A DNA stretch of 64,000 bases from positions 992,001-1,056,000 of the forward strand of contig JAGYIL010000001.1 in NCBI GenBank assembly GCA_018402545.1, read 5' to 3'. The notes below the pieces were generated by a model. That model did not search any database, was not told where the DNA came from, and was given only the letters and a program-made list of their open reading frames with translations. Source of the DNA: Saccharospirillum sp. GTDB lineage: Bacteria; Pseudomonadota; Gammaproteobacteria; Pseudomonadales; Natronospirillaceae. The translations under genes and the position numbers were made by a program. Positions 1-64,000 of the stretch are shown here, piece after piece (positions within the stretch are counted from its first letter, which is position 1; every line of letters begins with the position of its first letter).

Positions 1-1
1 C

Positions 2-391
2 TCGCATTTCACACACAACGCCTGGCGCAATACGCCGGTCAATGAAGGCGGTATTGGCCCTGTGCGTTACACCATGGTCGGCGATATGGACCACAGCATC
101 ACCAAGGCCTATGGCGTTGAGTCTGAAGGCGGCGACAGCTATTACCCGCCGGGCGTAGCGTTCCGTGCCTCGTTCGTGATCGACAAGAAGGGCGTGGTTC
201 GTGCCCAGCACATGAACGATGAGCCGATTGGCCGCAACATTGACGAGCTGGTTCGTGTGGTTGAAGCGCTGCAGTTCTTTGAAGAGAACGGTCACGTTTG
301 CCCGGCCGGCTGGCAGAAAGGCGACGAAGGCATGGTTAACACGCCTGACGGCGTTGCTAACTACCTGGGTACTAACTCTGACAAGCTCTGA
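2..391 (+). CDS. 2-Cys peroxiredoxin (AhpC/TSA type), C-terminal part
   Basis: The reading frame is open to the left edge, so the gene starts outside the window; 129 residues are visible. The first residues read SHFTHNAWRNTPVNEGGIG, a stretch typical of AhpC/Prx1-type peroxiredoxins that follows the catalytic half. The C-terminal motif HVCPAGWQKG holds the resolving cysteine, which forms the disulfide with the missing peroxidatic cysteine. Proteins of this family reduce H2O2 and organic peroxides in the cytoplasm using thioredoxin or AhpF. The ORF track starts at a GTG (62), but the family match continues upstream of it, so that is not the real start. A terminator follows directly. Family assignment is firm; whether it is AhpC or a thioredoxin-dependent Prx cannot be decided from this part. 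Confidence 0.9.
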   Translation, partial: SHFTHNAWRNTPVNEGGIGPVRYTMVGDMDHSITKAYGVESEGGDSYYPPGVAFRASFVIDKKGVVRAQHMNDEPIGRNIDELVRVVEALQFFEENGHVCPAGWQKGDEGMVNTPDGVANYLGTNSDKL

Positions 392-409
392 TCTTAAGAG
401 TTACCTGGG

Positions 410-435
410 AACCCGGCTTATGCCGGGTTTTTTTT
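410..435 (+). terminator. Rho-independent terminator of the peroxiredoxin gene
   Basis: Stem ACCCGGC/GCCGGGT with a 4-base loop followed by eight T residues, 20 bases after the stop codon. It lies before repeat copy A, so that repeat is not needed to end this transcript. Confidence 0.85.
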
Positions 436-483
436 GGCTTGCTCCGTGGCTAATTGTTGAATTGGGCCAGGTGGCACTGGCCC

Positions 484-681
484 GCGTCGGCTGCCGGGGA
501 TGCTCCTGTGGGGTCGGCGTGGATCTATCCATGGCGGTCCGACGTCTCGGGCCTAGACCGCATGATATGAATCCCTTCCCTGGGATTCACCCTTCGGGCT
601 CGCTGCGCTCATGCTAAAACGCTCCTGGCGTTTTAGTCCATGCTGCGGACTCCCCCACAGGGGCATCCCCGGCAACCGCCG
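484..681. repeat. Dispersed palindromic intergenic element, copy A (long form)
   Basis: Outer arms at 493–513 and 653–673 pair over 20 of 21 positions (left arm GCCGGGGATGCTCCTGTGGGG, with one G·U-type pair). Inside are a hairpin with 9-bp stem CTAAAACGC/GCGTTTTAG, an imperfect GAATCCC…GGGATTC hairpin and a GGCCTAGACC-like palindrome. The core matches copies B, E and F. It fills the convergent junction between the peroxiredoxin and LysR genes. ORFs called across it (for example 219–617) are artefacts. See the finding on the family. Confidence 0.85.
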
Positions 682-741
682 CTTGTCTTTTCGTCTAACT
701 CCAATACTCGAATAGCTTAAACCTACCGGAGTAGTTAGCCC

Positions 742-1626
742 TTACAGTAAGCTATATAACCGCCCTATGTGATTTTGAAAATGGTCCAGAAACAGCTGGG
801 TTTTCAGCGGAAGCTGTCGGCTGCGGTACACGACCGTCAGTTGCTGAGCGACCGGCTTTCCTTCCAGCGTTACTTCCATCAATGCGCCACGCCGAACGGC
901 GGGTTCTGCCTGGTAACGGGCCAGGCGGGCGATGCCCAGGCCGCGTACGGCCGCTTGCAGTTGCATGTCCGGGCTGTTCAGCACCAGTCGGCCTGATATG
1001 GGTTGAACGGTGAGGGTTTGACCGGTTCGGAATGCCCACTGGGTTTCGCCGGTTTGCAGAATGCAGCGGCAGTCACCGAGTTCAGGCAGGGTGGCTGGCC
1101 GTTTGTCGGCGCAGTGCGGGGCGATGTAGAGGCCCTGGGGGATACTCATCAGTGAGCGTGCAATCCAGTCGCTGTCGGGTAGGGGGGCGTCGTGCAGGAT
1201 GAATTGAAGGTCGTGGTCGGGCGAGGGTGAAGGGTATTGGCCGCTGTATTGGGTGCAGCTGAGGCTGATGTCCGGGTAGCGTTGCAGGAATTCGCTGATC
1301 AGTTCGCCCATCTGGGTGGTGAACAGTTCCTGGGGCATCTGGATCGAGAGGGTGCCCTTGGGTTGGCGCTGGTAGGCCAGCACGGACGATTGAATCTCAG
1401 CCAGTTCATCGAGAAAGGGGGCGGCGTTGTTGTACAGGCTCTGGCCAGCCTCGGTCAGGTCCATGCGTCGGGTGGAGCGCTCCAGCAGGGTAACGCCCAG
1501 CTTTTCCTCAAACTGCCGCAGCTGGCGGCTGAGGGTCGATTTGGGCATGCCGCGCCGGGCTGCCGCAGCGGTGATGCTGCCGGCGTTGACGGTATCGACA
1601 AAGAGGGACAGGCCATCCAGTTCCAT
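742..1626 (-). CDS. LysR-family transcriptional regulator
   Basis: This 294-residue protein has the usual length and layout of LysR regulators. An N-terminal winged helix-turn-helix spans about residues 1–60 (GSITAAAARRGMPKSTLSRQ, then LGVTLLERSTRRMDLTEAG). The substrate-binding-like domain begins near residue 90. It most resembles the single-domain LysR group often called AaeR/CrgA-like. It is divergent from the thioredoxin gene with about 130 bp between the starts, so that gene is a possible target, but no T-N11-A operator was identified with confidence. The effector is unknown. Confidence 0.9.
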   Translation of the reverse strand: MELDGLSLFVDTVNAGSITAAAARRGMPKSTLSRQLRQFEEKLGVTLLERSTRRMDLTEAGQSLYNNAAPFLDELAEIQSSVLAYQRQPKGTLSIQMPQELFTTQMGELISEFLQRYPDISLSCTQYSGQYPSPSPDHDLQFILHDAPLPDSDWIARSLMSIPQGLYIAPHCADKRPATLPELGDCRCILQTGETQWAFRTGQTLTVQPISGRLVLNSPDMQLQAAVRGLGIARLARYQAEPAVRRGALMEVTLEGKPVAQQLTVVYRSRQLPLKTQLFLDHFQNHIGRLYSLL

Positions 1627-1757
1627 GGTCGGGTTTCTCTTTCCAGGGTGATTGTTCCAAATATGGCATAAAGATGCTCAAAAATACTGTCTAGTATCGA
1701 AAATTAAAGCACTTATGATGGGGTCATCAAAGTCATTGCCCTGAAGAGGAAATCAGA

Positions 1758-2084
1758 ATGTCGAATGTGAAATTGCTGAATGCAGACGAATTTAATGCAA
1801 ATGTTGAAGGCGGTCAGGGTCTGACGCTGGTGGATTTCTACGCTGACTGGTGTGGCCCCTGTAAGATGATTGCGCCGGTGCTTGAAGACCTGGCCAGCGA
1901 ATACGAAGGCAAGGTGAACGTTGTGAAGCTGGATGCCGATGCCCACCCGGATGTGTTGTCCAAATACGGCGTTCGCGGCCTGCCCACCCTGATGATGTTT
2001 GAAAATGGCAAGCCAGTGGGTACCCGTGTTGGCGCTCAGCCAGCCAGTGCATTGAAAGCCTTTATTGGCGAGCACTCCGCTTAA
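1758..2084 (+). CDS. trxA: Thioredoxin
   Basis: A 108-residue single-domain thioredoxin with the catalytic WCGPC motif at about residues 31–35 and the conserved cis-proline segment GLPTLMMFENG. It is a cytoplasmic dithiol-disulfide reductase, reduced by thioredoxin reductase. The ribosome site GAAGAGGAAA lies a few bases before the ATG. It sits two genes from a peroxiredoxin, a plausible electron acceptor, but the two do not form an operon. Genomes of this type often hold several thioredoxins, so the symbol trxA is by family and not proof that this is the housekeeping copy. Confidence 0.9.
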   Translation: MSNVKLLNADEFNANVEGGQGLTLVDFYADWCGPCKMIAPVLEDLASEYEGKVNVVKLDADAHPDVLSKYGVRGLPTLMMFENGKPVGTRVGAQPASALKAFIGEHSA

Positions 2085-2117
2085 TCGAATTCGCGTTACC
2101 CAATACTCTCCTTTTTA

Positions 2118-2138
2118 CCGGGCTCTGCCCGGTTTTTT
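2118..2138 (+). terminator. Rho-independent terminator after thioredoxin
   Basis: Stem CCGGGC/GCCCGG with loop TCT, followed by six T residues, 34 bases after the stop codon. Confidence 0.9.
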
Positions 2139-2238
2139 CATTTCCCGTCCTTTATATTAAAGATTCGTTCCCCTCTGGCAAAAAAGCCCGGAAAGCGGTG
2201 CTTTCGATTGGCAACTTGATCAACAAGTCGCTAAGTTT

Positions 2239-2252
2239 CAAACATGTGTTTT
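2239..2252. promoter_or_regulatory. Possible PsrA/FadR-like fatty-acid operator before fadE
   Basis: CAAACATGTGTTTT is an inverted repeat (CAAAC-N4-GTTTT) about 80 bp before the fadE start. The TetR-family regulator PsrA of pseudomonads binds G/CAAAC-N2-4-GTTTG/C and represses fadBA and fad genes. One base deviates. No regulator gene is present in the window, so this rests on sequence likeness and target logic only. Confidence 0.35.
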
Positions 2253-2332
2253 ATTATCAGCTCGTCCAGACGGTTTAAGGTGTAGAGTCTGAGGTGAGGG
2301 CACGGGTATTTTTTACCGATCGGGAGATCATT

Positions 2333-4837
2333 ATGAACCATTTATTGATTCTGGCGTTGGCGGTGGTCGTCAAGCTTGTGATTTTACGCCGCGAAATGGG
2401 CGCCATGGCCCTGGTGGTCGGCTTTGCCGTCGTGGGTGTGATCGGATTCTGGTGGCAAAGCCCCTGGCTGGGCGCGTTGCTGATTCTGGCGGCGGCCGGC
2501 ACGGCGATCGGCGGCTTGCCGGCACTGCGCAGCAGCTGGCTGACGCCAAAGCTGTTTTCGATTTTCAAGCAGGTGGCACCCAAAGTCTCGGATACCGAGC
2601 GGGTGGCGCTGGAAGCCGGTACCGTCGGCTGGGATGGTGAATTGTTCTCCGGTCGCCCCGACTGGCGGGTACTGATGGACAACCGCAATAACGGCCTGAC
2701 CGACGAAGAGCAGGCCTTTGTTGATCATCAGTGCGGTGTGGTCTCTGGCATGTGCAACGCCTGGGATATCGCCAACGAACGCGCCGATTTACCGGCTGAT
2801 GCCTGGAACTACCTGAAGAAAGAAGGATTTTTCGGGATGATCATCCCGAAGGAATACGGCGGGCTTGGGTTTTCGGCCAAGGCGCAATCGGCTGTGTTGC
2901 AGAAGTTGTCGGTTAATGAGTCGCTGATGGTCGTGGTTGGGGTGCCAAATTCCTTAGGCCCGGGCGAGTTGCTGTTGAAATACGGTACTCAGGAACAGAA
3001 AGACCATTACCTGCCGCGCCTGGCCGATGGCCGTGAAATCCCCTGTTTTGGTCTGACCGGCCCGCGCGCCGGGTCTGATGCGACCTCGATTCCCGATACC
3101 GGCATCGTCTGCAAAGGCATGCACGAGGGTAAGGAAGTTCTGGGCGTGCGGCTGAATTTTGAAAAACGCTGGATCACCCTGGCGCCAATCGCCACTGTGG
3201 TCGGTCTGGCGTTCAGGATGTTCGACCCCGATAAACTGCTGGGCGAGACCGACGACATCGGCATTACCTGTGCGCTGATCCCACGGGATACCGACGGCAT
3301 GGAAATTGGCCGTCGTCATGCGCCCATTGGCAGCCCCTTTATGAACGGCCCGATCATCGGTAAAGATGTGTTCATTCCGATGGACTGGCTGATTGGCGGA
3401 ACTGAGATGGCCGGTCAGGGCTGGCGTATGCTGGTGGAGTGCCTCTCGGTAGGGCGCTGCATTACACTGCCTTCCGGTGCCAGCGGCTCGGGCCGTTACA
3501 TGGTTGGCCTGGCCGGCGGTTTTACCCGTATTCGCCGTCAGTTCAATGTGCCGGTAGCGGAGATGGAAGGCGTGCAGGTGCCGCTGGCGCGCATCGCCTC
3601 CATGGCTTATATCGCGCGGGCTACGGTGCGGCACACCGCCAATATGATCGACAACGGTGAAAAGCCGGCCGTACCCTCAGCTATTCTGAAAAGTCAGCTG
3701 ACCGAATTCCAGCGCCAGATGGTGACCGACGCTATGGATGTGCATGGCGGTAAGACCGTCACGCTGGGACCGCGTAACTACCTGGGTATTGGTTATTCGT
3801 CGACGGCGGTCTCGATTACCGTTGAGGGCGCGAACATCATGACCCGCAGCCTGATGATCTTTGGTCAGGGTGCGATTCGCTGCCACCCCTGGGTGTTGAA
3901 AGAGCTGGAAGCGAAAGACAACAACGACATCAACGCCTTTGATAAAGCCATTTTCGGCCATATTGGCATGGCCGCCGGTAATGTGGCCCGTTCCCTGACA
4001 GCGGCGCTGGGTATTCCCACCGGCGAGACGCCGTTTTATGGCGATGCCGGTCGCTATGCCCGGGCGGTCAACCGCTTCAGTGCCTCCTTCAGTCTGCTGG
4101 CCGATGTGGCCATGGGCACGCTGGGTGGTGGCCTGAAACAGCGGGAAATGCTCTCGGCGCGGCTGGGGGACGTGTTGTCGAACCTCTACATGACGTCGAT
4201 GGTGCTTAAAGAATGGCACGAGGGCACCAAGGTCGCCGGTGAAGAGACGCTGATGCGCTACAGCTGTGAGTTCCTGCTGCACCGTGCTGAAATTGCCATC
4301 GACGAGATTCTCGATAACCTGCCGAACCGTCCGGTAGCCATCGCTGTACGTCCGATCGTACTGCCGTTGGGCAAGCGCTGGCCCATGCCATCCGACAAGC
4401 TGGTGGCCCGCATCGCCCGGGATGTGTCAACCGATACGCCCCTGCGCAGCCATCTGATTGAAGACACCTGGCAGACGCACGAAGAAGGCCAGCAGGAGAA
4501 CCCGCTGGCGCGCTACAACGCCCTGCTGAAAGACAATGACCGAGCAACCGAGCTGTACAAGCTGGTCAACAAGGCTTATGCCAAAGGGCAGTTACCAGCA
4601 ACGGCATTGCACCCGGAGCAGCGAGCTGAAGAAGCGTTCAAGGCGGAATTGATCAGTGAAGCGGACTTCAACTTCATGGTGGCTTATGAAGCCGATGTGC
4701 TCGATATGCTGACCGTTGATGACTTTGCCTTCGACGAGCTGGCACGCAACAAGAGCAAGATTGTCTGGCACAACGGCCGGCCCAAGGCCAAGCGCAAGGC
4801 GGCTCCGAATAAGACTGAAGCGGCTACAGACGAGTAA
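2333..4837 (+). CDS. fadE: Acyl-CoA dehydrogenase, FadE type
   Basis: An 834-residue acyl-CoA dehydrogenase of the long FadE class (E. coli FadE is about 814). It performs the first, FAD-dependent step of fatty-acid beta-oxidation. The N-terminus has two hydrophobic segments (from LLILALAVVVKLVIL), suggesting membrane association. The dehydrogenase core follows (FFGMIIPKEYGGLGFS, CFGLTGPRAGSDATS), with the C-terminal domain that is specific to FadE. The ATG at 2333 is preceded by GGGAG at good spacing; the track's start at 2294 adds 13 unlikely residues. A possible fatty-acid-responsive operator lies upstream. Downstream is repeat copy B with no T-run terminator. Confidence 0.93.
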   Translation: MNHLLILALAVVVKLVILRREMGAMALVVGFAVVGVIGFWWQSPWLGALLILAAAGTAIGGLPALRSSWLTPKLFSIFKQVAPKVSDTERVALEAGTVGWDGELFSGRPDWRVLMDNRNNGLTDEEQAFVDHQCGVVSGMCNAWDIANERADLPADAWNYLKKEGFFGMIIPKEYGGLGFSAKAQSAVLQKLSVNESLMVVVGVPNSLGPGELLLKYGTQEQKDHYLPRLADGREIPCFGLTGPRAGSDATSIPDTGIVCKGMHEGKEVLGVRLNFEKRWITLAPIATVVGLAFRMFDPDKLLGETDDIGITCALIPRDTDGMEIGRRHAPIGSPFMNGPIIGKDVFIPMDWLIGGTEMAGQGWRMLVECLSVGRCITLPSGASGSGRYMVGLAGGFTRIRRQFNVPVAEMEGVQVPLARIASMAYIARATVRHTANMIDNGEKPAVPSAILKSQLTEFQRQMVTDAMDVHGGKTVTLGPRNYLGIGYSSTAVSITVEGANIMTRSLMIFGQGAIRCHPWVLKELEAKDNNDINAFDKAIFGHIGMAAGNVARSLTAALGIPTGETPFYGDAGRYARAVNRFSASFSLLADVAMGTLGGGLKQREMLSARLGDVLSNLYMTSMVLKEWHEGTKVAGEETLMRYSCEFLLHRAEIAIDEILDNLPNRPVAIAVRPIVLPLGKRWPMPSDKLVARIARDVSTDTPLRSHLIEDTWQTHEEGQQENPLARYNALLKDNDRATELYKLVNKAYAKGQLPATALHPEQRAEEAFKAELISEADFNFMVAYEADVLDMLTVDDFAFDELARNKSKIVWHNGRPKAKRKAAPNKTEAATDE

Positions 4838-4940
4838 AGGGGAAGGCGCTGGCGGGGTATTTTGCCCGGCCAGTGATTAGGACGACAATGCGTTGAGACA
4901 GGAATTCGCGCTGATTAAGCTACCGGTCAACCCCAGGACT

Positions 4941-5108
4941 ACCGGGTGCGCCTACTGAAGGTCGTTAGACAGCATGGACTAAAACGCCGGGAGCGTTTTA
5001 GCATGAGCGGAGCGAGCCCAAAGGGTGAATCCCACGGATGGGATTCATATCCGATCTTCGAGCCCCCATGGATGGGTTCACGGCGTACCTTCAGTAGGCG
5101 TGGCCGGT
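4941..5108. repeat. Dispersed palindromic intergenic element, copy B (long form)
   Basis: Perfect 14-bp outer arms CGCCTACTGAAGGT (4949–4962) and ACCTTCAGTAGGCG (5087–5100), extended by ACCGG…CCGGT at the edges. The inner CTAAAACGC/GCGTTTTAG hairpin and the GAATCCCA…TGGGATTC hairpin match copies A, E and F, but the arm sequence is unlike any other copy. It is inverted relative to copy A. It lies between the convergent ends of fadE and the thiamine-binding-type gene. Confidence 0.85.
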
Positions 5109-5126
5109 AATCCGCACGGCACTGAG

Positions 5127-5426
5127 TTAATTTAACCTGTCTTCTACCGCGCCGATTTTGTCATCGAAGGTCTGGTCTTTGTCGGTTCGGGTGCCGACCT
5201 TGATGGTGGATGACAGGCGGGTGACGCCGCCCTCGTGCAGCTCGGCGTGGCAGGCCTTGATGGCGGCAAAGACGTCGTCCCAGTCGCCGTAGAGGTTGGT
5301 GCCATAGGCATGCATTCGTATTTCGATCGGGAAGCGTTGCAGAATGCGCTGGCACTGGGCTATTTCATCAGCGACCGAGACGCCTTCGCCAATAGGGATG
5401 ACACAAAGGTCCGCCATGCATTTCAT
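5127..5426 (-). CDS. MTH1187/YkoF-family thiamine-binding-type protein
   Basis: A 99-residue protein matching the small ferredoxin-fold family called MTH1187 or UPF0045 (Thiamine_BP). Visible family features are the opening ADLCVIPIGEGVSV, the central MHAYGTNLYGDWDDVFAAIK and the close VGTRTDKDQTFDDKI. Some members bind thiamine or related pyrimidines; the role in proteobacteria is not settled. The start codon overlaps the rnt stop (TGATG), so translation is probably coupled to RNase T. An internal ATG at codon 4 is an alternative start. Whether thiamine is the ligand here is inference. Confidence 0.8.
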   Translation of the reverse strand: MKCMADLCVIPIGEGVSVADEIAQCQRILQRFPIEIRMHAYGTNLYGDWDDVFAAIKACHAELHEGGVTRLSSTIKVGTRTDKDQTFDDKIGAVEDRLN

Positions 5427-6115
5427 CAGCCTTGCTCCTGCCGGTCCATGAATTCCTGCTGGGTTTCAAATTCCCCGACTTCTGGCACCAGAGGCCAGCC
5501 ACCGAGCTGTTTCCAGCGGTTGACCATGTCGCAAAACAGCTCGGCGGTTTTGCGGGTGTCGTACTCGGCACTGTGGGCTTCGCGGTCATTGAATTCAATG
5601 CCGGCAGCCTCGCAGGCTTTCTTGAGCACGGTCTGGCCGTAAACCAGGCCGCCCAGTGCCGAGGTATCGAAGGTTGAAAACGGATGAAAGGGGTTGCGCT
5701 TGATGTCGGCGCGTTCTACCGCGGCCATCAGAAACGAATGGTCGAAGGTCGCGTTGTGGCCGACCAGAATGGCCCGCTTGCAGTCTTCGTCCTTGACGCC
5801 GTGGCGCACCATTTTGAAAATGCTCTTCAGGGCATCGGCTTCATCAACGGCATCGCGCAGGGGGTTATGCGGGTCGATCCCGGTGAATTCGAGCGCCGCC
5901 TTTTCCATATTGGCGCCTTCAAACGGCTTAACATTGAAAAACAGGGTTTTATCCGGTGACAGCCAGCCTTCTGAATCCATTTTCAGAGTAACGGCGGCAA
6001 TTTCGAGCAGGGCATCGGTGCGGGCATTGAAGCCTGCTGTTTCGACGTCGATGACAACCGGGTAATAACCACGAAAACGCTGCGATAACAGCCAGTGAGC
6101 TTCGGGGTGCGACAC
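5426..6115 (-). CDS. rnt: Ribonuclease T
   Basis: A 229-residue DEDD-family 3'-5' exoribonuclease (E. coli RNase T is 215). Exo I is visible in [19 protein letters not shown], Exo II in [13 protein letters not shown] and Exo III in [15 protein letters not shown]. The enzyme trims the CCA end of tRNAs and matures 5S and 23S rRNA. It is divergent from motY, with about 150 bp between. In P. aeruginosa rnt, pyrC and motY are neighbours, so the linkage is conserved although pyrC is absent here. The following gene overlaps by TGATG. Confidence 0.93.
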
Positions 6116-6166
6116 GCGCGCTCCAGACCATGAATTTGACGATCATCTTAATGAACTGGTCAGTTA

Positions 6167-6181
6167 TGGCAAGGCGTTTGC
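6167..6181 (+). promoter_or_regulatory. Sigma-54 (−24/−12) promoter before motY
   Basis: TGGCAAGGCGTTTGC matches TGGCAC-N5-TTGC with one change, and the invariant GG and GC are ten bases apart as required. Predicted start of transcription is near 6193, about 70 bases before the motY ATG. Sigma-54 with FleQ/FlrA-type activators drives many polar-flagellum genes, which fits. Confidence 0.65.
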
Positions 6182-6264
6182 TGTGGTTTTATAAATAGGG
6201 CGTAAACAGGCCTCTTTTCGACCAATAATCGGCCGATAACCGGCAAAACACGGGAGATTCACAG

Positions 6265-7218
6265 ATGACCGTTCGGCAACGATTCGCCCAGGCACCCCGG
6301 GCAGCGGTGATTTCTGGCCGCGATGGCCTGATCGCCCTGGTGCTGGGGTGTTGCCTGCCGGTGGCCTGGGCAGCGGACTACGGTACCGGCCTGTCGGATA
6401 CCACCTGGCAACTGGAGGCCAACGAGTATTACTGCAAGTTCTATCAGCCGATTCCGCAATACGGCCTGGCCGTGTTCTTTCATGAAGCGGGTGAAGAGCT
6501 TGAATTCTTTTTGCAGGCCACCCGCAACCAGATGGCCCTGGGCCAGGCGGCGCTGACGGTAGAGGCGCCAGACTGGCGCTCCAGCGCCCTGACCAATGAG
6601 TTGGGCTATGTGCGAGTGCAAGACCGGGATATTCCGCTGCGGGTAGAGCCCGACCGGGCCCGTCGCATCATGGGCGAGCTGGCCAATGGCATGGCACCGA
6701 CCTTCACGCGCCAGGCACGCTATGGCTCCGAGTCGATTCGGGTGCAGGTTTCGCCGGTAGAATTCAAAAGCTATTACAACGACTACCTGGCCTGTTCGGC
6801 CGGGCTGTTGCCAGTTAATTTCGGCCAGGTCGAGCGTACGGTGGTGAATTACCCGAGTGGCGGCGAACTGCTCGATAATACGGCACAGTCTGTATTGGAT
6901 GATCTGGTTGCTTACGTCGCGGCCGACGATCGCATTCTGGCGCTGGAAGTGGTCGGCCACAGCGATAATGTGGGTACCCGCTACGATAACCGCCGGCTTT
7001 CCGAACGCAGAGCCAACCGCGTGACCGATTACCTGGTGGAACAGGGTGTGGACCCGTCGATTATCCTGACTGACTACCAGGGTGACCGTTACCCCATTGC
7101 CGATAACAACACGGCTGCCGGGCGCTCTGCCAACCGGCGCACCACCATTTTGGTGGTTCGCGACTCCGGCGATGCAGACGACCCCCTGAACGGCCTGCCG
7201 GATTTTGATGCCCGATGA
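6265..7218 (+). CDS. motY: Sodium-type flagellar stator ring protein MotY
   Basis: A 317-residue exported protein. A signal peptide occupies roughly the first 35 residues, with a long n-region and cleavage likely after AWA. An N-terminal MotY-type domain follows (YGTGLSDTTWQ, PIPQYGLAVFFHEAGEELEF). The C-terminal OmpA-like peptidoglycan-binding domain is at about 185–300 (VVGHSDNVGTRYDNRRLSERRAN). MotY forms the periplasmic T-ring that anchors stators around polar flagella in Vibrio and Pseudomonas. The linkage to rnt supports the call over a generic OmpA protein. A GGGAGA ribosome site precedes the ATG. The next gene overlaps its stop by four bases. Confidence 0.88.
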   Translation: MTVRQRFAQAPRAAVISGRDGLIALVLGCCLPVAWAADYGTGLSDTTWQLEANEYYCKFYQPIPQYGLAVFFHEAGEELEFFLQATRNQMALGQAALTVEAPDWRSSALTNELGYVRVQDRDIPLRVEPDRARRIMGELANGMAPTFTRQARYGSESIRVQVSPVEFKSYYNDYLACSAGLLPVNFGQVERTVVNYPSGGELLDNTAQSVLDDLVAYVAADDRILALEVVGHSDNVGTRYDNRRLSERRANRVTDYLVEQGVDPSIILTDYQGDRYPIADNNTAAGRSANRRTTILVVRDSGDADDPLNGLPDFDAR

Positions 7219-7574
7219 TGTCTCCCTTCCGACGCAAACACCGCAGCGACACCGGTTCAGGACCGGCCGTGGTACTGACCGATGATCACCTCGTCTATCG
7301 ACGTGCCAGCGGTGCCCTAACCGAACTGGACCTGGCGGATCTGACCCGGGTATCGGTGTTTGCCGATGCCAGTGGCCAGTGTTTCTGGCACATTGAAGGC
7401 AAGGGCTGCACGGAAGCCATCGTGCCGGTTGATGTTCCGGGTGAATCGCTGATTCGCCAGTATCTGAGCCAGTGGCGCGGGTTTGATTACGATGGTCTGG
7501 TGCGCTTTGTCAGTGAGGGTCAACCGCAGGGGCACAGGCAATTGTGGCCCCTTACGGTCAGCACGGATCGTTAG
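7215..7574 (+). CDS. Hypothetical protein, coupled to motY
   Basis: A 119-residue protein that I do not recognise. Its start overlaps the motY stop (ATGA; a second ATG follows at once), and its stop overlaps the convergent mshQ stop, so it is tightly packed. There is no signal peptide or membrane segment. The composition is that of a soluble domain with alternating strands (AVVLTDDHLVYRRASG, DLADLTRVSVFAD, QCFWHIEG). Synteny suggests co-expression with motY but gives no function. Confidence 0.65.
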   Translation: MMSPFRRKHRSDTGSGPAVVLTDDHLVYRRASGALTELDLADLTRVSVFADASGQCFWHIEGKGCTEAIVPVDVPGESLIRQYLSQWRGFDYDGLVRFVSEGQPQGHRQLWPLTVSTDR

Positions 7575-10500
7575 CGGAAGCCGTCCTGCTGGAACAACAA
7601 GGGCGAGCGCCCCTGGTACAGACCGAAATACAGGGTGCTGGGTGGCCCGGTCATCCCCAGCCCGGCTTCCCACTCCCACTCCAGCCATTCCGGTACGTCG
7701 ACCAGAACACCCACGATGCCCGGTGTGGTCGATTCTGCTACCAGGGTGCCGGCACCGGCGTTCAAACCAACCAGCGTGCCATCGGCCGAGTTGGCCACGC
7801 CGGCACAATTCAGACCGCCGGGCTCGCAAACACCCAGGAAGGTGAGGCCGGGAATCTCGCCAGTGCCGGTTTCGTTGTCGCTCGTAAAGGGAGCAAAACT
7901 GACGACGTTGGGGGTTGTGCTGCTATCTAGATCGTCGAGCACTTCAACCCATACCGGCAGTTCGGCCACTTCCTGGGTACTGACCTGGCGTTCTGCATTC
8001 AGCCGGGCGTAGTAGAGCGAAACGGCACCAAGGTTCAGAGCGAGATCGTCACATTGGGTTAAATCACCGTGACAGGCTTCGCCGTCATTGAGTTTGCTGG
8101 CCGCGATGATCAGTTGATTCAATACTTGCGGCGTATCGTTTTCGGTCGGTCCGGTTGCTGCGCGTGGCCAGGTAAGGCCGGTTTGGCTGAGGGTCAGAGT
8201 GACCTCACCGTTGTAATCATTGATGTCTGACAGGGCCCAGGTGACCGGGTCGTACGTCAGGTCGCCGCCTGTATTTTCCAGGCCCGGTGGCTTCTGGAAC
8301 AGATCATCTGTGTTTAATGCCAGCTTGAAAAAATCGCCGTCGTAGTTGAATACCGGGTTATCGTTTACATCAAACGCTTCAACTCGTAACGGAATCGACG
8401 ATAGAACTGAAGCTTGACCCTGATATCGGTAAGGTGTTGAGCCCCAGGTAGCGGGGTTGTCCTGGGTAATGCGCAAATAGGCCGGAATGAAGCGACCTAC
8501 CCGAACGGAATTGGATTCGACAGTCATGTCCGGCGAACCGGGTCTGCCGAGGTAGCTGTCGATCCGCCCCTGCAGATCTATCACGCCCAGGTCGGAATAA
8601 CTCAACCCCAGCCCCGGTGCCAGCGTCAGTGTGCTGGTATCCGGAGTGCCAGCAGGTTGTTCGTAGGGTTCCCAGGCGCTGCCAGGCGTTGAGCTGCCAT
8701 CACCTCCGCTCAGTGTGCCCTGTGCAGCCGCGTCAGCCGGAGCCGCTCTGGTGGTCAGAGCTCCCCAGTTGATGTCTGGCAACGTTGCCGTGCGGGCAAA
8801 GTTGGGTGTTGGGTTTCCAAGGGCATTGAGGGCTTGCACCTCTAACCGGAAGGGCTCGCCGGCCCGGGTGAATACCGGGGCATTGGCGCTGGCGGATACC
8901 GAACCGTCGGTTGCGATCTCATCACCGTCGCTGTTGCGAACGCTTAGCAGGCGAAGCTCGTCGGGTTGAACGCGCAGATTGACGCTTTGACTCAGAGTGG
9001 TTGACGAGGGGTTGCCGTCAACATCTGGCAGGGTGTACTCCAGCGTTAAAGGCTGTACACCGACATCAGGTGATAGCAGTGAAAAATCAGCCGTTGAGTC
9101 TGCGGAAAATGTAAGTGGCAGTGTGGTCATATCTTCACCCGCGATCTGGTTTTGCGGGTTAGGCAATTCAGTCTCAGTGCTGGCATTGGTCAGACTGACC
9201 CGTTGCGAAGGGCTGCAGCTGGTCGGGTCGCTGCATTCAGTGCCGGCCGTAAAATCGAGTGTGCCACCGTTGCTGAACAGACCTTCACAAACACCGGTGG
9301 TGGTATTAGTGCGCACTGCCTGTACTGAAAAAGGCCCTTCGGTGGCACCAGCGATCAGATCAAAAAATGCCGTGCTGCTGGTGGTGTTCTCGCTCGGGAA
9401 GAAACGCAGACCGACATCGTTAAAGGTCACCTGGCAATTTGCTTCAGCGGTCGTTGAGCCGCCGACAAAGCACAGATTCTGGGTAAGCGGCACTGTCGAG
9501 GGGGTGCTGTTTGGAATGCCCAGGGTATAAGTGCCGGCCGCGTCAGGTAAGAAGCCGATCGACTCTCCGGACACGATATCGGTCACCTCATTGCTACCCT
9601 CCCAGCCGTCAGCAGGGCTCAGAGTGGCACTGAACGGATCGGTGTATTCCAGGGTGCAGGCTTCATTGGCGCAAGCGCGAATGGTCACATCAAGGGGTTC
9701 GCAGGTGAGTCCGACGGCCTGGTTTCGAACCAGCTCAAAGTGGTGAATGGGGGCATCGTAGGGCTCGATGATGTCAGCACAGACCTGAAGGTTATCGATT
9801 TCGTGATTGGCACTGCTGCCGCCGGTTGAGCCGGTCAGGGTCAGGACAAGCTTTTCAGGAATGGCAGGCTGGCCAGCTTCGTTGAGTGCATTGAATTCAC
9901 TGACCAGTGTTACGTACCCCGAGCCTGCGTTGCGCTCAATTTTCACCAGCGCCTGAGTACCGTTGCTGTTATCAATGGTGATGCGATATCGGTGTGGCGT
10001 TGTGCTGGAGGTAAGTACCGCCGGGGAGATGTTGGCTGACGTACCCCGCAAGTAGCGGTACCCGGTTGTGCCAGACCCGTAGCCGCGAATGGCAATGGCA
10101 TTGCTCCGGGCTCCGGGGCCCCCGACCCGACCTTCAGTCGGGTTCGAGAAATTGCCAAACTCGTCCAGACCAATGCCCAGCCAGCCGCCGTTGAAGCCCG
10201 GGTCGCCATTGTCGCGTTGTGCGTAGCCCAGTGAGCCGCCAAAGCTGCCCGGAAAGGGCGTAATGTCGCGATCAGAGAAGGTGACCGTAACGCCATCGGC
10301 GGCATTGGTGCTGCCGTTATTCTTGTAGGCGTAGAAATCAAATTCGACGACGACACGATTGTTTTCACTCGGGAACTGCCGCAGAAAGGTGGTGGCCGTC
10401 GCAATGTTGTTGGCATCGGGGGTCAGGCGTAGCCGTCCGCCCACTACCTGAGGTGTGAAGGTGCCACTGCTGCGCAGCGTTTGCCAGTCGTCACTCAGGC

Positions 10501-12553
10501 TTCCACTAAAGGTATCGGTGATGCAGGTGCCCGGTGTGGAACAGGCAACGGTGTTGCCCATGTCGGCCAGAATCTGACTGCTCGATTGGGCGTAGTCGTA
10601 GAGTCGCACTTCGTCGAACACACCGTTGGCGGAACGGCCGGGCTCGACATAGTTGGAGCGGTTGTCGCCAATGTACAGGCTGTTGAGTTGGCTGAGTAGC
10701 CCGGTTGTATTCTGGTTGTTTAGGCTGCCCACGGTCGTGCCGTTGGCATAGATGCTGTAGTCGCCATTGATCATGTCCCAGGTGACAGCAACATGGACCC
10801 ATTCGTTGGCGTTAAAATTTCGGGTGCTGTTATTGGTTTGAAAGTTGTAGTCGCTGTCATTTGAGTCTTCAAACTCGAATCGCAGCCGCCCATTGTTGCG
10901 GAGCATGAGGTAGAAATAGCGGTTGTTGTCGTTATTGCCGTACTGATCGCTGTTGGCAGAAAACAGAACCCGGTCCTGGTTATCGCCATCCCAGTCGAGG
11001 TTGCTTTTATACCAGAAACTGAGTGTGCCGCGGGTTGGGGTGAGGTCGCCCGGGTTTAAACCGGTATCGATAGCAGAACGCAATGCACTGCTGTTGTTGG
11101 CCGGAACAGAGGCACCTTCACAGGTGTAGCCCGCTGCCGGGGTAATAGTGCCTGTGGTTGTGGCGTGATTGTTATTACCGCTGTAATCCAGAATTTCCCC
11201 TGCCGCACCGGAGTAACTGCTTTCATTGAGAGGGTAATAGGCGACGGGCGTCAGCGACGTGCAATTATAAAGCGCGGAGGCAGGAATGACTGTCAGGCCG
11301 GTTTGACCCGGCGGCTCCCAGCCTAGCTGAATGGTTGCGCCACCGCCGTTTTCGTAATACTCCAGAACCACAGGGACCAGTTCACCCGCCTGCAATGACA
11401 CGGACCCGGTTCGGACTCGGGGAGCGTGATCAGACCAATCATTAATGATCAGATTACTGTCGACGTACAACCGCGCTCCGTCATCCGAGTTAGTAGCCAG
11501 AGTGTAAACTCCGGTAGTTGGCGCATAGAGATAGCCAGTCCAGCGAATCGAGAAATTATCATTGCCAACGGCCGCTGTACTGGGTGAGCCGGTGCCCCAC
11601 GCGAAGTCGATAGTCGACACGCTGTCTTCATAGGCGGGCGTACCCGTTAAAAAGCGATTGTTGAAATACTCTCCTTGCAGGCCCGGGTTAAGTGAACAGT
11701 TTTCCGGAGGTTGGGGCGCTGCTGGCTGGCAGTTGGGGTTGGCAGGTGTGCAGGTACCGTAGACGTTGCTGTTGTTGGAGACATCGACTTCGGAGTACCC
11801 GGGTGCGACCAGATCACCGTATACCGTTGAGTTGTCTAACTCGATTGCGCCTGATGTACTGGTTACTGTTACCGGATCAGAGGGGCTGCCAAAGGTACTG
11901 TCTTCAATACTGACGGTACTGGCACCGCTGACACTGCCTGAGGTGAAGGTGACGTCTTCAAATTCAATGGGGTTGTTGGAGGTCATGACGAAGTCGCCAC
12001 TGAGCGTGCCGCCTTCAAACATCATACCGGATTGGGCCTGGGCGCCGTCGAGCAGGTTGGTGTCTTCTGCCTCAACGCGATTATTGACGCTGGTTACCTT
12101 GCCGGTGACGGTACCGCCTTCGAGTTCTATGTCGCCATTGGCCGTCAGTGTGCCATTAACAGTGCTGTCGGTTAATGTGATGCTGCTACTGTTCGACGTC
12201 AGGTTGCCGTATATAGAGGTTCCATCGGCAATGATTTGACCGTAGCTATCGACCAGGTCAATGCGATTGGTATTGTTACCAACACTGCCGTTGCCCAATC
12301 TGAAGCCATTGTTGGCGACCAGGGTTGCGTTGGTATTGGCCACGATGTCGTCGCCATTGTTCAAAGTGATGCGGCCATTTCCCGTGCAGGTATAAGTAGT
12401 GCCCGAGACGTTCCAGCTTGTCGAACAGCCGGGAAACTGACCCAGCGACAAATTAAAGACATCAGCCAGGGCAGGTAGGCTGACACTCGTCGCAGCACCG
12501 GCTACCAGCACCTGAGTGATGCTTAGACGTAACTTAGAGTTCAACAGTGGCAT
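7571..12553 (-). CDS. mshQ: MSHA biogenesis protein MshQ, multi-domain adhesin-like
   Basis: About 1,660 residues and the last gene of the msh operon. After a signal peptide (MPLLNSKLRLSITQ…LPALA) come in order: a repetitive stretch at about 85–275 with phrases such as ITLTDSTVNGTLT and IELEGGTVTGKVT, suggesting a beta-solenoid; a PA14-like domain at about 300–440 (GEYFNNRFLTG, TNSDDGARLYVD); a LamG-like domain at about 445–670 (VAYYPLNESSYSG); a lectin-like beta-sandwich at about 685–930; and a long C-terminal region like DUF6701 of MshQ proteins. It is probably exposed on the pilus or cell surface and binds glycans, which is inference. The start is uncertain: 12553 gives the cleanest signal peptide, while 12580 is the longest frame. 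No clear ribosome site is seen, so coupling to mshP is likely. Confidence 0.8.
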   Translation of the reverse strand: MPLLNSKLRLSITQVLVAGAATSVSLPALADVFNLSLGQFPGCSTSWNVSGTTYTCTGNGRITLNNGDDIVANTNATLVANNGFRLGNGSVGNNTNRIDLVDSYGQIIADGTSIYGNLTSNSSSITLTDSTVNGTLTANGDIELEGGTVTGKVTSVNNRVEAEDTNLLDGAQAQSGMMFEGGTLSGDFVMTSNNPIEFEDVTFTSGSVSGASTVSIEDSTFGSPSDPVTVTSTSGAIELDNSTVYGDLVAPGYSEVDVSNNSNVYGTCTPANPNCQPAAPQPPENCSLNPGLQGEYFNNRFLTGTPAYEDSVSTIDFAWGTGSPSTAAVGNDNFSIRWTGYLYAPTTGVYTLATNSDDGARLYVDSNLIINDWSDHAPRVRTGSVSLQAGELVPVVLEYYENGGGATIQLGWEPPGQTGLTVIPASALYNCTSLTPVAYYPLNESSYSGAAGEILDYSGNNNHATTTGTITPAAGYTCEGASVPANNSSALRSAIDTGLNPGDLTPTRGTLSFWYKSNLDWDGDNQDRVLFSANSDQYGNNDNNRYFYLMLRNNGRLRFEFEDSNDSDYNFQTNNSTRNFNANEWVHVAVTWDMINGDYSIYANGTTVGSLNNQNTTGLLSQLNSLYIGDNRSNYVEPGRSANGVFDEVRLYDYAQSSSQILADMGNTVACSTPGTCITDTFSGSLSDDWQTLRSSGTFTPQVVGGRLRLTPDANNIATATTFLRQFPSENNRVVVEFDFYAYKNNGSTNAADGVTVTFSDRDITPFPGSFGGSLGYAQRDNGDPGFNGGWLGIGLDEFGNFSNPTEGRVGGPGARSNAIAIRGYGSGTTGYRYLRGTSANISPAVLTSSTTPHRYRITIDNSNGTQALVKIERNAGSGYVTLVSEFNALNEAGQPAIPEKLVLTLTGSTGGSSANHEIDNLQVCADIIEPYDAPIHHFELVRNQAVGLTCEPLDVTIRACANEACTLEYTDPFSATLSPADGWEGSNEVTDIVSGESIGFLPDAAGTYTLGIPNSTPSTVPLTQNLCFVGGSTTAEANCQVTFNDVGLRFFPSENTTSSTAFFDLIAGATEGPFSVQAVRTNTTTGVCEGLFSNGGTLDFTAGTECSDPTSCSPSQRVSLTNASTETELPNPQNQIAGEDMTTLPLTFSADSTADFSLLSPDVGVQPLTLEYTLPDVDGNPSSTTLSQSVNLRVQPDELRLLSVRNSDGDEIATDGSVSASANAPVFTRAGEPFRLEVQALNALGNPTPNFARTATLPDINWGALTTRAAPADAAAQGTLSGGDGSSTPGSAWEPYEQPAGTPDTSTLTLAPGLGLSYSDLGVIDLQGRIDSYLGRPGSPDMTVESNSVRVGRFIPAYLRITQDNPATWGSTPYRYQGQASVLSSIPLRVEAFDVNDNPVFNYDGDFFKLALNTDDLFQKPPGLENTGGDLTYDPVTWALSDINDYNGEVTLTLSQTGLTWPRAATGPTENDTPQVLNQLIIAASKLNDGEACHGDLTQCDDLALNLGAVSLYYARLNAERQVSTQEVAELPVWVEVLDDLDSSTTPNVVSFAPFTSDNETGTGEIPGLTFLGVCEPGGLNCAGVANSADGTLVGLNAGAGTLVAESTTPGIVGVLVDVPEWLEWEWEAGLGMTGPPSTLYFGLYQGRSPLLFQQDGFR

Positions 12554-12944
12554 TGCGTTGGGTCCAGACATAGTTGGCATCGTTCATATTGCCAAAAGCG
12601 GCCTCAGCCGTCAGACGATACAAGAAAACACGCTGTGAGGCCGGGTTAGGGCGGTTGTATACCCCTTCGGTGCAGCTCACAGTGACGGTGTAATCAGTGT
12701 AGGCAGGGACGGTAACGGGCGTGTTGGCTGCACAGGCGCCAGAACCCTCTTCCACCAGCCGTTGGGTGGCCCACTCAAGCCCTGCCGATGCGGCCTGTCG
12801 AGCCCGGCTTTGCAGCAGGTTTTGCGTAACCTGGGCACTGGATGAGATCGACAACCGGGAGATGACCACCAGGGCAGCGCCGATGACAACAATCAGGAAA
12901 ATAACCGCCACCAGTGCGACGCCTTGCTGTGGTTTGCGGTTCAT
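12534..12944 (-). CDS. mshP: MSHA biogenesis protein MshP
   Basis: A 136-residue protein starting at the ATG that overlaps the mshO stop (ATGA). The track's longer frame runs through mshO sequence. The N-terminus is short and basic (MNRKPQQG), followed by one hydrophobic helix (VALVAVIFLIVVIGAALVVI), as in PilX/MshP-like minor pilins, then a small domain with two cysteines. MshP is a required part of MSHA-type pilus assembly. The identity rests on position between mshO and mshQ and on this layout. Confidence 0.82.
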   Translation of the reverse strand: MNRKPQQGVALVAVIFLIVVIGAALVVISRLSISSSAQVTQNLLQSRARQAASAGLEWATQRLVEEGSGACAANTPVTVPAYTDYTVTVSCTEGVYNRPNPASQRVFLYRLTAEAAFGNMNDANYVWTQRNATVEL

Positions 12945-13843
12945 AGGCCATTCCCCAGCACAAAGGTATCGGTGAGTTGAATGCCTTCCGAGCCATCCCC
13001 CAGTTCCAGTGTAATCGTGAGGGTAGGGGGGCGATACAGAAAGCCCGGCGTCCAGTTGAAACTGCATTGAGTGACATCGTCGGTAATGCGAGCCGGTGTG
13101 GCTGCGCCTATGCGGCTGGCCAGGGCCGTGTTGCCCAGGTCAGTATAGCCGGTAATCCGCTCCAGCCGCCCGCTGTCGCAACGGTAAGCGACGGGTCCGT
13201 TGGTAAAGTAGGCCCGGAAAAAAGGGCTGTCATTGGGGAAACGGTGGTTGCTGTTGTCGAGTGTTATTTGAGTCACCGGGCACTGAGAGCAATCGCCACA
13301 GTCACAGGTGGTCCGGTTAACAATCGAATCGACCTCTGCTATGTAACCTGCCTGATTGCCCGCCAATTCATCGTCCCAGTCGCTATAGAGCTGGCTGAAC
13401 CCCGGTGAGGCAATTGATACATAGGTTGGCGTGTCTGCTGGCAAGCTGGAAAGAACCCCAAAGACATCAAAAGATCCGTCGTTATTGATGTTCAATCTAT
13501 CGTAGGTGGGTGCATAGTTACGATCCCGGTATCGCAGGGCTGGTTGTGCCTGATCCGGAGACAGCGTGAAAAACTCCACAACCTGATCATTGCCAGCGGT
13601 TGCCTCTGATGTACGCACCGAATTGGGAACTGACCGGTCCAGATCCTGCCGCAGTTGAAAGAAGGCTGCTTCGCCCTGTTGCACCCAGGCCGCGCGTTGC
13701 TGGGTGTCTACTATGGCTGAATAGCGGTTACCGATCAGTGGGCCGACGACCGCCACCAGAATACCGATGATCACGATCACGATAATCAGTTCAACCAGCG
13801 TAAAACCGGGTTGGCGAATGCGTTTCGGGTTTATGGACGTCAT
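12941..13843 (-). CDS. mshO: MSHA minor pilin MshO
   Basis: A 300-residue prepilin-like protein with a class III leader: MTSINPKRIRQPG is followed by FTLVELIIVIVIIG, with the conserved glutamate at position 5 of the mature form. The C-terminal domain is long and cysteine-containing (TTCDCGDCSQCPV), typical of PilW/MshO-like minor pilins. The ATG at 13843 has GAGGG upstream; a second ATG at 13861 would overlap mshD by 14 bases. Minor pilins of this type form the initiating tip complex. The gene order C-D-O-P-Q matches the Vibrio MSHA locus. Confidence 0.85.
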   Translation of the reverse strand: MTSINPKRIRQPGFTLVELIIVIVIIGILVAVVGPLIGNRYSAIVDTQQRAAWVQQGEAAFFQLRQDLDRSVPNSVRTSEATAGNDQVVEFFTLSPDQAQPALRYRDRNYAPTYDRLNINNDGSFDVFGVLSSLPADTPTYVSIASPGFSQLYSDWDDELAGNQAGYIAEVDSIVNRTTCDCGDCSQCPVTQITLDNSNHRFPNDSPFFRAYFTNGPVAYRCDSGRLERITGYTDLGNTALASRIGAATPARITDDVTQCSFNWTPGFLYRPPTLTITLELGDGSEGIQLTDTFVLGNGL

Positions 13844-13847
13844 CACA

Positions 13848-14438
13848 TTAACAGCCCTCATCCCAGTAGCTGGTTCGATAGCCGGTGAGCTGAACCGTCT
13901 GGCCGCGAGGGTCTGACGCGGTAACGGTAATTCTGGCGATGCGGGGCGTACAACCCGCCGTATTCGACAGTGTACCCAGTGTTAGGCCCGTGCTGGTATC
14001 GACATCAACCTGAACGCGGTAGCTCGACAAACCGGGCAGGGCGTTCCCCAGCCGGTCGCGAATACCGGGGGCGAGCCCGTCATCGTTGTCGGAATCAAAG
14101 CCGTTGTAGTCACAGAGGTTATCCCAGAGTCTGCGGTCGTAACCACCGTCAGATTCGGCAGCCGGGCAGACGTTAGGGCTGGTTACTGTATCGTCAATGC
14201 GCGGATCGTCGTCACCGTCGAAGAACGACTGGCTCATGACTTCACTCAGCGTACTTTGTGCCACCAGGTTTGCCTGGCTGCGCAGCATGGGGTCGACATT
14301 ACTGACCGTTAGGAAACCCAGGCTCTGCAGAATGGCCGTTGCAGCGATGCCGATTACCACGATGGAAATAACCAGCTCGATCAGCGTGACCCCGCTTTGT
14401 GAACGAAGTTTCTGATAATGGGGCGCCTTGGGTTTCAT
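13848..14438 (-). CDS. mshD: MSHA minor pilin MshD
   Basis: A 196-residue prepilin-like protein. The start at 14438 lies one base after the mshC stop and gives a leader (MKPKAPHYQKLRSQSG) followed by VTLIELVISIVVIG; the longer frame from 14474 overlaps mshC and adds an implausible leader. The C-terminal domain contains paired cysteines. MshD belongs to the minor pilins that prime MSHA pilus assembly in the inner membrane. Confidence 0.83.
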   Translation of the reverse strand: MKPKAPHYQKLRSQSGVTLIELVISIVVIGIAATAILQSLGFLTVSNVDPMLRSQANLVAQSTLSEVMSQSFFDGDDDPRIDDTVTSPNVCPAAESDGGYDRRLWDNLCDYNGFDSDNDDGLAPGIRDRLGNALPGLSSYRVQVDVDTSTGLTLGTLSNTAGCTPRIARITVTASDPRGQTVQLTGYRTSYWDEGC

Positions 14439-14439
14439 G

Positions 14440-14988
14440 CTACTGCACCGCCACATAACCAGTGGCTCCATCAAGCCGTAAGGTGGTCGCCGGTGTTAAA
14501 CCAACAATCTGAGTGCCACTGGGTACCGGATTCGCGGGCAGACTGGTGCAATCGCCCGCTGTGTTGCTTCGGTATAGCCGACCGGTTGGTGTGAAGATAA
14601 GCCGTTCGAGGGTGGTACTGGTCAGGGTTCCCATTAGTTGAGTCGCTTCGCCTGGTGCTGCAACGGCTGTAATAAAATTCAGGGGCGCTGCGCAGCCGGC
14701 ACCACTTGAGCCGGTGCTTTGGCAGTCGTCATCTTGCCAGACGTTCCAGCCGGTGGTGGTGATGCGGAATTCGAGGGTGCATTGGGTAGTTGTGGCGCGG
14801 TTGCGGGTGTAGGTTAGAGCGGAAATTAATTGAGTTCGTGTACTCGCATTATCAAATGAGGAAAGATTGAACAACCTTGGAATAGTAGTCGCAGACAAAA
14901 TGCTTATTAGTAGCACTATTACAACTAACTCTACCAGAGAAAAGCCATTCTCCATTTTAAGTCTACTCGTAGTGCGCTGTTCACTCAT
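14440..14988 (-). CDS. mshC: MSHA minor pilin MshC
   Basis: A 182-residue prepilin-like protein with leader MSEQRTTSRLKMENG and mature start FSLVELVVIVLLIS. Globular-domain features include TGWNVWQDDDC. It follows mshA after a 235-bp gap holding a strong hairpin, so it is probably expressed at a lower level than the major pilin. Order and length fit MshC. Confidence 0.83.
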   Translation of the reverse strand: MSEQRTTSRLKMENGFSLVELVVIVLLISILSATTIPRLFNLSSFDNASTRTQLISALTYTRNRATTTQCTLEFRITTTGWNVWQDDDCQSTGSSGAGCAAPLNFITAVAAPGEATQLMGTLTSTTLERLIFTPTGRLYRSNTAGDCTSLPANPVPSGTQIVGLTPATTLRLDGATGYVAVQ

Positions 14989-15143
14989 TGCTTAACTGTC
15001 CACTTAGGGTGACGATAAACGAAAAAGTCCTTAGGATTTAAGCTTGTGATAGGGCTAGTGACAATACATTACCAAGCATATTGTTATTTGGAGGAGGCTT
15101 AGTGAAGAGCAGTCTATGTGTGAACACTCACTATTGTTCATGA

Positions 15144-15177
15144 GATTATCTACCTCTGTCTTATGAGGTAGATAATC
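15144..15177. repeat. Perfect hairpin between mshA and mshC
   Basis: Arms GATTATCTACCTC and GAGGTAGATAATC (13 bp, perfect) with an 8-base loop. There is no T-run on either strand. Lying just after the major pilin gene and before the minor pilins, it may protect the mshA message from 3' decay or cause partial termination, giving more pilin than minor pilin. That role is inference. Confidence 0.7.
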
Positions 15178-15223
15178 AGCTTTTGTGACTCATGATCTAT
15201 TTACAGCTAAAAAACGCCGTAGT

Positions 15224-15595
15224 TTACCAGTCGATTACCGATGCATCAGCCGTTGCGGAGCCGACCGTTGCGGTACATGTCCGTGTCTCTCCTGTAACAC
15301 CTTCATCTGGAGTCGGTCCTGTCCAGCTGTCTGCTGCGTCTTCTGTAAGTATGGCTGCTGCCATTGCGGTGCAGGTTAGATCTGCTGTTTCTATTGCATC
15401 GCCATTTCCAACAAGGCCTGCTGAATAATTGATAGAGGCGGCTGATGCTAGTGCCCCTGCAGCACCCTCAGCTGCGGCTTGTTCTGCATCGCCACTTAAA
15501 TCGATAAATCTAGGAAGAGCTACCGCAGATAGCAATCCTAAGATGACAATGACAATAATAAGTTCAATCAGCGTAAAACCTTTTTGTTGCTTCAT
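15224..15595 (-). CDS. mshA: Major type IV pilin, MshA-like
   Basis: A 123-residue prepilin with a six-residue leader MKQQKG and mature N-terminus FTLIELIIVIVILGLLSAVA, the classic N-methylated alpha1 helix cut by prepilin peptidase. A C-terminal disulfide-type cysteine pair is present. The short leader, small size and first place in the operon argue for the major pilin MshA rather than MshB; no second copy follows. It is preceded by a strong sigma-54 promoter 65–80 bases upstream, as for other major pilins. The assembly genes (mshIJKLMNEG) are not in the window. Confidence 0.83.
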   Translation of the reverse strand: MKQQKGFTLIELIIVIVILGLLSAVALPRFIDLSGDAEQAAAEGAAGALASAASINYSAGLVGNGDAIETADLTCTAMAAAILTEDAADSWTGPTPDEGVTGETRTCTATVGSATADASVIDW

Positions 15596-15659
15596 AGTCA
15601 GTTTCCCAATGTCAGTAAATATGCCTGTCTTACTTCTACCCTTCTTTCGTTAGGTATAA

Positions 15660-15674
15660 GCCAGAACCGTGCCA
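15660..15674 (-). promoter_or_regulatory. Sigma-54 (−24/−12) promoter of the msh operon
   Basis: On the minus strand TGGCACGGTTCTGGC matches TGGCACG-N4-TTGC with one change in the −12 box; GG and GC spacing is exact. Predicted transcription start is near 15648, about 53 bases before the mshA ATG. Type IV pilin genes are often sigma-54 dependent. The rest of 15596–16004 holds no gene or other signal that I can support. Confidence 0.7.
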
Positions 15675-16004
15675 AAGAATTAAATCCGGTTCGTATTTCT
15701 ACTCACTTGGCCATTCCATGGGGTCCAGAATGAGACTTGGCTCTCAATATTGGCGAGTCTATGCGGTTTTTTTGGCGTTGCAAGACTGGTATCGCGATTT
15801 CTTGTGTGTTTACGACAAAGATTTGACGTGGCTTGGGTTAATCCCGGGAAGTTAGGTTGGTGGAGGTTCAAATGTGACGTTTGACGTCAGTGCTCCGGTA
15901 AAAGGGCTGCGTCCTGTAGCGGCAGGTGCAACCCTTAGTACGATCATCTTCCTCGGCGTAACTGATGCCCCTGACGATGGTGGCTGATGGTTAGTATCGT
16001 GTAG

Positions 16005-16988
16005 TCACTGTCTGCCGTCTGGAACCGGGGTGCTGGGGTCACCGTCTGCTGCGCCTTCGAGCATGGGGACGAGTGCTTCCAGTGCGACCGGTATGGACAC
16101 CAGGGAAACCCGGGCAAGGGCTGCTACCGGCAGATCGCCGAGAAATACCTCGCCCCCGGTTTCATAGACTCGAAGAAACTGACGGCTGGGTTCGGCCAGG
16201 ACGTCCTGCATACCGGCGTCGGTAACGTAGTAGATCAAGACATCAGCATCCATAACATCCAGCTGTTCGGTCGACAGGTTTATGACGAAGTCGTTTTCTC
16301 CGGTCAGCTCGTTCATGGCCGGGGTTTCGGTGAACCCCATTTCGTAAAGGAACTGGGCTCTCACATCATAGGTGGTATAGGCAAAGGGCTGACGGTGTTC
16401 TTGCCTAAAGCTGCCGATGATCGCCGTTTTGCCATGTCATTCAGTATGAGCCGCGGCGATTTCCGTAAGCCTGTCTGTGATCGCTGCAATCTGGCGCTCG
16501 GCATTGGCCTCCTCGTCAACGGCCCGCGCCGCGATAAGGGCGCGTTCATCCCAGGGTAATCCATAATCACTCGCTACCACCGGCGCAATCAGGCTCAGCA
16601 TTTCATACTCCTCACTATCGATCCCTGAGTAGAGTGCAATGATGACATCCGGTCTGGTGGCCGCAATGGCTTCGAAATCCAAATCGCCCTCCAGTACCAC
16701 CGGTTCCGAGGTCAGCAAATGCTCAGCACAGGGCCCGGCGGTATACTCGAAGCCATCCATTGCCCGCCATTGGCGTACGGTGACCGGAGAGACCCCAAAG
16801 GCCAGAAGATTGCCGATGCCGCCAAAGTCGATGCTCGCGATGCGTTCGGATTTATTTTCAATGACGGTGGTTCCGAATTTGTGCTCGATGGTGAGCGGAA
16901 AGTCCTCGGAAAAAGCCGGGGAAATTAGAGCACATGCCAGGGCGATCAGACTTGTGGGCAAACGCGAAATTGCTACGGCTGTTCTCAT
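16005..16988 (-). pseudogene. Iron-siderophore binding protein interrupted by an in-frame TGA
   Basis: One reading frame of 327 sense codons is split by a single TGA at 16437–16439. The upstream part begins with a signal peptide and continues SEDFPLTIEHKFGTTVIENK, as in periplasmic binding proteins of the FecB/FepB (TroA-like) class. After the stop the same frame continues HGKTAIIGSFRQEH and through QFLYEMGF to a normal end. In the neighbouring paralogue the matching site reads HPEFEGNT, so the stop replaces an aromatic residue (TGG to TGA fits). No frameshift is needed. Alternatives are read-through, or a sequencing error. The two short ORFs in the track are its fragments. Confidence 0.82.
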
Positions 16989-17161
16989 TAGTCATTCCTT
17001 ATTGATTCTGGGCAATTCACCACAGCACACCGCTGGGATCGGTCAACGTGAACTCGTGCATGCCCCGGGGCGGTTTGCCAGATAGAAACGACATGGCTGT
17101 TAAAATCCCTGGCGGGGATAAAGGCTTTGATTTTCTGCATCGTCATGATCATTTTATCCGG

Positions 17162-18088
17162 CTACTTGAGGGTGTCAGCCAGCACCGGCACCAGTTCATC
17201 CAGGGCATAGTTGAGGCTCAGTGGGCTGGAGAAAGACAAAGCAAAGCGCAGTTGAGGCGTTAAGATCAATTCTCGGCCATCCTGATGTGCTAGCAGTGTT
17301 CTGCGCAAAGGCAAGATGTCATCGGATTCAAGTTCGCCCCAAAACCAGACCAGCAAATCAACATCGAGCAGGTCAAAACGTTCGAGACTGAAGGTGGTGT
17401 AAAAAGCATCGCCGGCTTGTTCGTCGTAGATCCCGGGAATAACAAATCCCAGCTCGGTAAAGAAGCGGCTTCTGGGTTCACCGCTGGCAAAGGCACCAGC
17501 CTGGCCATTCGAATAGTAAGCCGCCGCGACCGTATTGCCCTCAAATTCCGGGTGTTGTTCCCGGGCCTGTTCAAACCGATTCTTGATGTCTGCTATCAGG
17601 GTATTCGCCTCGTCGACTTTGCCTACAGCGCGACCGATGATGCGCGTCTGCTCTTCCCAGGGCGTGGCATAGTCGACATAGTCTGCCGGTTGCAGAACGG
17701 TGGGGGCGATCAGTGACAACCGGTCGTATTCTTCACGGGTGGTTCCAGCGTAGATGCCGATGATCAGATCCGGCTCCAGCTCGGCAATGGCTTCGTAATC
17801 GAGCGGTCCGCTGCCCAGTGCGACCGGCTCTGCATCACCGGCAGCGGCCTCTGCCCAGGGCCAGATGCCATGGGGCACTGGTAAAGCCCAGGGTCGAACG
17901 GCAATGGGCGCTTTGCCCAACGCGAACAGATCATCCTGCTCGGTGTAACCGACCGAGACGATGCGCTGAGGCTCGGAGGTTACCGTCGTTTCACCAAACT
18001 TGTGTTCGATGGTTACCGGGAAGTCTTCCGCAGAGGTGACTCCCAACAATACAAAATAAGTTATTACAGCCAATATGCTGTGTTTCAT
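17162..18088 (-). CDS. Iron-siderophore ABC transporter substrate-binding protein
   Basis: A 308-residue exported protein. A signal peptide (MKHSILAVITYFVLLGVTSA) is followed by the PF01497-type fold: IEHKFGETTVTSEPQRIVSV opens the first lobe, YEAIAELEPDLIIG is the typical lobe-one helix-strand, and a long connecting helix precedes the second lobe. It captures ferric siderophore or another iron chelate in the periplasm for a FecCD-type importer. No permease or ATPase is adjacent; an orphan pair lies at 36.2–38 kb. A Fur-type box sits 70 bp upstream. The broken paralogue downstream is 173 bp away and could share the transcript. Confidence 0.87.
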   Translation of the reverse strand: MKHSILAVITYFVLLGVTSAEDFPVTIEHKFGETTVTSEPQRIVSVGYTEQDDLFALGKAPIAVRPWALPVPHGIWPWAEAAAGDAEPVALGSGPLDYEAIAELEPDLIIGIYAGTTREEYDRLSLIAPTVLQPADYVDYATPWEEQTRIIGRAVGKVDEANTLIADIKNRFEQAREQHPEFEGNTVAAAYYSNGQAGAFASGEPRSRFFTELGFVIPGIYDEQAGDAFYTTFSLERFDLLDVDLLVWFWGELESDDILPLRRTLLAHQDGRELILTPQLRFALSFSSPLSLNYALDELVPVLADTLK

Positions 18089-18157
18089 TGAATGCTCTCC
18101 TTGTTTCCAAACCGGTGACGAGCACCCAATCCAGACAATAATTTATGCGAATACTAT

Positions 18158-18172
18158 TGATAATTAGTATCA
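18158..18172. promoter_or_regulatory. Fur box before the iron-binding protein gene
   Basis: On the minus strand TGATACTAATTATCA differs from the 7-1-7 Fur consensus TGATAATNATTATCA at one base. It lies 70–84 bp before the start codon in an AT-rich promoter region, as expected for iron-repressed uptake genes. Confidence 0.7.
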
Positions 18173-18335
18173 TTAACAAGTCTGGAGGGTGGGTCTTTGA
18201 GTAATCGTCAGGAGGGCGGGGTACTGGAGCTAATGTCCAGGCAGTATTGCGCGCAAAGGCGACTGCTTATGCTGGCCAGGTGATGGGCGAATGGCGGGGT
18301 TCAGGTGGGTTGGGTGGGCCGACCAGTCGAGGGCG

Positions 18336-18360
18336 ACCTCACCCGGGAACCGGATGAGGT
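18336..18360 (-). terminator. Stable hairpin after pgi, possible terminator
   Basis: Arms ACCTCATCCGG and CCGGGTGAGGT (minus strand, 11 pairs with one G·U) with a 3-base loop, 10–35 bases after the pgi stop. No T-run follows, so intrinsic termination is not certain. About 165 bp between this and the Fur box hold nothing else that I can support. Confidence 0.4.
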
Positions 18361-18370
18361 CTGTTGTCAT

Positions 18371-20014
18371 TTAGCGGTTTGCTTGTCTGAACCGTTCGAT
18401 CAGCTGAGCAGTCGAACTGTCATAGCCATCCGTATTGCCTGACTCAAGGGCTTCAAACACGCTGTTACCCAGTACCTTGCCAAGCTCAACGCCCCACTGA
18501 TCGAAGCTGTTGACGCCCCAGATAACGCCTTGCACATACACCTTGTGTTCGTACAGGGCTATCAGTGCGCCCACCACCTGTGGCGTAACCTGTTCAAATA
18601 CCAGGCTGTTGCACGGGCGGTTGCCGGGTACCACCTTGTGCGGTACCAACTCGGCTATTGCGGCCGCATCAAGGCCTTTTGCCTTCAGCTCAGCGGTAAC
18701 CTCGGCTTCGGTTTTCCCTTCCAGCAACGCCTGTTGCTGGCCAAGATAGTTGGCAAACAACCAGGGGTGATGATCGGCCACCGGGTTGTGGCTTTTCAGT
18801 GGCATCAGAAAGTCGGCCGGGATCAGGCGGGTACCCTGATGCAACAGCTGGTGGTAGGCGTGCTGGCCATTGGTGCCGGTACCGCCCCAGATAACCGGCC
18901 CAGTGCTCCAGCCAACCGGGCGGCCATCCTGAGTCACGGCCTTGCCGTTGGATTCCATATCGACTTGCTGCAGGTGCGCCGGCAGGTCTTTCAGGCTCTC
19001 GTCGTAACTGAGTACCGCATGGGATTCAGCCCCCATAAAGTTGTGGTACCAGACGCCCAGCATGCCCAGGATGACCGGAACATTGTGCTCAAGGCCGGTG
19101 GTGCGAAAATGCTCGTCCATTTCATGGGCGCCGCTGAGCATTTGTTCAAAATTATCGAACCCGATCACAATGGCCTGAGCCAGTCCAATGGCCGACCAGA
19201 GCGAGTAGCGACCGCCGACCCAATCCCACATCGGAAACATATTAGCCTCGTCGATGCCGAATTCAGTCGCGGCCTTGATGTTGGTGGAAACAGCAACGAA
19301 GTGGTGTTTTACCTGCTCCGGCTTACCGCCTTGCTGGAAAAACCATTCGCGTGCCGCTTCAGCGTTTTTCAGGGTTTCCAGGGTGTTAAAGCTTTTTGAG
19401 GCCACCACAAAGAGCGTTGTTTCCGGGTCGAGATCCCGACAAACACTGGTAACGTCGGTGCCGTCGATGTTGGCGATGTATTTAAGATCGTAACCGTCTT
19501 GCCAGTAGGGCTTCAACGCATCGGACACCACTTTCGGGCCGAGGTAGGAGCCACCGATGCCGATGTTGACAATGGTGCGCAGCTTTTTACCGGTGTGGCC
19601 GGAAAAAGCACCACTGTGAACCGACTCGGCAAAAGCCTTCATTTTGTCCTGAGTAGCATTGACCGTCTCGTTAATGTCTTCGCCGTTCACCCTGATAGGG
19701 CGCTGGCTGCGATTACGCAACGCAATGTGCAGGGCGGGGCGGTTTTCGCTGCGGTTGATTACCTCGCCATTGAACATGGCCTCAATGGCTTCCGGCAATT
19801 TAGCCAGCCGGGCCAGCGCCATCAACTGGTTCATGGTCTCGTCGTTTACCCGGTTTTTGGAATAGTCGAGCTCGATTCCGGCGGCATGCTCTGTCATGCG
19901 GGGGCCGCGTTGCGGGTCTTCGGCAAAGAGGTCGCGCATGTGCACATCGGCGATGGTGGCTTTGTGTTCTTCGAGTTTTTTCCAGGTTGCCAGTTGGGTC
20001 GGATCGTAAGCCAT
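18371..20014 (-). CDS. pgi: Glucose-6-phosphate isomerase
   Basis: A 547-residue enzyme, the standard length for bacterial Pgi (E. coli 549). It interconverts glucose-6-phosphate and fructose-6-phosphate in the cytoplasm. Signatures seen include IGIGGSYLGPKVVSDAL, the FVVASKSFNTLETLKNA phosphosugar-binding segment and the conserved stretch GVNSFDQWGVELGK near the C-terminus. It ends the pcnB–folK–panBCD–pgi gene string known from Pseudomonas, but a 343-bp gap with repeat copy C separates it from panD. Confidence 0.97.
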   Translation of the reverse strand: MAYDPTQLATWKKLEEHKATIADVHMRDLFAEDPQRGPRMTEHAAGIELDYSKNRVNDETMNQLMALARLAKLPEAIEAMFNGEVINRSENRPALHIALRNRSQRPIRVNGEDINETVNATQDKMKAFAESVHSGAFSGHTGKKLRTIVNIGIGGSYLGPKVVSDALKPYWQDGYDLKYIANIDGTDVTSVCRDLDPETTLFVVASKSFNTLETLKNAEAAREWFFQQGGKPEQVKHHFVAVSTNIKAATEFGIDEANMFPMWDWVGGRYSLWSAIGLAQAIVIGFDNFEQMLSGAHEMDEHFRTTGLEHNVPVILGMLGVWYHNFMGAESHAVLSYDESLKDLPAHLQQVDMESNGKAVTQDGRPVGWSTGPVIWGGTGTNGQHAYHQLLHQGTRLIPADFLMPLKSHNPVADHHPWLFANYLGQQQALLEGKTEAEVTAELKAKGLDAAAIAELVPHKVVPGNRPCNSLVFEQVTPQVVGALIALYEHKVYVQGVIWGVNSFDQWGVELGKVLGNSVFEALESGNTDGYDSSTAQLIERFRQANR

Positions 20015-20193
20015 AAGTCGTTTCCCGATTGTTTTTGTGGGTTAGGGTTAATAAGAATGCATGGAGGATAGGTTGGGCTGTGGTGAAACGATACCAACCA
20101 AACCGTAAAATAATTATGTAATTTAATTACAAAATGACGGGAAAAACCACCGATTGGTGAAATTTTGTGACACTTCTGAGCTGGGAGGTTGTC

Positions 20194-20336
20194 GTGCAGG
20201 CCGCTGGGTAAGCCTATCCGGGGTCGGCGTGAATCCGTCAATGGCGGTACGTCTGGTCCGGCACCCCGGTCTCGGGCCTAGGCCGCAGCATCCATGCTGC
20301 GGACTTCCCCGGATAGGCTCACCCAGCAGCCTGCAC
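20194..20336. repeat. Dispersed palindromic intergenic element, copy C (short form)
   Basis: Thirty-base arms at 20194–20223 and 20307–20336 pair at 28 of 30 positions; the two mismatches become G·U pairs in minus-strand RNA. The core has the family block GTCGGCGTGAATCCGT, a GGCCTAGGCC palindrome and a GCAGCATccATGCTGC hairpin, but lacks the CTAAAACGC hairpin of long copies. It sits between panD and pgi. The AT-rich stretch 20050–20190 beside it holds no gene and probably the pgi promoter. Confidence 0.85.
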
Positions 20337-20357
20337 TTAATTTGCTACAGCTTGCTC

Positions 20358-20738
20358 TCAGGCCAACTGAACAGGCAGGGCGTTACTGGTGTGGCTGACG
20401 GTGTTGTCGTCGTTCATGTAGAGCATGCGGGGTTTGAAGGTTTCGAGTTCGGCTTCGGAGAAGTTGGCGTAGGCGCAGATGATGACGGTATCGCCGACGC
20501 TGGCTTTGTGCGCGGCGGCGCCGTTGACCGAAATCATGCCGCTGTTGTCTTCACCGCGAATGGCGTAGGTGGTGAAGCGTTCGCCGTTGGTAACGTTGTA
20601 AATCTGGATCTGTTCGAATTCGCGGATGCCGGCCATATCGAGCAAGTCGCCGCCAATGGCGCAGGAGCCTTCGTAGTTCAGTACCGCATGTGTGACCTTG
20701 GCCTTATGCAGCTTGGCCTTGAGCATGATTAATTCCAT
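20358..20738 (-). CDS. panD: Aspartate 1-decarboxylase
   Basis: A 126-residue PanD proenzyme that makes beta-alanine for pantothenate. The self-cleavage site NYEGSCAI, where the serine after glycine becomes the pyruvoyl group, is at about residues 22–29. [14 protein letters not shown] is the typical N-terminus. The start at 20738 has GAGG at good spacing and gives four extra residues, as in enterobacterial PanD. It is last of the pcnB-folK-panB-panC-panD series. Confidence 0.96.
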
Positions 20739-20825
20739 AGCGCACCTCGTATGAAACTTCCGGTCAGTATCAGGCGTGATCCGGGAGCGGGGTTTTATCG
20801 GAAACTGTAATTGGACGCAGGTTGC

Positions 20826-21668
20826 CTAACGATCTACCTGAACGTTGTCGATCAGCCGTGCCTTGCCCAGGAAGGCCGCCGCCAGGATGACCAGCTCATG
20901 GTCTTCGTCAGTGGCAGGTTCCAGGTCGATGCGTCGGCTGATGTTGAAATAGTCCGGTGTAAAGCCGGCATTGTGCAGGGCTTCCTTGGCGGTACGAGTT
21001 ACCTTGGCGAAGTCATGCTCACCCTGCTCAATGGCTGCCTTGGCGTTGCACAGAATGCGGTACAGAGCCGGCGCCTGTTCGCGTTCGCTGGCGGTCAGGT
21101 AGTTGTTGCGTGAACTGTGGGCCAGGCCATCGTCGGCACGGCCGGTATCGACACCTATCATCTTAATGGGCAGAAAGAGATTGCTGACCATGGTTTTCAG
21201 CACGGTGAACTGCTGGAAATCCTTAAGGCCGAAGACGGCACAGTCCGGTTGTACCTGATTGAAAAACTTCAGCACAATGGTCGCCACACCAACGAAGTGC
21301 CCCGGGCGGCTGGCACCACAGTGCAGAGTAGTGATCTTGTCGACACTGACCCGGGTCAGATCCGGCTCCGGGTACATGACCGCCTTGTTTGGGGTGTACA
21401 GCAGATGGCACCCTTCGGCAATCAACTTCTTGGTGTCTTCTTCCAGAGTGCGCGGGTAGCCGGAGAGATCTTCGTTTTCGCCAAACTGAGTCGGGTTGAT
21501 GAAGATGGACGCAACAACGATGTCGGCGTGCTCCCGGGCGCTCTTGATGAGCCGCATATGGCCCTCGTGCAGGTTGCCCATGGTGGGCACCAGCGCCACG
21601 CGTTTACCGTCTGCCCGCAGGTCGGCGAGGGCAGTGCGAAGGTCGTCGAGAGTAGCAACGATTTTCAT
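20826..21668 (-). CDS. panC: Pantoate–beta-alanine ligase
   Basis: A 280-residue enzyme of usual length that joins pantoate and beta-alanine with ATP to give pantothenate. Seen are VPTMGNLHEGHMRLIK (the HIGH-like ATP site), IFINPTQFGENEDLSGYPRT, and FGLKDFQQFTVLKTMV with the KMSKS-like region later. It is flanked by panB and panD, completing the pathway in one operon. Confidence 0.97.
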   Translation of the reverse strand: MKIVATLDDLRTALADLRADGKRVALVPTMGNLHEGHMRLIKSAREHADIVVASIFINPTQFGENEDLSGYPRTLEEDTKKLIAEGCHLLYTPNKAVMYPEPDLTRVSVDKITTLHCGASRPGHFVGVATIVLKFFNQVQPDCAVFGLKDFQQFTVLKTMVSNLFLPIKMIGVDTGRADDGLAHSSRNNYLTASEREQAPALYRILCNAKAAIEQGEHDFAKVTRTAKEALHNAGFTPDYFNISRRIDLEPATDEDHELVILAAAFLGKARLIDNVQVDR

Positions 21669-21736
21669 AACAGAGTCACTCAGGGTCAGTTACAGAGCCG
21701 GGTAGGCCGGGTAGTAGGGTGCCTAGCGACAGGCGC

Positions 21737-22534
21737 CTAGTCGAAGGCGTGCTCCGGGCCGGGAAAAGCGCCGGATTTCACCTCTTCAATATAACGGGTA
21801 ACCGCATTGGCCAGGGTGTTGGGTTCGGCCATATAGTTCTTCACAAACTTTGGCAGACGGTGCTGGGTGAAACCCAGCATGTCGTAGCTGACCAGTACCT
21901 GAGCATCGGTCACGTTGCCGGCGCCAATGCCGATTACCGGAACCGGAACGGCGTCGGTAATGGCACGGGCCAAATCAGTCGGTACGCATTCCAGCAGCAC
22001 AAAATCGGCACCGGCTTCTACCAGGGCAATGGCATCGTTGATCATGGTCTGGGCGGCCGCTTCATCGCGCCCCTGAACCTTGTAGCCACCGAATTTGTTA
22101 ACCGACTGGGGCGTTAACCCAAGATGCACGCAGGTTGGGATGCCAGCACGACTGAGCGACACGATGCAGTCGGCAAGCCAGGCGCCGCCCTCGAGTTTGA
22201 CCATATGCGCTCCGGCCTGCATGAGCTGGCCGGCACTGGCCTGGCACTGGTCAACAGTTGAATAACTGTTGAACGGCAGGTCGGCAATGAGCAGGGCGCC
22301 CTGGTTGCCGCGAGCTACGGCGGCGGTGTGGTACACCATCTGTTCCAGTGTGACCGGCAGGGTAGAGGATTGGCCCTGAACCACCATGCCCAGTGAGTCA
22401 CCGACCAGCAGGGATTCGACGCCCAGGGTAGAGAACATCTGCGCAAAAGAAGCGTCATAGGCGGTGAGCATGCTGAATTTCTGGCCGTCGGCGACGAGCT
22501 GTTTCAGGGTGGCTACCGTGTGATTCTTCACCAT
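21737..22534 (-). CDS. panB: 3-methyl-2-oxobutanoate hydroxymethyltransferase
   Basis: A 265-residue enzyme, normal PanB length. It transfers a hydroxymethyl group from methylene-tetrahydrofolate to ketoisovalerate in the first committed step to pantothenate. Signature stretches are MLTAYDASFAQMFSTLGVES, VGDSLGMVVQGQSSTLPVT and VHLGLTPQSVNKFGGYKVQG. The 173 bp between it and folK hold nothing recognisable. Confidence 0.97.
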   Translation of the reverse strand: MVKNHTVATLKQLVADGQKFSMLTAYDASFAQMFSTLGVESLLVGDSLGMVVQGQSSTLPVTLEQMVYHTAAVARGNQGALLIADLPFNSYSTVDQCQASAGQLMQAGAHMVKLEGGAWLADCIVSLSRAGIPTCVHLGLTPQSVNKFGGYKVQGRDEAAAQTMINDAIALVEAGADFVLLECVPTDLARAITDAVPVPVIGIGAGNVTDAQVLVSYDMLGFTQHRLPKFVKNYMAEPNTLANAVTRYIEEVKSGAFPGPEHAFD

Positions 22535-22707
22535 CGGGGCTCTCTCGATCGGTTAGGTGGGGGCGAATGGTTGCGATTTGAGGGGGCTAAGTCAAGCCGG
22601 TGTGATGGTATGCCGTGTTTTGGCGCTGTTCAGCGGTTTTGCCGCCACGGTTTACCCGCTATTTGGGGTTTCGGGGTGCTATTGTTGAATGGCGGTTGGC
22701 AATGCGC

Positions 22708-23202
22708 CTACAGGCGGCTTATTGCCTGGTCCCGGGTGTGTTCCAGCCAGTGAGTCAGAGGCTGATGTCTGAGAACCAGATCAGGGGCAATGTCGGCCAG
22801 CGGGCGGATGACGAACGCCCGTTCGTGCGCTCTGGGGTGCGGCAGCGTTAGAGCGGGGTCCTCGGATGTAACGTTCTGGTAACAGATGATGTCGAGATCG
22901 AGCGTGCGTGGACCCCATCGTACCTGGCGTTCACGGCCGAAGTGATGCTCGATCTGATGCAGGGCATCGAGTAGCGGGCGGGGTTCGAGCCCGGTGGTGA
23001 TTTCGCAGACGGCATTCAGATAGTCCGGCTGGTCGGCCGGGCCGCCGATGGCAGCGCTGCGGTACCAGGGCGAGACCTGCAGCACCCGGGTGCCGGGCAA
23101 GGCATCGAGTTGTTCCAGTGCGCCATCGAGCGTCTCGGCACTGACGCCGAGATTACTGCCCAGCGCAATGTAAGCACGATGTTCCAGCGGTGCAGCAGGC
23201 AT
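22708..23202 (-). CDS. folK: 2-amino-4-hydroxy-6-hydroxymethyldihydropteridine pyrophosphokinase
   Basis: A 164-residue HPPK of usual length that phosphorylates the pterin ring in folate synthesis. Visible features are AYIALGSNLG at the N-terminus, the pterin-binding SPWYRSAAIGGPADQPDYLNAV and the ATP/Mg signature RWGPRTLDLDIICY. It lies 23 bases after pcnB. Its product feeds the folate cofactor that PanB needs. Confidence 0.96.
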   Translation of the reverse strand: MPAAPLEHRAYIALGSNLGVSAETLDGALEQLDALPGTRVLQVSPWYRSAAIGGPADQPDYLNAVCEITTGLEPRPLLDALHQIEHHFGRERQVRWGPRTLDLDIICYQNVTSEDPALTLPHPRAHERAFVIRPLADIAPDLVLRHQPLTHWLEHTRDQAISRL

Positions 23203-23225
23203 TCGTCAGAACCTCAGGGAGCCGA

Positions 23226-24596
23226 TCAGGAGGCCGACTCGCCACGGTTCTGCGGTGGCCGACGGCGACGGCGACGTCGCGGGCGGTCACTGGCTGCTTC
23301 GCTGGCCATATCGCGGCGAATATCCGGGTTTTCAGTCTGGTAGTCGGTCCACCACTGGCCCAGATCGCCGGTTTTCTCTCCGGCACTTTCTCTCAGCAGC
23401 AGGAAATCGTAGGCGGCACGGAAACGGGGGTGGCTGGCGACTTGCTCAGCGCGTTTCGGTGTGCGTTTGGGCAAGCGCAACTGGAGCTCCCAGATCTCTT
23501 TCATCGGGATCGAGAACCGCTTGGGAATGGCGATGGATGAAATCTGATGCGCGACTATCTTACCCATGGCCTGCAACCAGGCAGGTTGCTCCGGCGTGCC
23601 CATGTTGATGCTGTGCTCGGCTTCTTCACGAACCGGAGGCCACAGCAGAGCTGCATACAGGAAGGCGGGGGTAACGGGCTTGCCGCGATTGATGCGATCG
23701 TCGGTATTAACCAGCGCTTGCTCTATGAAGGCGTCGTAATAGCCGTCGGTGGAGGCTTTCAGTGCGGCGTGCGTCGCCGGTAACAGGGGTTCAACCAGGT
23801 TGTACTCACGCATCAGGCGCCAGGTGGCCAGGCCGTGCCCGGACATCAGCATTTTGATCACTTCGTCGAACAGACGCGCCGCCGCCACGTTGCTGAGCAG
23901 CGGTGCCAGCTCGGGAATCAGGTCGCCGGTGCGGGGTTCTATGCTGAAGCCAAGTTTGGCCGCAAAACGAACCGCGCGCATCATCCGTACCGGGTCTTCA
24001 CGGTAGCGGGTTTCCGGGTCGCCGATGATGCGCAGTACCTTGTTTTCCAGGTCATTCATGCCCGAGCCGTAGGCTTTCAGGGTGAAATCTTTGGGGGTGT
24101 AGTACAGGGCATTGACGGTAAAGTCGCGACGTTCGGCGTCTTCTTCGAGTGAACCGTAGACGTTATCGCGCAGCAACAGGCCTTCGTCGGACTGTTTTTG
24201 CAGATGGTTGTCGTTGTTGTCGTCGGTACGGCCACGAAAGGTGGTTACTTCAATGATTTCGCGACCAAAGGTGACGTGGACAATGCGAAAGCGACGGCCA
24301 ATCAGGCGGGAATTGCTGAACAGCTTGCGCACCTGCTCGGGCGTGGCGTCGGTGGCGACGTCGAAATCCTTGGGTTTCAGGCCGAGTTGCAGGTCGCGCA
24401 CGCAGCCGCCGACCAGGTACCCTTCGTATCCGGCATTTTGCAGGCGATACAGCACTTTCAAAGCGGTATGGTTGATGTCTTTCCGGGATACGCGGTGCTC
24501 GTCCCTCGGGATTGTACTCAACTCGGTGCTGTTCGTTTTTTGCGGTAACCAGCGTTTGATCCAGTCCACTACCATGGTTTGCACATGATCTCGCAT
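23226..24596 (-). CDS. pcnB: Poly(A) polymerase I
   Basis: A 456-residue enzyme of the class II nucleotidyltransferases. The catalytic region is at about 60–110: GYEGYLVGGCVRDLQLGL followed by KPKDFDVATDATPEQV with the two metal-binding aspartates. Features that separate PcnB from CCA-adding enzyme include RRDFTVNALYYTP and the basic C-terminal tail (RPRRRRRRRPPQNRGES). It adds poly(A) tails that speed RNA decay. It lies directly downstream of the CrcZ-like RNA, as in Pseudomonas. Confidence 0.95.
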   Translation of the reverse strand: MRDHVQTMVVDWIKRWLPQKTNSTELSTIPRDEHRVSRKDINHTALKVLYRLQNAGYEGYLVGGCVRDLQLGLKPKDFDVATDATPEQVRKLFSNSRLIGRRFRIVHVTFGREIIEVTTFRGRTDDNNDNHLQKQSDEGLLLRDNVYGSLEEDAERRDFTVNALYYTPKDFTLKAYGSGMNDLENKVLRIIGDPETRYREDPVRMMRAVRFAAKLGFSIEPRTGDLIPELAPLLSNVAAARLFDEVIKMLMSGHGLATWRLMREYNLVEPLLPATHAALKASTDGYYDAFIEQALVNTDDRINRGKPVTPAFLYAALLWPPVREEAEHSINMGTPEQPAWLQAMGKIVAHQISSIAIPKRFSIPMKEIWELQLRLPKRTPKRAEQVASHPRFRAAYDFLLLRESAGEKTGDLGQWWTDYQTENPDIRRDMASEAASDRPRRRRRRRPPQNRGESAS

Positions 24597-24789
24597 TGTT
24601 CAAAGAGCGCGCAGTTTAGCGGAAGCAGCCATCATTCTCTATGCCTTGCGCCCGTCAATATGTCCATTTGATGGCTAAAATCGGCCTGATGGCGCGAAAT
24701 AGCGCTGAATAGACAAGGTTAAGGACGAATGCTGGCATTGGACTTGAAGATGTGAGGCGTCGCAGGCAGAACTAAAGAGGGTGTGTTCA

Positions 24790-25103
24790 GGGATAGGGTA
24801 GGACTACGAGCGGCCGGCACGAGGCCGGCTCTAGCAGCGTGACGAAGCATCACGATCTGAACCTGCATACTGAAACAGGTGAGTGGGGCTTATTATTCTT
24901 GATGTCTGGGGATCTTGATGCCCCCATGACCTTACACTGTCATTTGTTTTCTTATTATTAGTGTCGTTTATTGTTTTTGTTGTTAGCAGCTGACAATGGT
25001 GTTTGCCCGTTTGTTAATGCTACCCCCTTGTTGTTGTTTTTGGGTGGGGGTTGCTTGTGGTTGCCCGTTGTTGTTTTTGTTAATGGGCCGATCTTCTCTT
25101 GCC
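24790..25103 (-). ncRNA. crcZ: CrcZ-like regulatory small RNA
   Basis: The 708-bp gap between cbrB and pcnB is where crcZ lies in Pseudomonas. On the minus strand, downstream of a sigma-54 promoter, are five A-rich motifs of the AANAANAA type that Hfq/Crc binds: near 25067–25080, 25028–25041, 24970–24985, 24946–24960 and 24889–24900 (for example AAAACAACAAC, AATAATAA). In Pseudomonas, CrcZ sequesters Hfq/Crc and so relieves carbon catabolite repression. The 5' end is set from the promoter. The 3' end is a guess at the GCCGGC/GCCGGC hairpin (about 24816–24832), which has no T-run. The small ORF called at 24971–25162 is not real. Confidence 0.75.
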
Positions 25104-25114
25104 CGTTAGATATT

Positions 25115-25129
25115 GCAGGTGCTGTGCCA
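25115..25129 (-). promoter_or_regulatory. Sigma-54 (−24/−12) promoter of the CrcZ-like RNA
   Basis: On the minus strand TGGCACAGCACCTGC, then A, matches TGGCAC-N5-TTGCA with one change and exact GG/GC spacing. Predicted start of the RNA is near 25103. CbrB encoded just upstream is a sigma-54 activator. Confidence 0.78.
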
Positions 25130-25232
25130 TCTTTAGAAAATCGTTATAAAACAAGGGGTTAAAAAATACTGATCAAAATGTAAGCAATTTGTCAGCGGTC
25201 CGTCAGCGTTGTTTGTTACCGTAAGTGTCAGA

Positions 25233-25262
25233 GTTGTTACGTGCGTAAGGCTATGTAACAAC
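25233..25262. promoter_or_regulatory. Inverted repeat upstream of crcZ, candidate CbrB site
   Basis: Perfect 8-bp arms GTTGTTAC and GTAACAAC, 22 bp centre to centre (two helical turns), located about 130–160 bp before the predicted RNA start. This is the usual enhancer position for a sigma-54 activator. From memory the Pseudomonas CbrB site has TGTTAC…GTAACA half-sites; exact spacing should be checked. Confidence 0.6.
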
Positions 25263-25304
25263 GCTGAAGGCGGCAGGACGGTTTACTGGCGGAATGGCGG
25301 AGTG

Positions 25305-26744
25305 TTACTGGGTGGTTGTGCTGGCGGAAGAGGCGGTGCTGCCTTTCTTTGGGCGGGGGATGCCCAGGCGCTGGCGACGCTCCCACAGGCACTTGCGGCT
25401 GATGCCGAGCTTTTGCGCCAGCTCGGTTTCCGACATGCCCTCCTGGTGTTCGAGCACGAAATGCTGGAAATAGTCTTCCAGTGACAGATCGTCTACGTCC
25501 TGTGAGTGGCTGTTAATGCCGGATGAGGCGATGGGGGCTTCTTCGCTGACCAGGGTGTCCGGTATTTTCCAGTCTTCCTGGTCGAGGCCCATTTCATCGA
25601 GGGTGATTTCGCCGCCTTCGCTGAGAATGAGGGAGCGTTGTATGGCGTTTTCCAGTTCGCGCACGTTGCCGGGCCAGTCGTAGTGCAACATGGCATCGCG
25701 GGCGTCTTTCGAGAGCAACACGGGCCCATCGAGTTTGAGCCGCCGTGCGTGCTTGGCAATGAGGTGTTCGGCAATTTCAACGACATCCTGTCCGCGCTCG
25801 CGCAGCGGCGGCAGCGTTACTTCAATGACTTGCAGCCGGTAATACAAGTCTTCCCGGAACCGGCCTTCCTTGACCAGTTGCTTGAGATTGCGGTGGGTGG
25901 CCGCGATCAGCCGGACATCAACGGTGCGCGAATTCACCGAACCGACCCGGCGTACTTCGCTTTCCTGAATCACTCGCAGCAGCCGTGCCTGGGCTTCCAT
26001 CGGCAACTCACCAATCTCGTCCAGAAACAGGGAACCGCCCTCGGCGGCTTCAACCAGACCCTGGCGTGCGGCTGTTGCACCGGTGAAGGCGCCTTTCTCG
26101 TGACCAAATAGCTCCGACTCGATCAGGCTTTCGGGAATGGCCGCGCAGTTGACGCTGATCATCGGCTGATCGTGACGGGGGCTGTGCTGGTGGATGGCGC
26201 GTGCAGCCAGTTCCTTGCCGGTACCGGACTCGCCGTGAATCAGAACGGTGATATCGGCCGGTGCGACGCGGCGGATTCGATGGTAAAGACGTTGCATGGA
26301 GTCGCAGCTGCCGACCAGGTCGCCCAGAGTACTGTGGGGCTGGTGGTGGCTGGCTTCGGGTTGGCTGTCGCCCGATTCATGCTGCACCCGCTGCTGGCGG
26401 TGGGTGCTGACAATGCGGCCGACGGTACGCACCATTTCCTCGTGATCAAACGGCTTGGCGATGTAATCGACCGCGCCCATTTTCATCGCATCGACAGCGG
26501 AGCGCATGCTGGCGTAACTGGTCATGATCAGGACCGGAACGTCGCCGGCCATATCGATCAGGTCGGTACCCGGTGCGCCGGGCAGTCGCAAATCGGTGAT
26601 GATCAGGTCGAACCGGCCCAGGTCGTGCTGACTGGCTTCGGTGACCGATTCGGCTTCTATGACCTGGTATTGATGACGTTCCAACAGTCGTTTCAGGGCT
26701 GAGCGGATAATGCTCTCATCTTCAACTACCAGAATGTCACTCAT
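25305..26744 (-). CDS. cbrB: Sigma-54-dependent response regulator CbrB
   Basis: A 479-residue NtrC-class regulator. The receiver domain is at 1–120 (phosphoacceptor in DLIITDLRLPGAPGTDL), the AAA+ domain at about 145–380 with Walker A GESGTGKE and the sigma-54 contact loop GAFTGA, and a Fis-type DNA-binding helix is at the C-terminus (ETELAQKLGISRKCLWERRQ). In Pseudomonas CbrB turns on CrcZ and genes for use of amino acids and poor carbon sources. The call rests on length, high likeness and the full neighbourhood (cbrA before, crcZ and pcnB after). Confidence 0.93.
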   Translation of the reverse strand: MSDILVVEDESIIRSALKRLLERHQYQVIEAESVTEASQHDLGRFDLIITDLRLPGAPGTDLIDMAGDVPVLIMTSYASMRSAVDAMKMGAVDYIAKPFDHEEMVRTVGRIVSTHRQQRVQHESGDSQPEASHHQPHSTLGDLVGSCDSMQRLYHRIRRVAPADITVLIHGESGTGKELAARAIHQHSPRHDQPMISVNCAAIPESLIESELFGHEKGAFTGATAARQGLVEAAEGGSLFLDEIGELPMEAQARLLRVIQESEVRRVGSVNSRTVDVRLIAATHRNLKQLVKEGRFREDLYYRLQVIEVTLPPLRERGQDVVEIAEHLIAKHARRLKLDGPVLLSKDARDAMLHYDWPGNVRELENAIQRSLILSEGGEITLDEMGLDQEDWKIPDTLVSEEAPIASSGINSHSQDVDDLSLEDYFQHFVLEHQEGMSETELAQKLGISRKCLWERRQRLGIPRPKKGSTASSASTTTQ

Positions 26745-26907
26745 GTCTGACCTCCGTCACGGCCTGGTCTGTTACCCGGGCCATGGAATGTGTCGTACTG
26801 CGTTGTGTGCCGGATCGGCCGCGATGTGCTGTCGATCCCGACGCGCCGGGCCTGATCGCTGCCCTGAAGTCTACATGGGCAGGCTTTCAAGCCGTGGTAC
26901 GCTGTGT

Positions 26908-29853
26908 TCAGGGTGTTACCTGAGGTAACAGCCGATGTAAGGGTAACCGAATTGTGAACCGAGTGCCAATGCCCTCGGCAGCAAACGCCGGGCTGTCCAC
27001 GGCCATATGGCCGTAGTGTTCTTCGACAATGGTATAGGCCAGAAACAGGCCTAGCCCGGTGCCTTTGCCGACCTCCTTGGTAGTGAAGAAGGGGTCGAAA
27101 ATGTGATCGACAACGTCGGCTGCAATACCGGTTCCGCGGTCGATGACTTCAACCACAGCACTCTCTACTTCGGCTTCTGCCCGCACCCGTATCACCTCGC
27201 CATCGGGGCTGGCATCCCGGGCGTTGCCAAGCAGATTGATGAATACCTGGCTCAGACGCTGTGCCTCGCACAGTACGGTCAGGTCATCGGCAACCTCATT
27301 CACAAAGATCACCCGCTGCGCATCGCGCGACAGGGATAACAGGTCGATGGCGTCCTGCACCACCTGGCGTAAAGGGTAAGGTTGATGGTCGGCCTTGCCG
27401 TCGCCCTGGCCGGCATGCGCGAAGTTGACCAGCGAGCGTACAATTTTGGTCACCCGACCAGCCTGTTCCCGAATCTGATCGGCGATCACCTGTTGCTCGG
27501 CCGGGTCGGTCACGTATTTCAGGTCCTGAGCGAGGCAGTCGATACCGGTGATGGGGTTGCCGATTTCATGGGCAACGCCGGCGGCCAGACGACCAATTGA
27601 CGCCAGGCGCTCGGAATGGACCAGTTCCGATTCCAGCAACTTATGCTCGGTTTCGTCTTCAAGCAGAATGACAGTGCCTTCGAGCGGCTCGTCGCGGCGT
27701 TGCATCTGGGCGCTGCGATGCAGACTGAACCAGCGCTTACCCCTCCCATCCGCATTGGGCTGTTCTACGGTGAGCTTGTTGGACTGGCCCTTGAGAAAGC
27801 TGTCGAGCAGGTCGTACCAGTTGGCGGGCAAGGAATCGAGGCGGGCGCCAATGGCTTCGGCCTCAGTAATGCCGGTCATGTCGGCCATGACCCGGTTCCA
27901 CAGCAGTATTTCTCCGTCACTGGCCAGCGAGCAGACGCCGATCGGCAAGTTATAGAGCGTTTCACGGTGGTGTCGGCGCAGCCGGTCGAGTTCGGCGGCC
28001 ATGCCGGTTAACTGATGGTGGTAGCCATCGAGCCGTTGCTCGAAAAAGTAGATGTCATCCCGTTCGGCACGCCCGCCTTGCTCGTATGGCAGATAGCGGG
28101 CGACCAGGGCCTGGGCGACGCTCGGGCCCATCAGCCCCGATAAGTTGGCCTCAATGGTGTCGCGCAGGCGGCGCAGGGCATAAGGGCGGTATTCGCCGAG
28201 CGGAAAGCCCAGCGTTTTCAGTGCTCGCTTAACTTCACGTTCCGCCATGATGCGCCCCAGTGGGCGACTCAAGGTTTCGATGAATTCGGTTACATTGCGC
28301 GCTTTCAGCGGCAGGCGATGGCGCCGGTCGACCGAAGTGATGACGCAGGTTTGGGCGGCATCTTTCTCCTCCTTGCTGGTGCGAGTGAGCAGCGAGACCA
28401 GCACGAATGTCAGCGTATTGATACCCAGCGACACCAGGGTGGTCAAAGACCAGTGGTCGGCTTCCAGGGCGAAGCCCATGCGCAGTTGGGTGCCGAGCGA
28501 CAGGCTTTCGGCCAGCATGGGTATGGCCAGGCTTGCGGCCCAGACCAGCAAGCCCAGTGTTAACCCGCTGACAAACCCCTGGCGGTTGGCCCCGGCCCAG
28601 AACAGCAGACCCAGAATGCCTGGCAATAACTGCAGCAGGCCGGTAAAGGCGGTAATACCCAGGGAGGTGAGGTTCTGCACCTGGTTGAGCAACAGATAGA
28701 GCGCGTAGGACAGACCGATGACCACACCGATCAGCAGGCGGCGTACCCACAGCAGCCAGCGGTAAACATCGGCACTGAAGCTCGGTTTGTAAAACGGCAA
28801 TACCAGATGATTCATCGCCATGCTGGCCATGGAGATCGACGCCAGCACGGTGATGCCGGCGGCGGCCGACAAACCACCCAGGTAGGCCAGCCAGGTCACC
28901 CAGGGTTTGTCGAGCAGCAGCCCAATCGACAGCGAAAAGTACTCCGGGCTGACGGTCGACCCGAGCGACTGACCAGCCCAGAGAATGGGCATCACTGGCA
29001 GTGCCATCAGCAACAGATAGATGGGCATGGCCCAGCTGGCCATGCGCAACCGCGACAGATTGGAGGTTTCCCGGAACAACAGCTGGAACAGGTGCGGCAA
29101 TACCAGCGGCGCGGAGACGAACATCAACAGCAGCGAAAACCACTGCACCGGCTGCAGCGGAGGCGTTTGAAACTGGGGCTCGAGTGCCAGCTGTGACCAA
29201 CGGGAAATGCCCGGCCAGCTGCCGAACACTTCCAGCGCAGCAACGGCGCCAATCACCAGAAACGCCACCAGTTTGAACAGCGATTCAAACGCCAGCGCGA
29301 ACATCAGCCCCCGGTGCTTTTCGGTGGGGGCGATATCGCGGGCACCAAACAGAATGGAGAATGCCAGTAGGATCAGACAGATCAGCAGGGCCAGTGGCCA
29401 GGCCATGGTGTTCGGGTCGAGCAGGGTGATGGTGTCGGTAATGGCCTGAATCTGCAGCGCCAGCATGGGTAACATGGCCAGTACCACGCCCAGGGTGGTC
29501 AGAAACCCAACCCAGCGGCTGCGGTAGCGAAAGGCAAAGAGGTCGGCCAGGGAGGCCAGCTGGTAACTGCGCGACAGATCATGAATGGGCCGCAGTATGA
29601 TGGCCGAAAACACCAGGGCAATGGCGAGACCCAGATAGAGGGCGAGGTACCCGTACCCCAGGTGGTAGGCAAGGCCTACGCTGCCATAAAAAGCAAAGGC
29701 ACTGCAGTAAACCCCCAATGCCAGCAGGTAGACCAGCGGATGGCGGGCCAGGTTTTGGGGGATCCAGCCGCGCTCTGCGCAGTAGGCCGCCAGAAACAGC
29801 AGTAATAAATACCCGAGACTGACGCTGATAAGGAGTTGCCAGCTAAAGCCCAT
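26908..29853 (-). CDS. cbrA: Transporter-linked sensor histidine kinase CbrA
   Basis: 981 residues, nearly identical in length to Pseudomonas CbrA (about 983). The N-terminal ~500 residues form a sodium/solute symporter (SLC5/SSS) domain of about 13 helices. A linker and a PAS domain follow (IGVCSLASDGEILLWNRVMA). Then come the dimerisation/phosphoacceptor domain with the H-box (IGRLAAGVAHEIGNPITG) and the ATPase domain (NLLGNARDAS, GTGLGLFLAYTIVEEHYG). CbrA may take up histidine while controlling CbrB phosphorylation. The start overlaps the small upstream ORF (TAATG), so translation is probably coupled. Confidence 0.93.
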   Translation of the reverse strand: MGFSWQLLISVSLGYLLLLFLAAYCAERGWIPQNLARHPLVYLLALGVYCSAFAFYGSVGLAYHLGYGYLALYLGLAIALVFSAIILRPIHDLSRSYQLASLADLFAFRYRSRWVGFLTTLGVVLAMLPMLALQIQAITDTITLLDPNTMAWPLALLICLILLAFSILFGARDIAPTEKHRGLMFALAFESLFKLVAFLVIGAVAALEVFGSWPGISRWSQLALEPQFQTPPLQPVQWFSLLLMFVSAPLVLPHLFQLLFRETSNLSRLRMASWAMPIYLLLMALPVMPILWAGQSLGSTVSPEYFSLSIGLLLDKPWVTWLAYLGGLSAAAGITVLASISMASMAMNHLVLPFYKPSFSADVYRWLLWVRRLLIGVVIGLSYALYLLLNQVQNLTSLGITAFTGLLQLLPGILGLLFWAGANRQGFVSGLTLGLLVWAASLAIPMLAESLSLGTQLRMGFALEADHWSLTTLVSLGINTLTFVLVSLLTRTSKEEKDAAQTCVITSVDRRHRLPLKARNVTEFIETLSRPLGRIMAEREVKRALKTLGFPLGEYRPYALRRLRDTIEANLSGLMGPSVAQALVARYLPYEQGGRAERDDIYFFEQRLDGYHHQLTGMAAELDRLRRHHRETLYNLPIGVCSLASDGEILLWNRVMADMTGITEAEAIGARLDSLPANWYDLLDSFLKGQSNKLTVEQPNADGRGKRWFSLHRSAQMQRRDEPLEGTVILLEDETEHKLLESELVHSERLASIGRLAAGVAHEIGNPITGIDCLAQDLKYVTDPAEQQVIADQIREQAGRVTKIVRSLVNFAHAGQGDGKADHQPYPLRQVVQDAIDLLSLSRDAQRVIFVNEVADDLTVLCEAQRLSQVFINLLGNARDASPDGEVIRVRAEAEVESAVVEVIDRGTGIAADVVDHIFDPFFTTKEVGKGTGLGLFLAYTIVEEHYGHMAVDSPAFAAEGIGTRFTIRLPLHRLLPQVTP

Positions 29854-30020
29854 TAGCGCCGACTCCGCAGATATTCAGCCAGTGCATTGACTGCGATCAG
29901 GCCTGTCCAGATCAGGAAGGGCAGATACCACAGCTGCACCGTCCCGGAGCCATCCAGTGAGAATGGCAGCAAGAGGTAGAAGGGTAAAATGAACAGCTTG
30001 AGTAATAACGACAGTGACAT
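29853..30020 (-). CDS. cbrX: Small membrane protein upstream of cbrA, CbrX candidate
   Basis: A 55-residue ORF too short for the track. Its TAA shares a base with the cbrA ATG. It has two hydrophobic stretches (LLLKLFILPFYLLLPF and WYLPFLIWTGLIAVNALA) and a basic C-terminus (EYLRSRR), so it is probably a two-helix membrane protein. Pseudomonas has a small ORF named cbrX at this place that affects cbrA translation; likeness to it is by position and type, not by alignment. A CGCCCGC/GCGGGCG hairpin overlaps the ribosome-binding region, which could tune translation. Confidence 0.7.
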   Translation of the reverse strand: MSLSLLLKLFILPFYLLLPFSLDGSGTVQLWYLPFLIWTGLIAVNALAEYLRSRR

Positions 30021-30116
30021 GGGTCGCCCGCCCGAGAATGCGGGCGTTATCCTACCCTTACAGCGGCCAGAATTTAAGCAGCGACTGAAGAATTCCCGCC
30101 CGGGGGCGGGTGGGGA

Positions 30117-31649
30117 TCAGTCGGGGTAGGTTTTTTTAATGGCAATAATGTCATCGAAATGAGCCAGTACTATGTCGACCAGGGCCGGATCGAACTGCTT
30201 GCCGCGTTCCCGTTCGATGAGAGCCCGGGTTTCCTCGTAGGACCAGGGCGCCTTGTAGCAGCGAGCGCTGGTGAGCGCATCGAACACGTCCGCCAGGGCC
30301 GTTATGCGGCCTTCAATGCTGATTGAATCGCCCTGTTTGCCATGGGGGTAGCCGGTACCATCCCAGCGTTCGTGGTGGTCCAGAGCGATCAGCGCACCGA
30401 CTTTGAGAATGGATTTTTCCGACTGGTGCAGCAGGTCGTAACCGATCTGCGAGTGGGTTTTCATGATTTCCCACTCCTCTGCATCCAGAGGGCCGGGTTT
30501 GTTAAGTACCTGGTCGGGTATGCCTATTTTGCCCAGGTCGTGCAGGGGAGCCGCTTCGCGGATTAGCTGCGCCTGTTGTTCTCCCAGCCCTGCTTTCAGT
30601 GCGATCAGTTCACTGATGTGTGACACCCTGCGCAGGTGCTGGCCGGTTTCCCGGGATCGATGCTCTACCGCATCGCCCAGAATAAAAACGATTTCACGCT
30701 GACTGTCTTCCAGTTCAGTGCGCAGGGACAGATTTTCAAAAGCGGTCAGGGCGTTCTGGCAAAAAACCTCCAGCAGGTGGCGTTCGATGGGACTCTGAGG
30801 TGTCAGGCCCTTGAGGAACAGCATGCTTAAATGCAGTTCGTTGGACCGGTATAGGCACAAATAGCCATTGTCCATGTACTGCGAGTGATACCCGAGTTCG
30901 GTGCTGTCGATAAAGGTGCGAACGCTGTCGGGCAGTAGCTGGGTAACCGGGACGCCCACCTTGCTGTGATAGGCACCGGTACCGGCGACGACGGTCAGCT
31001 TGCCGGCCTGTTCATGGGCGGCAATGCCCTCGCACTGAGCGTAGAGTGCATCTTCGTCGGGCGACAGTATCGCCGAAATCTGTTCGAGAATGCCCAGGGC
31101 AAAGTCGGTGAGGAAGGTTTTCTGCTGCAGGTGAATGGAGGCGCTGAGTATGCGTTCCAGGCCCTGCCGGCTGCGATCGAGCGCGAGGATGTCGCGGTAA
31201 CTGCGTAAGCAGGAGTACAGCAAGGTATGCAGCTTGCTGCGCGTGAGTTCGGTTTTTTCCTTGTAATCGTTGATGTCGTAGTCGGCAATGATGGTTTCTT
31301 CCGGTGCCTGGCCTGGCTGGCCGGTGCGCAGCACAATACGGGTGAAGGTATTGTCCAGCCGGGTGCGAATGGTCTCTGCCAGATCCAGCCCGGCGTGGTC
31401 CGTTTCCATAACCACATCGAGCAGGCACAGGGCCGTATCCGGGTTGTCTCTCATCACCGCTTCGCCTTCGACACCGCTGTAGCTGTGCAGGAAGGCCAGC
31501 GGCCTGCCATCGAACCGGAAGTTGCGCAGCGCCAGGGTGGTGATGGCGTGTACTTCTTCGTCGTCGTCCACGATCAGCACCTTCCACGGCAACAGATGCT
31601 CCGGGTCTGAGGTGGTGCGTTCGCTCGCAAAGGTCAGTTTCTCGTTCAT
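30117..31649 (-). CDS. Response regulator with DUF3369 and HD-GYP domain
   Basis: 510 residues from the ATG at 31649, which overlaps the kinase stop (ATGA); the track adds 26 residues. Domains: receiver at about 20–145 (WKVLIVDDDEEVH, phosphoacceptor LLDVVMET), a DUF3369-type sensor region at about 165–330, and an HD-GYP domain at about 335–505. The HD-GYP motifs are intact (HDLGKIGIPD, DHHERWDGTGYPHG), so cyclic-di-GMP hydrolysis is expected. It is the partner of the histidine kinase just upstream. Its targets are unknown; pilus and flagellar genes in the window are candidates by theme only. Confidence 0.9.
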   Translation of the reverse strand: MNEKLTFASERTTSDPEHLLPWKVLIVDDDEEVHAITTLALRNFRFDGRPLAFLHSYSGVEGEAVMRDNPDTALCLLDVVMETDHAGLDLAETIRTRLDNTFTRIVLRTGQPGQAPEETIIADYDINDYKEKTELTRSKLHTLLYSCLRSYRDILALDRSRQGLERILSASIHLQQKTFLTDFALGILEQISAILSPDEDALYAQCEGIAAHEQAGKLTVVAGTGAYHSKVGVPVTQLLPDSVRTFIDSTELGYHSQYMDNGYLCLYRSNELHLSMLFLKGLTPQSPIERHLLEVFCQNALTAFENLSLRTELEDSQREIVFILGDAVEHRSRETGQHLRRVSHISELIALKAGLGEQQAQLIREAAPLHDLGKIGIPDQVLNKPGPLDAEEWEIMKTHSQIGYDLLHQSEKSILKVGALIALDHHERWDGTGYPHGKQGDSISIEGRITALADVFDALTSARCYKAPWSYEETRALIERERGKQFDPALVDIVLAHFDDIIAIKKTYPD

Positions 31650-33286
31650 GTTGCGGTGTCCGGGGTTGGTGTTGGCTCCGGCGTGGCGCCTGCCGGTGAA
31701 TAGGGGATGGTGATGATCAGCCTGCAACCCTGATGTGGCGGGCTGTCGAGCCGTATTTTTCCGTTCAGCTTACCGGTGACCAGATTAAAAACGATGTTCA
31801 TGCCCAGGCCACTGCCACCACTGGAGCGGCGGGTTGTAAAAAACGGATCGAACATGCGTTTCTGGGTGTCGGGCCCCATGCCTTCTCCGTCGTCTTCATA
31901 AATCAGCTCCAGCGTCTTTTTCTGAACCCGGTTATAGAGTCGGATCTGACCCGGGCGGGTGCTGTCGTCGAACCCATGGAGCAACGAATTGATGATCAGG
32001 TTGGTAATGATCTGTGCCAGCGCTCCCGGCGTCAGTTGCAGGACAATATCAGGGTCGATCTCATTCAAGACCGTTATCGGCGTGTTTTTGTATTTTGGTT
32101 TCAGGCTGGCCAGAATTTCATCGACATAAACCTGCAGATTAATGTCGCGTTGTTCATCGCTGGTCTGATCCACCGCCACCTGCTTGAACGACCGAATCAG
32201 TTGCGCCGCCCGATCAAGGTTGCTCGACAGCAGCGTGCCGGTTTCCAGGCACTCATGAAAGAACCGTTCGAGGTCCGACTTGGTGAGCGTTTCATTCTCC
32301 AGCTCCCGCTGCGTCTGGCGGGCCTCTGAAGTCAGGTGGCTGGCGGCGGTTATGGAGACACCCAGCGGCGTGTTGACTTCATGGGCGACGCCGCTGACCA
32401 GATTACCCAGCGAAGCCAGCTTCTCACTTTGCAGCAGTTCATCCTGGGCGATCTGGAGTTTTTCGAGCGACTCGCTCAACTCGGTGTTGCTGCGTTGCAG
32501 CGCCTCGGTGCGCTCGCTCACGGTTGCCTCAAGCTCGGTTCGGTATTCGAGCAGTTCTTTTTCGTGCTCTATCAGGCGGTCGCGCTGATCGTTAAACGAC
32601 TGATACAACCGGCCGATTTCATCCGACCGGGCTTCGAGAGAAGGTTCGCGCTGCACGATCCAGGTGGAGACATCACCCTTGGAAGTGCGATCGACAAAAT
32701 CGGTAAACGCCTTGATCGGAACCGCGACGATGCGGTCAACCAGGGCATAGAGTCCAATCAGCAACAGAACGATGGCCAGCACCGCAGAGATAATAACGCC
32801 ACCCAGCACCAGCCGAACCTGATTATCGATCAAGCTATCGTCGCTGCGCAGATAGATCCAGCCAATGACAGACTCAGAGTTATTAAACTCATGTACGACG
32901 GGCGTGCTGATGAAGAGGCTGTTGGCATCATTCCATTCAGTACGGTCACCACCCGGAGGCAGGTCGGTGAACGACATGTTGTTCAGATCGCCAAGGTTCA
33001 GGCTGATTTCGCCCTCTGCGCTGCGAACGGCTACGCCGGAGATATAAGGATCGCGCAGCAGGGCATTGGCGGCGCGGGTGACGCCGCTGTCGTCAAAGGC
33101 CCACATCGATTCCTGAATAATGGGCAGCATGTTGCCGAGTGAGGCGTCCACGTTCTGATTACGCAACCCCTCCATGGTCCGGTTGAGCGCGGAGTATTGC
33201 ATCAAAATGGTCACCAGAATGGCGATGGCCACCCCAAACGTGATGTACAGCAGCAGACGGCGCGCCAGCGAAGCGTTTACAGTCAT
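31646..33286 (-). CDS. Membrane sensor histidine kinase paired with the HD-GYP regulator
   Basis: 546 residues from the ATG at 33286 (the track's start is a TTG). Layout: first membrane helix about 8–30, periplasmic sensor region about 31–160, second helix about 165–185, HAMP (VAVPIKAFTDFVDRTSKGD), a coiled coil at about 235–290, phosphoacceptor H-box (LGNLVSGVAHEVNTPLG) and ATPase domain (NLIINSLLHGF, DDGEGMGP, GSGLGMNIV). The signal is unknown. The pair is inserted between gluQ and cbrX, where Pseudomonas has none. Confidence 0.9.
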   Translation of the reverse strand: MTVNASLARRLLLYITFGVAIAILVTILMQYSALNRTMEGLRNQNVDASLGNMLPIIQESMWAFDDSGVTRAANALLRDPYISGVAVRSAEGEISLNLGDLNNMSFTDLPPGGDRTEWNDANSLFISTPVVHEFNNSESVIGWIYLRSDDSLIDNQVRLVLGGVIISAVLAIVLLLIGLYALVDRIVAVPIKAFTDFVDRTSKGDVSTWIVQREPSLEARSDEIGRLYQSFNDQRDRLIEHEKELLEYRTELEATVSERTEALQRSNTELSESLEKLQIAQDELLQSEKLASLGNLVSGVAHEVNTPLGVSITAASHLTSEARQTQRELENETLTKSDLERFFHECLETGTLLSSNLDRAAQLIRSFKQVAVDQTSDEQRDINLQVYVDEILASLKPKYKNTPITVLNEIDPDIVLQLTPGALAQIITNLIINSLLHGFDDSTRPGQIRLYNRVQKKTLELIYEDDGEGMGPDTQKRMFDPFFTTRRSSGGSGLGMNIVFNLVTGKLNGKIRLDSPPHQGCRLIITIPYSPAGATPEPTPTPDTAT

Positions 33287-33412
33287 GAAACAGTGCAACC
33301 CCGAAGCAAAGTCTACCTAGCGTAAACCCGCATTCAGGTTCGCGCCAGCAAACAGGCGAGGAACGAATCAACGATTGCTTTTTTTATCCGGGTTAAAATT
33401 AGCGGGTTTGGT

Positions 33413-34276
33413 TTAGACGCGAATTTCATGCAGCTCACGCAGGTTGGCAGGAGACCATTGCCCGAGCGCCTCGGCAAGCATGCGCGCGGGCGTGTCGGCC
33501 TGAACATCAAGGCCGAGCCATGGCCAGAGCTGCATCAGGTTGGCTGTGGCCTGGTTGTTGTCCAGAGCCGGCGCAAAGTTCTGCTTGCTGAGCTTCTGAC
33601 CGGCATGAACCAGCACCGGGAAATGCGCATGGTTCGGGCACTCATGACCCAGTGCCCGGTACAGCGCCCGCTGCCAGAAGGTGGAGCTGAGCAAATCGAT
33701 GCCGCGCACGATGTCGGTCATCCCCTGATCGGCGTCGTCCACCACCACGGCCAGTTGGTAGGCAAACAGACCATCGCGCCGGCGAATCACGACATCGCCG
33801 TAGTCGCGCGCCAGAGCCGTTCGCTGTGGCCCCTGAAACAGGTCGGTAAAGGCATCGTCGATGTCGGGTGTCTGAAAGCGGATGGCGGCATCGGCCCGGG
33901 GCTGGCGACAGGCGCGGCAGGTGCCCGGGTAAACCGGATGCCCGGCCAGCTGCTTGCGGCTGCAGCGGCACCAGAACAGCTGATCCCGGTCGGCCAACAC
34001 CTCGATGGCGTGGTGATAGACGTCATTGCGCTGGCTCTGGTACATCACCGGCGAATCCCACACCAGACCGTGGGCCTCAAGACTGCGCAGAATGTCATCG
34101 CTCGCCCCCGGCTGGGTTCTCGGTGGGTCCAGATCCTCGATGCGTAGCCACCATTCACCGCCATGGCGCCGGGCTTCGAGGTAGCTGACCAGCGCTGCCA
34201 GCAAAGAGCCCAGGTGCAGTGGCCCGGTGGGCGAGGGGGCGAAACGCCCGCGATAGCGAGGTGGCTGAGCCGTCAT
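33413..34276 (-). CDS. gluQ: Glutamyl-Q tRNA(Asp) synthetase
   Basis: A 287-residue truncated GluRS-like enzyme that puts glutamate on the queuosine base of tRNA(Asp) and lacks the anticodon domain. Seen are RFAPSPTGPLHLGSLLAAL (HIGH-type site), the zinc-type cysteines CRCSRKQL and CRACRQ, and QKLSKQN (KMSKS-type). In Pseudomonas it sits between dksA and cbrA. Here dksA is missing and an aminotransferase is divergent to it, with 109 bp between the starts. Confidence 0.95.
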   Translation of the reverse strand: MTAQPPRYRGRFAPSPTGPLHLGSLLAALVSYLEARRHGGEWWLRIEDLDPPRTQPGASDDILRSLEAHGLVWDSPVMYQSQRNDVYHHAIEVLADRDQLFWCRCSRKQLAGHPVYPGTCRACRQPRADAAIRFQTPDIDDAFTDLFQGPQRTALARDYGDVVIRRRDGLFAYQLAVVVDDADQGMTDIVRGIDLLSSTFWQRALYRALGHECPNHAHFPVLVHAGQKLSKQNFAPALDNNQATANLMQLWPWLGLDVQADTPARMLAEALGQWSPANLRELHEIRV

Positions 34277-34385
34277 GCTGGCCTTGATCTCCGTTTAAAG
34301 ACATTGGATTAGCGCGCTGGTATTGGACTGGGCGTTACCTATTCTGCATTATGCCCACGGTTTTCAGTCTTTGCAGGTAGCCGTT

Positions 34386-35576
34386 ATGTCCGCCAACCGA
34401 CTCGCCGATCGTACCCGACACATCGCGCCCTTTCACGTTATGGGCGTGCTCGCCAAGGCCCGGGCCATGGAAGCCGAAGGCCGGTCCGTGATTAGCTTAT
34501 TCGTTGGTGAGCCGGATTTTGGAACGCCCGAGGCAATCATAAAAGCGGGCCAGCAAGCATTGGCGGACGGACATACCGGTTACACCGCCGCGATGGGAAT
34601 ACCGGCTCTGCGAGCCGCCATTGCCGACCGCTACCAGCGCTGGCATGGCATTACCGTCGACCCGGCGCGAATAGCGGTAACTCCGGGTGGTTCAAGCGCC
34701 CTGTTACTGGCATTTGCGGCCACCATCGACCCCGGAAAGAGAGTGTTATTGCCCGAACCCGGTTACCCCTGCAACCGGCATTTCCTGCAAGTGCTTAATG
34801 GTCAGGGTGTCTCGGTGCCGCTGTCGAACGATGGCTTGCGACTGGATATTGCTGCACTCGAGGCCGCTGTGACTGATGAGACTACCGGTCTGTTGCTGGC
34901 GTCACCCTGCAATCCGACGGGTCAGGTGCTGTCCCGCGAAGAGTGGACCGCCGCTTCAAACTTTGCCCACCGTCATGATCTGTCCTTGTTTGCCGACGAA
35001 ATCTATCATGGTCTGACCTTTACCGAGGCATTGCCGCCGACAGCACTGGAAGTAAACGACGATGCCTGGGTCACGCAAAGCTTTTCGAAATTTTATGGCA
35101 TGACCGGCTGGCGTCTGGGTTGGGTTGTTGTGCCCGAATACGCGGTTGACGCTGCAGAACGCCTGGCGCAAAACCTGTTTTTATCTGCCCCCGCGATGGC
35201 CCAACAAGCTGCATTGACCGCTTTTACCCCCGAAGTAGAAAAAGAATGCTTTGACAGAGCCGTTGAACTCAAAGCACGCCGGGATACATTGGCACCGGCT
35301 ATCGAAGCGCTTGGATTACCCCTGTTGGCGCAACCGGATGGCGCTTTCTACCTCTATGTTGATGTGTCATCGGTGTGCGAAGACGCCATGGACTGGTGCC
35401 AGCAATTACTGGAGGAAACCGGTGTGGCGATTGCCCCGGGGTTGGATTTTGGCGGGGCTACTGAGCACAGTGCGGTGCGTATTGCTTACACCGTTTCGAT
35501 ATCTCGCCTGGAAGAAGCAGTTAGTAGAATCGGAGACTTTCTGGCGCGGCATCCTTATCTGTCCCGTCGAAAGTGA
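34386..35576 (+). CDS. PLP-dependent aminotransferase, class I/II
   Basis: A 396-residue fold-type I aminotransferase. The start at 34386 follows AGG at good spacing and gives the usual N-terminus (MSANRLADRTRHIAPFHVM); the track's 417-residue frame is longer. Diagnostic stretches are SLFVGEPDFGTPEAI, the phosphate-binding TPGGSSALLLAF, SPCNPTGQVLSREEW and the PLP lysine in SFSKFYGMTGWRLGWV. The substrate is not clear. It resembles the AspC/AlaA-like group called simply aminotransferase. Repeat copy D follows instead of a terminator. Confidence 0.9.
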   Translation: MSANRLADRTRHIAPFHVMGVLAKARAMEAEGRSVISLFVGEPDFGTPEAIIKAGQQALADGHTGYTAAMGIPALRAAIADRYQRWHGITVDPARIAVTPGGSSALLLAFAATIDPGKRVLLPEPGYPCNRHFLQVLNGQGVSVPLSNDGLRLDIAALEAAVTDETTGLLLASPCNPTGQVLSREEWTAASNFAHRHDLSLFADEIYHGLTFTEALPPTALEVNDDAWVTQSFSKFYGMTGWRLGWVVVPEYAVDAAERLAQNLFLSAPAMAQQAALTAFTPEVEKECFDRAVELKARRDTLAPAIEALGLPLLAQPDGAFYLYVDVSSVCEDAMDWCQQLLEETGVAIAPGLDFGGATEHSAVRIAYTVSISRLEEAVSRIGDFLARHPYLSRRK

Positions 35577-35648
35577 CGTCGGAAAATCGTAATTTTAATT
35601 CATTAGCGGTTTGTAGTTCTGTGAGATTTGGAAATTACTCCATAGCGA

Positions 35649-35764
35649 GTGCCGGCTACCGGGCAGGCCTGTCCGGGGTAGTCTGAGGCATGGATGCCGA
35701 AGCCTAGGCCCCATGGATGGGTTTACGCCGACCCCGGAGAGGCCTGCCCGGTGGCTGGTGCGGA
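35649..35764. repeat. Dispersed palindromic intergenic element, copy D (short form)
   Basis: Twenty-one-base arms at 35658–35678 (ACCGGGCAGGCCTGTCCGGG plus G) and 35732–35752 with one mismatch. The inside holds GGCATggATGCC and CCTAGGCC palindromes and the family block GGGTTTACGCCGACCCC. It is in the same orientation as copies B, E and G. It lies between convergent aminotransferase and Rieske genes; no T-run terminator is present in this 238-bp gap. Confidence 0.85.
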
Positions 35765-35814
35765 CTCATGCCATCTGAACTAGCCATTGGTTGGAAGTCA
35801 GCGGTGTCGACGAT

Positions 35815-36132
35815 TCACACTACCAGATACAAAACCTCATCCTTTACCGTAAATTCAGCCGGCTTCAAATAGTCCCCCTGGCAAGGGCCAGACAAACAAT
35901 GGCCCGTTTCTATTTCAAACAGAGCACCGTGGGTGGAGCACTGAATCAGGGCGCCGTCGAGATCCAGGAAATCGTTTTCCTGAAATTCCAGCTCAACGCC
36001 CAGGTGCGGGCATTCATTGTGGTAGACGAAAATCTCGCCGTCTTTGCGCACCGCAAATACCGGTTTGTCGGTGATGTCGAAGCCGAGTGACTCGCCTTCA
36101 TTCAGATCGTGAACAGAGCAAAGTTCGATCAT
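35815..36132 (-). CDS. Rieske [2Fe-2S] protein, NirD/ferredoxin-like
   Basis: 105 residues from the ATG at 36132, which has AGGAG five bases upstream; the track's start at 36159 is less likely. The cluster ligands are CPHLG (C-x-H) at about 41–45 and CSTHG (C-x2-H) at about 65–69, so one Rieske-type cluster is expected. It belongs to the small soluble Rieske group that serves as electron carrier for oxygenases or as NirD subunit; no oxygenase is near. It follows hmuV by 30 bases and is probably the last gene of that operon. The electron partner is unknown. Confidence 0.87.
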   Translation of the reverse strand: MIELCSVHDLNEGESLGFDITDKPVFAVRKDGEIFVYHNECPHLGVELEFQENDFLDLDGALIQCSTHGALFEIETGHCLSGPCQGDYLKPAEFTVKDEVLYLVV

Positions 36133-36162
36133 TGAGACTCCTGGTTCGAAATGACTCATGGG

Positions 36163-36942
36163 TTAATCCGGAATGATCAGCGGGCAATCGTGACGCGGGT
36201 GGCGTTGCACGGTGACCGCCAGATCGAAATAACGTTGCAGCGTATCAGTTTGGAAAACCTGGTCGGACGTGCCCTGTTCAACAATATGCCCCTGGTGCAA
36301 CAGCACCACCTGATCGGCGTAGCGGGCTGCCAGGTTCAGGTCGTGTACCACCAAGAGAATGCCCACCTCTCGCCGGGCAAAGTGTTGCACGGCTTTGAAT
36401 AGGGCCTGTTGATGGCTCAGGTCAAGCCCGGTGGTGGGCTCGTCGAGCAGCAGGAAACAGGGGCCTTCCGGTTGGGTTTCCCATATTTGAGCCAGCACCC
36501 GGGCCAGGTGAACGCGCTGTCGTTCGCCGCCACTGATGTCATCGATGCTGCGTTTGCTGAATTGGCTCAGATCACACAGCGCCAGCGCCTCCTGCACGAT
36601 CTGGCTATCCCGTTGGTGGCCGGTGTCATGAGGGTAGCGGCCGAGAGCGACTACTTCCTCGACGCGGAATTCGAAATTCAGCGCATGCTGCTGTGGCAAG
36701 ACGGACAGCAGGCGGGCTCTGTCCTGCCCCTGCCAGTCGCGGATCGGTTTGTCATGCAGGCTAACCTGACCCTGCTCTGGCGTGAGTTCGCCGCTCAGGG
36801 CTTTCAGCAAGGTACTCTTGCCCGCGCCGTTTTGCCCGATCAGGGCGGTGATCTTACCCGGCGCTACGGCGATAGACACATCCGTGAGTACGGGCTGACC
36901 CGGTAACAGGCTCAGCGTCAGCTGGTCGGCGCGCAGCGTCAT
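36163..36942 (-). CDS. hmuV: Heme/iron ABC transporter ATP-binding protein, HmuV-like
   Basis: A 259-residue ATPase. The start at 36942 overlaps the permease stop (ATGA); the track adds 41 residues of permease-frame sequence. Walker A is IGQNGAGKST, the Q-loop is LPQQHALNFEF, the signature is ISGGERQRVHLARVLAQI, and Walker B is FLLLDEPTTGLDL. The form with a long insert before the D-loop and the ending HPRHDCPLIIP fits HmuV. It powers heme (or siderophore) import with the permease beside it. Substrate choice by sequence alone is uncertain. Confidence 0.87.
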   Translation of the reverse strand: MTLRADQLTLSLLPGQPVLTDVSIAVAPGKITALIGQNGAGKSTLLKALSGELTPEQGQVSLHDKPIRDWQGQDRARLLSVLPQQHALNFEFRVEEVVALGRYPHDTGHQRDSQIVQEALALCDLSQFSKRSIDDISGGERQRVHLARVLAQIWETQPEGPCFLLLDEPTTGLDLSHQQALFKAVQHFARREVGILLVVHDLNLAARYADQVVLLHQGHIVEQGTSDQVFQTDTLQRYFDLAVTVQRHPRHDCPLIIPD

Positions 36943-37961
36943 GATAGCCGGCCCCGCTGACGATGGATCAAATAGATAAAAAACGGACCGCCGAGCAAGG
37001 ACGTAATTATGCCTACGGGCAGCTCGGCCGGGCTCAGCACGGAGCGGGCGAGCCAGTCGGCCCACAGGGTCAGCAGGGCACCCAGTGCCAGGCTGAGTGG
37101 CAGCAAACGACGGTGGTCAGCGCCGGTCAGCATGCGCACAATGTGCGGCACAACCAGGCCAATAAAGCCGATGATGCCAGTAAAGGCAACAGCGGCACCC
37201 ACCCCTGCGGCGCTGAGGTAGACAATGCGCCGTTTCAGCACCGGAACATCAAAACCCAGGTGGCGACATTCGGATTCGCCCAGCAACAGGGCGTTGAGCG
37301 GCCGCCACAGCCGGTAAGCCAGAGGCGCGATGATGGCCAGCACCGCCGCGGTGATCGCCACGCCCGACCAGCTGGCCGCCGCAAAGCTGCCCAGGCTCCA
37401 GAACGTCAGGGTTCGCAGTTGCTCATTCGTGGCCAGATAAGCGCACAGGCCAATGCCGGCGGCGGCTACCATATTGAAGGCAACGCCCGCGAGAATCAGC
37501 CGCAGCGGTGAATAGTGGCTGCTTTGCCCGATCAGCATGACCAGGCGGGTCGCGGCCAGGCCGCCACCAAAGGCGACCAGGGGTAGCAGGAAGGGTCGCA
37601 AAGCAACGGGCAGGGCATTGGGCAGGTTACTGGCCAGAACCAGAACGACGACCACCATCAGGGTGGCGCCGCTGGATACCCCCATCAAACCGGGCTCCGC
37701 CAGGGGGTTGCGAAACAGCCCCTGAATCAGTACCCCGCACACCGCCAGCAGCGCACCCACACAGAGTGCCAGCAGGGTTCTGGGAATGCGGATCTGCCAG
37801 AGAATCAGCCCCTGCAAATCGTCGCCGGGGCCGGTAACGAGGTGTTTCAGCAGGCCAGACCAGGGCAGATGCGTGGGGCCGGTCGCCAGACTGGCAAGCA
37901 GCGTGACCGCAAACACCCCGATCAGCCCTGCCCACAGCCAGGCTGCGGGCACTTGCTTCAT
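36939..37961 (-). CDS. hmuU: FecCD-family heme/iron ABC permease, HmuU-like
   Basis: A 340-residue inner-membrane permease with about ten hydrophobic helices. Family signatures are RIPRTLLALCVGALLAVCG, LIQGLFRNPLAEPGLMGVSSG and FIGLVVPHIVRMLTGADHR. It overlaps both neighbours by four bases. No periplasmic binding protein is in this operon; the intact binding protein at 17.2–18.1 kb is the only candidate in the window. Confidence 0.88.
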   Translation of the reverse strand: MKQVPAAWLWAGLIGVFAVTLLASLATGPTHLPWSGLLKHLVTGPGDDLQGLILWQIRIPRTLLALCVGALLAVCGVLIQGLFRNPLAEPGLMGVSSGATLMVVVVLVLASNLPNALPVALRPFLLPLVAFGGGLAATRLVMLIGQSSHYSPLRLILAGVAFNMVAAAGIGLCAYLATNEQLRTLTFWSLGSFAAASWSGVAITAAVLAIIAPLAYRLWRPLNALLLGESECRHLGFDVPVLKRRIVYLSAAGVGAAVAFTGIIGFIGLVVPHIVRMLTGADHRRLLPLSLALGALLTLWADWLARSVLSPAELPVGIITSLLGGPFFIYLIHRQRGRLS

Positions 37962-39346
37962 TGCGCCTCCAACAGCGTGCGTGCCTGCGAGCGCAGCAAT
38001 TGATCCTGATTGCCACTGATGGCATCGAGCTCCCAGACTTCCAGCCGGGACCCGTCAGACAGGGTGACATCGCGCACCAGTGATACTTCGATGCTGCGGT
38101 TCAGCTCGGCATCCTGCAGCATGGGTTCGGCCAAATAGAGTGTATCGCGGGGCTGCAGGGCACTGACCTGTTGCAACCACTGGGAAGCATCGCCTGCAAC
38201 CAGAGGCAGGGGGATGCCATGCTTGGTGGTTCTGGAAACAAAGGCCGGGCCTGCGCTTAGCGAATAGCCAAAACTGGGCTGCTGCCGGCGCGATTGCTGG
38301 TGCAGCTGCTCGGCGGCCATTTGCAGCACCCGGGCCGCGCAGACGGCATTCATGGAGTAATGGTCTTCGTCGCTCAGGCCAAAGACCAGCGTGAAGCCTT
38401 CGGGCAGCAGTACGCCTCCGTAGAGCTCGCCCACCTGGGTGATCAGATGCTCATACCGGGCCCAGAGCCCCTGTAACTGGTGGGCATCGTAATGGCGGGT
38501 CAGGGCATCCCAGTTGTGGCATTGCACATTGAGCAGGGCAACATCGCAGTAAGCCCCTTTTTCACCCACCAGGTGGGTTTGCTCAAGCAGGCGTTCCGCT
38601 TCGGCAGAATCGGTTGAGGTAGCCAGGGTGCGCAGTACCTGGGCATTGCGATCCAGCGCATTGCTCAGGCGTTGCACCAGCATGCGGATCTGGTGTTCGG
38701 GAGGCCCACTGAACGCATCGCGCCATTCCGGAATCTGCTCGCTCAGTTGGGTGGCGAGCTTCTGGGTCGCCTGATCCTGCAGGCGGGTGCGCCAGCCAAT
38801 CAGACCCGCCGCTAAAGCCAGGGCCAGCAGGTTAAACAGAAACCAGGCGCGGTAGGCACGCTCCTGCCAGGAACGCAGCGGCCGGTCGTCGAGTTGTACT
38901 TCAACGTTGCCGAGCAAATCAGACTCAAAGTAGACCGGATGGCTGAACCGGTCGATGGCATTGGGGTTGCGGCCGCCGGGACGCGACGTCAGCGTAATGT
39001 CCTGGCTGGTAGAGTTCAGGCTGGCATTGAACACCAGCGGCTCTTCGGCAGTGCGATTCAGCAGCAGGCTGATGGCCAGCCGGTCGCCGCGTTGCAGTGG
39101 CGCGGCAATGTCGAACGCCAGAGTTCGGGCCAGGCTTTCGCCGAGGCGCTGGCCAGCCTGCGCCAGGGCATCGCTGGCAGGCTGATACCAGAACAGCCAG
39201 AGCATCAGGTTCACCGTGACCAGCAGCGCCAGCGCAAAACCGGTTAGCGGTTGCCACAGCCAGCGTTGCCAGTGTCGGGACAACAGGCCTTTGGCCGCGT
39301 GGCGGGCGTCGGGTTGTGTCTGGGGAGTTCGCGTGTCTGCCGTCAT
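37958..39346 (-). CDS. Membrane protein with cyclase-like domain, AhpA-like
   Basis: 462 residues. First membrane helix at about 35–55 (FALALLVTVNLMLWLFW), an extracytoplasmic stretch to about 165, second helix (FLFNLLALALAAGLIGW), then a cytoplasmic region whose C-terminal part (from about 265, CDVALLNVQCHNWDALTR) resembles a class III nucleotidyl cyclase fold. Metal-binding residues are not obvious, so catalysis is doubtful. A similar gene lies next to serB in Pseudomonas (PA4961, called AhpA in some entries); the name is from memory. Here it heads an overlapping operon with the heme permease. Role unknown. Confidence 0.65.
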   Translation of the reverse strand: MTADTRTPQTQPDARHAAKGLLSRHWQRWLWQPLTGFALALLVTVNLMLWLFWYQPASDALAQAGQRLGESLARTLAFDIAAPLQRGDRLAISLLLNRTAEEPLVFNASLNSTSQDITLTSRPGGRNPNAIDRFSHPVYFESDLLGNVEVQLDDRPLRSWQERAYRAWFLFNLLALALAAGLIGWRTRLQDQATQKLATQLSEQIPEWRDAFSGPPEHQIRMLVQRLSNALDRNAQVLRTLATSTDSAEAERLLEQTHLVGEKGAYCDVALLNVQCHNWDALTRHYDAHQLQGLWARYEHLITQVGELYGGVLLPEGFTLVFGLSDEDHYSMNAVCAARVLQMAAEQLHQQSRRQQPSFGYSLSAGPAFVSRTTKHGIPLPLVAGDASQWLQQVSALQPRDTLYLAEPMLQDAELNRSIEVSLVRDVTLSDGSRLEVWELDAISGNQDQLLRSQARTLLEAQ

Positions 39347-39615
39347 ACAGGGTGTCGGGGTGCTCTGGTGGTGAAATAAGTCCGGGCCCGGTGTTCGGAA
39401 CTTCCTTAATTGTTCCGCGGCGTCCCAGTCGATACAATACCGCGGCCTGTCACCATGGTGGCAGCCGCGGCCCGGCCAGCGGAGCCCCTGTTTGCCAGTG
39501 GGGAGCGCCTGCCGTGCTCAAGGCGGCTATGGTAGCGGTATTTCGGGCTATAAAGAACCCGCGGTTCAGTGAATCCGCACAGTCCACACCCTGTCCCAAT
39601 CAATGAGGAAACAGC

Positions 39616-39795
39616 ATGAGTAATTCGGTAGAGCAGTTGCACGCCCAACTGAGTCAGATCAAGAAAGGCCTGTTTATGATGGGGCCGGACCGGGTTCGCG
39701 CCATGTCCACCCACGAAACAGAAGACCTGATCGTTGAGTTGCAAACCGTTACCGACCAGGCGCTGGCCGAACTGGCCAATCTGAAGAGCGAGTAA
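39616..39795 (+). CDS. Small hypothetical protein upstream of serB
   Basis: A 59-residue ORF too short for the track. It starts with ATG after a good site (GAGGAAACAGC) and ends 24 bases before serB, on the same strand. It is acidic and largely helical (VEQLHAQLSQIKKGLFMM, HETEDLIVELQTVTDQALAEL), with no signal peptide or membrane segment. Heptad-like leucine spacing hints at a small coiled-coil. It is probably co-transcribed with serB. I do not recognise it. Confidence 0.65.
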   Translation: MSNSVEQLHAQLSQIKKGLFMMGPDRVRAMSTHETEDLIVELQTVTDQALAELANLKSE

Positions 39796-39819
39796 TTCCA
39801 CCGACCGGAGCCGTGCCTG

Positions 39820-41031
39820 GTGAGTTCCATTTTAATGTTAAAGGTGAGTGGTCACGACCGCATGGGTCTGACCGCCGAGCTCACCACAACGCTGGCTGAA
39901 TTTGGCGTCATCCTCCTCGACATGGGCCAGTCGGTCATTCACGACCAGGTCTCCCTGGGCATGTTGCTGCAATTGCCCGAGGGTGCCGACACCTCGGGCG
40001 TGCTCAAGGAAATACTGTTCAAGGCCCATGAACTGGGCATTCATGCCCGTTTCACCCCGGTCGAAGAACCCGCCTACACCGACTGGGTTGGCCAGCAAGG
40101 CAAAGACCGTTATGTGCTCACCCTTCTCGCGCGCCGCATTACCGCCGAGCAGCTGGCCCGAGTGTCTACCGTGGTCAGTGAGCAGGGCCTGAACATTCAG
40201 GACATCACCCGTCTGACCGGTCGAATCCCGCTGGATGCACCGGCAGACAGTGGCAAAGCCTGTATTGAGCTGACCCTGCGCGGTCAACCGAGCAACCCGG
40301 ATGCCCTGCGCCTGGCGTTTCTGGACATCAGCAGTCAGCTCGACATTGACGTCGCCTTTCAGCAAGACACCGTCTACCGGCGCAACCGCCGCCTGGTGTG
40401 CTTCGATATGGACTCAACGCTGATCGAAACTGAAGTGATTGACGAACTGGCCCGGGCGGCCGGGGTAGGCGAGCAGGTCGCGGGCATTACTGAACGGGCG
40501 ATGTCCGGCGAGCTCGATTTTCAGCAAAGTTTCCGGCAGCGCATGGCATTGTTGAAAGGGCTGGATGAATCGGTGCTGGCCGGCATTGCGGCCCAGCTGC
40601 CGATCACCGAGGGCGCCGAGCGGCTGATTCGTACGTTGCGGGCCTATGGCTTTAAAACTGCGATTTTGTCGGGCGGTTTTACCTATTTTGGTCACTATCT
40701 GCAGCAGCGTCTCGGCATCGACTACGTGTACGCCAACGAACTCGAAATTGCCGATGGCCGGGTAACCGGCGAAGTGAAAGGCGTTATTGTAGACGGTGCC
40801 CGCAAGGCTGAACTGCTGCACGAACTGGCGCAACGGGAAGGTATTCAGCTGGAACAAACCATCGCCGTGGGAGATGGTGCCAACGATCTACCGATGCTCA
40901 GCCAGGCTGGCCTCGGCATTGCCTTTCGCGCCAAGCCCATTGTGCGGGAGAGTGCACGCCACGCGATATCAACCCTGGGGCTGGATGCGGTGTTGTATCT
41001 GCTTGGTTTTCGCGATCAGGATATTCACTGA
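39820..41031 (+). CDS. serB: Phosphoserine phosphatase
   Basis: A 403-residue enzyme with N-terminal ACT-type domains (LMLKVSGHDRMGLTAELTTT and YVLTLLARRITAEQL) and a HAD-family phosphatase domain from about residue 190. The catalytic motif is FDMDSTLIETEVIDELA; motif II is ILSGGF and motif III is VGDGANDLPML. It carries out the last step of serine synthesis. The start is a GTG with GGAG nine bases upstream; ATG at 39835 is the alternative. Divergent position to the AhpA-like gene and adjacency to fimX match P. aeruginosa. Confidence 0.95.
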   Translation: MSSILMLKVSGHDRMGLTAELTTTLAEFGVILLDMGQSVIHDQVSLGMLLQLPEGADTSGVLKEILFKAHELGIHARFTPVEEPAYTDWVGQQGKDRYVLTLLARRITAEQLARVSTVVSEQGLNIQDITRLTGRIPLDAPADSGKACIELTLRGQPSNPDALRLAFLDISSQLDIDVAFQQDTVYRRNRRLVCFDMDSTLIETEVIDELARAAGVGEQVAGITERAMSGELDFQQSFRQRMALLKGLDESVLAGIAAQLPITEGAERLIRTLRAYGFKTAILSGGFTYFGHYLQQRLGIDYVYANELEIADGRVTGEVKGVIVDGARKAELLHELAQREGIQLEQTIAVGDGANDLPMLSQAGLGIAFRAKPIVRESARHAISTLGLDAVLYLLGFRDQDIH

Positions 41032-41094
41032 ATAATATTCACCCCGACCCCGTCTGGTTCACGCATACTCAAGGTTCTGTGGGGCTAGGAGACT

Positions 41095-41283
41095 AGCGAT
41101 GGGTGCCGGGTATGCCCCTGTGGGGTAGTCCGCAGCAGGGACTAAAACGCCGGGAGCGTTTTAGCATGAGCGAAGCGAGCCCGAAGGGTGAATCCCAGGG
41201 ATGGGATTCATACCCTGCGGCCTAGGCTCCATGGACGGATTTACGCCGACCCCACAGGGGCATACCCGGTGCCCGGCGCGGGC
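41095..41283. repeat. Dispersed palindromic intergenic element, copy E (long form)
   Basis: Perfect 20-bp arms CCGGGTATGCCCCTGTGGGG (41106–41125) and its complement at 41250–41269. The core includes CTAAAACGC-CGGGA-GCGTTTTAG, GAATCCCA…TGGGATTC and GGCCTAGGC. It is inverted relative to copies A and F but almost the same in the core. It lies between convergent serB and fimX, a 298-bp gap without any other terminator. Confidence 0.88.
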
Positions 41284-41329
41284 CAAAACCTCTCTGTCGA
41301 ATCGAACGCCAGTACTTGAGCTGCAGCAC

Positions 41330-43417
41330 TCAGACCGCCTCTTCTTCATCGTTGGCATCGAACTCGTAGTCCATGCCGGTCAGCGGTGCCTGAACGTAGT
41401 AACCCTGAATGTAATTGACACCCAGCTCCCACAACGAGGCGAGGACTTCCGCGCTCTCGATTTGCGGGACGATGGAGTTGATGTCCTGCTTGTGGATCGC
41501 ATTGACCAGGGTTTCCAGCGGGGCCATGGCTTTGTCGTCCGACGTCAGCGCTTCAATAAAGCTGCCATCGACGCGAATGTAGTCGATGTCGAGGTGACGC
41601 GTCACCGACAGGCCGCTTTCAATCAAACCGAAGTGGGTAAGCGCCAGCTTGCACTTGAGCAGTGCCAGGCCCTTGCTGAAGGCCTTGGCGACTTTCAGGT
41701 AGCTTTGGGCCTGTTCTTCGGTGACCTGGAAGGTCAGCGCATCGCCGGGGAGCTTGGAGGCCTTCAGTGCACTGTTAACCCAGGGAAGGAAGGTGGGGTC
41801 CTGGATTGAGCTGGGCGTCAGATGAATGAACACCTGGGTGTTGTGACCGCGCTTGCGATGCTCGGCCAGCGTCTTGATGGTGTTCAGCACCACCCAGCGG
41901 TCGAGTTTTGCGCCCAGGTCCCGCGCTTCGATCAGCGGCAGAAACTCTTCCGGCAGGACATCGGTACCGTCCTTGTCGACCAGGCGCAGCAATACATCGT
42001 AATGTTCCCGGCTGTCGCCTCTGAGGCTGATGATCGGCTGGAACAAAATGCGGAAACCGTCGTTTTCAAGGGCGTGGTCGACTTTGCCGGCCAGATTGTC
42101 GTCCGACAGATTGGCGATGTCGGATTTGTCGTAATACTGCACCCCGGTCTTTTCATGGACGGCGCGCGTATAGGCCTGGTGCGCATGGCTCAGCGCCTCC
42201 TGGCCACTCTGACAGCGCTCGTCGATGTGCGCGATGCCAAAGGCCACCTCGACCGGCAGTGTGCGACCATCGACCTCAAACAAATGATCGGCGATCTCCT
42301 TGCGCACCTTGAGGGCGTCGGCTTTGATGTTGTCGATATTGCCCTGGGCCAGCAGCAAGGCAAAGCTGTCGTCACCGTAGCGCGCCAGCAATGAATCGGC
42401 TGGCTGGTACTGGGCATACACCTCGGCCAGCTCTTTCAGAATAACGTCGGTACCGGCTATGCCGGCCTTGGTTTTCAGGTCGCTGAAGTTGGCAACGCCG
42501 ATGTGCATCACTATTTGGCTGGTGTTGGACTTCAGGACTTGCTGATAGGCCGTTTTCAGCGCGTCGGTGAAATGCTGGCGATTATAGAGCCCGGTTACCA
42601 GATCCTGTGAGCTGATTTCCTTGATCTTGGCCTGCAGTTCTTCGTTGTCGGCATCGTTGCGGCGAATGACCAGCTGAGTGCAGGGTTCACCTTCATAGCT
42701 CGCCCCCGACAGTGTCATGCGAATATTGAACGCCTCACCATTGACGTGTTCTGCGACGCACGTCAGTTCACCGGTTGACCCGTCGCGATAGGTTTTCAGC
42801 GAGCTTTTGAGTTTGTCGAGGTCTTTGCGGGCGATCAGGTCCATGATCGGGGTGCTTTGCAGTTCTTCGAGGTCGTCGTAGCCAAACAGGGTCTGGTAGG
42901 CTTCATTAGCGTAGATGTGCATGCCTTCATGAACATAGGCAATGGCATCGACAGAGCTGTCGAGCAGTAACTGACAGCGCTTTTCGGTTTCCTGAAGGCT
43001 GGCTCGTGTCTCGCGCAGTTCACGGCGGGCTTTCAGCGCCGCTTTTTCCCGTTTGACCGCGCTGACCAGGTGTTGCTCTTCACCCTCAACCAGCACGTCG
43101 GTCAGGCCGGTAGCCAGAGCCTCGCCGATGCGCTCGGCATCGTATGTCTCTATCAGCGCCAGAATGGGAAGGTCTTTGCCGGCCCGTTGAATGGAGGCCA
43201 CAGCGGCTGTCGGGTCAACGGTCTGGGTATCCAGCTTGACCAGTAACATATCCCAATGCTGTTCCGACAGAACGGTTTCCAGTTCACTCAGGCTGGCGAT
43301 AAAGTGGGAGCGAACGGCCTGGCCAGCATTACGCAGGCTGCTGAGCAGCGGTTCTGCCTCACTTTGAGTGTCATGGATTACCAGAAGTCGGAGTGCGCTT
43401 GCGTTACTTTCAGACAT
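41330..43417 (-). CDS. fimX: FimX-like cyclic-di-GMP effector (REC-PAS-GGDEF-EAL)
   Basis: 695 residues (P. aeruginosa FimX is 691). Domains in order: receiver-like at 1–125 (RLLVIHDTQSEAEPLLSSL), PAS at about 145–265, degenerate GGDEF at about 275–430 (the motif reads GDDSF) and EAL-like at about 440–680 (DVL in place of EAL: YDVLLRLVD). Both catalytic motifs are lost, as in FimX, which binds c-di-GMP with its EAL domain and promotes type IV pilus assembly at the pole. Adjacency to serB and to the next gene matches P. aeruginosa. It is a likely link between second messenger and pili. Confidence 0.85.
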   Translation of the reverse strand: MSESNASALRLLVIHDTQSEAEPLLSSLRNAGQAVRSHFIASLSELETVLSEQHWDMLLVKLDTQTVDPTAAVASIQRAGKDLPILALIETYDAERIGEALATGLTDVLVEGEEQHLVSAVKREKAALKARRELRETRASLQETEKRCQLLLDSSVDAIAYVHEGMHIYANEAYQTLFGYDDLEELQSTPIMDLIARKDLDKLKSSLKTYRDGSTGELTCVAEHVNGEAFNIRMTLSGASYEGEPCTQLVIRRNDADNEELQAKIKEISSQDLVTGLYNRQHFTDALKTAYQQVLKSNTSQIVMHIGVANFSDLKTKAGIAGTDVILKELAEVYAQYQPADSLLARYGDDSFALLLAQGNIDNIKADALKVRKEIADHLFEVDGRTLPVEVAFGIAHIDERCQSGQEALSHAHQAYTRAVHEKTGVQYYDKSDIANLSDDNLAGKVDHALENDGFRILFQPIISLRGDSREHYDVLLRLVDKDGTDVLPEEFLPLIEARDLGAKLDRWVVLNTIKTLAEHRKRGHNTQVFIHLTPSSIQDPTFLPWVNSALKASKLPGDALTFQVTEEQAQSYLKVAKAFSKGLALLKCKLALTHFGLIESGLSVTRHLDIDYIRVDGSFIEALTSDDKAMAPLETLVNAIHKQDINSIVPQIESAEVLASLWELGVNYIQGYYVQAPLTGMDYEFDANDEEEAV

Positions 43418-43597
43418 AAATCAACTATCGCGACAAAGTTTTTAGACTAGGGGTCTGAGTATAGTGACGAACGGTCGATCTTGACAGCCACACCGCTGTT
43501 TTTTTGGGATTGGCTGGCTCAGGCTGAGAGCACCGTCTCGCTTTGTGGCACAAACCGTGCTCGGTCGCAGGCCGGTGCCCATGTTCAGCAATGGCGG

Positions 43598-45391
43598 TCA
43601 GAGTTGCCGCCAGAGGCTTTCGAAACTGTCATCGGCACCAATGGCCTGGGTTTTTTCGGGCTCGGCCGGCTTGTGTGCCACCTTGCGTACCTGGAACTGG
43701 CTGAGAATGCCGGTACTTAGGATGCGTTTGGTGAGCTGGTACTTGCCTTCATTGCCCGAAATATTAATGGTGACCTTGTTGCCCACCTGAAACGGCAGCC
43801 GCGGTGTCAGTACGGAGGCGTCTTGCCCGATCGCCCGGATTTCAGGTATGAACAGGCCGCGCAGGTAGTCGCCGTGCGCGCCGGTTTTGTGCAATTGGCG
43901 AATACCGCAAGGCTGACTGTTCGGTGCAATCAGTTCAACACCCATTTGGGTGCCGCTGTCCTTGCTCTGGCGCAGCCAGCGCACAACACCCAGGTTCCAG
44001 TGTTGCAGTTTCTCTTCTTTAACGGCGACGACTTCGCCGGTTTTCAGGTTACTGGCGGCCTTGTCGGTCCACTGAATGCAGTACCCACGCGGGCTGACGT
44101 TGACCAGCAAGCCGGAGTAACTGGGGTGGTCTTCCTGAGCGTCCTGAGGGAAATCGATGGCATCCTCTTCACTGCCGGGCATGCGTCGCTGACCGGCATC
44201 GAACGACTCTTCCCATACGTCTTTCTGGGATTGTACGGCCTTGGTTTCAAACGCCGCAAAACGCGAGCTTACGGCACCAATAAAGGGGTTTTCGGCATTC
44301 GCAGACTGCCCGTAAAGCTGGGAGTAGAAGCCCACGCCACCGGACATGTGAAAGTGTGTCCCGGTCAGGCCGACGGTGAGTGATACCTTGCCGCTGGACT
44401 GGGTGCGCGAAAATGCACGCTGTTTCATGCCGCCCCAGGACTGTACCAGATGCTCCAGCAAGGCCTGGTTGAAATCTTTGGGCAAAATACGGCTGGGGGC
44501 TTTTTCTTCGACCCCCGCGGAGGCTTGAGCACGTTTAAGTTCATCATGCAGAGGCCTCACCAGAGGCAGCGTATTGATGCCCAGGTATTCCGAGAAATTG
44601 GCTTGCTTGATCAGGTAGCTGTACTGGGGTGGCTGGTCGGTTTCCGGGTTGATGACCAGAACGGATTTTTCATCGGCCACGTCATCGATGTCGAGCAGCG
44701 GCGTCCAGCGGGGCAGGGCCGCGAATACATCGGTCAGTTCACGCTGCAGCAGCTGGTTGGGCTGGCTGGTGCCGAGCAACACGGCCCTGAGGTACACCTC
44801 CTGAATATTGGAGCGCTTGCCCTGTTCGTTCTCTTCGATAGGCGTAGTGTGCAGATTGAACGCCGATGCGATTTGGTACAGCTGGTGTATTTCGCGCCAC
44901 AACCCGGTTGGCGTGGGGATATAGAGCTGGTAAGAACGCAGCAGGCTGGGGATCAGGTCGCTCAGCGTGCGATGAACGGCCTTGGCCATCAGTGCCTTTT
45001 GCTTGATGGTGCCCTGCGCCAGCATATGCTGAACAATGATTTTGTAGCCGATGGCCAGGTGGGTTTGCAGCGCCTGGGCCAGGTTGGCGACCTTGCGCTG
45101 CTGGTCATCGAGCGCAACGCCCTGGTTGAGGTATTTCTGGTTCAGCGAGCTGCATACGTAGTGTATTGGTTCGCGCACCATATCCATCAGTTCCAGGCGT
45201 GAGGCATCGCTGATACGCAACTGATTGAATTCGATGACAGCATGGTAGAGCTGGCGTGACGTCTCCCCGATGTTGGCCATCGGCAAGCCCGTAACCCACG
45301 CCTTGAGCTGGCGGGCATTGGGTTCACAGAATGACAGGGTCGTCAGGGTCTGCTGCGGAATATTGAGATAGTGTTTCGGCCTGTAATCCAT
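43598..45391 (-). CDS. Hypothetical protein with PilZ-like C-terminal domain, fimX neighbour
   Basis: 597 residues, no signal peptide or membrane helix. The N-terminal ~300 residues are mostly helical. A region at about 420–530 contains LLVNVSPRGYCIQW, which fits the N-x-S-x-x-G motif of PilZ domains, preceded by arginines (GQRRMPG), and a second beta-rich part follows. It may therefore bind c-di-GMP, but the RxxxR partner motif is not clear-cut. It corresponds by place to PA4958, between psd and fimX. A CRP-type site lies about 230 bp upstream. The 180-bp gap to fimX may hold a fimX promoter. Confidence 0.7.
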   Translation of the reverse strand: MDYRPKHYLNIPQQTLTTLSFCEPNARQLKAWVTGLPMANIGETSRQLYHAVIEFNQLRISDASRLELMDMVREPIHYVCSSLNQKYLNQGVALDDQQRKVANLAQALQTHLAIGYKIIVQHMLAQGTIKQKALMAKAVHRTLSDLIPSLLRSYQLYIPTPTGLWREIHQLYQIASAFNLHTTPIEENEQGKRSNIQEVYLRAVLLGTSQPNQLLQRELTDVFAALPRWTPLLDIDDVADEKSVLVINPETDQPPQYSYLIKQANFSEYLGINTLPLVRPLHDELKRAQASAGVEEKAPSRILPKDFNQALLEHLVQSWGGMKQRAFSRTQSSGKVSLTVGLTGTHFHMSGGVGFYSQLYGQSANAENPFIGAVSSRFAAFETKAVQSQKDVWEESFDAGQRRMPGSEEDAIDFPQDAQEDHPSYSGLLVNVSPRGYCIQWTDKAASNLKTGEVVAVKEEKLQHWNLGVVRWLRQSKDSGTQMGVELIAPNSQPCGIRQLHKTGAHGDYLRGLFIPEIRAIGQDASVLTPRLPFQVGNKVTINISGNEGKYQLTKRILSTGILSQFQVRKVAHKPAEPEKTQAIGADDSFESLWRQL

Positions 45392-45618
45392 TCAGTGCTC
45401 TACCCAGTGTCTTGCCGAAGTATAGTCGTGTTGCTGCGGTGTCAATGTCATTGATGCTGCCACGGTACTTGTTGGCCGGTCTGGTGCGGGCTGTCGCACC
45501 CTGTATCGTCCAGTGTTTCAGGCCCGATATTACGGTAGATTAACGGCCTATGGCGCCTATGGGAACCAGTTGCTAACAGAAAAACGGCAATTTACGCCCT
45601 TTTTCCGTCAGTCAATTG

Positions 45619-45634
45619 TGTGATGTGCCTCACA
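45619..45634. promoter_or_regulatory. CRP/Vfr-type binding site
   Basis: TGTGATGTGCCTCACA has both consensus half-sites (TGTGA-N6-TCACA) without mismatch, and continues TAT. It lies between the end of epmB and the start of the 597-residue gene (start 45391), about 230 bp upstream of the latter. Vfr controls twitching genes in Pseudomonas, so control of this gene and fimX is reasonable but unproven. Confidence 0.6.
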
Positions 45635-45655
45635 TATAGAGCCGGGGATGGCCGC

Positions 45656-46711
45656 TCAAGCCTTGTTTATCCACCGTTTGTGGTTATCGCCGGGGACTTC
45701 ACGCACCAGTCGGGGCACCAGATAGCCTGGCAATTGGGCTTGCATCTGCTGCCATAGTTGCCGGGCATCCCCGTCTGCTGTATCAAAATGCGCCGCACCG
45801 GCGACGGGATCCAGCACGTGCAGGTAGTAAGGCAGCACTCCCTGGTCGAATAAGGCGTGACTTAGGTCAACCAGCGTATCGACCTCGTCGTTGATGCCTT
45901 TTAGCAGGACCGTCTGATTCAGCAGTACCGTCCCTGTGGTACGCAAGGCAGCCAGGGCCGGATGCAATTCGTCGTTCAGTTCCCGGGCATGATTGGCGTG
46001 TAGCACCAGAACCGTGTTCAGCCGGGTCGTTGCCAGCAGGTCGAGCAGTCCCGCGTCAATGCGGGCAGGCAGCACGATGGGCGTGCGACTGTGAAGCCGC
46101 AGTGTCTTCAGATGGGGGATTTGCTCCAGAGCTGTGATCAGCCCGGCCAGCGCTTTGTTATCGAGGCTGAGTGGGTCTCCCCCGCTGAGGATGATCTCGT
46201 GAATGTCGGGTCGTTCGCGCACATAGTCGAGCGCCGGTTGCCATTGCCGGGCGGTGAGCCGGTTATCCGCATAGGGAAAGTGCTGCCGGAAGCAATAGCG
46301 GCAATGAACGGCACAGGCTTGCGTTGTAATAAGCAAGGCCCGCCCCTGGTATTTATGCACCAGCCCGGGTACCGGGTTATGTGCCTGTTCCTGCAGGGGG
46401 TCGTCGATAAAGCCGGGGCTCGGCTGGCGTTCGATGCCCAACGGCAGTACCTGCAACAGCAGTGGGTCGTTAGGGTCTCCCGGTGTCATGCGGCGGACGT
46501 AAGACAGCGGCACTCTCAGCGGAAAGTGAGGCTCGGTGTCGACGCGGGCAGCGATGGGATGATCGGTCAGATCCAGCTGTTGCAGCAACTCCGGCACCGA
46601 ACGCACCGCTGCTTTCAGTTGCTGTTGCCAGGTTGTAGACCCGGGTTCTGAATGGTCGGAGCTGGAAATGATCAGGGGGGAGTCCACACCGGGGCTAAAC
46701 TCAGTTAACAT
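45656..46711 (-). CDS. epmB: EF-P beta-lysylation protein EpmB (lysine 2,3-aminomutase-like)
   Basis: A 351-residue radical SAM enzyme. The 4Fe-4S motif is [15 protein letters not shown] (CxxxCxxC) at about 135–150, followed by [14 protein letters not shown]. It turns (S)-alpha-lysine into (R)-beta-lysine for EpmA, which attaches it to EF-P. It is shorter than clostridial lysine aminomutases, as EpmB is. It is divergent from efp, with 39 bp between the starts. Confidence 0.94.
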
Positions 46712-46750
46712 AGCGCCTCTTTGAACAGTGCACTTAGCAGGAAAAGGTTA

Positions 46751-47323
46751 ATGGCCACATATTCTACCAGTGAATTCAAAAGCGGTCTGAAGGTTCTTCT
46801 TGAAGGCGACCCTTGCGCGATTGTTGAGAATGAATTCGTTAAACCCGGTAAAGGTCAGGCCTTTAGTCGGGTCCGTTTGAAAAACCTGAAGACCGGCCGT
46901 GTCTGGGAGCGTACCTTCAAGTCCGGCGAATCCATCGAGGCCGCCGATGTCATGGACATCGATATGGAGTACCTCTACAGCGATGGCGAGTTCTGGCACT
47001 TCATGAAGACCGACGGCTCCTTTGAGCAACTGCCTGCCGATGAAGCGGCGGTTGGCGACACCAAAGACTGGCTGAAAGAGCAGGAGCAGTACGTTGTCTG
47101 CCTGTTTAACGGCACGCCGATTTCGGTTTCACCGCCGAACCACATTGAGCTGGAAATCGTCGAAACCGACCCGGGTCTGAAAGGCGATACTGCCACCGGC
47201 GGCTCCAAGCCCGCCACGCTGGCGACCGGTGCGGTCGTGAAGGTGCCATTGTTCATTAACCAAGGTGAAATCATCCGGGTAGACACCCGGACTCGCGAGT
47301 ACATCAGCCGCGCCAAGCAGTAA
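46751..47323 (+). CDS. efp: Elongation factor P
   Basis: 190 residues from the ATG at 46751, which follows AGGAAAAGG; the track's longer start is wrong. It has the KOW-like N-terminal domain and two OB domains. The modified lysine is K34 in [10 protein letters not shown], the type modified by EpmA/EpmB rather than the arginine type of Pseudomonas. EF-P rescues ribosomes stalled at polyproline. The 310-bp gap after it holds repeat copy F and then a terminator. Confidence 0.97.
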
Positions 47324-47344
47324 TTCGGGGCAGGTGGCTCTGGT

Positions 47345-47532
47345 CCGCATCGGATACCGGTTGTACCCCTGTGGGGTCGGCGTGAATCCGTCCTTGGAGC
47401 CTAGGCCGCAGGATATGAATCCCATCCATGGGATTCACCCTCCGGGCTCGCTACGCTCATGCTAAAACGCTCCTGGCGTTTTAGTCCCTGCTGCGGACTA
47501 CCCCACAGGGGTACAACCGGCACCCGCCGCTA
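47345..47532. repeat. Dispersed palindromic intergenic element, copy F (long form)
   Basis: Perfect 20-bp arms CCGGTTGTACCCCTGTGGGG (47357–47376) and its complement at 47501–47520. The core has the GAATCCCATCCATGGGATTC hairpin, CTAAAACGC-TCCTG-GCGTTTTAG and GCCTAGGC, in the same orientation as copy A. It lies downstream of efp and before its terminator, so it is probably part of the efp 3' untranslated RNA. Confidence 0.88.
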
Positions 47533-47566
47533 GTCTCTTGGGCGAGCTGCAACATTTGAGATCGTT

Positions 47567-47592
47567 AAACCGCCTTATATGGGCGGTTTTTT
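47567..47592 (+). terminator. Rho-independent terminator between efp and epmA
   Basis: Stem AAACCGCC/GGCGGTTT with a 7-base loop followed by a T-run, 42 bases before epmA. It comes after repeat copy F. Confidence 0.8.
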
Positions 47593-47633
47593 GGTTTTAG
47601 CACAGACAGAAAACGTGTTTCAAAGGCAAACTA

Positions 47634-48590
47634 ATGATTGACTGGGCTCCAACTGCGGATATCGTCACCCTGCATCGTCGTGCGATGTTGATGGCAGCGA
47701 TTCGGCAATTCTTCGCTGACCGCCAGGTGTTGGAGGTGGATACGCCGGTGCTGTCAGTCGTTGGTGTGACGGATGTGCATGTTCATAATTTGCGCACGGC
47801 CGACGGTGGCTTCTTGCTGACTTCACCCGAGTACCCGATGAAACGCCTGTTGGCTGCGGGCATGGGCGACTGTTATCAGCTGGGCCATGTGTTTCGGGCT
47901 GACGAGAGTGGGGCGCGCCACAACCGGGAATTCACGCTGCTGGAATGGTATCGGCTGGGGTGGGATCACCATCAGCTGATGCAGGAGGTGGCGGCCTTGT
48001 GCGCGTGGGTACACCGGGCAGCCGGGGGCTCAGGCTCGCTGGTGTCGACGGTACTGAGTTACCAGGCCGCATTTGAGGGTGCTGGGTTGCCAGACCCGCA
48101 TCGGGCGCCTCTGCAGGCGTTGCAGCAAGTAACGGCGCTTAAGTTGGGTGCTGATACGGCAGACTGGGATCGGGATGCCTGCCTGGATGCTCTGATGGCC
48201 CTGGTGGTCGAGCCGGGCTTGCCGCCTGAGCAATTGACCTTTGTTACCGACTACCCGGCCAGTCAGGCCGCACTGGCGCGTACGCACACCTGTGAGGGTG
48301 TCGAGTTGGGTCACCGGTTTGAGCTTTACTGGCAGGGTATGGAGCTGGCGAATGGCTATTGGGAGCTGACGGATCCGAAAGAGCAAAGACGGCGTTTTGA
48401 ACAGGACGCGTTACTAAGGCAGTCTCAGGGCTTGCCTGAGCCCAGAGTCGATGAGCGTTTGCTGGCGGCGATGCAGGCCGGTTTGCCGGACTGTGCGGGT
48501 GTTGCACTCGGTGTGGATCGGTTGATGATGGTGGTGCTGGGGAAAACCCATATTCGGCAGGTGTTGCCGTTTGATGCCGACCGGGCCTGA
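47634..48590 (+). CDS. epmA: EF-P lysyl-lysine ligase EpmA (PoxA/GenX)
   Basis: A 318-residue LysRS-like enzyme with only the class II catalytic core and no anticodon-binding domain. Motif 2 is in FRADESGARHNREFTLLEWY and motif 3 in GVALGVDRLMMVVLG. It activates (R)-beta-lysine and ligates it to K34 of EF-P. With efp and epmB in one cluster the modification pathway is complete except for EpmC, which is not needed for function and is not seen here. Confidence 0.95.
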   Translation: MIDWAPTADIVTLHRRAMLMAAIRQFFADRQVLEVDTPVLSVVGVTDVHVHNLRTADGGFLLTSPEYPMKRLLAAGMGDCYQLGHVFRADESGARHNREFTLLEWYRLGWDHHQLMQEVAALCAWVHRAAGGSGSLVSTVLSYQAAFEGAGLPDPHRAPLQALQQVTALKLGADTADWDRDACLDALMALVVEPGLPPEQLTFVTDYPASQAALARTHTCEGVELGHRFELYWQGMELANGYWELTDPKEQRRRFEQDALLRQSQGLPEPRVDERLLAAMQAGLPDCAGVALGVDRLMMVVLGKTHIRQVLPFDADRA

Positions 48591-48623
48591 GCCCGGTGGC
48601 CGGAGCTGGGTCGGAAGCCGACC

Positions 48624-49241
48624 TCAGTTTTTGGTTTTGTTGACCAGCATTTCCAGCTTCCGCTTCATGCGGTCTTCAGGCGGCAGGGAATCTTCTGGTT
48701 TGGCGGCTTCCGGAGCGGCCTGTGCCTTGGCTGGTGCAGCGCGATTATCTTTGCGTGCCTTGTTCGGACGCGCGCCGCGGGGCTTGCGGGCCGTCTCAGG
48801 CTTTTCGCCGTCGGCTCGGGGCTTGCGGTTCGCGGCGGGCGGCCGTTGCTTGGCCCGTTCGGCCCGGCGCTTTTCAATGGCGTCGAATTTTTCTTTGGCG
48901 TGGGCAGCGTCTTCGGCGCTCACCTGACCGGCCGGCGTACCGTCGATGGTGACGCGGTCGACCCCTTCCTGCATGCAGGCATAATAGCTGCGTAACCGAA
49001 CATAGACATTCAAAGCCCGGCGAATGCGGGTCTTCGACAGCTTGCCGTCTTCAGCCAGGGCTTCGTGTATACCAATTTTCAGCGGCTTGGGCTTGCGTGG
49101 ATTAAACGCGTCAGGATACAGCTCGCAGAGCTCATCCATGGCCTTCCGGTTGGCGTCGAATTCTTTCTTGCGCTGGGCATCGGTTTTGCGTTTGGCCGGC
49201 GCCTGAGCTGCTTCGGTGTCTGTCGCGTTCTGTTCGGTCAT
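48624..49241 (-). CDS. ProQ/FinO-domain RNA chaperone
   Basis: 205 residues from the ATG at 49241; the track's frame begins inside repeat copy G and is 65 residues too long. A FinO/ProQ domain occupies about 30–115 (LCELYPDAFNPRKPKPLKIGIHE, then RALNVYVRLRSYY). The rest is a disordered basic tail rich in Lys, Arg, Ala and Pro (RKPRADGEKPE). Such proteins bind structured small RNAs and mRNA 3' ends. It is convergent with epmA. ProQ proper is longer, so a minimal ProQ-like protein is the safer call. Confidence 0.87.
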   Translation of the reverse strand: MTEQNATDTEAAQAPAKRKTDAQRKKEFDANRKAMDELCELYPDAFNPRKPKPLKIGIHEALAEDGKLSKTRIRRALNVYVRLRSYYACMQEGVDRVTIDGTPAGQVSAEDAAHAKEKFDAIEKRRAERAKQRPPAANRKPRADGEKPETARKPRGARPNKARKDNRAAPAKAQAAPEAAKPEDSLPPEDRMKRKLEMLVNKTKN

Positions 49242-49370
49242 TATGGATCCGGCAAATTCGTTGAGCGGCGCAGGATACCCCGTTAAACCGGATTTGAAAA
49301 CCCGGATTTGGGCTCGTTTTGGTACCAGAGTGTCGTGTTTACGAATGATTAACCGTTTGCAACGCGGCCA

Positions 49371-49483
49371 GTGCAGGATGCCGGGTAGGCCTGTCCGGGG
49401 GAGTCCGCAGCATGGATGCTGCGGTCTAGGCCCCATGGATGGGTTAACGCCGACCCCGGAGAGGCCTACCCGGCGTCCTGCAC
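49371..49483. repeat. Dispersed palindromic intergenic element, copy G (short form)
   Basis: Thirty-base arms at 49371–49400 and 49454–49483 with two mismatches. The inside has a GCAGCATggATGCTGC hairpin and the block GGGTTAACGCCGACCCC shared with copy D. It lies between the start of the ProQ-like gene and the end of psd. Confidence 0.87.
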
Positions 49484-49532
49484 GGGTTGTGGCACTATAG
49501 CTAGCCTTGACGGTTAAAATTAAGCCACAGAC

Positions 49533-50384
49533 TTATTCGAGTGGCTGTCCCAGTATAATCGTCTCGCCTGGGGCGACTTGCTTTGACCAACTCAAGGCGT
49601 TTGGCTCAAATAACATAACAACCGTACTACCGAGCCTAAACCGCCCCATTTCCTCGCCGCGTTTGAAGGTGAGCTTCGGGTTGTTGTAGTGCTGGTGTTG
49701 AATCTGTCGTCTCATCGGGGCTACCACGCCCGCCCAGGTGGTTTCAATGCTGGCGACGATCATGGCACCGACCAGTACCATCACCATACGGCCGCGCTCG
49801 GTGTCGAATTCGCAGACCAGGCGCTCGTTGCGGGCGAAAAGGCGAGGTACAGCCTCTGCCGTAGTGCCGTTTACACTGAACAGACGGCCCGGAACAAAGG
49901 TGGTGCGCACCAGGGTGCCGTCGCAGGGCATGTGGATGCGGTGATAGTCCTTTGGCGACAGGTAAAGGGTGGCGAATTCGCCGTCTTTGTAGCGACGAGC
50001 CTGTTCGGCATCGCCGCCGAGCAATTCGGTGACGGTAAAGCTTTGCTGTTTGGCCTGGATGATGCGGCCGTCGGTAATGGCGCCCGCCTGGCTGACACTG
50101 CCGTCCACCGGTGAACAGAGGGTGCGGGTGTCGGCCGGAAAGGTGCGAGCTTCTGCTGTTAGTGCACGCGTGAAAAAGTCGTTGAAGTTGCGGTAGTCGT
50201 TCAGACTGGGACGCTCGGCTTCCTCCATGTTCACCTGGTAGTGTTTGGCGAAGGTACTGATAAAACGCCGTTTTAGCGGGCCCCATTCCGATTCGGCCAA
50301 GGCCCCAACCAGGCGCGATAGGGCGTGGTGTGGAGCAATGTATTGGCTGGCTACAAACAGGCGGTCTTTCAAGCTTAAGGTCAT
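49533..50384 (-). CDS. psd: Phosphatidylserine decarboxylase proenzyme
   Basis: A 283-residue membrane-associated proenzyme of the Psd-B type I class. The self-cleavage motif LGST is seen in RFRLGSTVVMLFEP near residue 250; the serine becomes the pyruvoyl group of the alpha chain. It makes phosphatidylethanolamine. The start overlaps the upstream HDOD gene stop (ATGA), so the two are probably translated together. Confidence 0.95.
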   Translation of the reverse strand: MTLSLKDRLFVASQYIAPHHALSRLVGALAESEWGPLKRRFISTFAKHYQVNMEEAERPSLNDYRNFNDFFTRALTAEARTFPADTRTLCSPVDGSVSQAGAITDGRIIQAKQQSFTVTELLGGDAEQARRYKDGEFATLYLSPKDYHRIHMPCDGTLVRTTFVPGRLFSVNGTTAEAVPRLFARNERLVCEFDTERGRMVMVLVGAMIVASIETTWAGVVAPMRRQIQHQHYNNPKLTFKRGEEMGRFRLGSTVVMLFEPNALSWSKQVAPGETIILGQPLE

Positions 50385-51955
50385 TGACGTATCCGGTTCA
50401 GGGCGGTGTTCCAGTCGGCACAGAATTCGCGAAACAGGCGATAATCGGACTCGCCCAGTGGTTCGGGGTCGCCTTTGGCATCGGCGTAGATCATCATTGT
50501 GACCTCGCGGCCTATGGTGAACGACCGCAGAAAAAAGTCCTGATCGTCTGCGGCTTTGAACAGGGCGTCCGGCAGTTGCTTTCTGGCTCTGGCGCGGTTG
50601 TCTTTCCGCAGCCAGGCGGCGGTGACCCGGCGGCTGAACTCCTGCAGGGCGCTGCTGCCGGTAATCGGCAGTTTAAGGTGCTTGAGCAGCAGGTAATGAT
50701 CACAGCCTTCATGGTCGAAGGCCTGCCATTGCCCCTTGGTTTGCTCCATAACGACGATGCGGTGTAGGCCCAGGCTTTGTTGCAGGCAAAACAGAGCGCT
50801 TTCCTGTATCTCGACCGGGGAATGCCAGGTTTTCTGGTTGCGAAACTGCCGGCGCACTTCGCGCAGGCTGTTCAGGTTGACGCTGTGCCGATAGGTGGTC
50901 TCTCCCGACGCTTTGTTGTCCGGTTCCGGGCGAGCTTTTTTAGCCGGTTGCTTAACAGCCGCTGGCTTGGTTGAAGGCTTTGCAGGGGCCTCCTTACGGG
51001 TGTGTGGTGTGGCGTAGGTCTTGCTGATTTCTTCAGCCCAGGCCCGGTCGGCCTCGCTGAAGCCTTCCCGCTGGGCGGCACCCTGAGTACTCACCGGCGG
51101 CTGATGCGCCAGCAGGCGTCGAGCAGCTGTGGCCGCCTGGGGCAACTGGTACTCTCGTGCGGCTGATGTGATCCAGGTTTTTAGCATGGGCCGGAATTCC
51201 GTCAGGCCAAGAGCGATCTCGCCAGTGCGGAACAGGGTGTCGAGTTGTTCGGACTCCCAGTTCTGGCGAACCTGATACGCCAGCTCATGGCTGAACGGCA
51301 GAAAGAACTTCAACGCTGACAGTTTGTGCGGCTGTATGCGGTTTTCGATGTGTTCATTTTCTTCGTTGGTATTGGTTTCCGGAATGGCGGGCAGCTGGAA
51401 ATGGCGACACAGCTCATCGTTCCAGTCGCGCACCGACATGCCAATCATACCTTCGATCAATTTGTTGCGGTTCTCGCCGTGTTCGGCGCGGAACTCAAAG
51501 CCGTCCATCATTTGCGGTTCGAGCAGCCAGAGCGCCCAGAGCCCGACGTCGTAAAACAGGGTCATCCAGTAGTCGGCTTCGGTCCAGGGGATTTGCCGCA
51601 TTTCGAACCATTGCCGCATCAGGCTGGCGGCAACCAGGCTGTCGCCCACTGTGCTTTGTAAACCGGAGAAGGCGGTGCTTCCTGGGTCGAGCCGGGGGAT
51701 GCTTTCGGTTAGCTTGATCAGCCGCTGCGAACCGATCAGGGCGACGGCGTGTTCGAGCGTGCGCACCAGTACCTGCCGGTTCGACATCATGCGATTGGCG
51801 TAGCGAAAAATCAGCATTGCCAGCAACGGATCCTCACTCACCACCTTGATCCAGTCCATCAGGGGGGCGGAGGGTCCGGGTAAGGAGGTTTGTGGCAACA
51901 AGGCCGGTAAGGTGACCGCCTTAATGCGTTCCAGCCATGGATCTTGTGGGTTCAT
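50381..51955 (-). CDS. HDOD-domain protein
   Basis: 524 residues from the ATG at 51955; the track begins at a TTG. An HDOD domain, a catalytically inactive HD relative found in signalling proteins, fills about residues 15–240 (LLAMLIFRYANRMMSNRQV, DVGLWALWLLEPQMMDG). A proline/lysine-rich linker at about 305–355 is followed by a C-terminal GAF-like region. P. aeruginosa has an HDOD gene (PA4955) close to psd, so this is probably its counterpart. Function unknown; signalling is likely. Confidence 0.8.
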   Translation of the reverse strand: MNPQDPWLERIKAVTLPALLPQTSLPGPSAPLMDWIKVVSEDPLLAMLIFRYANRMMSNRQVLVRTLEHAVALIGSQRLIKLTESIPRLDPGSTAFSGLQSTVGDSLVAASLMRQWFEMRQIPWTEADYWMTLFYDVGLWALWLLEPQMMDGFEFRAEHGENRNKLIEGMIGMSVRDWNDELCRHFQLPAIPETNTNEENEHIENRIQPHKLSALKFFLPFSHELAYQVRQNWESEQLDTLFRTGEIALGLTEFRPMLKTWITSAAREYQLPQAATAARRLLAHQPPVSTQGAAQREGFSEADRAWAEEISKTYATPHTRKEAPAKPSTKPAAVKQPAKKARPEPDNKASGETTYRHSVNLNSLREVRRQFRNQKTWHSPVEIQESALFCLQQSLGLHRIVVMEQTKGQWQAFDHEGCDHYLLLKHLKLPITGSSALQEFSRRVTAAWLRKDNRARARKQLPDALFKAADDQDFFLRSFTIGREVTMMIYADAKGDPEPLGESDYRLFREFCADWNTALNRIRQ

Positions 51956-51998
51956 GCGATGCGTGAGCAAAACCTTGGGGTTGCCAGTGAATGTTGGC

Positions 51999-52024
51999 CT
52001 GCATTGCCTGAACAGGCAATGCAG
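51999..52024. repeat. Perfect palindrome after puuD
   Basis: Arms CTGCATTGCCTG and CAGGCAATGCAG (12 bp, perfect) around AA. It lies 24 bases after the puuD stop and 44 bases before the HDOD start. No T-run follows on the minus strand. It may be a factor-dependent terminator or 3' stabiliser for the purine operon, or an operator for the HDOD gene. Confidence 0.6.
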
Positions 52025-52047
52025 ATCCTGTAACCCCCGATTCTGAC

Positions 52048-53256
52048 TTAAAACCGGCTATTTAACCAGTCGCCCAGCGCCTGACGTTGTTCATCTGTCA
52101 TTTCCGTGCGGTTCATGAATGGCATGTCCTTGCTGGCCACGGTGCGGGCATGGATGCGGCTGGCCCAGCGTTCGACGTCATCGAGATTGCTGAACACCAC
52201 GCCTGAGGGCGCGGTCGGAAACATGCTGTCTGAGGGTTCCCGGCTGTGGCAGGTGGCGCATTTTTCGATGACCAGTGCCAGGCCTTCTTCGTCGCTGAGC
52301 ACGGGTGTTGCGGTATCGCTGTTACCGCCGCCGGTGCCGGACTGCCGGGATGTATCGGGCCAGGAGAGGGCACCCGCCACTGCGACAAAGGCCAAACTGG
52401 CGACGACCAGAATCAGCGGTTTGCGGATGCCCCGATGGGCCAGATTGAAGTAATGGCGCACCACCACGGTGATCAGAATCAGTGCCATCAGGATCAGCCA
52501 GTTCAGGCTGTGCTGATAGGTCATTGGGTAGTGATTGCTGATCATGATGAAAATAACCGGCAACGTCAGATAGTTGTTGTGAACACTGCGTTGTTTGCCT
52601 TCCAGTCCCGGTCGGGCATCCGGTTGTTCGCCCCGGGCGACGGCAGCGACCATTTTCTTCTGACCGGGAATGATTTTGACAAAGACGTTGGCGGCCATGA
52701 TGGTGCCGATTAACGCACCCATGTGTATGTAGGCGCCCCGGCCGGAAAAGGTTTCGGTCATCAGCCAGGCCATGCCGGTACCCAGTATGAACAATACGGC
52801 GCTAAAGGCTTTGTGTTCAACCAGAGGGGTGCGGCACAGGCCTTCATAGATCAGCCACCCAATGGCGGTGTAAAGCAGGCCCAGGCCAACCGCTGCTCCA
52901 GTACTGAGTTCGCGGACACCCGGGTCGATCAGGTAAGCCTGGGCGCCAAAATAATAGACCCAGGTCAACAGCAGCATGCCGGTGATCCAGGTGGTGTAGG
53001 CCTCCCATTTGAACCAGTGCAGTTCTTTGGGCATCTCCGTGGGGCCGACCTTGTACTTGGCCACTTCGTAGAAGCCGCCGCCATGAATGGCCCAGAGATC
53101 GCCACCGATACCCTTGTCTTTTTTCCACTGGGGCGGGTCGGTCAGGTGGTTGTCGAGCCAGATGAAATAAAACGACGCGCCGATCCAGGCGATGCCGGCG
53201 ATGACGTGGAACCAGCGCAGCAGCAGGCTGACCCAGTCGGCAAAAAAGACATCCAT
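52048..53256 (-). CDS. puuD: Urate hydroxylase PuuD (membrane, cytochrome c domain)
   Basis: 402 residues. About eight membrane helices occupy the first 300 (SLLLRWFHVIAGIAWIGASF, with conserved histidines). A C-terminal cytochrome c domain follows with the heme motif CATCH near residue 336 and a distal methionine in the DMPFMN region. PuuD oxidises urate to 5-hydroxyisourate and passes electrons to the respiratory chain. It is the last gene of the purine operon, three bases after uraH. Confidence 0.93.
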   Translation of the reverse strand: MDVFFADWVSLLLRWFHVIAGIAWIGASFYFIWLDNHLTDPPQWKKDKGIGGDLWAIHGGGFYEVAKYKVGPTEMPKELHWFKWEAYTTWITGMLLLTWVYYFGAQAYLIDPGVRELSTGAAVGLGLLYTAIGWLIYEGLCRTPLVEHKAFSAVLFILGTGMAWLMTETFSGRGAYIHMGALIGTIMAANVFVKIIPGQKKMVAAVARGEQPDARPGLEGKQRSVHNNYLTLPVIFIMISNHYPMTYQHSLNWLILMALILITVVVRHYFNLAHRGIRKPLILVVASLAFVAVAGALSWPDTSRQSGTGGGNSDTATPVLSDEEGLALVIEKCATCHSREPSDSMFPTAPSGVVFSNLDDVERWASRIHARTVASKDMPFMNRTEMTDEQRQALGDWLNSRF

Positions 53257-53259
53257 CGG

Positions 53260-53589
53260 TTAACTCCCGCGATAGGTTGAGTAGCTGTAGGGGCTGACCA
53301 GCAAGGGCACATGGAAATGCGCGTCCGGTCCGGTCAGTTCGAAACAGATGCTGGCTCTGGGGTAGAAGGCCTGGCCATGCTGACGGGTCAGGTAGTCGCC
53401 AGTGTGAAAGGTCAGCTCGTAGATGCCACTTGCAAAGCCCTCTACAGGCCAGTCTTTGAAACGACCATCCTCGTTGGTGAGGCCTTCGGCAATGATCTGG
53501 CCCTGGTCGTCTTTCAAGGTCAGCTTCAGGCCCTGTGCGGGTTGCCCGAGTGTTGTATCCAGTACATGGGTCGAGAGGGTATGACTCAT
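53260..53589 (-). CDS. uraH: 5-hydroxyisourate hydrolase
   Basis: A 109-residue transthyretin-like protein. HVLDTTLGQPA at the N-terminus and the C-terminal tetrapeptide YRGS are diagnostic of HIU hydrolase and distinguish it from transthyretin. It has no signal peptide, so it is cytoplasmic. It converts the PuuD product to OHCU for UraD. It starts 16 bases after uraD. Confidence 0.95.
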   Translation of the reverse strand: MSHTLSTHVLDTTLGQPAQGLKLTLKDDQGQIIAEGLTNEDGRFKDWPVEGFASGIYELTFHTGDYLTRQHGQAFYPRASICFELTGPDAHFHVPLLVSPYSYSTYRGS

Positions 53590-53605
53590 GCTGCGCTCCT
53601 TGTTG

Positions 53606-54115
53606 TTAGGCGTCAGTGAGCTGGGTATCCAGCCTGAGCAAGGTGATTTTCAATTGTTGGGCGGCGGCCAGTTTCAGTTCCTGTTCCGTCGAGTTGTTGA
53701 TGCGGGCGCGCAGTTGATCGAGCATCTGATCGGCACTTTTGCCGCTGGCAAAGACAATGAATATGAACCCGTGCCGGTCCAGGTAGGCCTGGTTTTCGTC
53801 AGCGAGGGCCTGCAAGGTCTCGTCGCTGGCGCCGTCAACGCCCGACTGTTCCTGGCTGGAATGGCCGCGGCTGCTTTGGTATCTGGCACGCAAGGTATCC
53901 AGGTTGCCAATCATCGGGTGGCCGTCGAAGGCTTCCCGCCAGTCGCGCTCGTTCATGGTGGCCCAGTGGTCTCTGGCGGCGCTCAGAACGGCCTCTTTGC
54001 TGGCGAACGGGGCACTCTGTGTCATCCGTTCCACCCAGCGCACGGCAGCGCACTGGCTGTGGAAAAAGTCGGCCCGTTCCTGTGAGCTGGCGTTGTTGAG
54101 TTCATCCAGTGTCAT
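53606..54115 (-). CDS. uraD: OHCU decarboxylase
   Basis: A 169-residue UraD protein. Signatures are the catalytic-histidine region FDGHPMIGNLDTL, the motif GHSSQEQSG and the C-terminal FIFVFASGKSADQML-like strand. It decarboxylates OHCU to S-allantoin. Its start overlaps the xdhC stop (ATGA). Confidence 0.93.
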   Translation of the reverse strand: MTLDELNNASSQERADFFHSQCAAVRWVERMTQSAPFASKEAVLSAARDHWATMNERDWREAFDGHPMIGNLDTLRARYQSSRGHSSQEQSGVDGASDETLQALADENQAYLDRHGFIFIVFASGKSADQMLDQLRARINNSTEQELKLAAAQQLKITLLRLDTQLTDA

Positions 54116-55002
54116 GCGTTCTGTCCCTTTTGAGCGGTTTCTATGGCCGCATCGGCATTGGAGCTGCTCAGTGCCTGGCCGGTTTTCCAGTTCAGACCGG
54201 TGGTCTTTTTGCCAGCGTCGGCCGGGCGTTTTGCGTGCAAGCGGTTCAGCAGTTGCGCTGCGATGGAAACGGCGACTTCAGCCGGTTGCTTGCCGGGCAC
54301 GGCACTCAGACCGACAGGGCAGATGACCCGATTGATGTCGCTGTCACTCCAGCCCCGGTGGGCCAGCCGCTGCTGGAAACGACGGGCTTTGGTGTCGGAG
54401 CCGATCAGCCCGATGTAGTCGAAGTCTGGCCGCTTGATGGCAGCCTGCACCAACTCGAAGTCGAGCTGGTGATTGTGGGTGATGATCAGCACCCAGGCGT
54501 TCTGAGGGGCGTCAACAATGGCGTCTGCCGGGTGTTCCAGCACCTCGCGCCGGATACGGGCGTCGGTGTTTTGTGCCAGCCACTCTGGTCGCGGGTCGAC
54601 CCAGTGCAGGTTGAGATCGAGTGGTGCCAGAATCGGCATCAGGTGCTGGGCAACGTGGCCGGCACCGAACACCAGCAGTGGCTGGCCAGCGGGAACCAGC
54701 ACTTCATACAACAACTGGGTTGCACCGCCGCAGCATTGGCCCAGGCTGGCGCCGAGGCTGATGCTTTCGACTTCGGTCGCGTTCTTACCCGCCCTGAGCA
54801 GTTCGCGGGCCCGTTCTATGGCTGTGAATTCAAGATGGCCACCGCCGATGGTGTCGAAATGCTCAGCGGCGTTGACGACCATTTTGGCAGCGGCATCGCG
54901 CGGGGTGGAACCCGCTGTGCTGAGTACCGTCACTAATACCAGCGGTTCGCGGTTGTGCTGACCTTCGTGCAGGGCGTCATACCAGCGATGGTGGTGTCTC
55001 AT
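54112..55002 (-). CDS. xdhC: Xanthine dehydrogenase accessory protein XdhC
   Basis: A 296-residue XdhC-family chaperone that inserts the sulfurated molybdenum cofactor into XdhB. The N-terminal CoxI-type part has VTVLSTAGSTPRDAAAKMVV; the cysteine-containing ASLGQCCGGATQL follows. A Rossmann part carries VFGAGHVAQHLMP. It overlaps xdhB by ATGA. Confidence 0.93.
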   Translation of the reverse strand: MRHHHRWYDALHEGQHNREPLVLVTVLSTAGSTPRDAAAKMVVNAAEHFDTIGGGHLEFTAIERARELLRAGKNATEVESISLGASLGQCCGGATQLLYEVLVPAGQPLLVFGAGHVAQHLMPILAPLDLNLHWVDPRPEWLAQNTDARIRREVLEHPADAIVDAPQNAWVLIITHNHQLDFELVQAAIKRPDFDYIGLIGSDTKARRFQQRLAHRGWSDSDINRVICPVGLSAVPGKQPAEVAVSIAAQLLNRLHAKRPADAGKKTTGLNWKTGQALSSSNADAAIETAQKGQNA

Positions 55003-57341
55003 GAAGCCTCCCGTGCCTGGTCGGCCAGCTGTTCCAGCGCGAACAGAACCTGTTCGGGCGTGGCCGGGGTGTTGAGGGCCGGGTTGATGCGGTAGTCAGC
55101 GGTGCTGGCGATGGCATCGCGCAGTGCACACCAGACTGAAATGGGCAGCATCAGCGGCGGTTCGCCCACAGCCTTCGACTTGAAGACGGTGTCTTCCCGG
55201 TTCGGCTGATCAAAGAGTTCGACATTGAATATTGGCGGCGTATCGCCGATCGAAGGAATCTTGTAAGTCGCCGGGCTGTTCGACAACAAACGGCCTTCGT
55301 CATTCCACTTCAGCTCTTCGGTGGTCAGCCAGCCCATGCCCTGAATAAAGCCGCCTTCTATCTGGCCGATGTCGATGGCCGGGTTCAGGCTGTCGCCGAC
55401 GTCGTGCAGGATATCGACCCGGTCTACAGCGTATTCGCCGGTCAGCGTATCGATGGTGACTTCCGAGCAGGAAGCTCCGTAGGCGAAGTACAGGAACGGT
55501 CGGCCTTTGCCGGTTGCGGCATCCCAGTGGAGTTTTGGGGTACGGTAGTAGCCGGTTGCCGACAGCGATATCCGGTTCATATAAGCCGTTTGCACCAGAT
55601 CGGCGAAGGTCAGGCGGTGCTCGCCGATCTGCACCTGGCCGTTATTAAATTCGATCTGATCGGGGCGCACTTTGTAATGGTCTGTCGCGAATTCGACCAG
55701 TCGTTGCTTGATAGTGCGGGCCGCGTTCTGCGCCGCCGCACCGTTCAGGTCGGTGCCGCTCGACGCCGCCGTAGGCGAGGTGTTCGGTACTTTATCGGTA
55801 CGGGTAGCCGACGACTGAACCGTGGCCAGCGGCACCGAAAACTCGGTGGCGACAATCTGCGCTACCTTGGTGAACAGACCCTGGCCCATTTCGGTGCCAC
55901 CGTGGTTCAGATAAATACTGCCATCGGTGTACAGATGAATCAGCGCACCGGCCTGATTCAGGTGTTTGGCGGTGAAGGAAATGCCGAATTTTACCGGCGT
56001 CAGTGCGAGCCCTTTTTTGATGATGGGGCTGCGGGCGTTGAAGTCGCGAATGGCCTCGCGACGCGTCCAATAGTCGGCGCTGTGTTCGAGCCGTCCAATC
56101 AGCTCGGGCAAAATGTTGTCGGTCACCGTCATGTGATAGGGCGTGACGTTGCGTCCCTCATCACCGTACAAGTTGCGTTTGCGAATGGTCAGCGGGTCTT
56201 CACCCAGGTTACGGGCGATGCCATCCATCGCCGCTTCAATGGTCATCATGCCCTGAGGACCGCCAAAACCCCGAAAGGCGGTGTTGGATGCCGTGTTGGT
56301 GCGACACCGGTAGCCGGTGATATGGGCTTCATTCAGAAAGTAGCCGTTGTCAGCATGAAACATGGCCCGGTCGACAATGGCGTTTGACAGGTCAGGAGAG
56401 AAGCCGCACAGGCCGTTAACCTCGATATCGGCCGCCTGAATGTGGCCCGACTCGTCGTAGCCGAGCGTCCAGCGGTTGACAAAGGGGTGGCGCTTGCCGG
56501 TGGTGGTCATGTCCTGGCCGCGTGGCAGGCGCAGCTTGACCGCACGCCCGGTTTTGCGGGCCAGCAGCGCGGCGATGCAGGCCCATTGCGCTGCCTGAGT
56601 CTCCTTGCCACCAAAACCACCGCCCATGCGACGCACATCAACGGTAACCTGGCTGAACGGAATGCCGAGCACCTCGGCCACCAGTTTTTGCACTTCACTC
56701 GGGTGCTGACTGGAGGTGTACACCAGCATGCCGCCGTCTTCTTCGGGAATGACCAGGCTTACCTGGCCTTCCAGGTAAAAATGTTCCTGCCCGCCGATGT
56801 GGATTTCGCCACTGGTGGTGTGGGTGGCGTTGGCCAGACCCGTTAACGCATCGCCCCGGCGAAATTGAACGGTATCGCCGACATAGGTTTCAGCGGCCCG
56901 AGCCTGATCGACTGTCAGAATGGCGTCTCCCGGTGTGATGTTCCACTCAGCCAACAGGGTAGCCTGGCGTGCCTGTTCGATGTTTTCTGCGGCAACGGCA
57001 AAAAGTGGCTGGCCGTGAAACAGAATCTGGTCGTCAGCCAGAACGGGGTCCCCCGGGTAAACGGCACCAATGTCGGTGTGGCCGGGTACGTCGGCCAGCG
57101 TCAGTGTCGCGACGACTCCTGGGGCCGTGGCGACTTTATTGATGTTGAGCGAATTCAGGGTGCCGGCCGCAACATCCGACAGAGCTACCGCCGCGTGCAG
57201 CAGGTTGGCCGGTTCCGGCAGGTCGTCCACATAGCGCGCCTGGCCACTAACCTGGCGGGCGGCGCTTTCGTGGGCAACGGCGGCACCGCGATGGCCCTGT
57301 GATACTGCCTCCGGTAAACGGGTTTCAGTCAGCTTACGCAT
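54999..57341 (-). CDS. xdhB: Xanthine dehydrogenase molybdopterin-binding subunit
   Basis: A 780-residue large subunit of the two-subunit bacterial xanthine dehydrogenase. GGGFGGKETQAAQWA is the cofactor-binding motif; FRGFGGPQGMMTIEAAMD contains the active-site arginine region; VGEPPLMLPISVWCALRDA near the end contains the catalytic-glutamate region. It hydroxylates hypoxanthine and xanthine to urate. The start overlaps xdhA by eight bases. Confidence 0.95.
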   Translation of the reverse strand: MRKLTETRLPEAVSQGHRGAAVAHESAARQVSGQARYVDDLPEPANLLHAAVALSDVAAGTLNSLNINKVATAPGVVATLTLADVPGHTDIGAVYPGDPVLADDQILFHGQPLFAVAAENIEQARQATLLAEWNITPGDAILTVDQARAAETYVGDTVQFRRGDALTGLANATHTTSGEIHIGGQEHFYLEGQVSLVIPEEDGGMLVYTSSQHPSEVQKLVAEVLGIPFSQVTVDVRRMGGGFGGKETQAAQWACIAALLARKTGRAVKLRLPRGQDMTTTGKRHPFVNRWTLGYDESGHIQAADIEVNGLCGFSPDLSNAIVDRAMFHADNGYFLNEAHITGYRCRTNTASNTAFRGFGGPQGMMTIEAAMDGIARNLGEDPLTIRKRNLYGDEGRNVTPYHMTVTDNILPELIGRLEHSADYWTRREAIRDFNARSPIIKKGLALTPVKFGISFTAKHLNQAGALIHLYTDGSIYLNHGGTEMGQGLFTKVAQIVATEFSVPLATVQSSATRTDKVPNTSPTAASSGTDLNGAAAQNAARTIKQRLVEFATDHYKVRPDQIEFNNGQVQIGEHRLTFADLVQTAYMNRISLSATGYYRTPKLHWDAATGKGRPFLYFAYGASCSEVTIDTLTGEYAVDRVDILHDVGDSLNPAIDIGQIEGGFIQGMGWLTTEELKWNDEGRLLSNSPATYKIPSIGDTPPIFNVELFDQPNREDTVFKSKAVGEPPLMLPISVWCALRDAIASTADYRINPALNTPATPEQVLFALEQLADQAREAS

Positions 57342-58797
57342 GGTCTAACCCTCCATGGGTGTGTACCCGGGTGGGGGTATCTGGCTGGGTCGTCTCGAGA
57401 TGAAACCGCCGGAACAGATTGGCGGTAACCTGCACCCGGTAACGGGCACTGGCGCGAACGTCGTCTATGGGCGCCAGGGCGTCGGCGAGCGTCCGGCTGA
57501 TGGCGTCAACTGCAACGGTTGGCCAGTGCTGCCCGATCAGCTGGTCTTGCCAGTCGGCCAGCACCAGGGGCGTCGCTGCCAGGCCACCGAAGCCCGCGCG
57601 CAGGCAGGTGACGGTGTCGTTCGAGTCGGTCTCAAGGTAGAACACCACGCAAACGGTTGAGATATCGTCTTCGAAGCGTTTCGATATTTTGTAGGCCCGC
57701 AGCTGGCTGCCAGGCTGGCGGCGGGGAAGGTGTATAGTGTCGATCCATTCATCGTCGGCCAGAACAGTCTGGCGGTAGCCGGTAATCAGCTCGCTGACTG
57801 GCAGGGTGCGTTCGGTCTGGCCATTACTCAGGGTGACGGTTGCCCCCAGGGCAATCAATAGCGGTGGCGTGTCGCCAATGGGCGAGGCATTGCCCAGGTT
57901 GCCACCCAGGGTGCCCCGGTTCCGGATTGGCCGGGACCCCAGCCGCTCCAGCCATTCGCGAGCTTCCGGATAGTCCGCCAGCAGCGTCGGTTCAAGATCG
58001 GTGTAACTGACGGCAGCGCCGATGTGCAGGCCCTCATCATCAACTCGGATGTGATTCAACTCAGCCACCTGGCTCAGGTCAATCAGGGCGTTCAGGTTGG
58101 CCAAACGCTGGGTCTTTTCCAGCGCCAGGTCGGTACTGCCAGCACTGAATCGGGCGCCCGGTGCCTGGGCCCGGGCTTTGGCCAGGTCCTGACGAGTTCT
58201 GGGCTGCCAGAAGCCGACCGCATGGTCAGTTTTTGTTTCTTCCGGTAACACCGGCGTTTCCAGACTTCTCAATTCAGCTTCAATGTCGGCGATCTGAGCG
58301 CTGAATGCATCGCCATGACGCTGTTCAAGCAAGGCCATGCCTGCATCGATAATCGGGCGGTAACCGGTGCAGCGACAAAGGTTACCCGACAGGGCCGTTA
58401 AGACCGCCTCCCGGCTAGGTGCCACGTCGCTGTGATAGAGCGCAAAGAGGCTCATTACAAAGCCCGGTGTACAGAACCCGCACTGGGAACCATGGTGCTC
58501 CACCAATGCCTGCTGTACCGGGTGCAGGGCACCTGCCTGTTCCAGATGTTCAACGGTGAGTAACTGTTTGCCATGCAGGCTGTGCACGAAGGTTATGCAG
58601 CTGTTCAGGCTGCGATAGCGCATGCCCTGATCGGTCAGTTCGCCAACCACCACTGTACAGGCGCCACAGTCACCGGAGGCACAGCCTTCTTTGGTGCCGG
58701 TCAGATGTGCCTGTTCACGCAGGTAATCCAGTACCGTGAGGTCGGGGTCGGTCTTGGCCAGAGTCACGGGCTGGCGATTTAATAGAAAGTCGGTCAT
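57334..58797 (-). CDS. xdhA: Xanthine dehydrogenase small subunit (2Fe-2S/FAD)
   Basis: 487 residues from the ATG at 58797, which has GAGG at good spacing; the track start is four residues longer. The plant-type cluster ligands are in EGCASGDCGACTVV, the second cluster in CGFCTPGFVMS and CRCTGYRPI, and the FAD domain from about residue 190 contains GGNLGNASPIGDTPP. It passes electrons from XdhB to NAD. It is the first gene of xdhABC-uraD-uraH-puuD, behind a sigma-54 promoter. Confidence 0.95.
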   Translation of the reverse strand: MTDFLLNRQPVTLAKTDPDLTVLDYLREQAHLTGTKEGCASGDCGACTVVVGELTDQGMRYRSLNSCITFVHSLHGKQLLTVEHLEQAGALHPVQQALVEHHGSQCGFCTPGFVMSLFALYHSDVAPSREAVLTALSGNLCRCTGYRPIIDAGMALLEQRHGDAFSAQIADIEAELRSLETPVLPEETKTDHAVGFWQPRTRQDLAKARAQAPGARFSAGSTDLALEKTQRLANLNALIDLSQVAELNHIRVDDEGLHIGAAVSYTDLEPTLLADYPEAREWLERLGSRPIRNRGTLGGNLGNASPIGDTPPLLIALGATVTLSNGQTERTLPVSELITGYRQTVLADDEWIDTIHLPRRQPGSQLRAYKISKRFEDDISTVCVVFYLETDSNDTVTCLRAGFGGLAATPLVLADWQDQLIGQHWPTVAVDAISRTLADALAPIDDVRASARYRVQVTANLFRRFHLETTQPDTPTRVHTHGGLDHA

Positions 58798-58898
58798 AGC
58801 GCCTCGCAAAGACTACCCGGCGGCATAACCCGGGCGCTCTTCGTTGTGATGTCGATTATTGCTTCTGCGAGCATGGCCTGCTCATTATGTAACGATTG

Positions 58899-58949
58899 TT
58901 ATGGCCAAACTCATAGCAAGTTCAAGGCCATAATATGACCGACTGGTCA
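58899..58949. promoter_or_regulatory. Two inverted repeats over the xdhA promoter
   Basis: TTATGGCC (58899–58906) and GGCCATAA (58926–58933) are perfect 8-bp arms that flank the −12/−24 region. TGACC-N4-GGTCA (58936–58949) lies just upstream. Both look like operators; a purine-responsive repressor could use them, but no regulator gene is near. Confidence 0.45.
58916..58930 (-). promoter_or_regulatory. Sigma-54 (−24/−12) promoter of the xdh operon
   Basis: On the minus strand TGGCCTTGAACTTGC has an intact −12 TTGC and −24 TGGC with GG and GC ten bases apart. Predicted start is near 58904, about 107 bases before xdhA. An NtrC-type box sits about 130 bp upstream of that start. Confidence 0.68.
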
Positions 58950-59017
58950 GGAAAGGTAAAGTCCCGGTTAACCGTCGGTTTTTCGCAGCTTACTCAGGGG
59001 TGCTTTGGTTACGGGGT

Positions 59018-59569
59018 CTACTTTTGTGCACTAAATTGGTGCGAGCTCTCTGAAAACGCCGTCAGCCAGTGCGGATGCTCGTCTGCGATGAGTTGTACAA
59101 GTGAAGCCAGGCGTGCATTTGAAAGCTGTCGGTAGTCGAAATAGGGCGTTACGATGACTGACTGTTCCGGGTGTTGAACAAAGGGGTGTTCAGCGGGCAA
59201 CACCTGATCATCGGCCAGCCAGTCCAGGGAGCGCCCGTAAGTCTGGCCCATCACGATGCAAAGCTGCCCGGGCTCGGGGATCCACTTGTGTTCAAACACC
59301 AATGCACAAGCCGAGCCGCTTTGCAGCAGGCGCTGTTCGCGGCAGGTTTGCCAGTCGGGTTCCAGCGGTGTCAGGCCGTGCAGTAGTTTTGCGTAGAGAT
59401 TGAAAATCTTGCGCCAGTGATTGCCGCCGGCTTGAGTTAGCTGTTCTAGCTGGTTCCGTACCAGAGGCAGAACCCCCTTTGAACGATCCGACTGAATGCC
59501 CGGGGGCCTGTGTGGTGTGCATACCACGAGTAAGGGAGAGCGATCTCCAAGTCCGGATAAGCTGAACAT
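59018..59569 (-). CDS. DUF6942-like hypothetical protein
   Basis: 183 residues from the ATG at 59569. The track's 375-residue frame runs antisense through puuE and is not real. No signal peptide or membrane helix is seen. Features are GDRSPLLVVCTPHRPPG, KIFNLYAKLLHG, HKWIPEPGQLCIVMGQTYG and VIVTPYFDYRQLSNARL. From memory this resembles the uncharacterised DUF6942 family of marine gammaproteobacteria; no function is known. Its last codons contain the NtrC-type box for the xdh promoter. Confidence 0.7.
   Translation of the reverse strand: MFSLSGLGDRSPLLVVCTPHRPPGIQSDRSKGVLPLVRNQLEQLTQAGGNHWRKIFNLYAKLLHGLTPLEPDWQTCREQRLLQSGSACALVFEHKWIPEPGQLCIVMGQTYGRSLDWLADDQVLPAEHPFVQHPEQSVIVTPYFDYRQLSNARLASLVQLIADEHPHWLTAFSESSHQFSAQK
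59027..59043. promoter_or_regulatory. NtrC-type box upstream of xdhA
   Basis: TGCACTAAATTGGTGCG fits the 17-bp NtrC form TGCACY-N5-GGTGCA with one end base different. Its centre is about 130 bp before the predicted xdhA transcription start, a normal enhancer distance. It lies inside the 3' end of the DUF6942-like gene. Confidence 0.65.
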
Positions 59570-59677
59570 TGCGAATAAGCTCCCCGTGCAATGAGTTAAA
59601 AATTGTCTAGCGTTGTAATTCGTGCCTAAATATTTGCATGCTGGTTGCGTCTGACTCAAGAAATACAGGAGATGTGT

Positions 59678-60598
59678 GTGAATCACCCGACCTTTGATCC
59701 CTCCTACCCCAGAGACCTGATTGGGTATGGCGCCCACCCGCCGAAAGCAAACTGGCCCGGTAAAGCCCGTGTGGCGGTACAGTTTGTGATTAATTATGAG
59801 GAAGGAGGTGAGCAGTGCATTTTGCATGGTGACAGCGAATCCGAACGGTTCCTGTCTGAAATTGTTGGGGCCGAGTCGTACTCGGACCGGCACCTGAGTA
59901 TGGAAAGCCTTTACGAATACGGCAGCCGGGCAGGGTTTTGGCGGTTGCATCGTTTGTTCACCGAGCGAAACATTCCGGTGACGGTGTTTGGCGTGGCCAT
60001 GGCCATGCAGCGCAACCCGGAGGCTGTGGAAGCCATGCTCAAAGCCGACTGGGAAATTGCCTCTCACGGTTACCGCTGGATTCATTATCAGCATGTCCCT
60101 GAATCGGTCGAGCGCGAGCATCTGGAGCGGGCGCTGGATATTCACCGCGCCATGACCGGTTCCACACCAGCAGGCTGGTACCTGGGTCGAACCTCGCCCA
60201 ATTCCCTCAAACTGATCGCCGAGCGCGACGATATTCTGTATTGCGCCGACAGCTATGCCGATGACCTGCCGTATTACGACCTGAACTACAGTCGTCCGCT
60301 ATTAATGGTTCCTTATACCCTGGACACCAACGACATGCGCTTCGCAACGCCCCAGGGTTTTAACAGCGGGGATCAGTTCTTCAGTCACCTGCGCGATGCA
60401 TTCGATGTGCTGTACGAGGAAGGCGAGACAGCACCGAAGATGCTGAGTATTGGGCTGCACTGTCGATTGGTGGGCCGGCCGGCTCGGCTGGCGGCATTAA
60501 GACGCTTTATTGATCATGTACTGGCGCACGACAAGGTATGGGTGACCACCCGGGAAGCCATTGCCCGGCATTGGCTGGATGAACATCCGCTGAGCTAA
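59678..60598 (+). CDS. puuE: Allantoinase PuuE (polysaccharide deacetylase family)
   Basis: A 306-residue NodB-fold protein of the PuuE type. YPRDLIGYGAHPPKANWPG at the N-terminus, RVAVQFVINYEEGGEQCILHGD and TPAGWYLGRTSPNS are characteristic of metal-independent allantoinase, which hydrolyses allantoin to allantoate. The start is set at the GTG (59678) because AGGAG ends six bases before it; the ATG at 59672 touches the AGGAG. Together with the xdh operon it takes purines to allantoate; later steps are not in the window. Confidence 0.92.
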   Translation: MNHPTFDPSYPRDLIGYGAHPPKANWPGKARVAVQFVINYEEGGEQCILHGDSESERFLSEIVGAESYSDRHLSMESLYEYGSRAGFWRLHRLFTERNIPVTVFGVAMAMQRNPEAVEAMLKADWEIASHGYRWIHYQHVPESVEREHLERALDIHRAMTGSTPAGWYLGRTSPNSLKLIAERDDILYCADSYADDLPYYDLNYSRPLLMVPYTLDTNDMRFATPQGFNSGDQFFSHLRDAFDVLYEEGETAPKMLSIGLHCRLVGRPARLAALRRFIDHVLAHDKVWVTTREAIARHWLDEHPLS

Positions 60599-60603
60599 AA
60601 CAG

Positions 60604-60635
60604 AAAAAGCCGACCCACGGGGTCGGCTTTTTTTT
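60604..60635. terminator. Bidirectional terminator between puuE and glnA
   Basis: Stem AAGCCGACCC/GGGTCGGCTT with a 3-base loop, with T-runs in both directions (eight on the plus strand, five on the minus strand). It serves convergent puuE and glnA. Confidence 0.9.
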
Positions 60636-60701
60636 GACTCTCTTGCTTGTCTGGTGACAGACCGGCTAAGTCAGCCGGTCGGTTACCCAGGGTGCAAGTT
60701 A

Positions 60702-62108
60702 TTAGACAGAGTAGTACATGTCGAACTCAACAGGGTGAGTTGTCATGTCCAGGGTGACGATGTCTTCACGCTTGAGCGCGATGTAGGCATCGATCATGTC
60801 GTCGTCGAATACACCACCGGCTTTCAGGAACTCGCGATCCTGGTCCAGCGCGTCCAGAGCCTGAGTCAGGCTGCTGCACACGGTTGGGTAATCGTTCTGC
60901 TCTTCCGGCGGCAGGTCGTACAGATCCTTGTCGGCAGAATCGCCAGGGTGGATCTTGTTCTTGATGCCGTCGAGGCCAGCCATCAGGAAGGCAGAGAACA
61001 TCAGGTACGGGTTTGCTGTCGGGTCACCGAAACGCACTTCGATACGCTTGGCCTTTGGCGACGAGACGTATGGCAGGCGGATTGAAGCTGAACGGTTACG
61101 GGCTGAGTAAGCCAGCATGACCGGTGCTTCAAAGCCTGGAACCAGGCGCTTGTACGAGTTGGTTGACGCGTTGGCGAAGGCGTTCAGGGCACGGGCGTGC
61201 TTGATGATGCCGCCAATGTAGAACAGGGCCATTTCGCTCATGCCAGCGTATTCGTCACCGGCAAACTGGTTCACACCGTCTTTGGAGAACGACATGTGAA
61301 CGTGCATGCCACTGCCGTTGTCGCCAACCAGAGGCTTGGGCATGAAGGTAGCGGTTTTGCCGTAAGCATGCGCAACGTTGTGTACGCAGTATTTCAATAC
61401 CTGAACTTCGTCCGCTTTCTTGGTCAGGGTGTTGGCGCCAACACCGATTTCGCACTGACCGGCGGTGCCGACTTCGTGGTGGTGTACTTCAATTTCCAGA
61501 CCCATGGATTCCATGGCGTCGCACATGGCGGCACGCAGATCGTGCAGGCTGTCGACAGGAGGAACCGGGAAGTAGCCGCCTTTGACTTTCGGGCGGTGAC
61601 CCAGGTTGCCGTCTTCGAAAACGCGCTCGGAAGACCAGGCCGCTTCTTCAGAATCGATCTTGTAGAAAGAACCGGAAATGTCAGAACCCCATTTCACATC
61701 GTCGAAAACGAAGAACTCGGGTTCCGGGCCGAACAGGGCGGTGTCGCCCAGGCCAGTTGAGGCCAGGTAAGCTTCAGCGCGCTTGGCAACTGAACGCGGG
61801 TCACGGTTGTAGCCTTCACCGGTTGAAGGTTCAACGATGTCGCAACGTACGATGACGGTGGGGTCTTCAAAGAACGGATCGATCATGGAGGCCGAGTCGT
61901 CAGGCAGCAGAATCATGTCCGATTCGTTGATGCCCTTCCAGCCAGAAATAGAAGAACCGTCGAACATTTTGCCTTCAGTAAAGAAGGTGTCGTCGATTTC
62001 CGAAGCAGGAATGGTAACGTGCTGTTCTTTACCCTTGGTGTCTGTGAAACGCAGGTCAACCCAGCGTGCTTCACATTCTGCAATCAGTTTCATCGTATGA
62101 TCTGACAT
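60702..62108 (-). CDS. glnA: Glutamine synthetase, type I
   Basis: A 468-residue GSI-beta enzyme (E. coli 469). It joins ammonia and glutamate with [19 protein letters not shown], the catalytic stretch [28 protein letters not shown] and the adenylylation-site tyrosine in [11 protein letters not shown] are all present, so it is probably controlled by GlnE. A sigma-54 promoter with two NtrC-type boxes lies upstream. glnL/glnG are not in the window. Confidence 0.97.
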
Positions 62109-62300
62109 GGTACGTCTCCAAGTTAAACGGCCCTGCGGCCGGTGAGCTTTGATTCAGTGTGACAAGTTCAGGTGACGACAGCAGCATCGCACAATCGTCT
62201 GCTGTTTTCACCGGCTAACCACCTGGTTGATGCCAGGGCACCTGTTAGGCCAGGCTGGAAAGCCGTAGGAATCTGAGCACTAACTGTGTGCACTGGTTTA

Positions 62301-62315
62301 GCAAGGCCTGTGCCA
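62301..62315 (-). promoter_or_regulatory. Sigma-54 (−24/−12) promoter of glnA
   Basis: On the minus strand TGGCACAGGCCTTGC, then T, is a full match to TGGCAC-N5-TTGC. Predicted start is near 62290, giving a leader of about 180 bases before glnA. The arrangement is like glnAp2 of enteric bacteria. Confidence 0.88.
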
Positions 62316-62379
62316 GCCCAATTGAGCGCCAGGGTATCGGGGTTTCCGGCGGGTCCGGGGCAGTTTCAAAGGTTTTTGG

Positions 62380-62439
62380 TGCACTATGGTGGTGCGTCTT
62401 TCCGATCACTGCACTGTGGTAGGGCACTGATTTGGTGCG
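62380..62439. promoter_or_regulatory. Pair of NtrC-type boxes upstream of glnA
   Basis: TGCACTATGGTGGTGCG (62380–62396) and GGCACTGATTTGGTGCG (62423–62439) both fit the 17-bp dyad with a 5-base centre. Their centres are about 98 and 141 bp before the predicted start, close to the −108 and −140 enhancers of E. coli glnA. Confidence 0.8.
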
Positions 62440-62531
62440 TCGAGATCCAATCGTGCCGGAAAACAGGGCGGAGCGCATTTTTGTCGGATTAAGTGGCCGT
62501 GCAGCTTATCCGCAGCGGTTTGTAACCCGGC

Positions 62532-62560
62532 GTGAAAAACGACGTGTGGGCAGGTATAAT
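62532..62560 (+). promoter_or_regulatory. Probable sigma-70 promoter of thiI
   Basis: A perfect −10 box TATAAT at 62555–62560, preceded by GG, lies 37 bases before the thiI ATG. The −35 at 17-bp spacing (GTGAAA) is weak, so this is supported mainly by the −10. Confidence 0.5.
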
Positions 62561-62597
62561 CCCGCGCCCTTTCCTGCTGAGTGATCTTTGATCAGTT

Positions 62598-64000
62598 ATG
62601 AAGTTTGTAACCAAGTTGTTTCCGGAAATCACCATTAAGACGCGGCCCGTACGCAAGCTGATGGTTAAAAGCCTGGCGCAGAACATGCGCAATGTCTTGC
62701 GTCGTATCTGCCCGGAGGTGGTGGTCCGTAACGATTGGGACAGCATCATAGTGCGTACCCCCGAGGCAACGACTGATGAAGTAAACCAGGCCGTTGCAGG
62801 GGCGCTGGAATGCATTCCCGGGATTGCCCAGGTCAGTTCGGTGCTGCAATTTGAGCTGGGTGATTTCGACCAGATTCTGGCTGACACCGAGTCCGTTTGG
62901 GGCCGGGAGCTGGCGGGTAAAACCTTCTGTGTGCGGGTTAAGCGTAATGGTAATCACGACTTTAACTCGGTTGAACTCGAGCGCTACGTAGGTGGCGGTC
63001 TGAACCAGCGTACCGAAGCCGCTGGCGTACGCCTGAAAGATCCGGACGTTGTGGTCAAACTGGAGATCAAACACGATCGCCTCTTTGTGGTGCAGCAACA
63101 GCGCCCCGGTCTGGGTGGCTACCCGCTGGGTACGCAGGAAGAGGTGATGACGCTGATGTCGGGCGGGTTCGACTCTACTGTAGCGGCACACCAGATGATC
63201 CGGCGCGGCGTAAAAAGCCACTTTCTGTTTTTCAATCTGGGCGGCTCGGCGCACGAAAACGGCGTGAAGGAAGTCAGTTATTACCTCTGGAAAAAATACG
63301 GCAGCTCGCACCGGGTATTGTTTGTATCGGTGCCGTTCGAGGCCGTGGTCGAGGCCATCCTGACCCAAGTACCGGATCGCTACATGGGTGTGGTGCTGAA
63401 ACGCATGATGATGCGTGCAGCAGAGAAAGTCGCCACTGAGCTCGGCATTGCCGCCGTAGTGACCGGTGAGGCCCTGGCCCAGGTCTCCAGCCAGACCCTG
63501 CCAAACCTAAGTCATATCGATGAGGTAACGGACTTGTTGGTGTTGCGACCGCTGATTGTGACCGGCAAGCCGGACATCATCGATCAGGCCCGGGCCATTG
63601 GCACGGCCACCTGTGCGGAAAAAATGCCGGAGTTCTGCGGCGTCATTTCACGTAAGCCCAATGCAGCCTGCAAGCGTGCCGATGTTCAGGCGGCAGAAGC
63701 TGATTTTGACTGGGCCGTGCTCGACGAGGCCATCGCCAACGCAAAGCGTGAAAGCATTGAAACCCTGACCTGGAATTCCCAGGATGACCTGTCGATGGGC
63801 ATTAACACGGTGTCGGACACGAACCAGGCAGTCGTCATTGATGTGCGTCACCCGACGGAAGCCGACGATGCGCCCCTGCCAACAATCGACGCGACCGTCA
63901 TGCAAATTCCCTTCTACAGTCTGAATCGCAAGTTCGCCGAGCTCAATCAGGACCAGCAATATCTGCTGTATTGCGACAAGGGCGTCATGAGCAAACTACA
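62598..64000 (+). CDS. thiI: tRNA 4-thiouridine synthase ThiI, 3' end outside window
   Basis: 467 codons are visible and the frame is open at the right edge; the track misses it because there is no stop. Domains: ferredoxin-like and THUMP at about 1–165 (ITIKTRPVRKLMVKS), adenylating PP-loop domain with LMSGGFDSTVAA, the conserved cysteine region MPEFCGVISRKP, and a C-terminal rhodanese-like domain with YLLYCDKGVMS, whose cysteine carries the persulfide. It makes s4U8 in tRNA, and its rhodanese domain can supply sulfur for the thiamine thiazole. It is divergent from glnA. Confidence 0.95.
   Translation, partial: MKFVTKLFPEITIKTRPVRKLMVKSLAQNMRNVLRRICPEVVVRNDWDSIIVRTPEATTDEVNQAVAGALECIPGIAQVSSVLQFELGDFDQILADTESVWGRELAGKTFCVRVKRNGNHDFNSVELERYVGGGLNQRTEAAGVRLKDPDVVVKLEIKHDRLFVVQQQRPGLGGYPLGTQEEVMTLMSGGFDSTVAAHQMIRRGVKSHFLFFNLGGSAHENGVKEVSYYLWKKYGSSHRVLFVSVPFEAVVEAILTQVPDRYMGVVLKRMMMRAAEKVATELGIAAVVTGEALAQVSSQTLPNLSHIDEVTDLLVLRPLIVTGKPDIIDQARAIGTATCAEKMPEFCGVISRKPNAACKRADVQAAEADFDWAVLDEAIANAKRESIETLTWNSQDDLSMGINTVSDTNQAVVIDVRHPTEADDAPLPTIDATVMQIPFYSLNRKFAELNQDQQYLLYCDKGVMSKL

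Follow-up and report, generated by a model that had tools for sequence, protein, structure and literature searches.

In Escherichia coli, rutAG is controlled by both NtrC and RutR (PMC10891134; PMC8743547), and the site recognised by RutR is a palindrome roughly 16 bp long (PMC10891134). In Burkholderia cenocepacia, xdhA, xdhB and a urate oxidase cluster belong to the common targets of sigma-54 and NtrC in an RNA-Seq study (PMC5491218), and for the hpx genes of Klebsiella pneumoniae a secondary account describes NtrC-activated purine catabolism that needs both nitrogen limitation and a purine (PMC9240774, citing de la Riva 2008). These Klebsiella and Burkholderia cases are precedents for purine catabolism under NtrC. 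The enzymes and local regulators of the Klebsiella hpx system differ from those of the locus described here.

The window, i.e., the whole stretch of 64,000 nucleotides that was analysed, corresponds to G000:C1:992001-1056000 of a 4.25-Mb Saccharospirillum genome. Its xdhA promoter resembles that of E. coli rutA in the order of its elements (NtrC-type sites, RutR-type box, sigma-54 promoter) and in serving nucleobase catabolism for nitrogen (PMC10891134, PMC8743547). The NtrC-type sites of rutA, recognisable only with two or three mismatches to the pattern GCACYN5RGTGC, lie 102-123 bp upstream of the -24/-12 motif, and the corresponding distance at xdhA is 112 bp. There are also differences. 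E. coli rutABCDEFG serves pyrimidine breakdown, whereas the xdhA operon is for purines; at rutA, 79 bp separate the start of the RutR box from that of the sigma-54 motif downstream of it, compared with a fixed 19 bp here; and rutR adjoins rutA in E. coli, whereas the regulator gene here is located beside a guanine deaminase gene. What appears to be new is a RutR-type repressor site fused with a sigma-54 core on purine genes, of which our literature search (regulon databases being outside its scope) found no description.

On the basis of the sites described below, we propose, with a probability of about 0.7, that xdhABC-uraD-hiuH-puuD is transcribed by sigma-54, activated by NtrC and gated by a RutR-like repressor. 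Sigma-54 RNA polymerase would transcribe the operon from the -24/-12 element at 58930-58916, and phosphorylated NtrC bound at 59027-59043 (about -131) would contact this polymerase by looping. A RutR-like TetR-family repressor, encoded beside guaD elsewhere in the genome, would bind the palindrome at 58936-58949 (about -38) and, standing directly against the -24 element, would exclude the polymerase until a nucleobase ligand binds to it. The promoter would then act as an AND gate for nitrogen shortage and an available nucleobase, and the genes for xanthine and uric acid breakdown are probably on only when both signals are present. It is predicted, in this scheme, that NtrC and the regulator bind these sites, that the regulator represses instead of activating, and that it responds to a nucleobase; the physiological consequence is likewise a prediction. 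If it is correct, purine breakdown in these bacteria takes two inputs at one compact promoter, one global (nitrogen) and one local (a nucleobase).

The xdh operon and its predicted sigma-54 promoter

The genes on the minus strand form a compact operon in the order xdhA, xdhB, xdhC, uraD, hiuH and membrane urate oxidase (puuD type), in which neighbouring genes overlap or are separated by gaps of less than 20 bp. The operon and its upstream neighbours are as follows.

57334..58797, minus strand: xdhA, xanthine dehydrogenase small subunit (TIGR02963, 565 bits, cut-off 467)
54999..57341, minus strand: xdhB, molybdopterin-binding subunit (TIGR02965, 1233 bits)
54112..55002, minus strand: xdhC, accessory protein (TIGR02964, 272 bits)
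53606..54115, minus strand: uraD, OHCU decarboxylase (TIGR03180, 155 bits, above the cut-off)
53260..53589, minus strand: hiuH, 5-hydroxyisourate hydrolase (PF00576, 119 bits)
52048..53256, minus strand: puuD-type membrane urate oxidase, last gene of the presumed six-gene operon (PF06181 Urate_ox_N, 429 bits)
59018..59569, minus strand: DUF6942 gene, with the NtrC box inside its last codons (PF22098, 143 bits)
59675..60598, plus strand: puuE, allantoinase, divergent and not behind the xdhA promoter (TIGR03212, 516 bits)

Rightward of puuE are glnA and thiI, and genes for an allantoate amidohydrolase, a class V aminotransferase and an RpiR-type regulator follow just past the right edge of the window. 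A search upstream of puuE gave no sigma-54 motif of at least 11 bits, so that the prediction for the xdhA promoter covers only part of purine breakdown. The RpiR-family gene (L183:3576-4409), which adjoins the aminotransferase and amidohydrolase genes, possibly encodes a separate regulator of later purine steps. A plasmid search with xdhA gave no match.

Three sites, together with their conservation, were observed upstream of xdhA.

58916..58930, minus strand (58930->58916): sigma-54-type -24/-12 promoter of the xdhA operon, TGGCCTTGAACTTGC (motif match, kept in five of five congeners)
58936..58949, minus strand: RutR-type palindromic operator, TGACCAGTCGGTCA, starting 19 bp upstream of the start of the sigma-54 motif and leaving a 5-bp gap
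59027..59043, no strand assigned: NtrC-binding-type box, TGCACTAAATTGGTGCG, with a perfect GCACYN5RGTGC at 59028-59042 (GCACTAAATTGGTGC) and perfect orthologous boxes in L017 and L018

The -24/-12 motif has GG and GC ten bases apart, and its geometry predicts a transcription start at about 58904, upstream of the xdhA ATG at 58797. Scored with a matrix that approximates the published consensus, the motif alone is unremarkable, as 13 positions of 128,000 reach at least 12 bits. Motifs at window positions 6167, 25129 and 15674 outscore it (14.9, 14.8 and 13.5 bits, respectively). Because of this ordinary score, an argument from the chance occurrence of the single site was dropped and conservation was used instead.

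We compared five congeners that have an xdhA orthologue (65-88% protein identity), making six species with the present genome. Within a 42-bp core upstream of xdhA, 29 columns are invariant in the six species, while the flanks have none (0 of 52 columns above and 0 of 37 below). The core consists of TGACC-N4-GGTCA, five bases and then TGG...TTGC, and all six species have the same offset of 19 bp between the first base of the palindrome and that of TGG. This conservation makes the xdhA promoter far better than chance, and the predicted sigma-54 dependence of the operon is well supported by such phylogenetic footprinting. RpoN is encoded in the genome (519 bits), and a search of 58780-59080 gave no site resembling a sigma-70 promoter.

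The NtrC-type box and its reference sites

The preliminary description had given xdhA an upstream -24/-12 promoter, which is indeed present as TGGCCTTGAACTTGC on the minus strand, and an NtrC-type box about 130 bp upstream of the predicted start. This distance is right for the transcription start, the box centre being at about -131, and wrong for the ATG, which is about 238 bp away. The box was also correctly placed in the coding end of the neighbouring gene; it is located past the Pfam domain (residues 6-161) of the DUF6942 product. The statement that glnA has the same types of box and promoter was borne out by the following reference sites in the window.

62301..62315, minus strand (62315-62301): glnA sigma-54 promoter, TGGCACAGGCCTTGC (motif match)
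62381..62395, no strand assigned: glnA NtrC box 1, GCACTATGGTGGTGC (perfect box)
62424..62438, no strand assigned: glnA NtrC box 2, GCACTGATTTGGTGC (perfect box)

The glnA promoter is stronger than that of xdhA, and its boxes lie 80 and 123 bp from the promoter motif; a box of the same form upstream of ntrBC (C5:292665) lies 96 bp from its motif. Genome-wide, 46 perfect NtrC-type boxes were found in 4.25 Mb, and at this frequency a perfect box is expected within 140 bp with p ~0.0015. Pairing of boxes with promoters was computed on stretches around each of the 46, and a good sigma-54 motif, properly placed, accompanies only a few of them, those of glnA and ntrBC included. When the boxes were ranked by the sigma-54 motif 25-400 bp downstream, the two of glnA and that of xdhA came first, xdhA directly after glnA, with ntrBC near the top. 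The genome encodes NtrC (762 bits, cut-off 559). NtrC control of xdhA in this genome is a well-supported prediction, since glnA and ntrBC have matching boxes at similar distances.

Two further perfect boxes were observed. One (G000:C1:1528461; L191:2001) lies 44 bp upstream of TGGCCGGTATCTTGCT, before a gene for a 290-aa P-loop-like protein, and the other (G000:C4:38565; L200:2001), together with a sigma-54 motif, precedes a gene for a family-3 solute-binding protein at a locus adjoining a two-component sigma-54 regulator gene. An NtrC-type box in the allantoate amidohydrolase gene (G000:C1:1057659), which falls in codons reading ALSWC, was treated as a coding coincidence, as was a box in G005 located 18 bp past an aminotransferase stop (L210:1268), apparently with the same codons.

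Among the six species, the box near xdhA is perfect in three, namely the present genome, G001 and G003, and reads CGCACCAANNNAGTGCA in the latter two. Its distance to the promoter motif is 124 bp in G003 and 273 bp in G001, so that G003 is the one congener whose perfect box lies about 80-150 bp upstream. One should consider here whether the box could be a side effect of protein coding at the end of the DUF6942 gene, because it lies within C-terminal tail codons in this genome and in G001, and the two tails resemble each other. The tail is outside the Pfam domain, however, and in G003 (L018) the DUF6942 frame ends before the box, which is conserved nonetheless past the stop codon. This argues for selection on the DNA, as conservation is not forced by protein coding, and a coding by-product is very improbable.

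Of the other species, G002 has an NtrC-like site with one mismatch and G004 has sites with two, and in the most divergent species, G005, no box within two mismatches was found near the xdhA promoter; the glnA gene of G005 does have a perfect one upstream. These imperfect boxes would fit either lineages that have lost NtrC control or sites that are weaker. Since the box is perfect in only three of six species, the NtrC step is less certain than the sigma-54 or repressor step. Another enhancer-binding protein might activate a promoter that is still under sigma-54 and RutR-like control, the NtrC box being a lineage remnant or a coincidence. Such a reading would account for the loss or decay of the box in half of the genus and for its absence from other genera retaining the composite promoter, and many NtrC-family proteins are encoded in the genome. 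We consider it rather unlikely, in view of the perfect box at a distance like those of glnA and ntrBC, its retention in two congeners across a change from coding to non-coding, and the genes inspected beside the operon, among which no enhancer-binding protein gene was seen. We also searched upstream of the xdhA promoter for a dyad of a different activator common to all congeners, and none was found. Imperfect inverted repeats of unlike sequence were observed at the same place, about 180-210 bp upstream of xdhA, in L019 and L020 (CGAACCAA...TTGGTTC); they partly resemble NtrC half-sites, and they may be hairpin terminators or degenerate NtrC site pairs.

With NtrC as the preferred activator, the earlier proposal that the xdh operon is under NtrC and sigma-54 keeps its sigma-54 part through footprinting and its NtrC part for this genome, the box being perfect in half of the species. 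Its extension to purine breakdown as part of nitrogen control applies to xdhABC-uraD-hiuH-puuD and not to puuE, and it had missed the conserved RutR-type operator. Given this operator abutting the -24 element, nitrogen control is predicted to be only half of the xdhA circuit.

The RutR-type operator and its candidate regulator

The palindrome of xdhA matches the RutR-type operator (TTGACCAnnTGGTCAA in E. coli), and the half-sites TGACC/GGTCA of the RutR family (TetR, PF08362) are the same as here. The single PF08362 match in the genome is a RutR-type regulator gene downstream of the guanine deaminase gene (guaD). Its product has 41% identity to E. coli RutR over 203 residues and contains TetR_C_3 (PF08362, 170 bits) and TetR_N (PF00440, 50 bits) domains. 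Unlike RutR, it is linked to guanine deaminase and falls below the cut-off of the RutR equivalog TIGR03613 (192.6 bits vs 368). Its ligand is possibly a purine or a pyrimidine, and this RutR-like protein is readily testable for ligand and operator.

The operator is shared with other purine-salvage genes. Of 18 such palindromes in the genome, 6 are intergenic by rough gene calls, and 4 of the intergenic ones precede guaD, xdhA, a PnrA/BMP-type (nucleoside) transporter gene and a 5'-nucleotidase gene. TGACCN4GGTCA occurs about 50 bp upstream of guaD, i.e., of the regulator's own operon, in all five species with a readable stretch, and also beside relatives of the regulator in other genera. It is present upstream of the transporter gene in six of six species and of the 5'-nucleotidase gene in five of five, two with one mismatch. 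Another TGACC palindrome, located between a dapA-like and a bcp-like gene (L182:4737) without a link to purines, was set aside as probably due to chance.

The upstream regions of guaD and pnrA contain no good sigma-54/NtrC pair, and there the palindrome covers a TTGACC hexamer resembling a sigma-70 -35 element, a position that fits a repressor. This overlap, together with the ordinary score of the xdhA sigma-54 motif, would also suit a reading in which the operator is the main control and xdhA is transcribed from a non-sigma-54 promoter, its -24/-12 resemblance being incidental. The absence of a sigma-70 match at xdhA and the invariant columns running through TGG...TTGC at fixed spacing in six species speak against this, as does the recurrence of the composite at xdhA in other genera and beside PF08362 regulators at pyrimidine-type catabolic genes, and we regard it as quite improbable.

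Distribution beyond the genus

In the wider family, PF08362 genes are present in 15 of 15 genomes with a full xdhA and in 2 of 7 without it (Fisher p 8e-4, phylogeny being ignored). The palindrome is found upstream of xdhA with at most one mismatch in 14 of the 15 and with two in the fifteenth. The combination of operator and -24/-12 motif also occurs upstream of xdhA in G007, G008, G012, G013, G016, G017 and G018, and beside PF08362 genes at pyrimidine-type preT/pyd genes, named from sequences recognised by eye, in G007, G012 and G016. No recognisable NtrC box was found in the other genera of the family that keep operator and sigma-54 motif, so another activator is possible there.

More distantly, the gene of a regulator relative (48-51% identical) adjoins xdhA in Alteromonadaceae, and xdhA there has the palindrome upstream, mostly with one mismatch. 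Among 80 xdhA loci fetched from outside the genus, which are mostly of Pseudomonas and hence not independent, 60 have a TGACC-N4-GGTCA-like box with no or one mismatch within 250 bp upstream, compared with 0.8% for shuffled sequence; other palindrome spacers yield few matches.

We give about even odds to a broader scenario, in which a branch of the RutR family became a purine-catabolism repressor of 5'-nucleotidase, nucleoside uptake, guanine deaminase and xanthine dehydrogenase. Its operator would have been fused to the sigma-54 -24 element at catabolic promoters, directly gating NtrC-dependent activation, and the same composite at purine (xdhA) and pyrimidine (preT/pyd) genes of the family would be a shared gate for nucleobase and nitrogen. 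If the proposed control of xdhA is true, it supplies a candidate regulator of xanthine dehydrogenase across a broad set of gammaproteobacteria, and it suggests that a wider nucleobase-nitrogen design includes the pyrimidine (rut) logic of E. coli as one instance.

The xdhA boxes of Pseudomonas are often tandem and asymmetric; in L035-L099, tandem TGACCNNNNAGTCA...TTGACCGAAAAGTCA boxes were observed about 90 bp upstream of xdhA. Many Pseudomonas loci also have TGGCACGANNNNNGC about 180 bp upstream, with GG-N10-GC spaced like a sigma-54 promoter and without TTGC. In G003 (C2:523000-540000; L216), a second, different xdh cluster has its own PF08362 regulator, a xanthine/uracil-permease-family gene, and HIUase-like and allantoinase-like ORFs. 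There, TGACCGATCGGTCA is located upstream of xdhA2 and near the permease gene, with no sigma-54 motif beside it.
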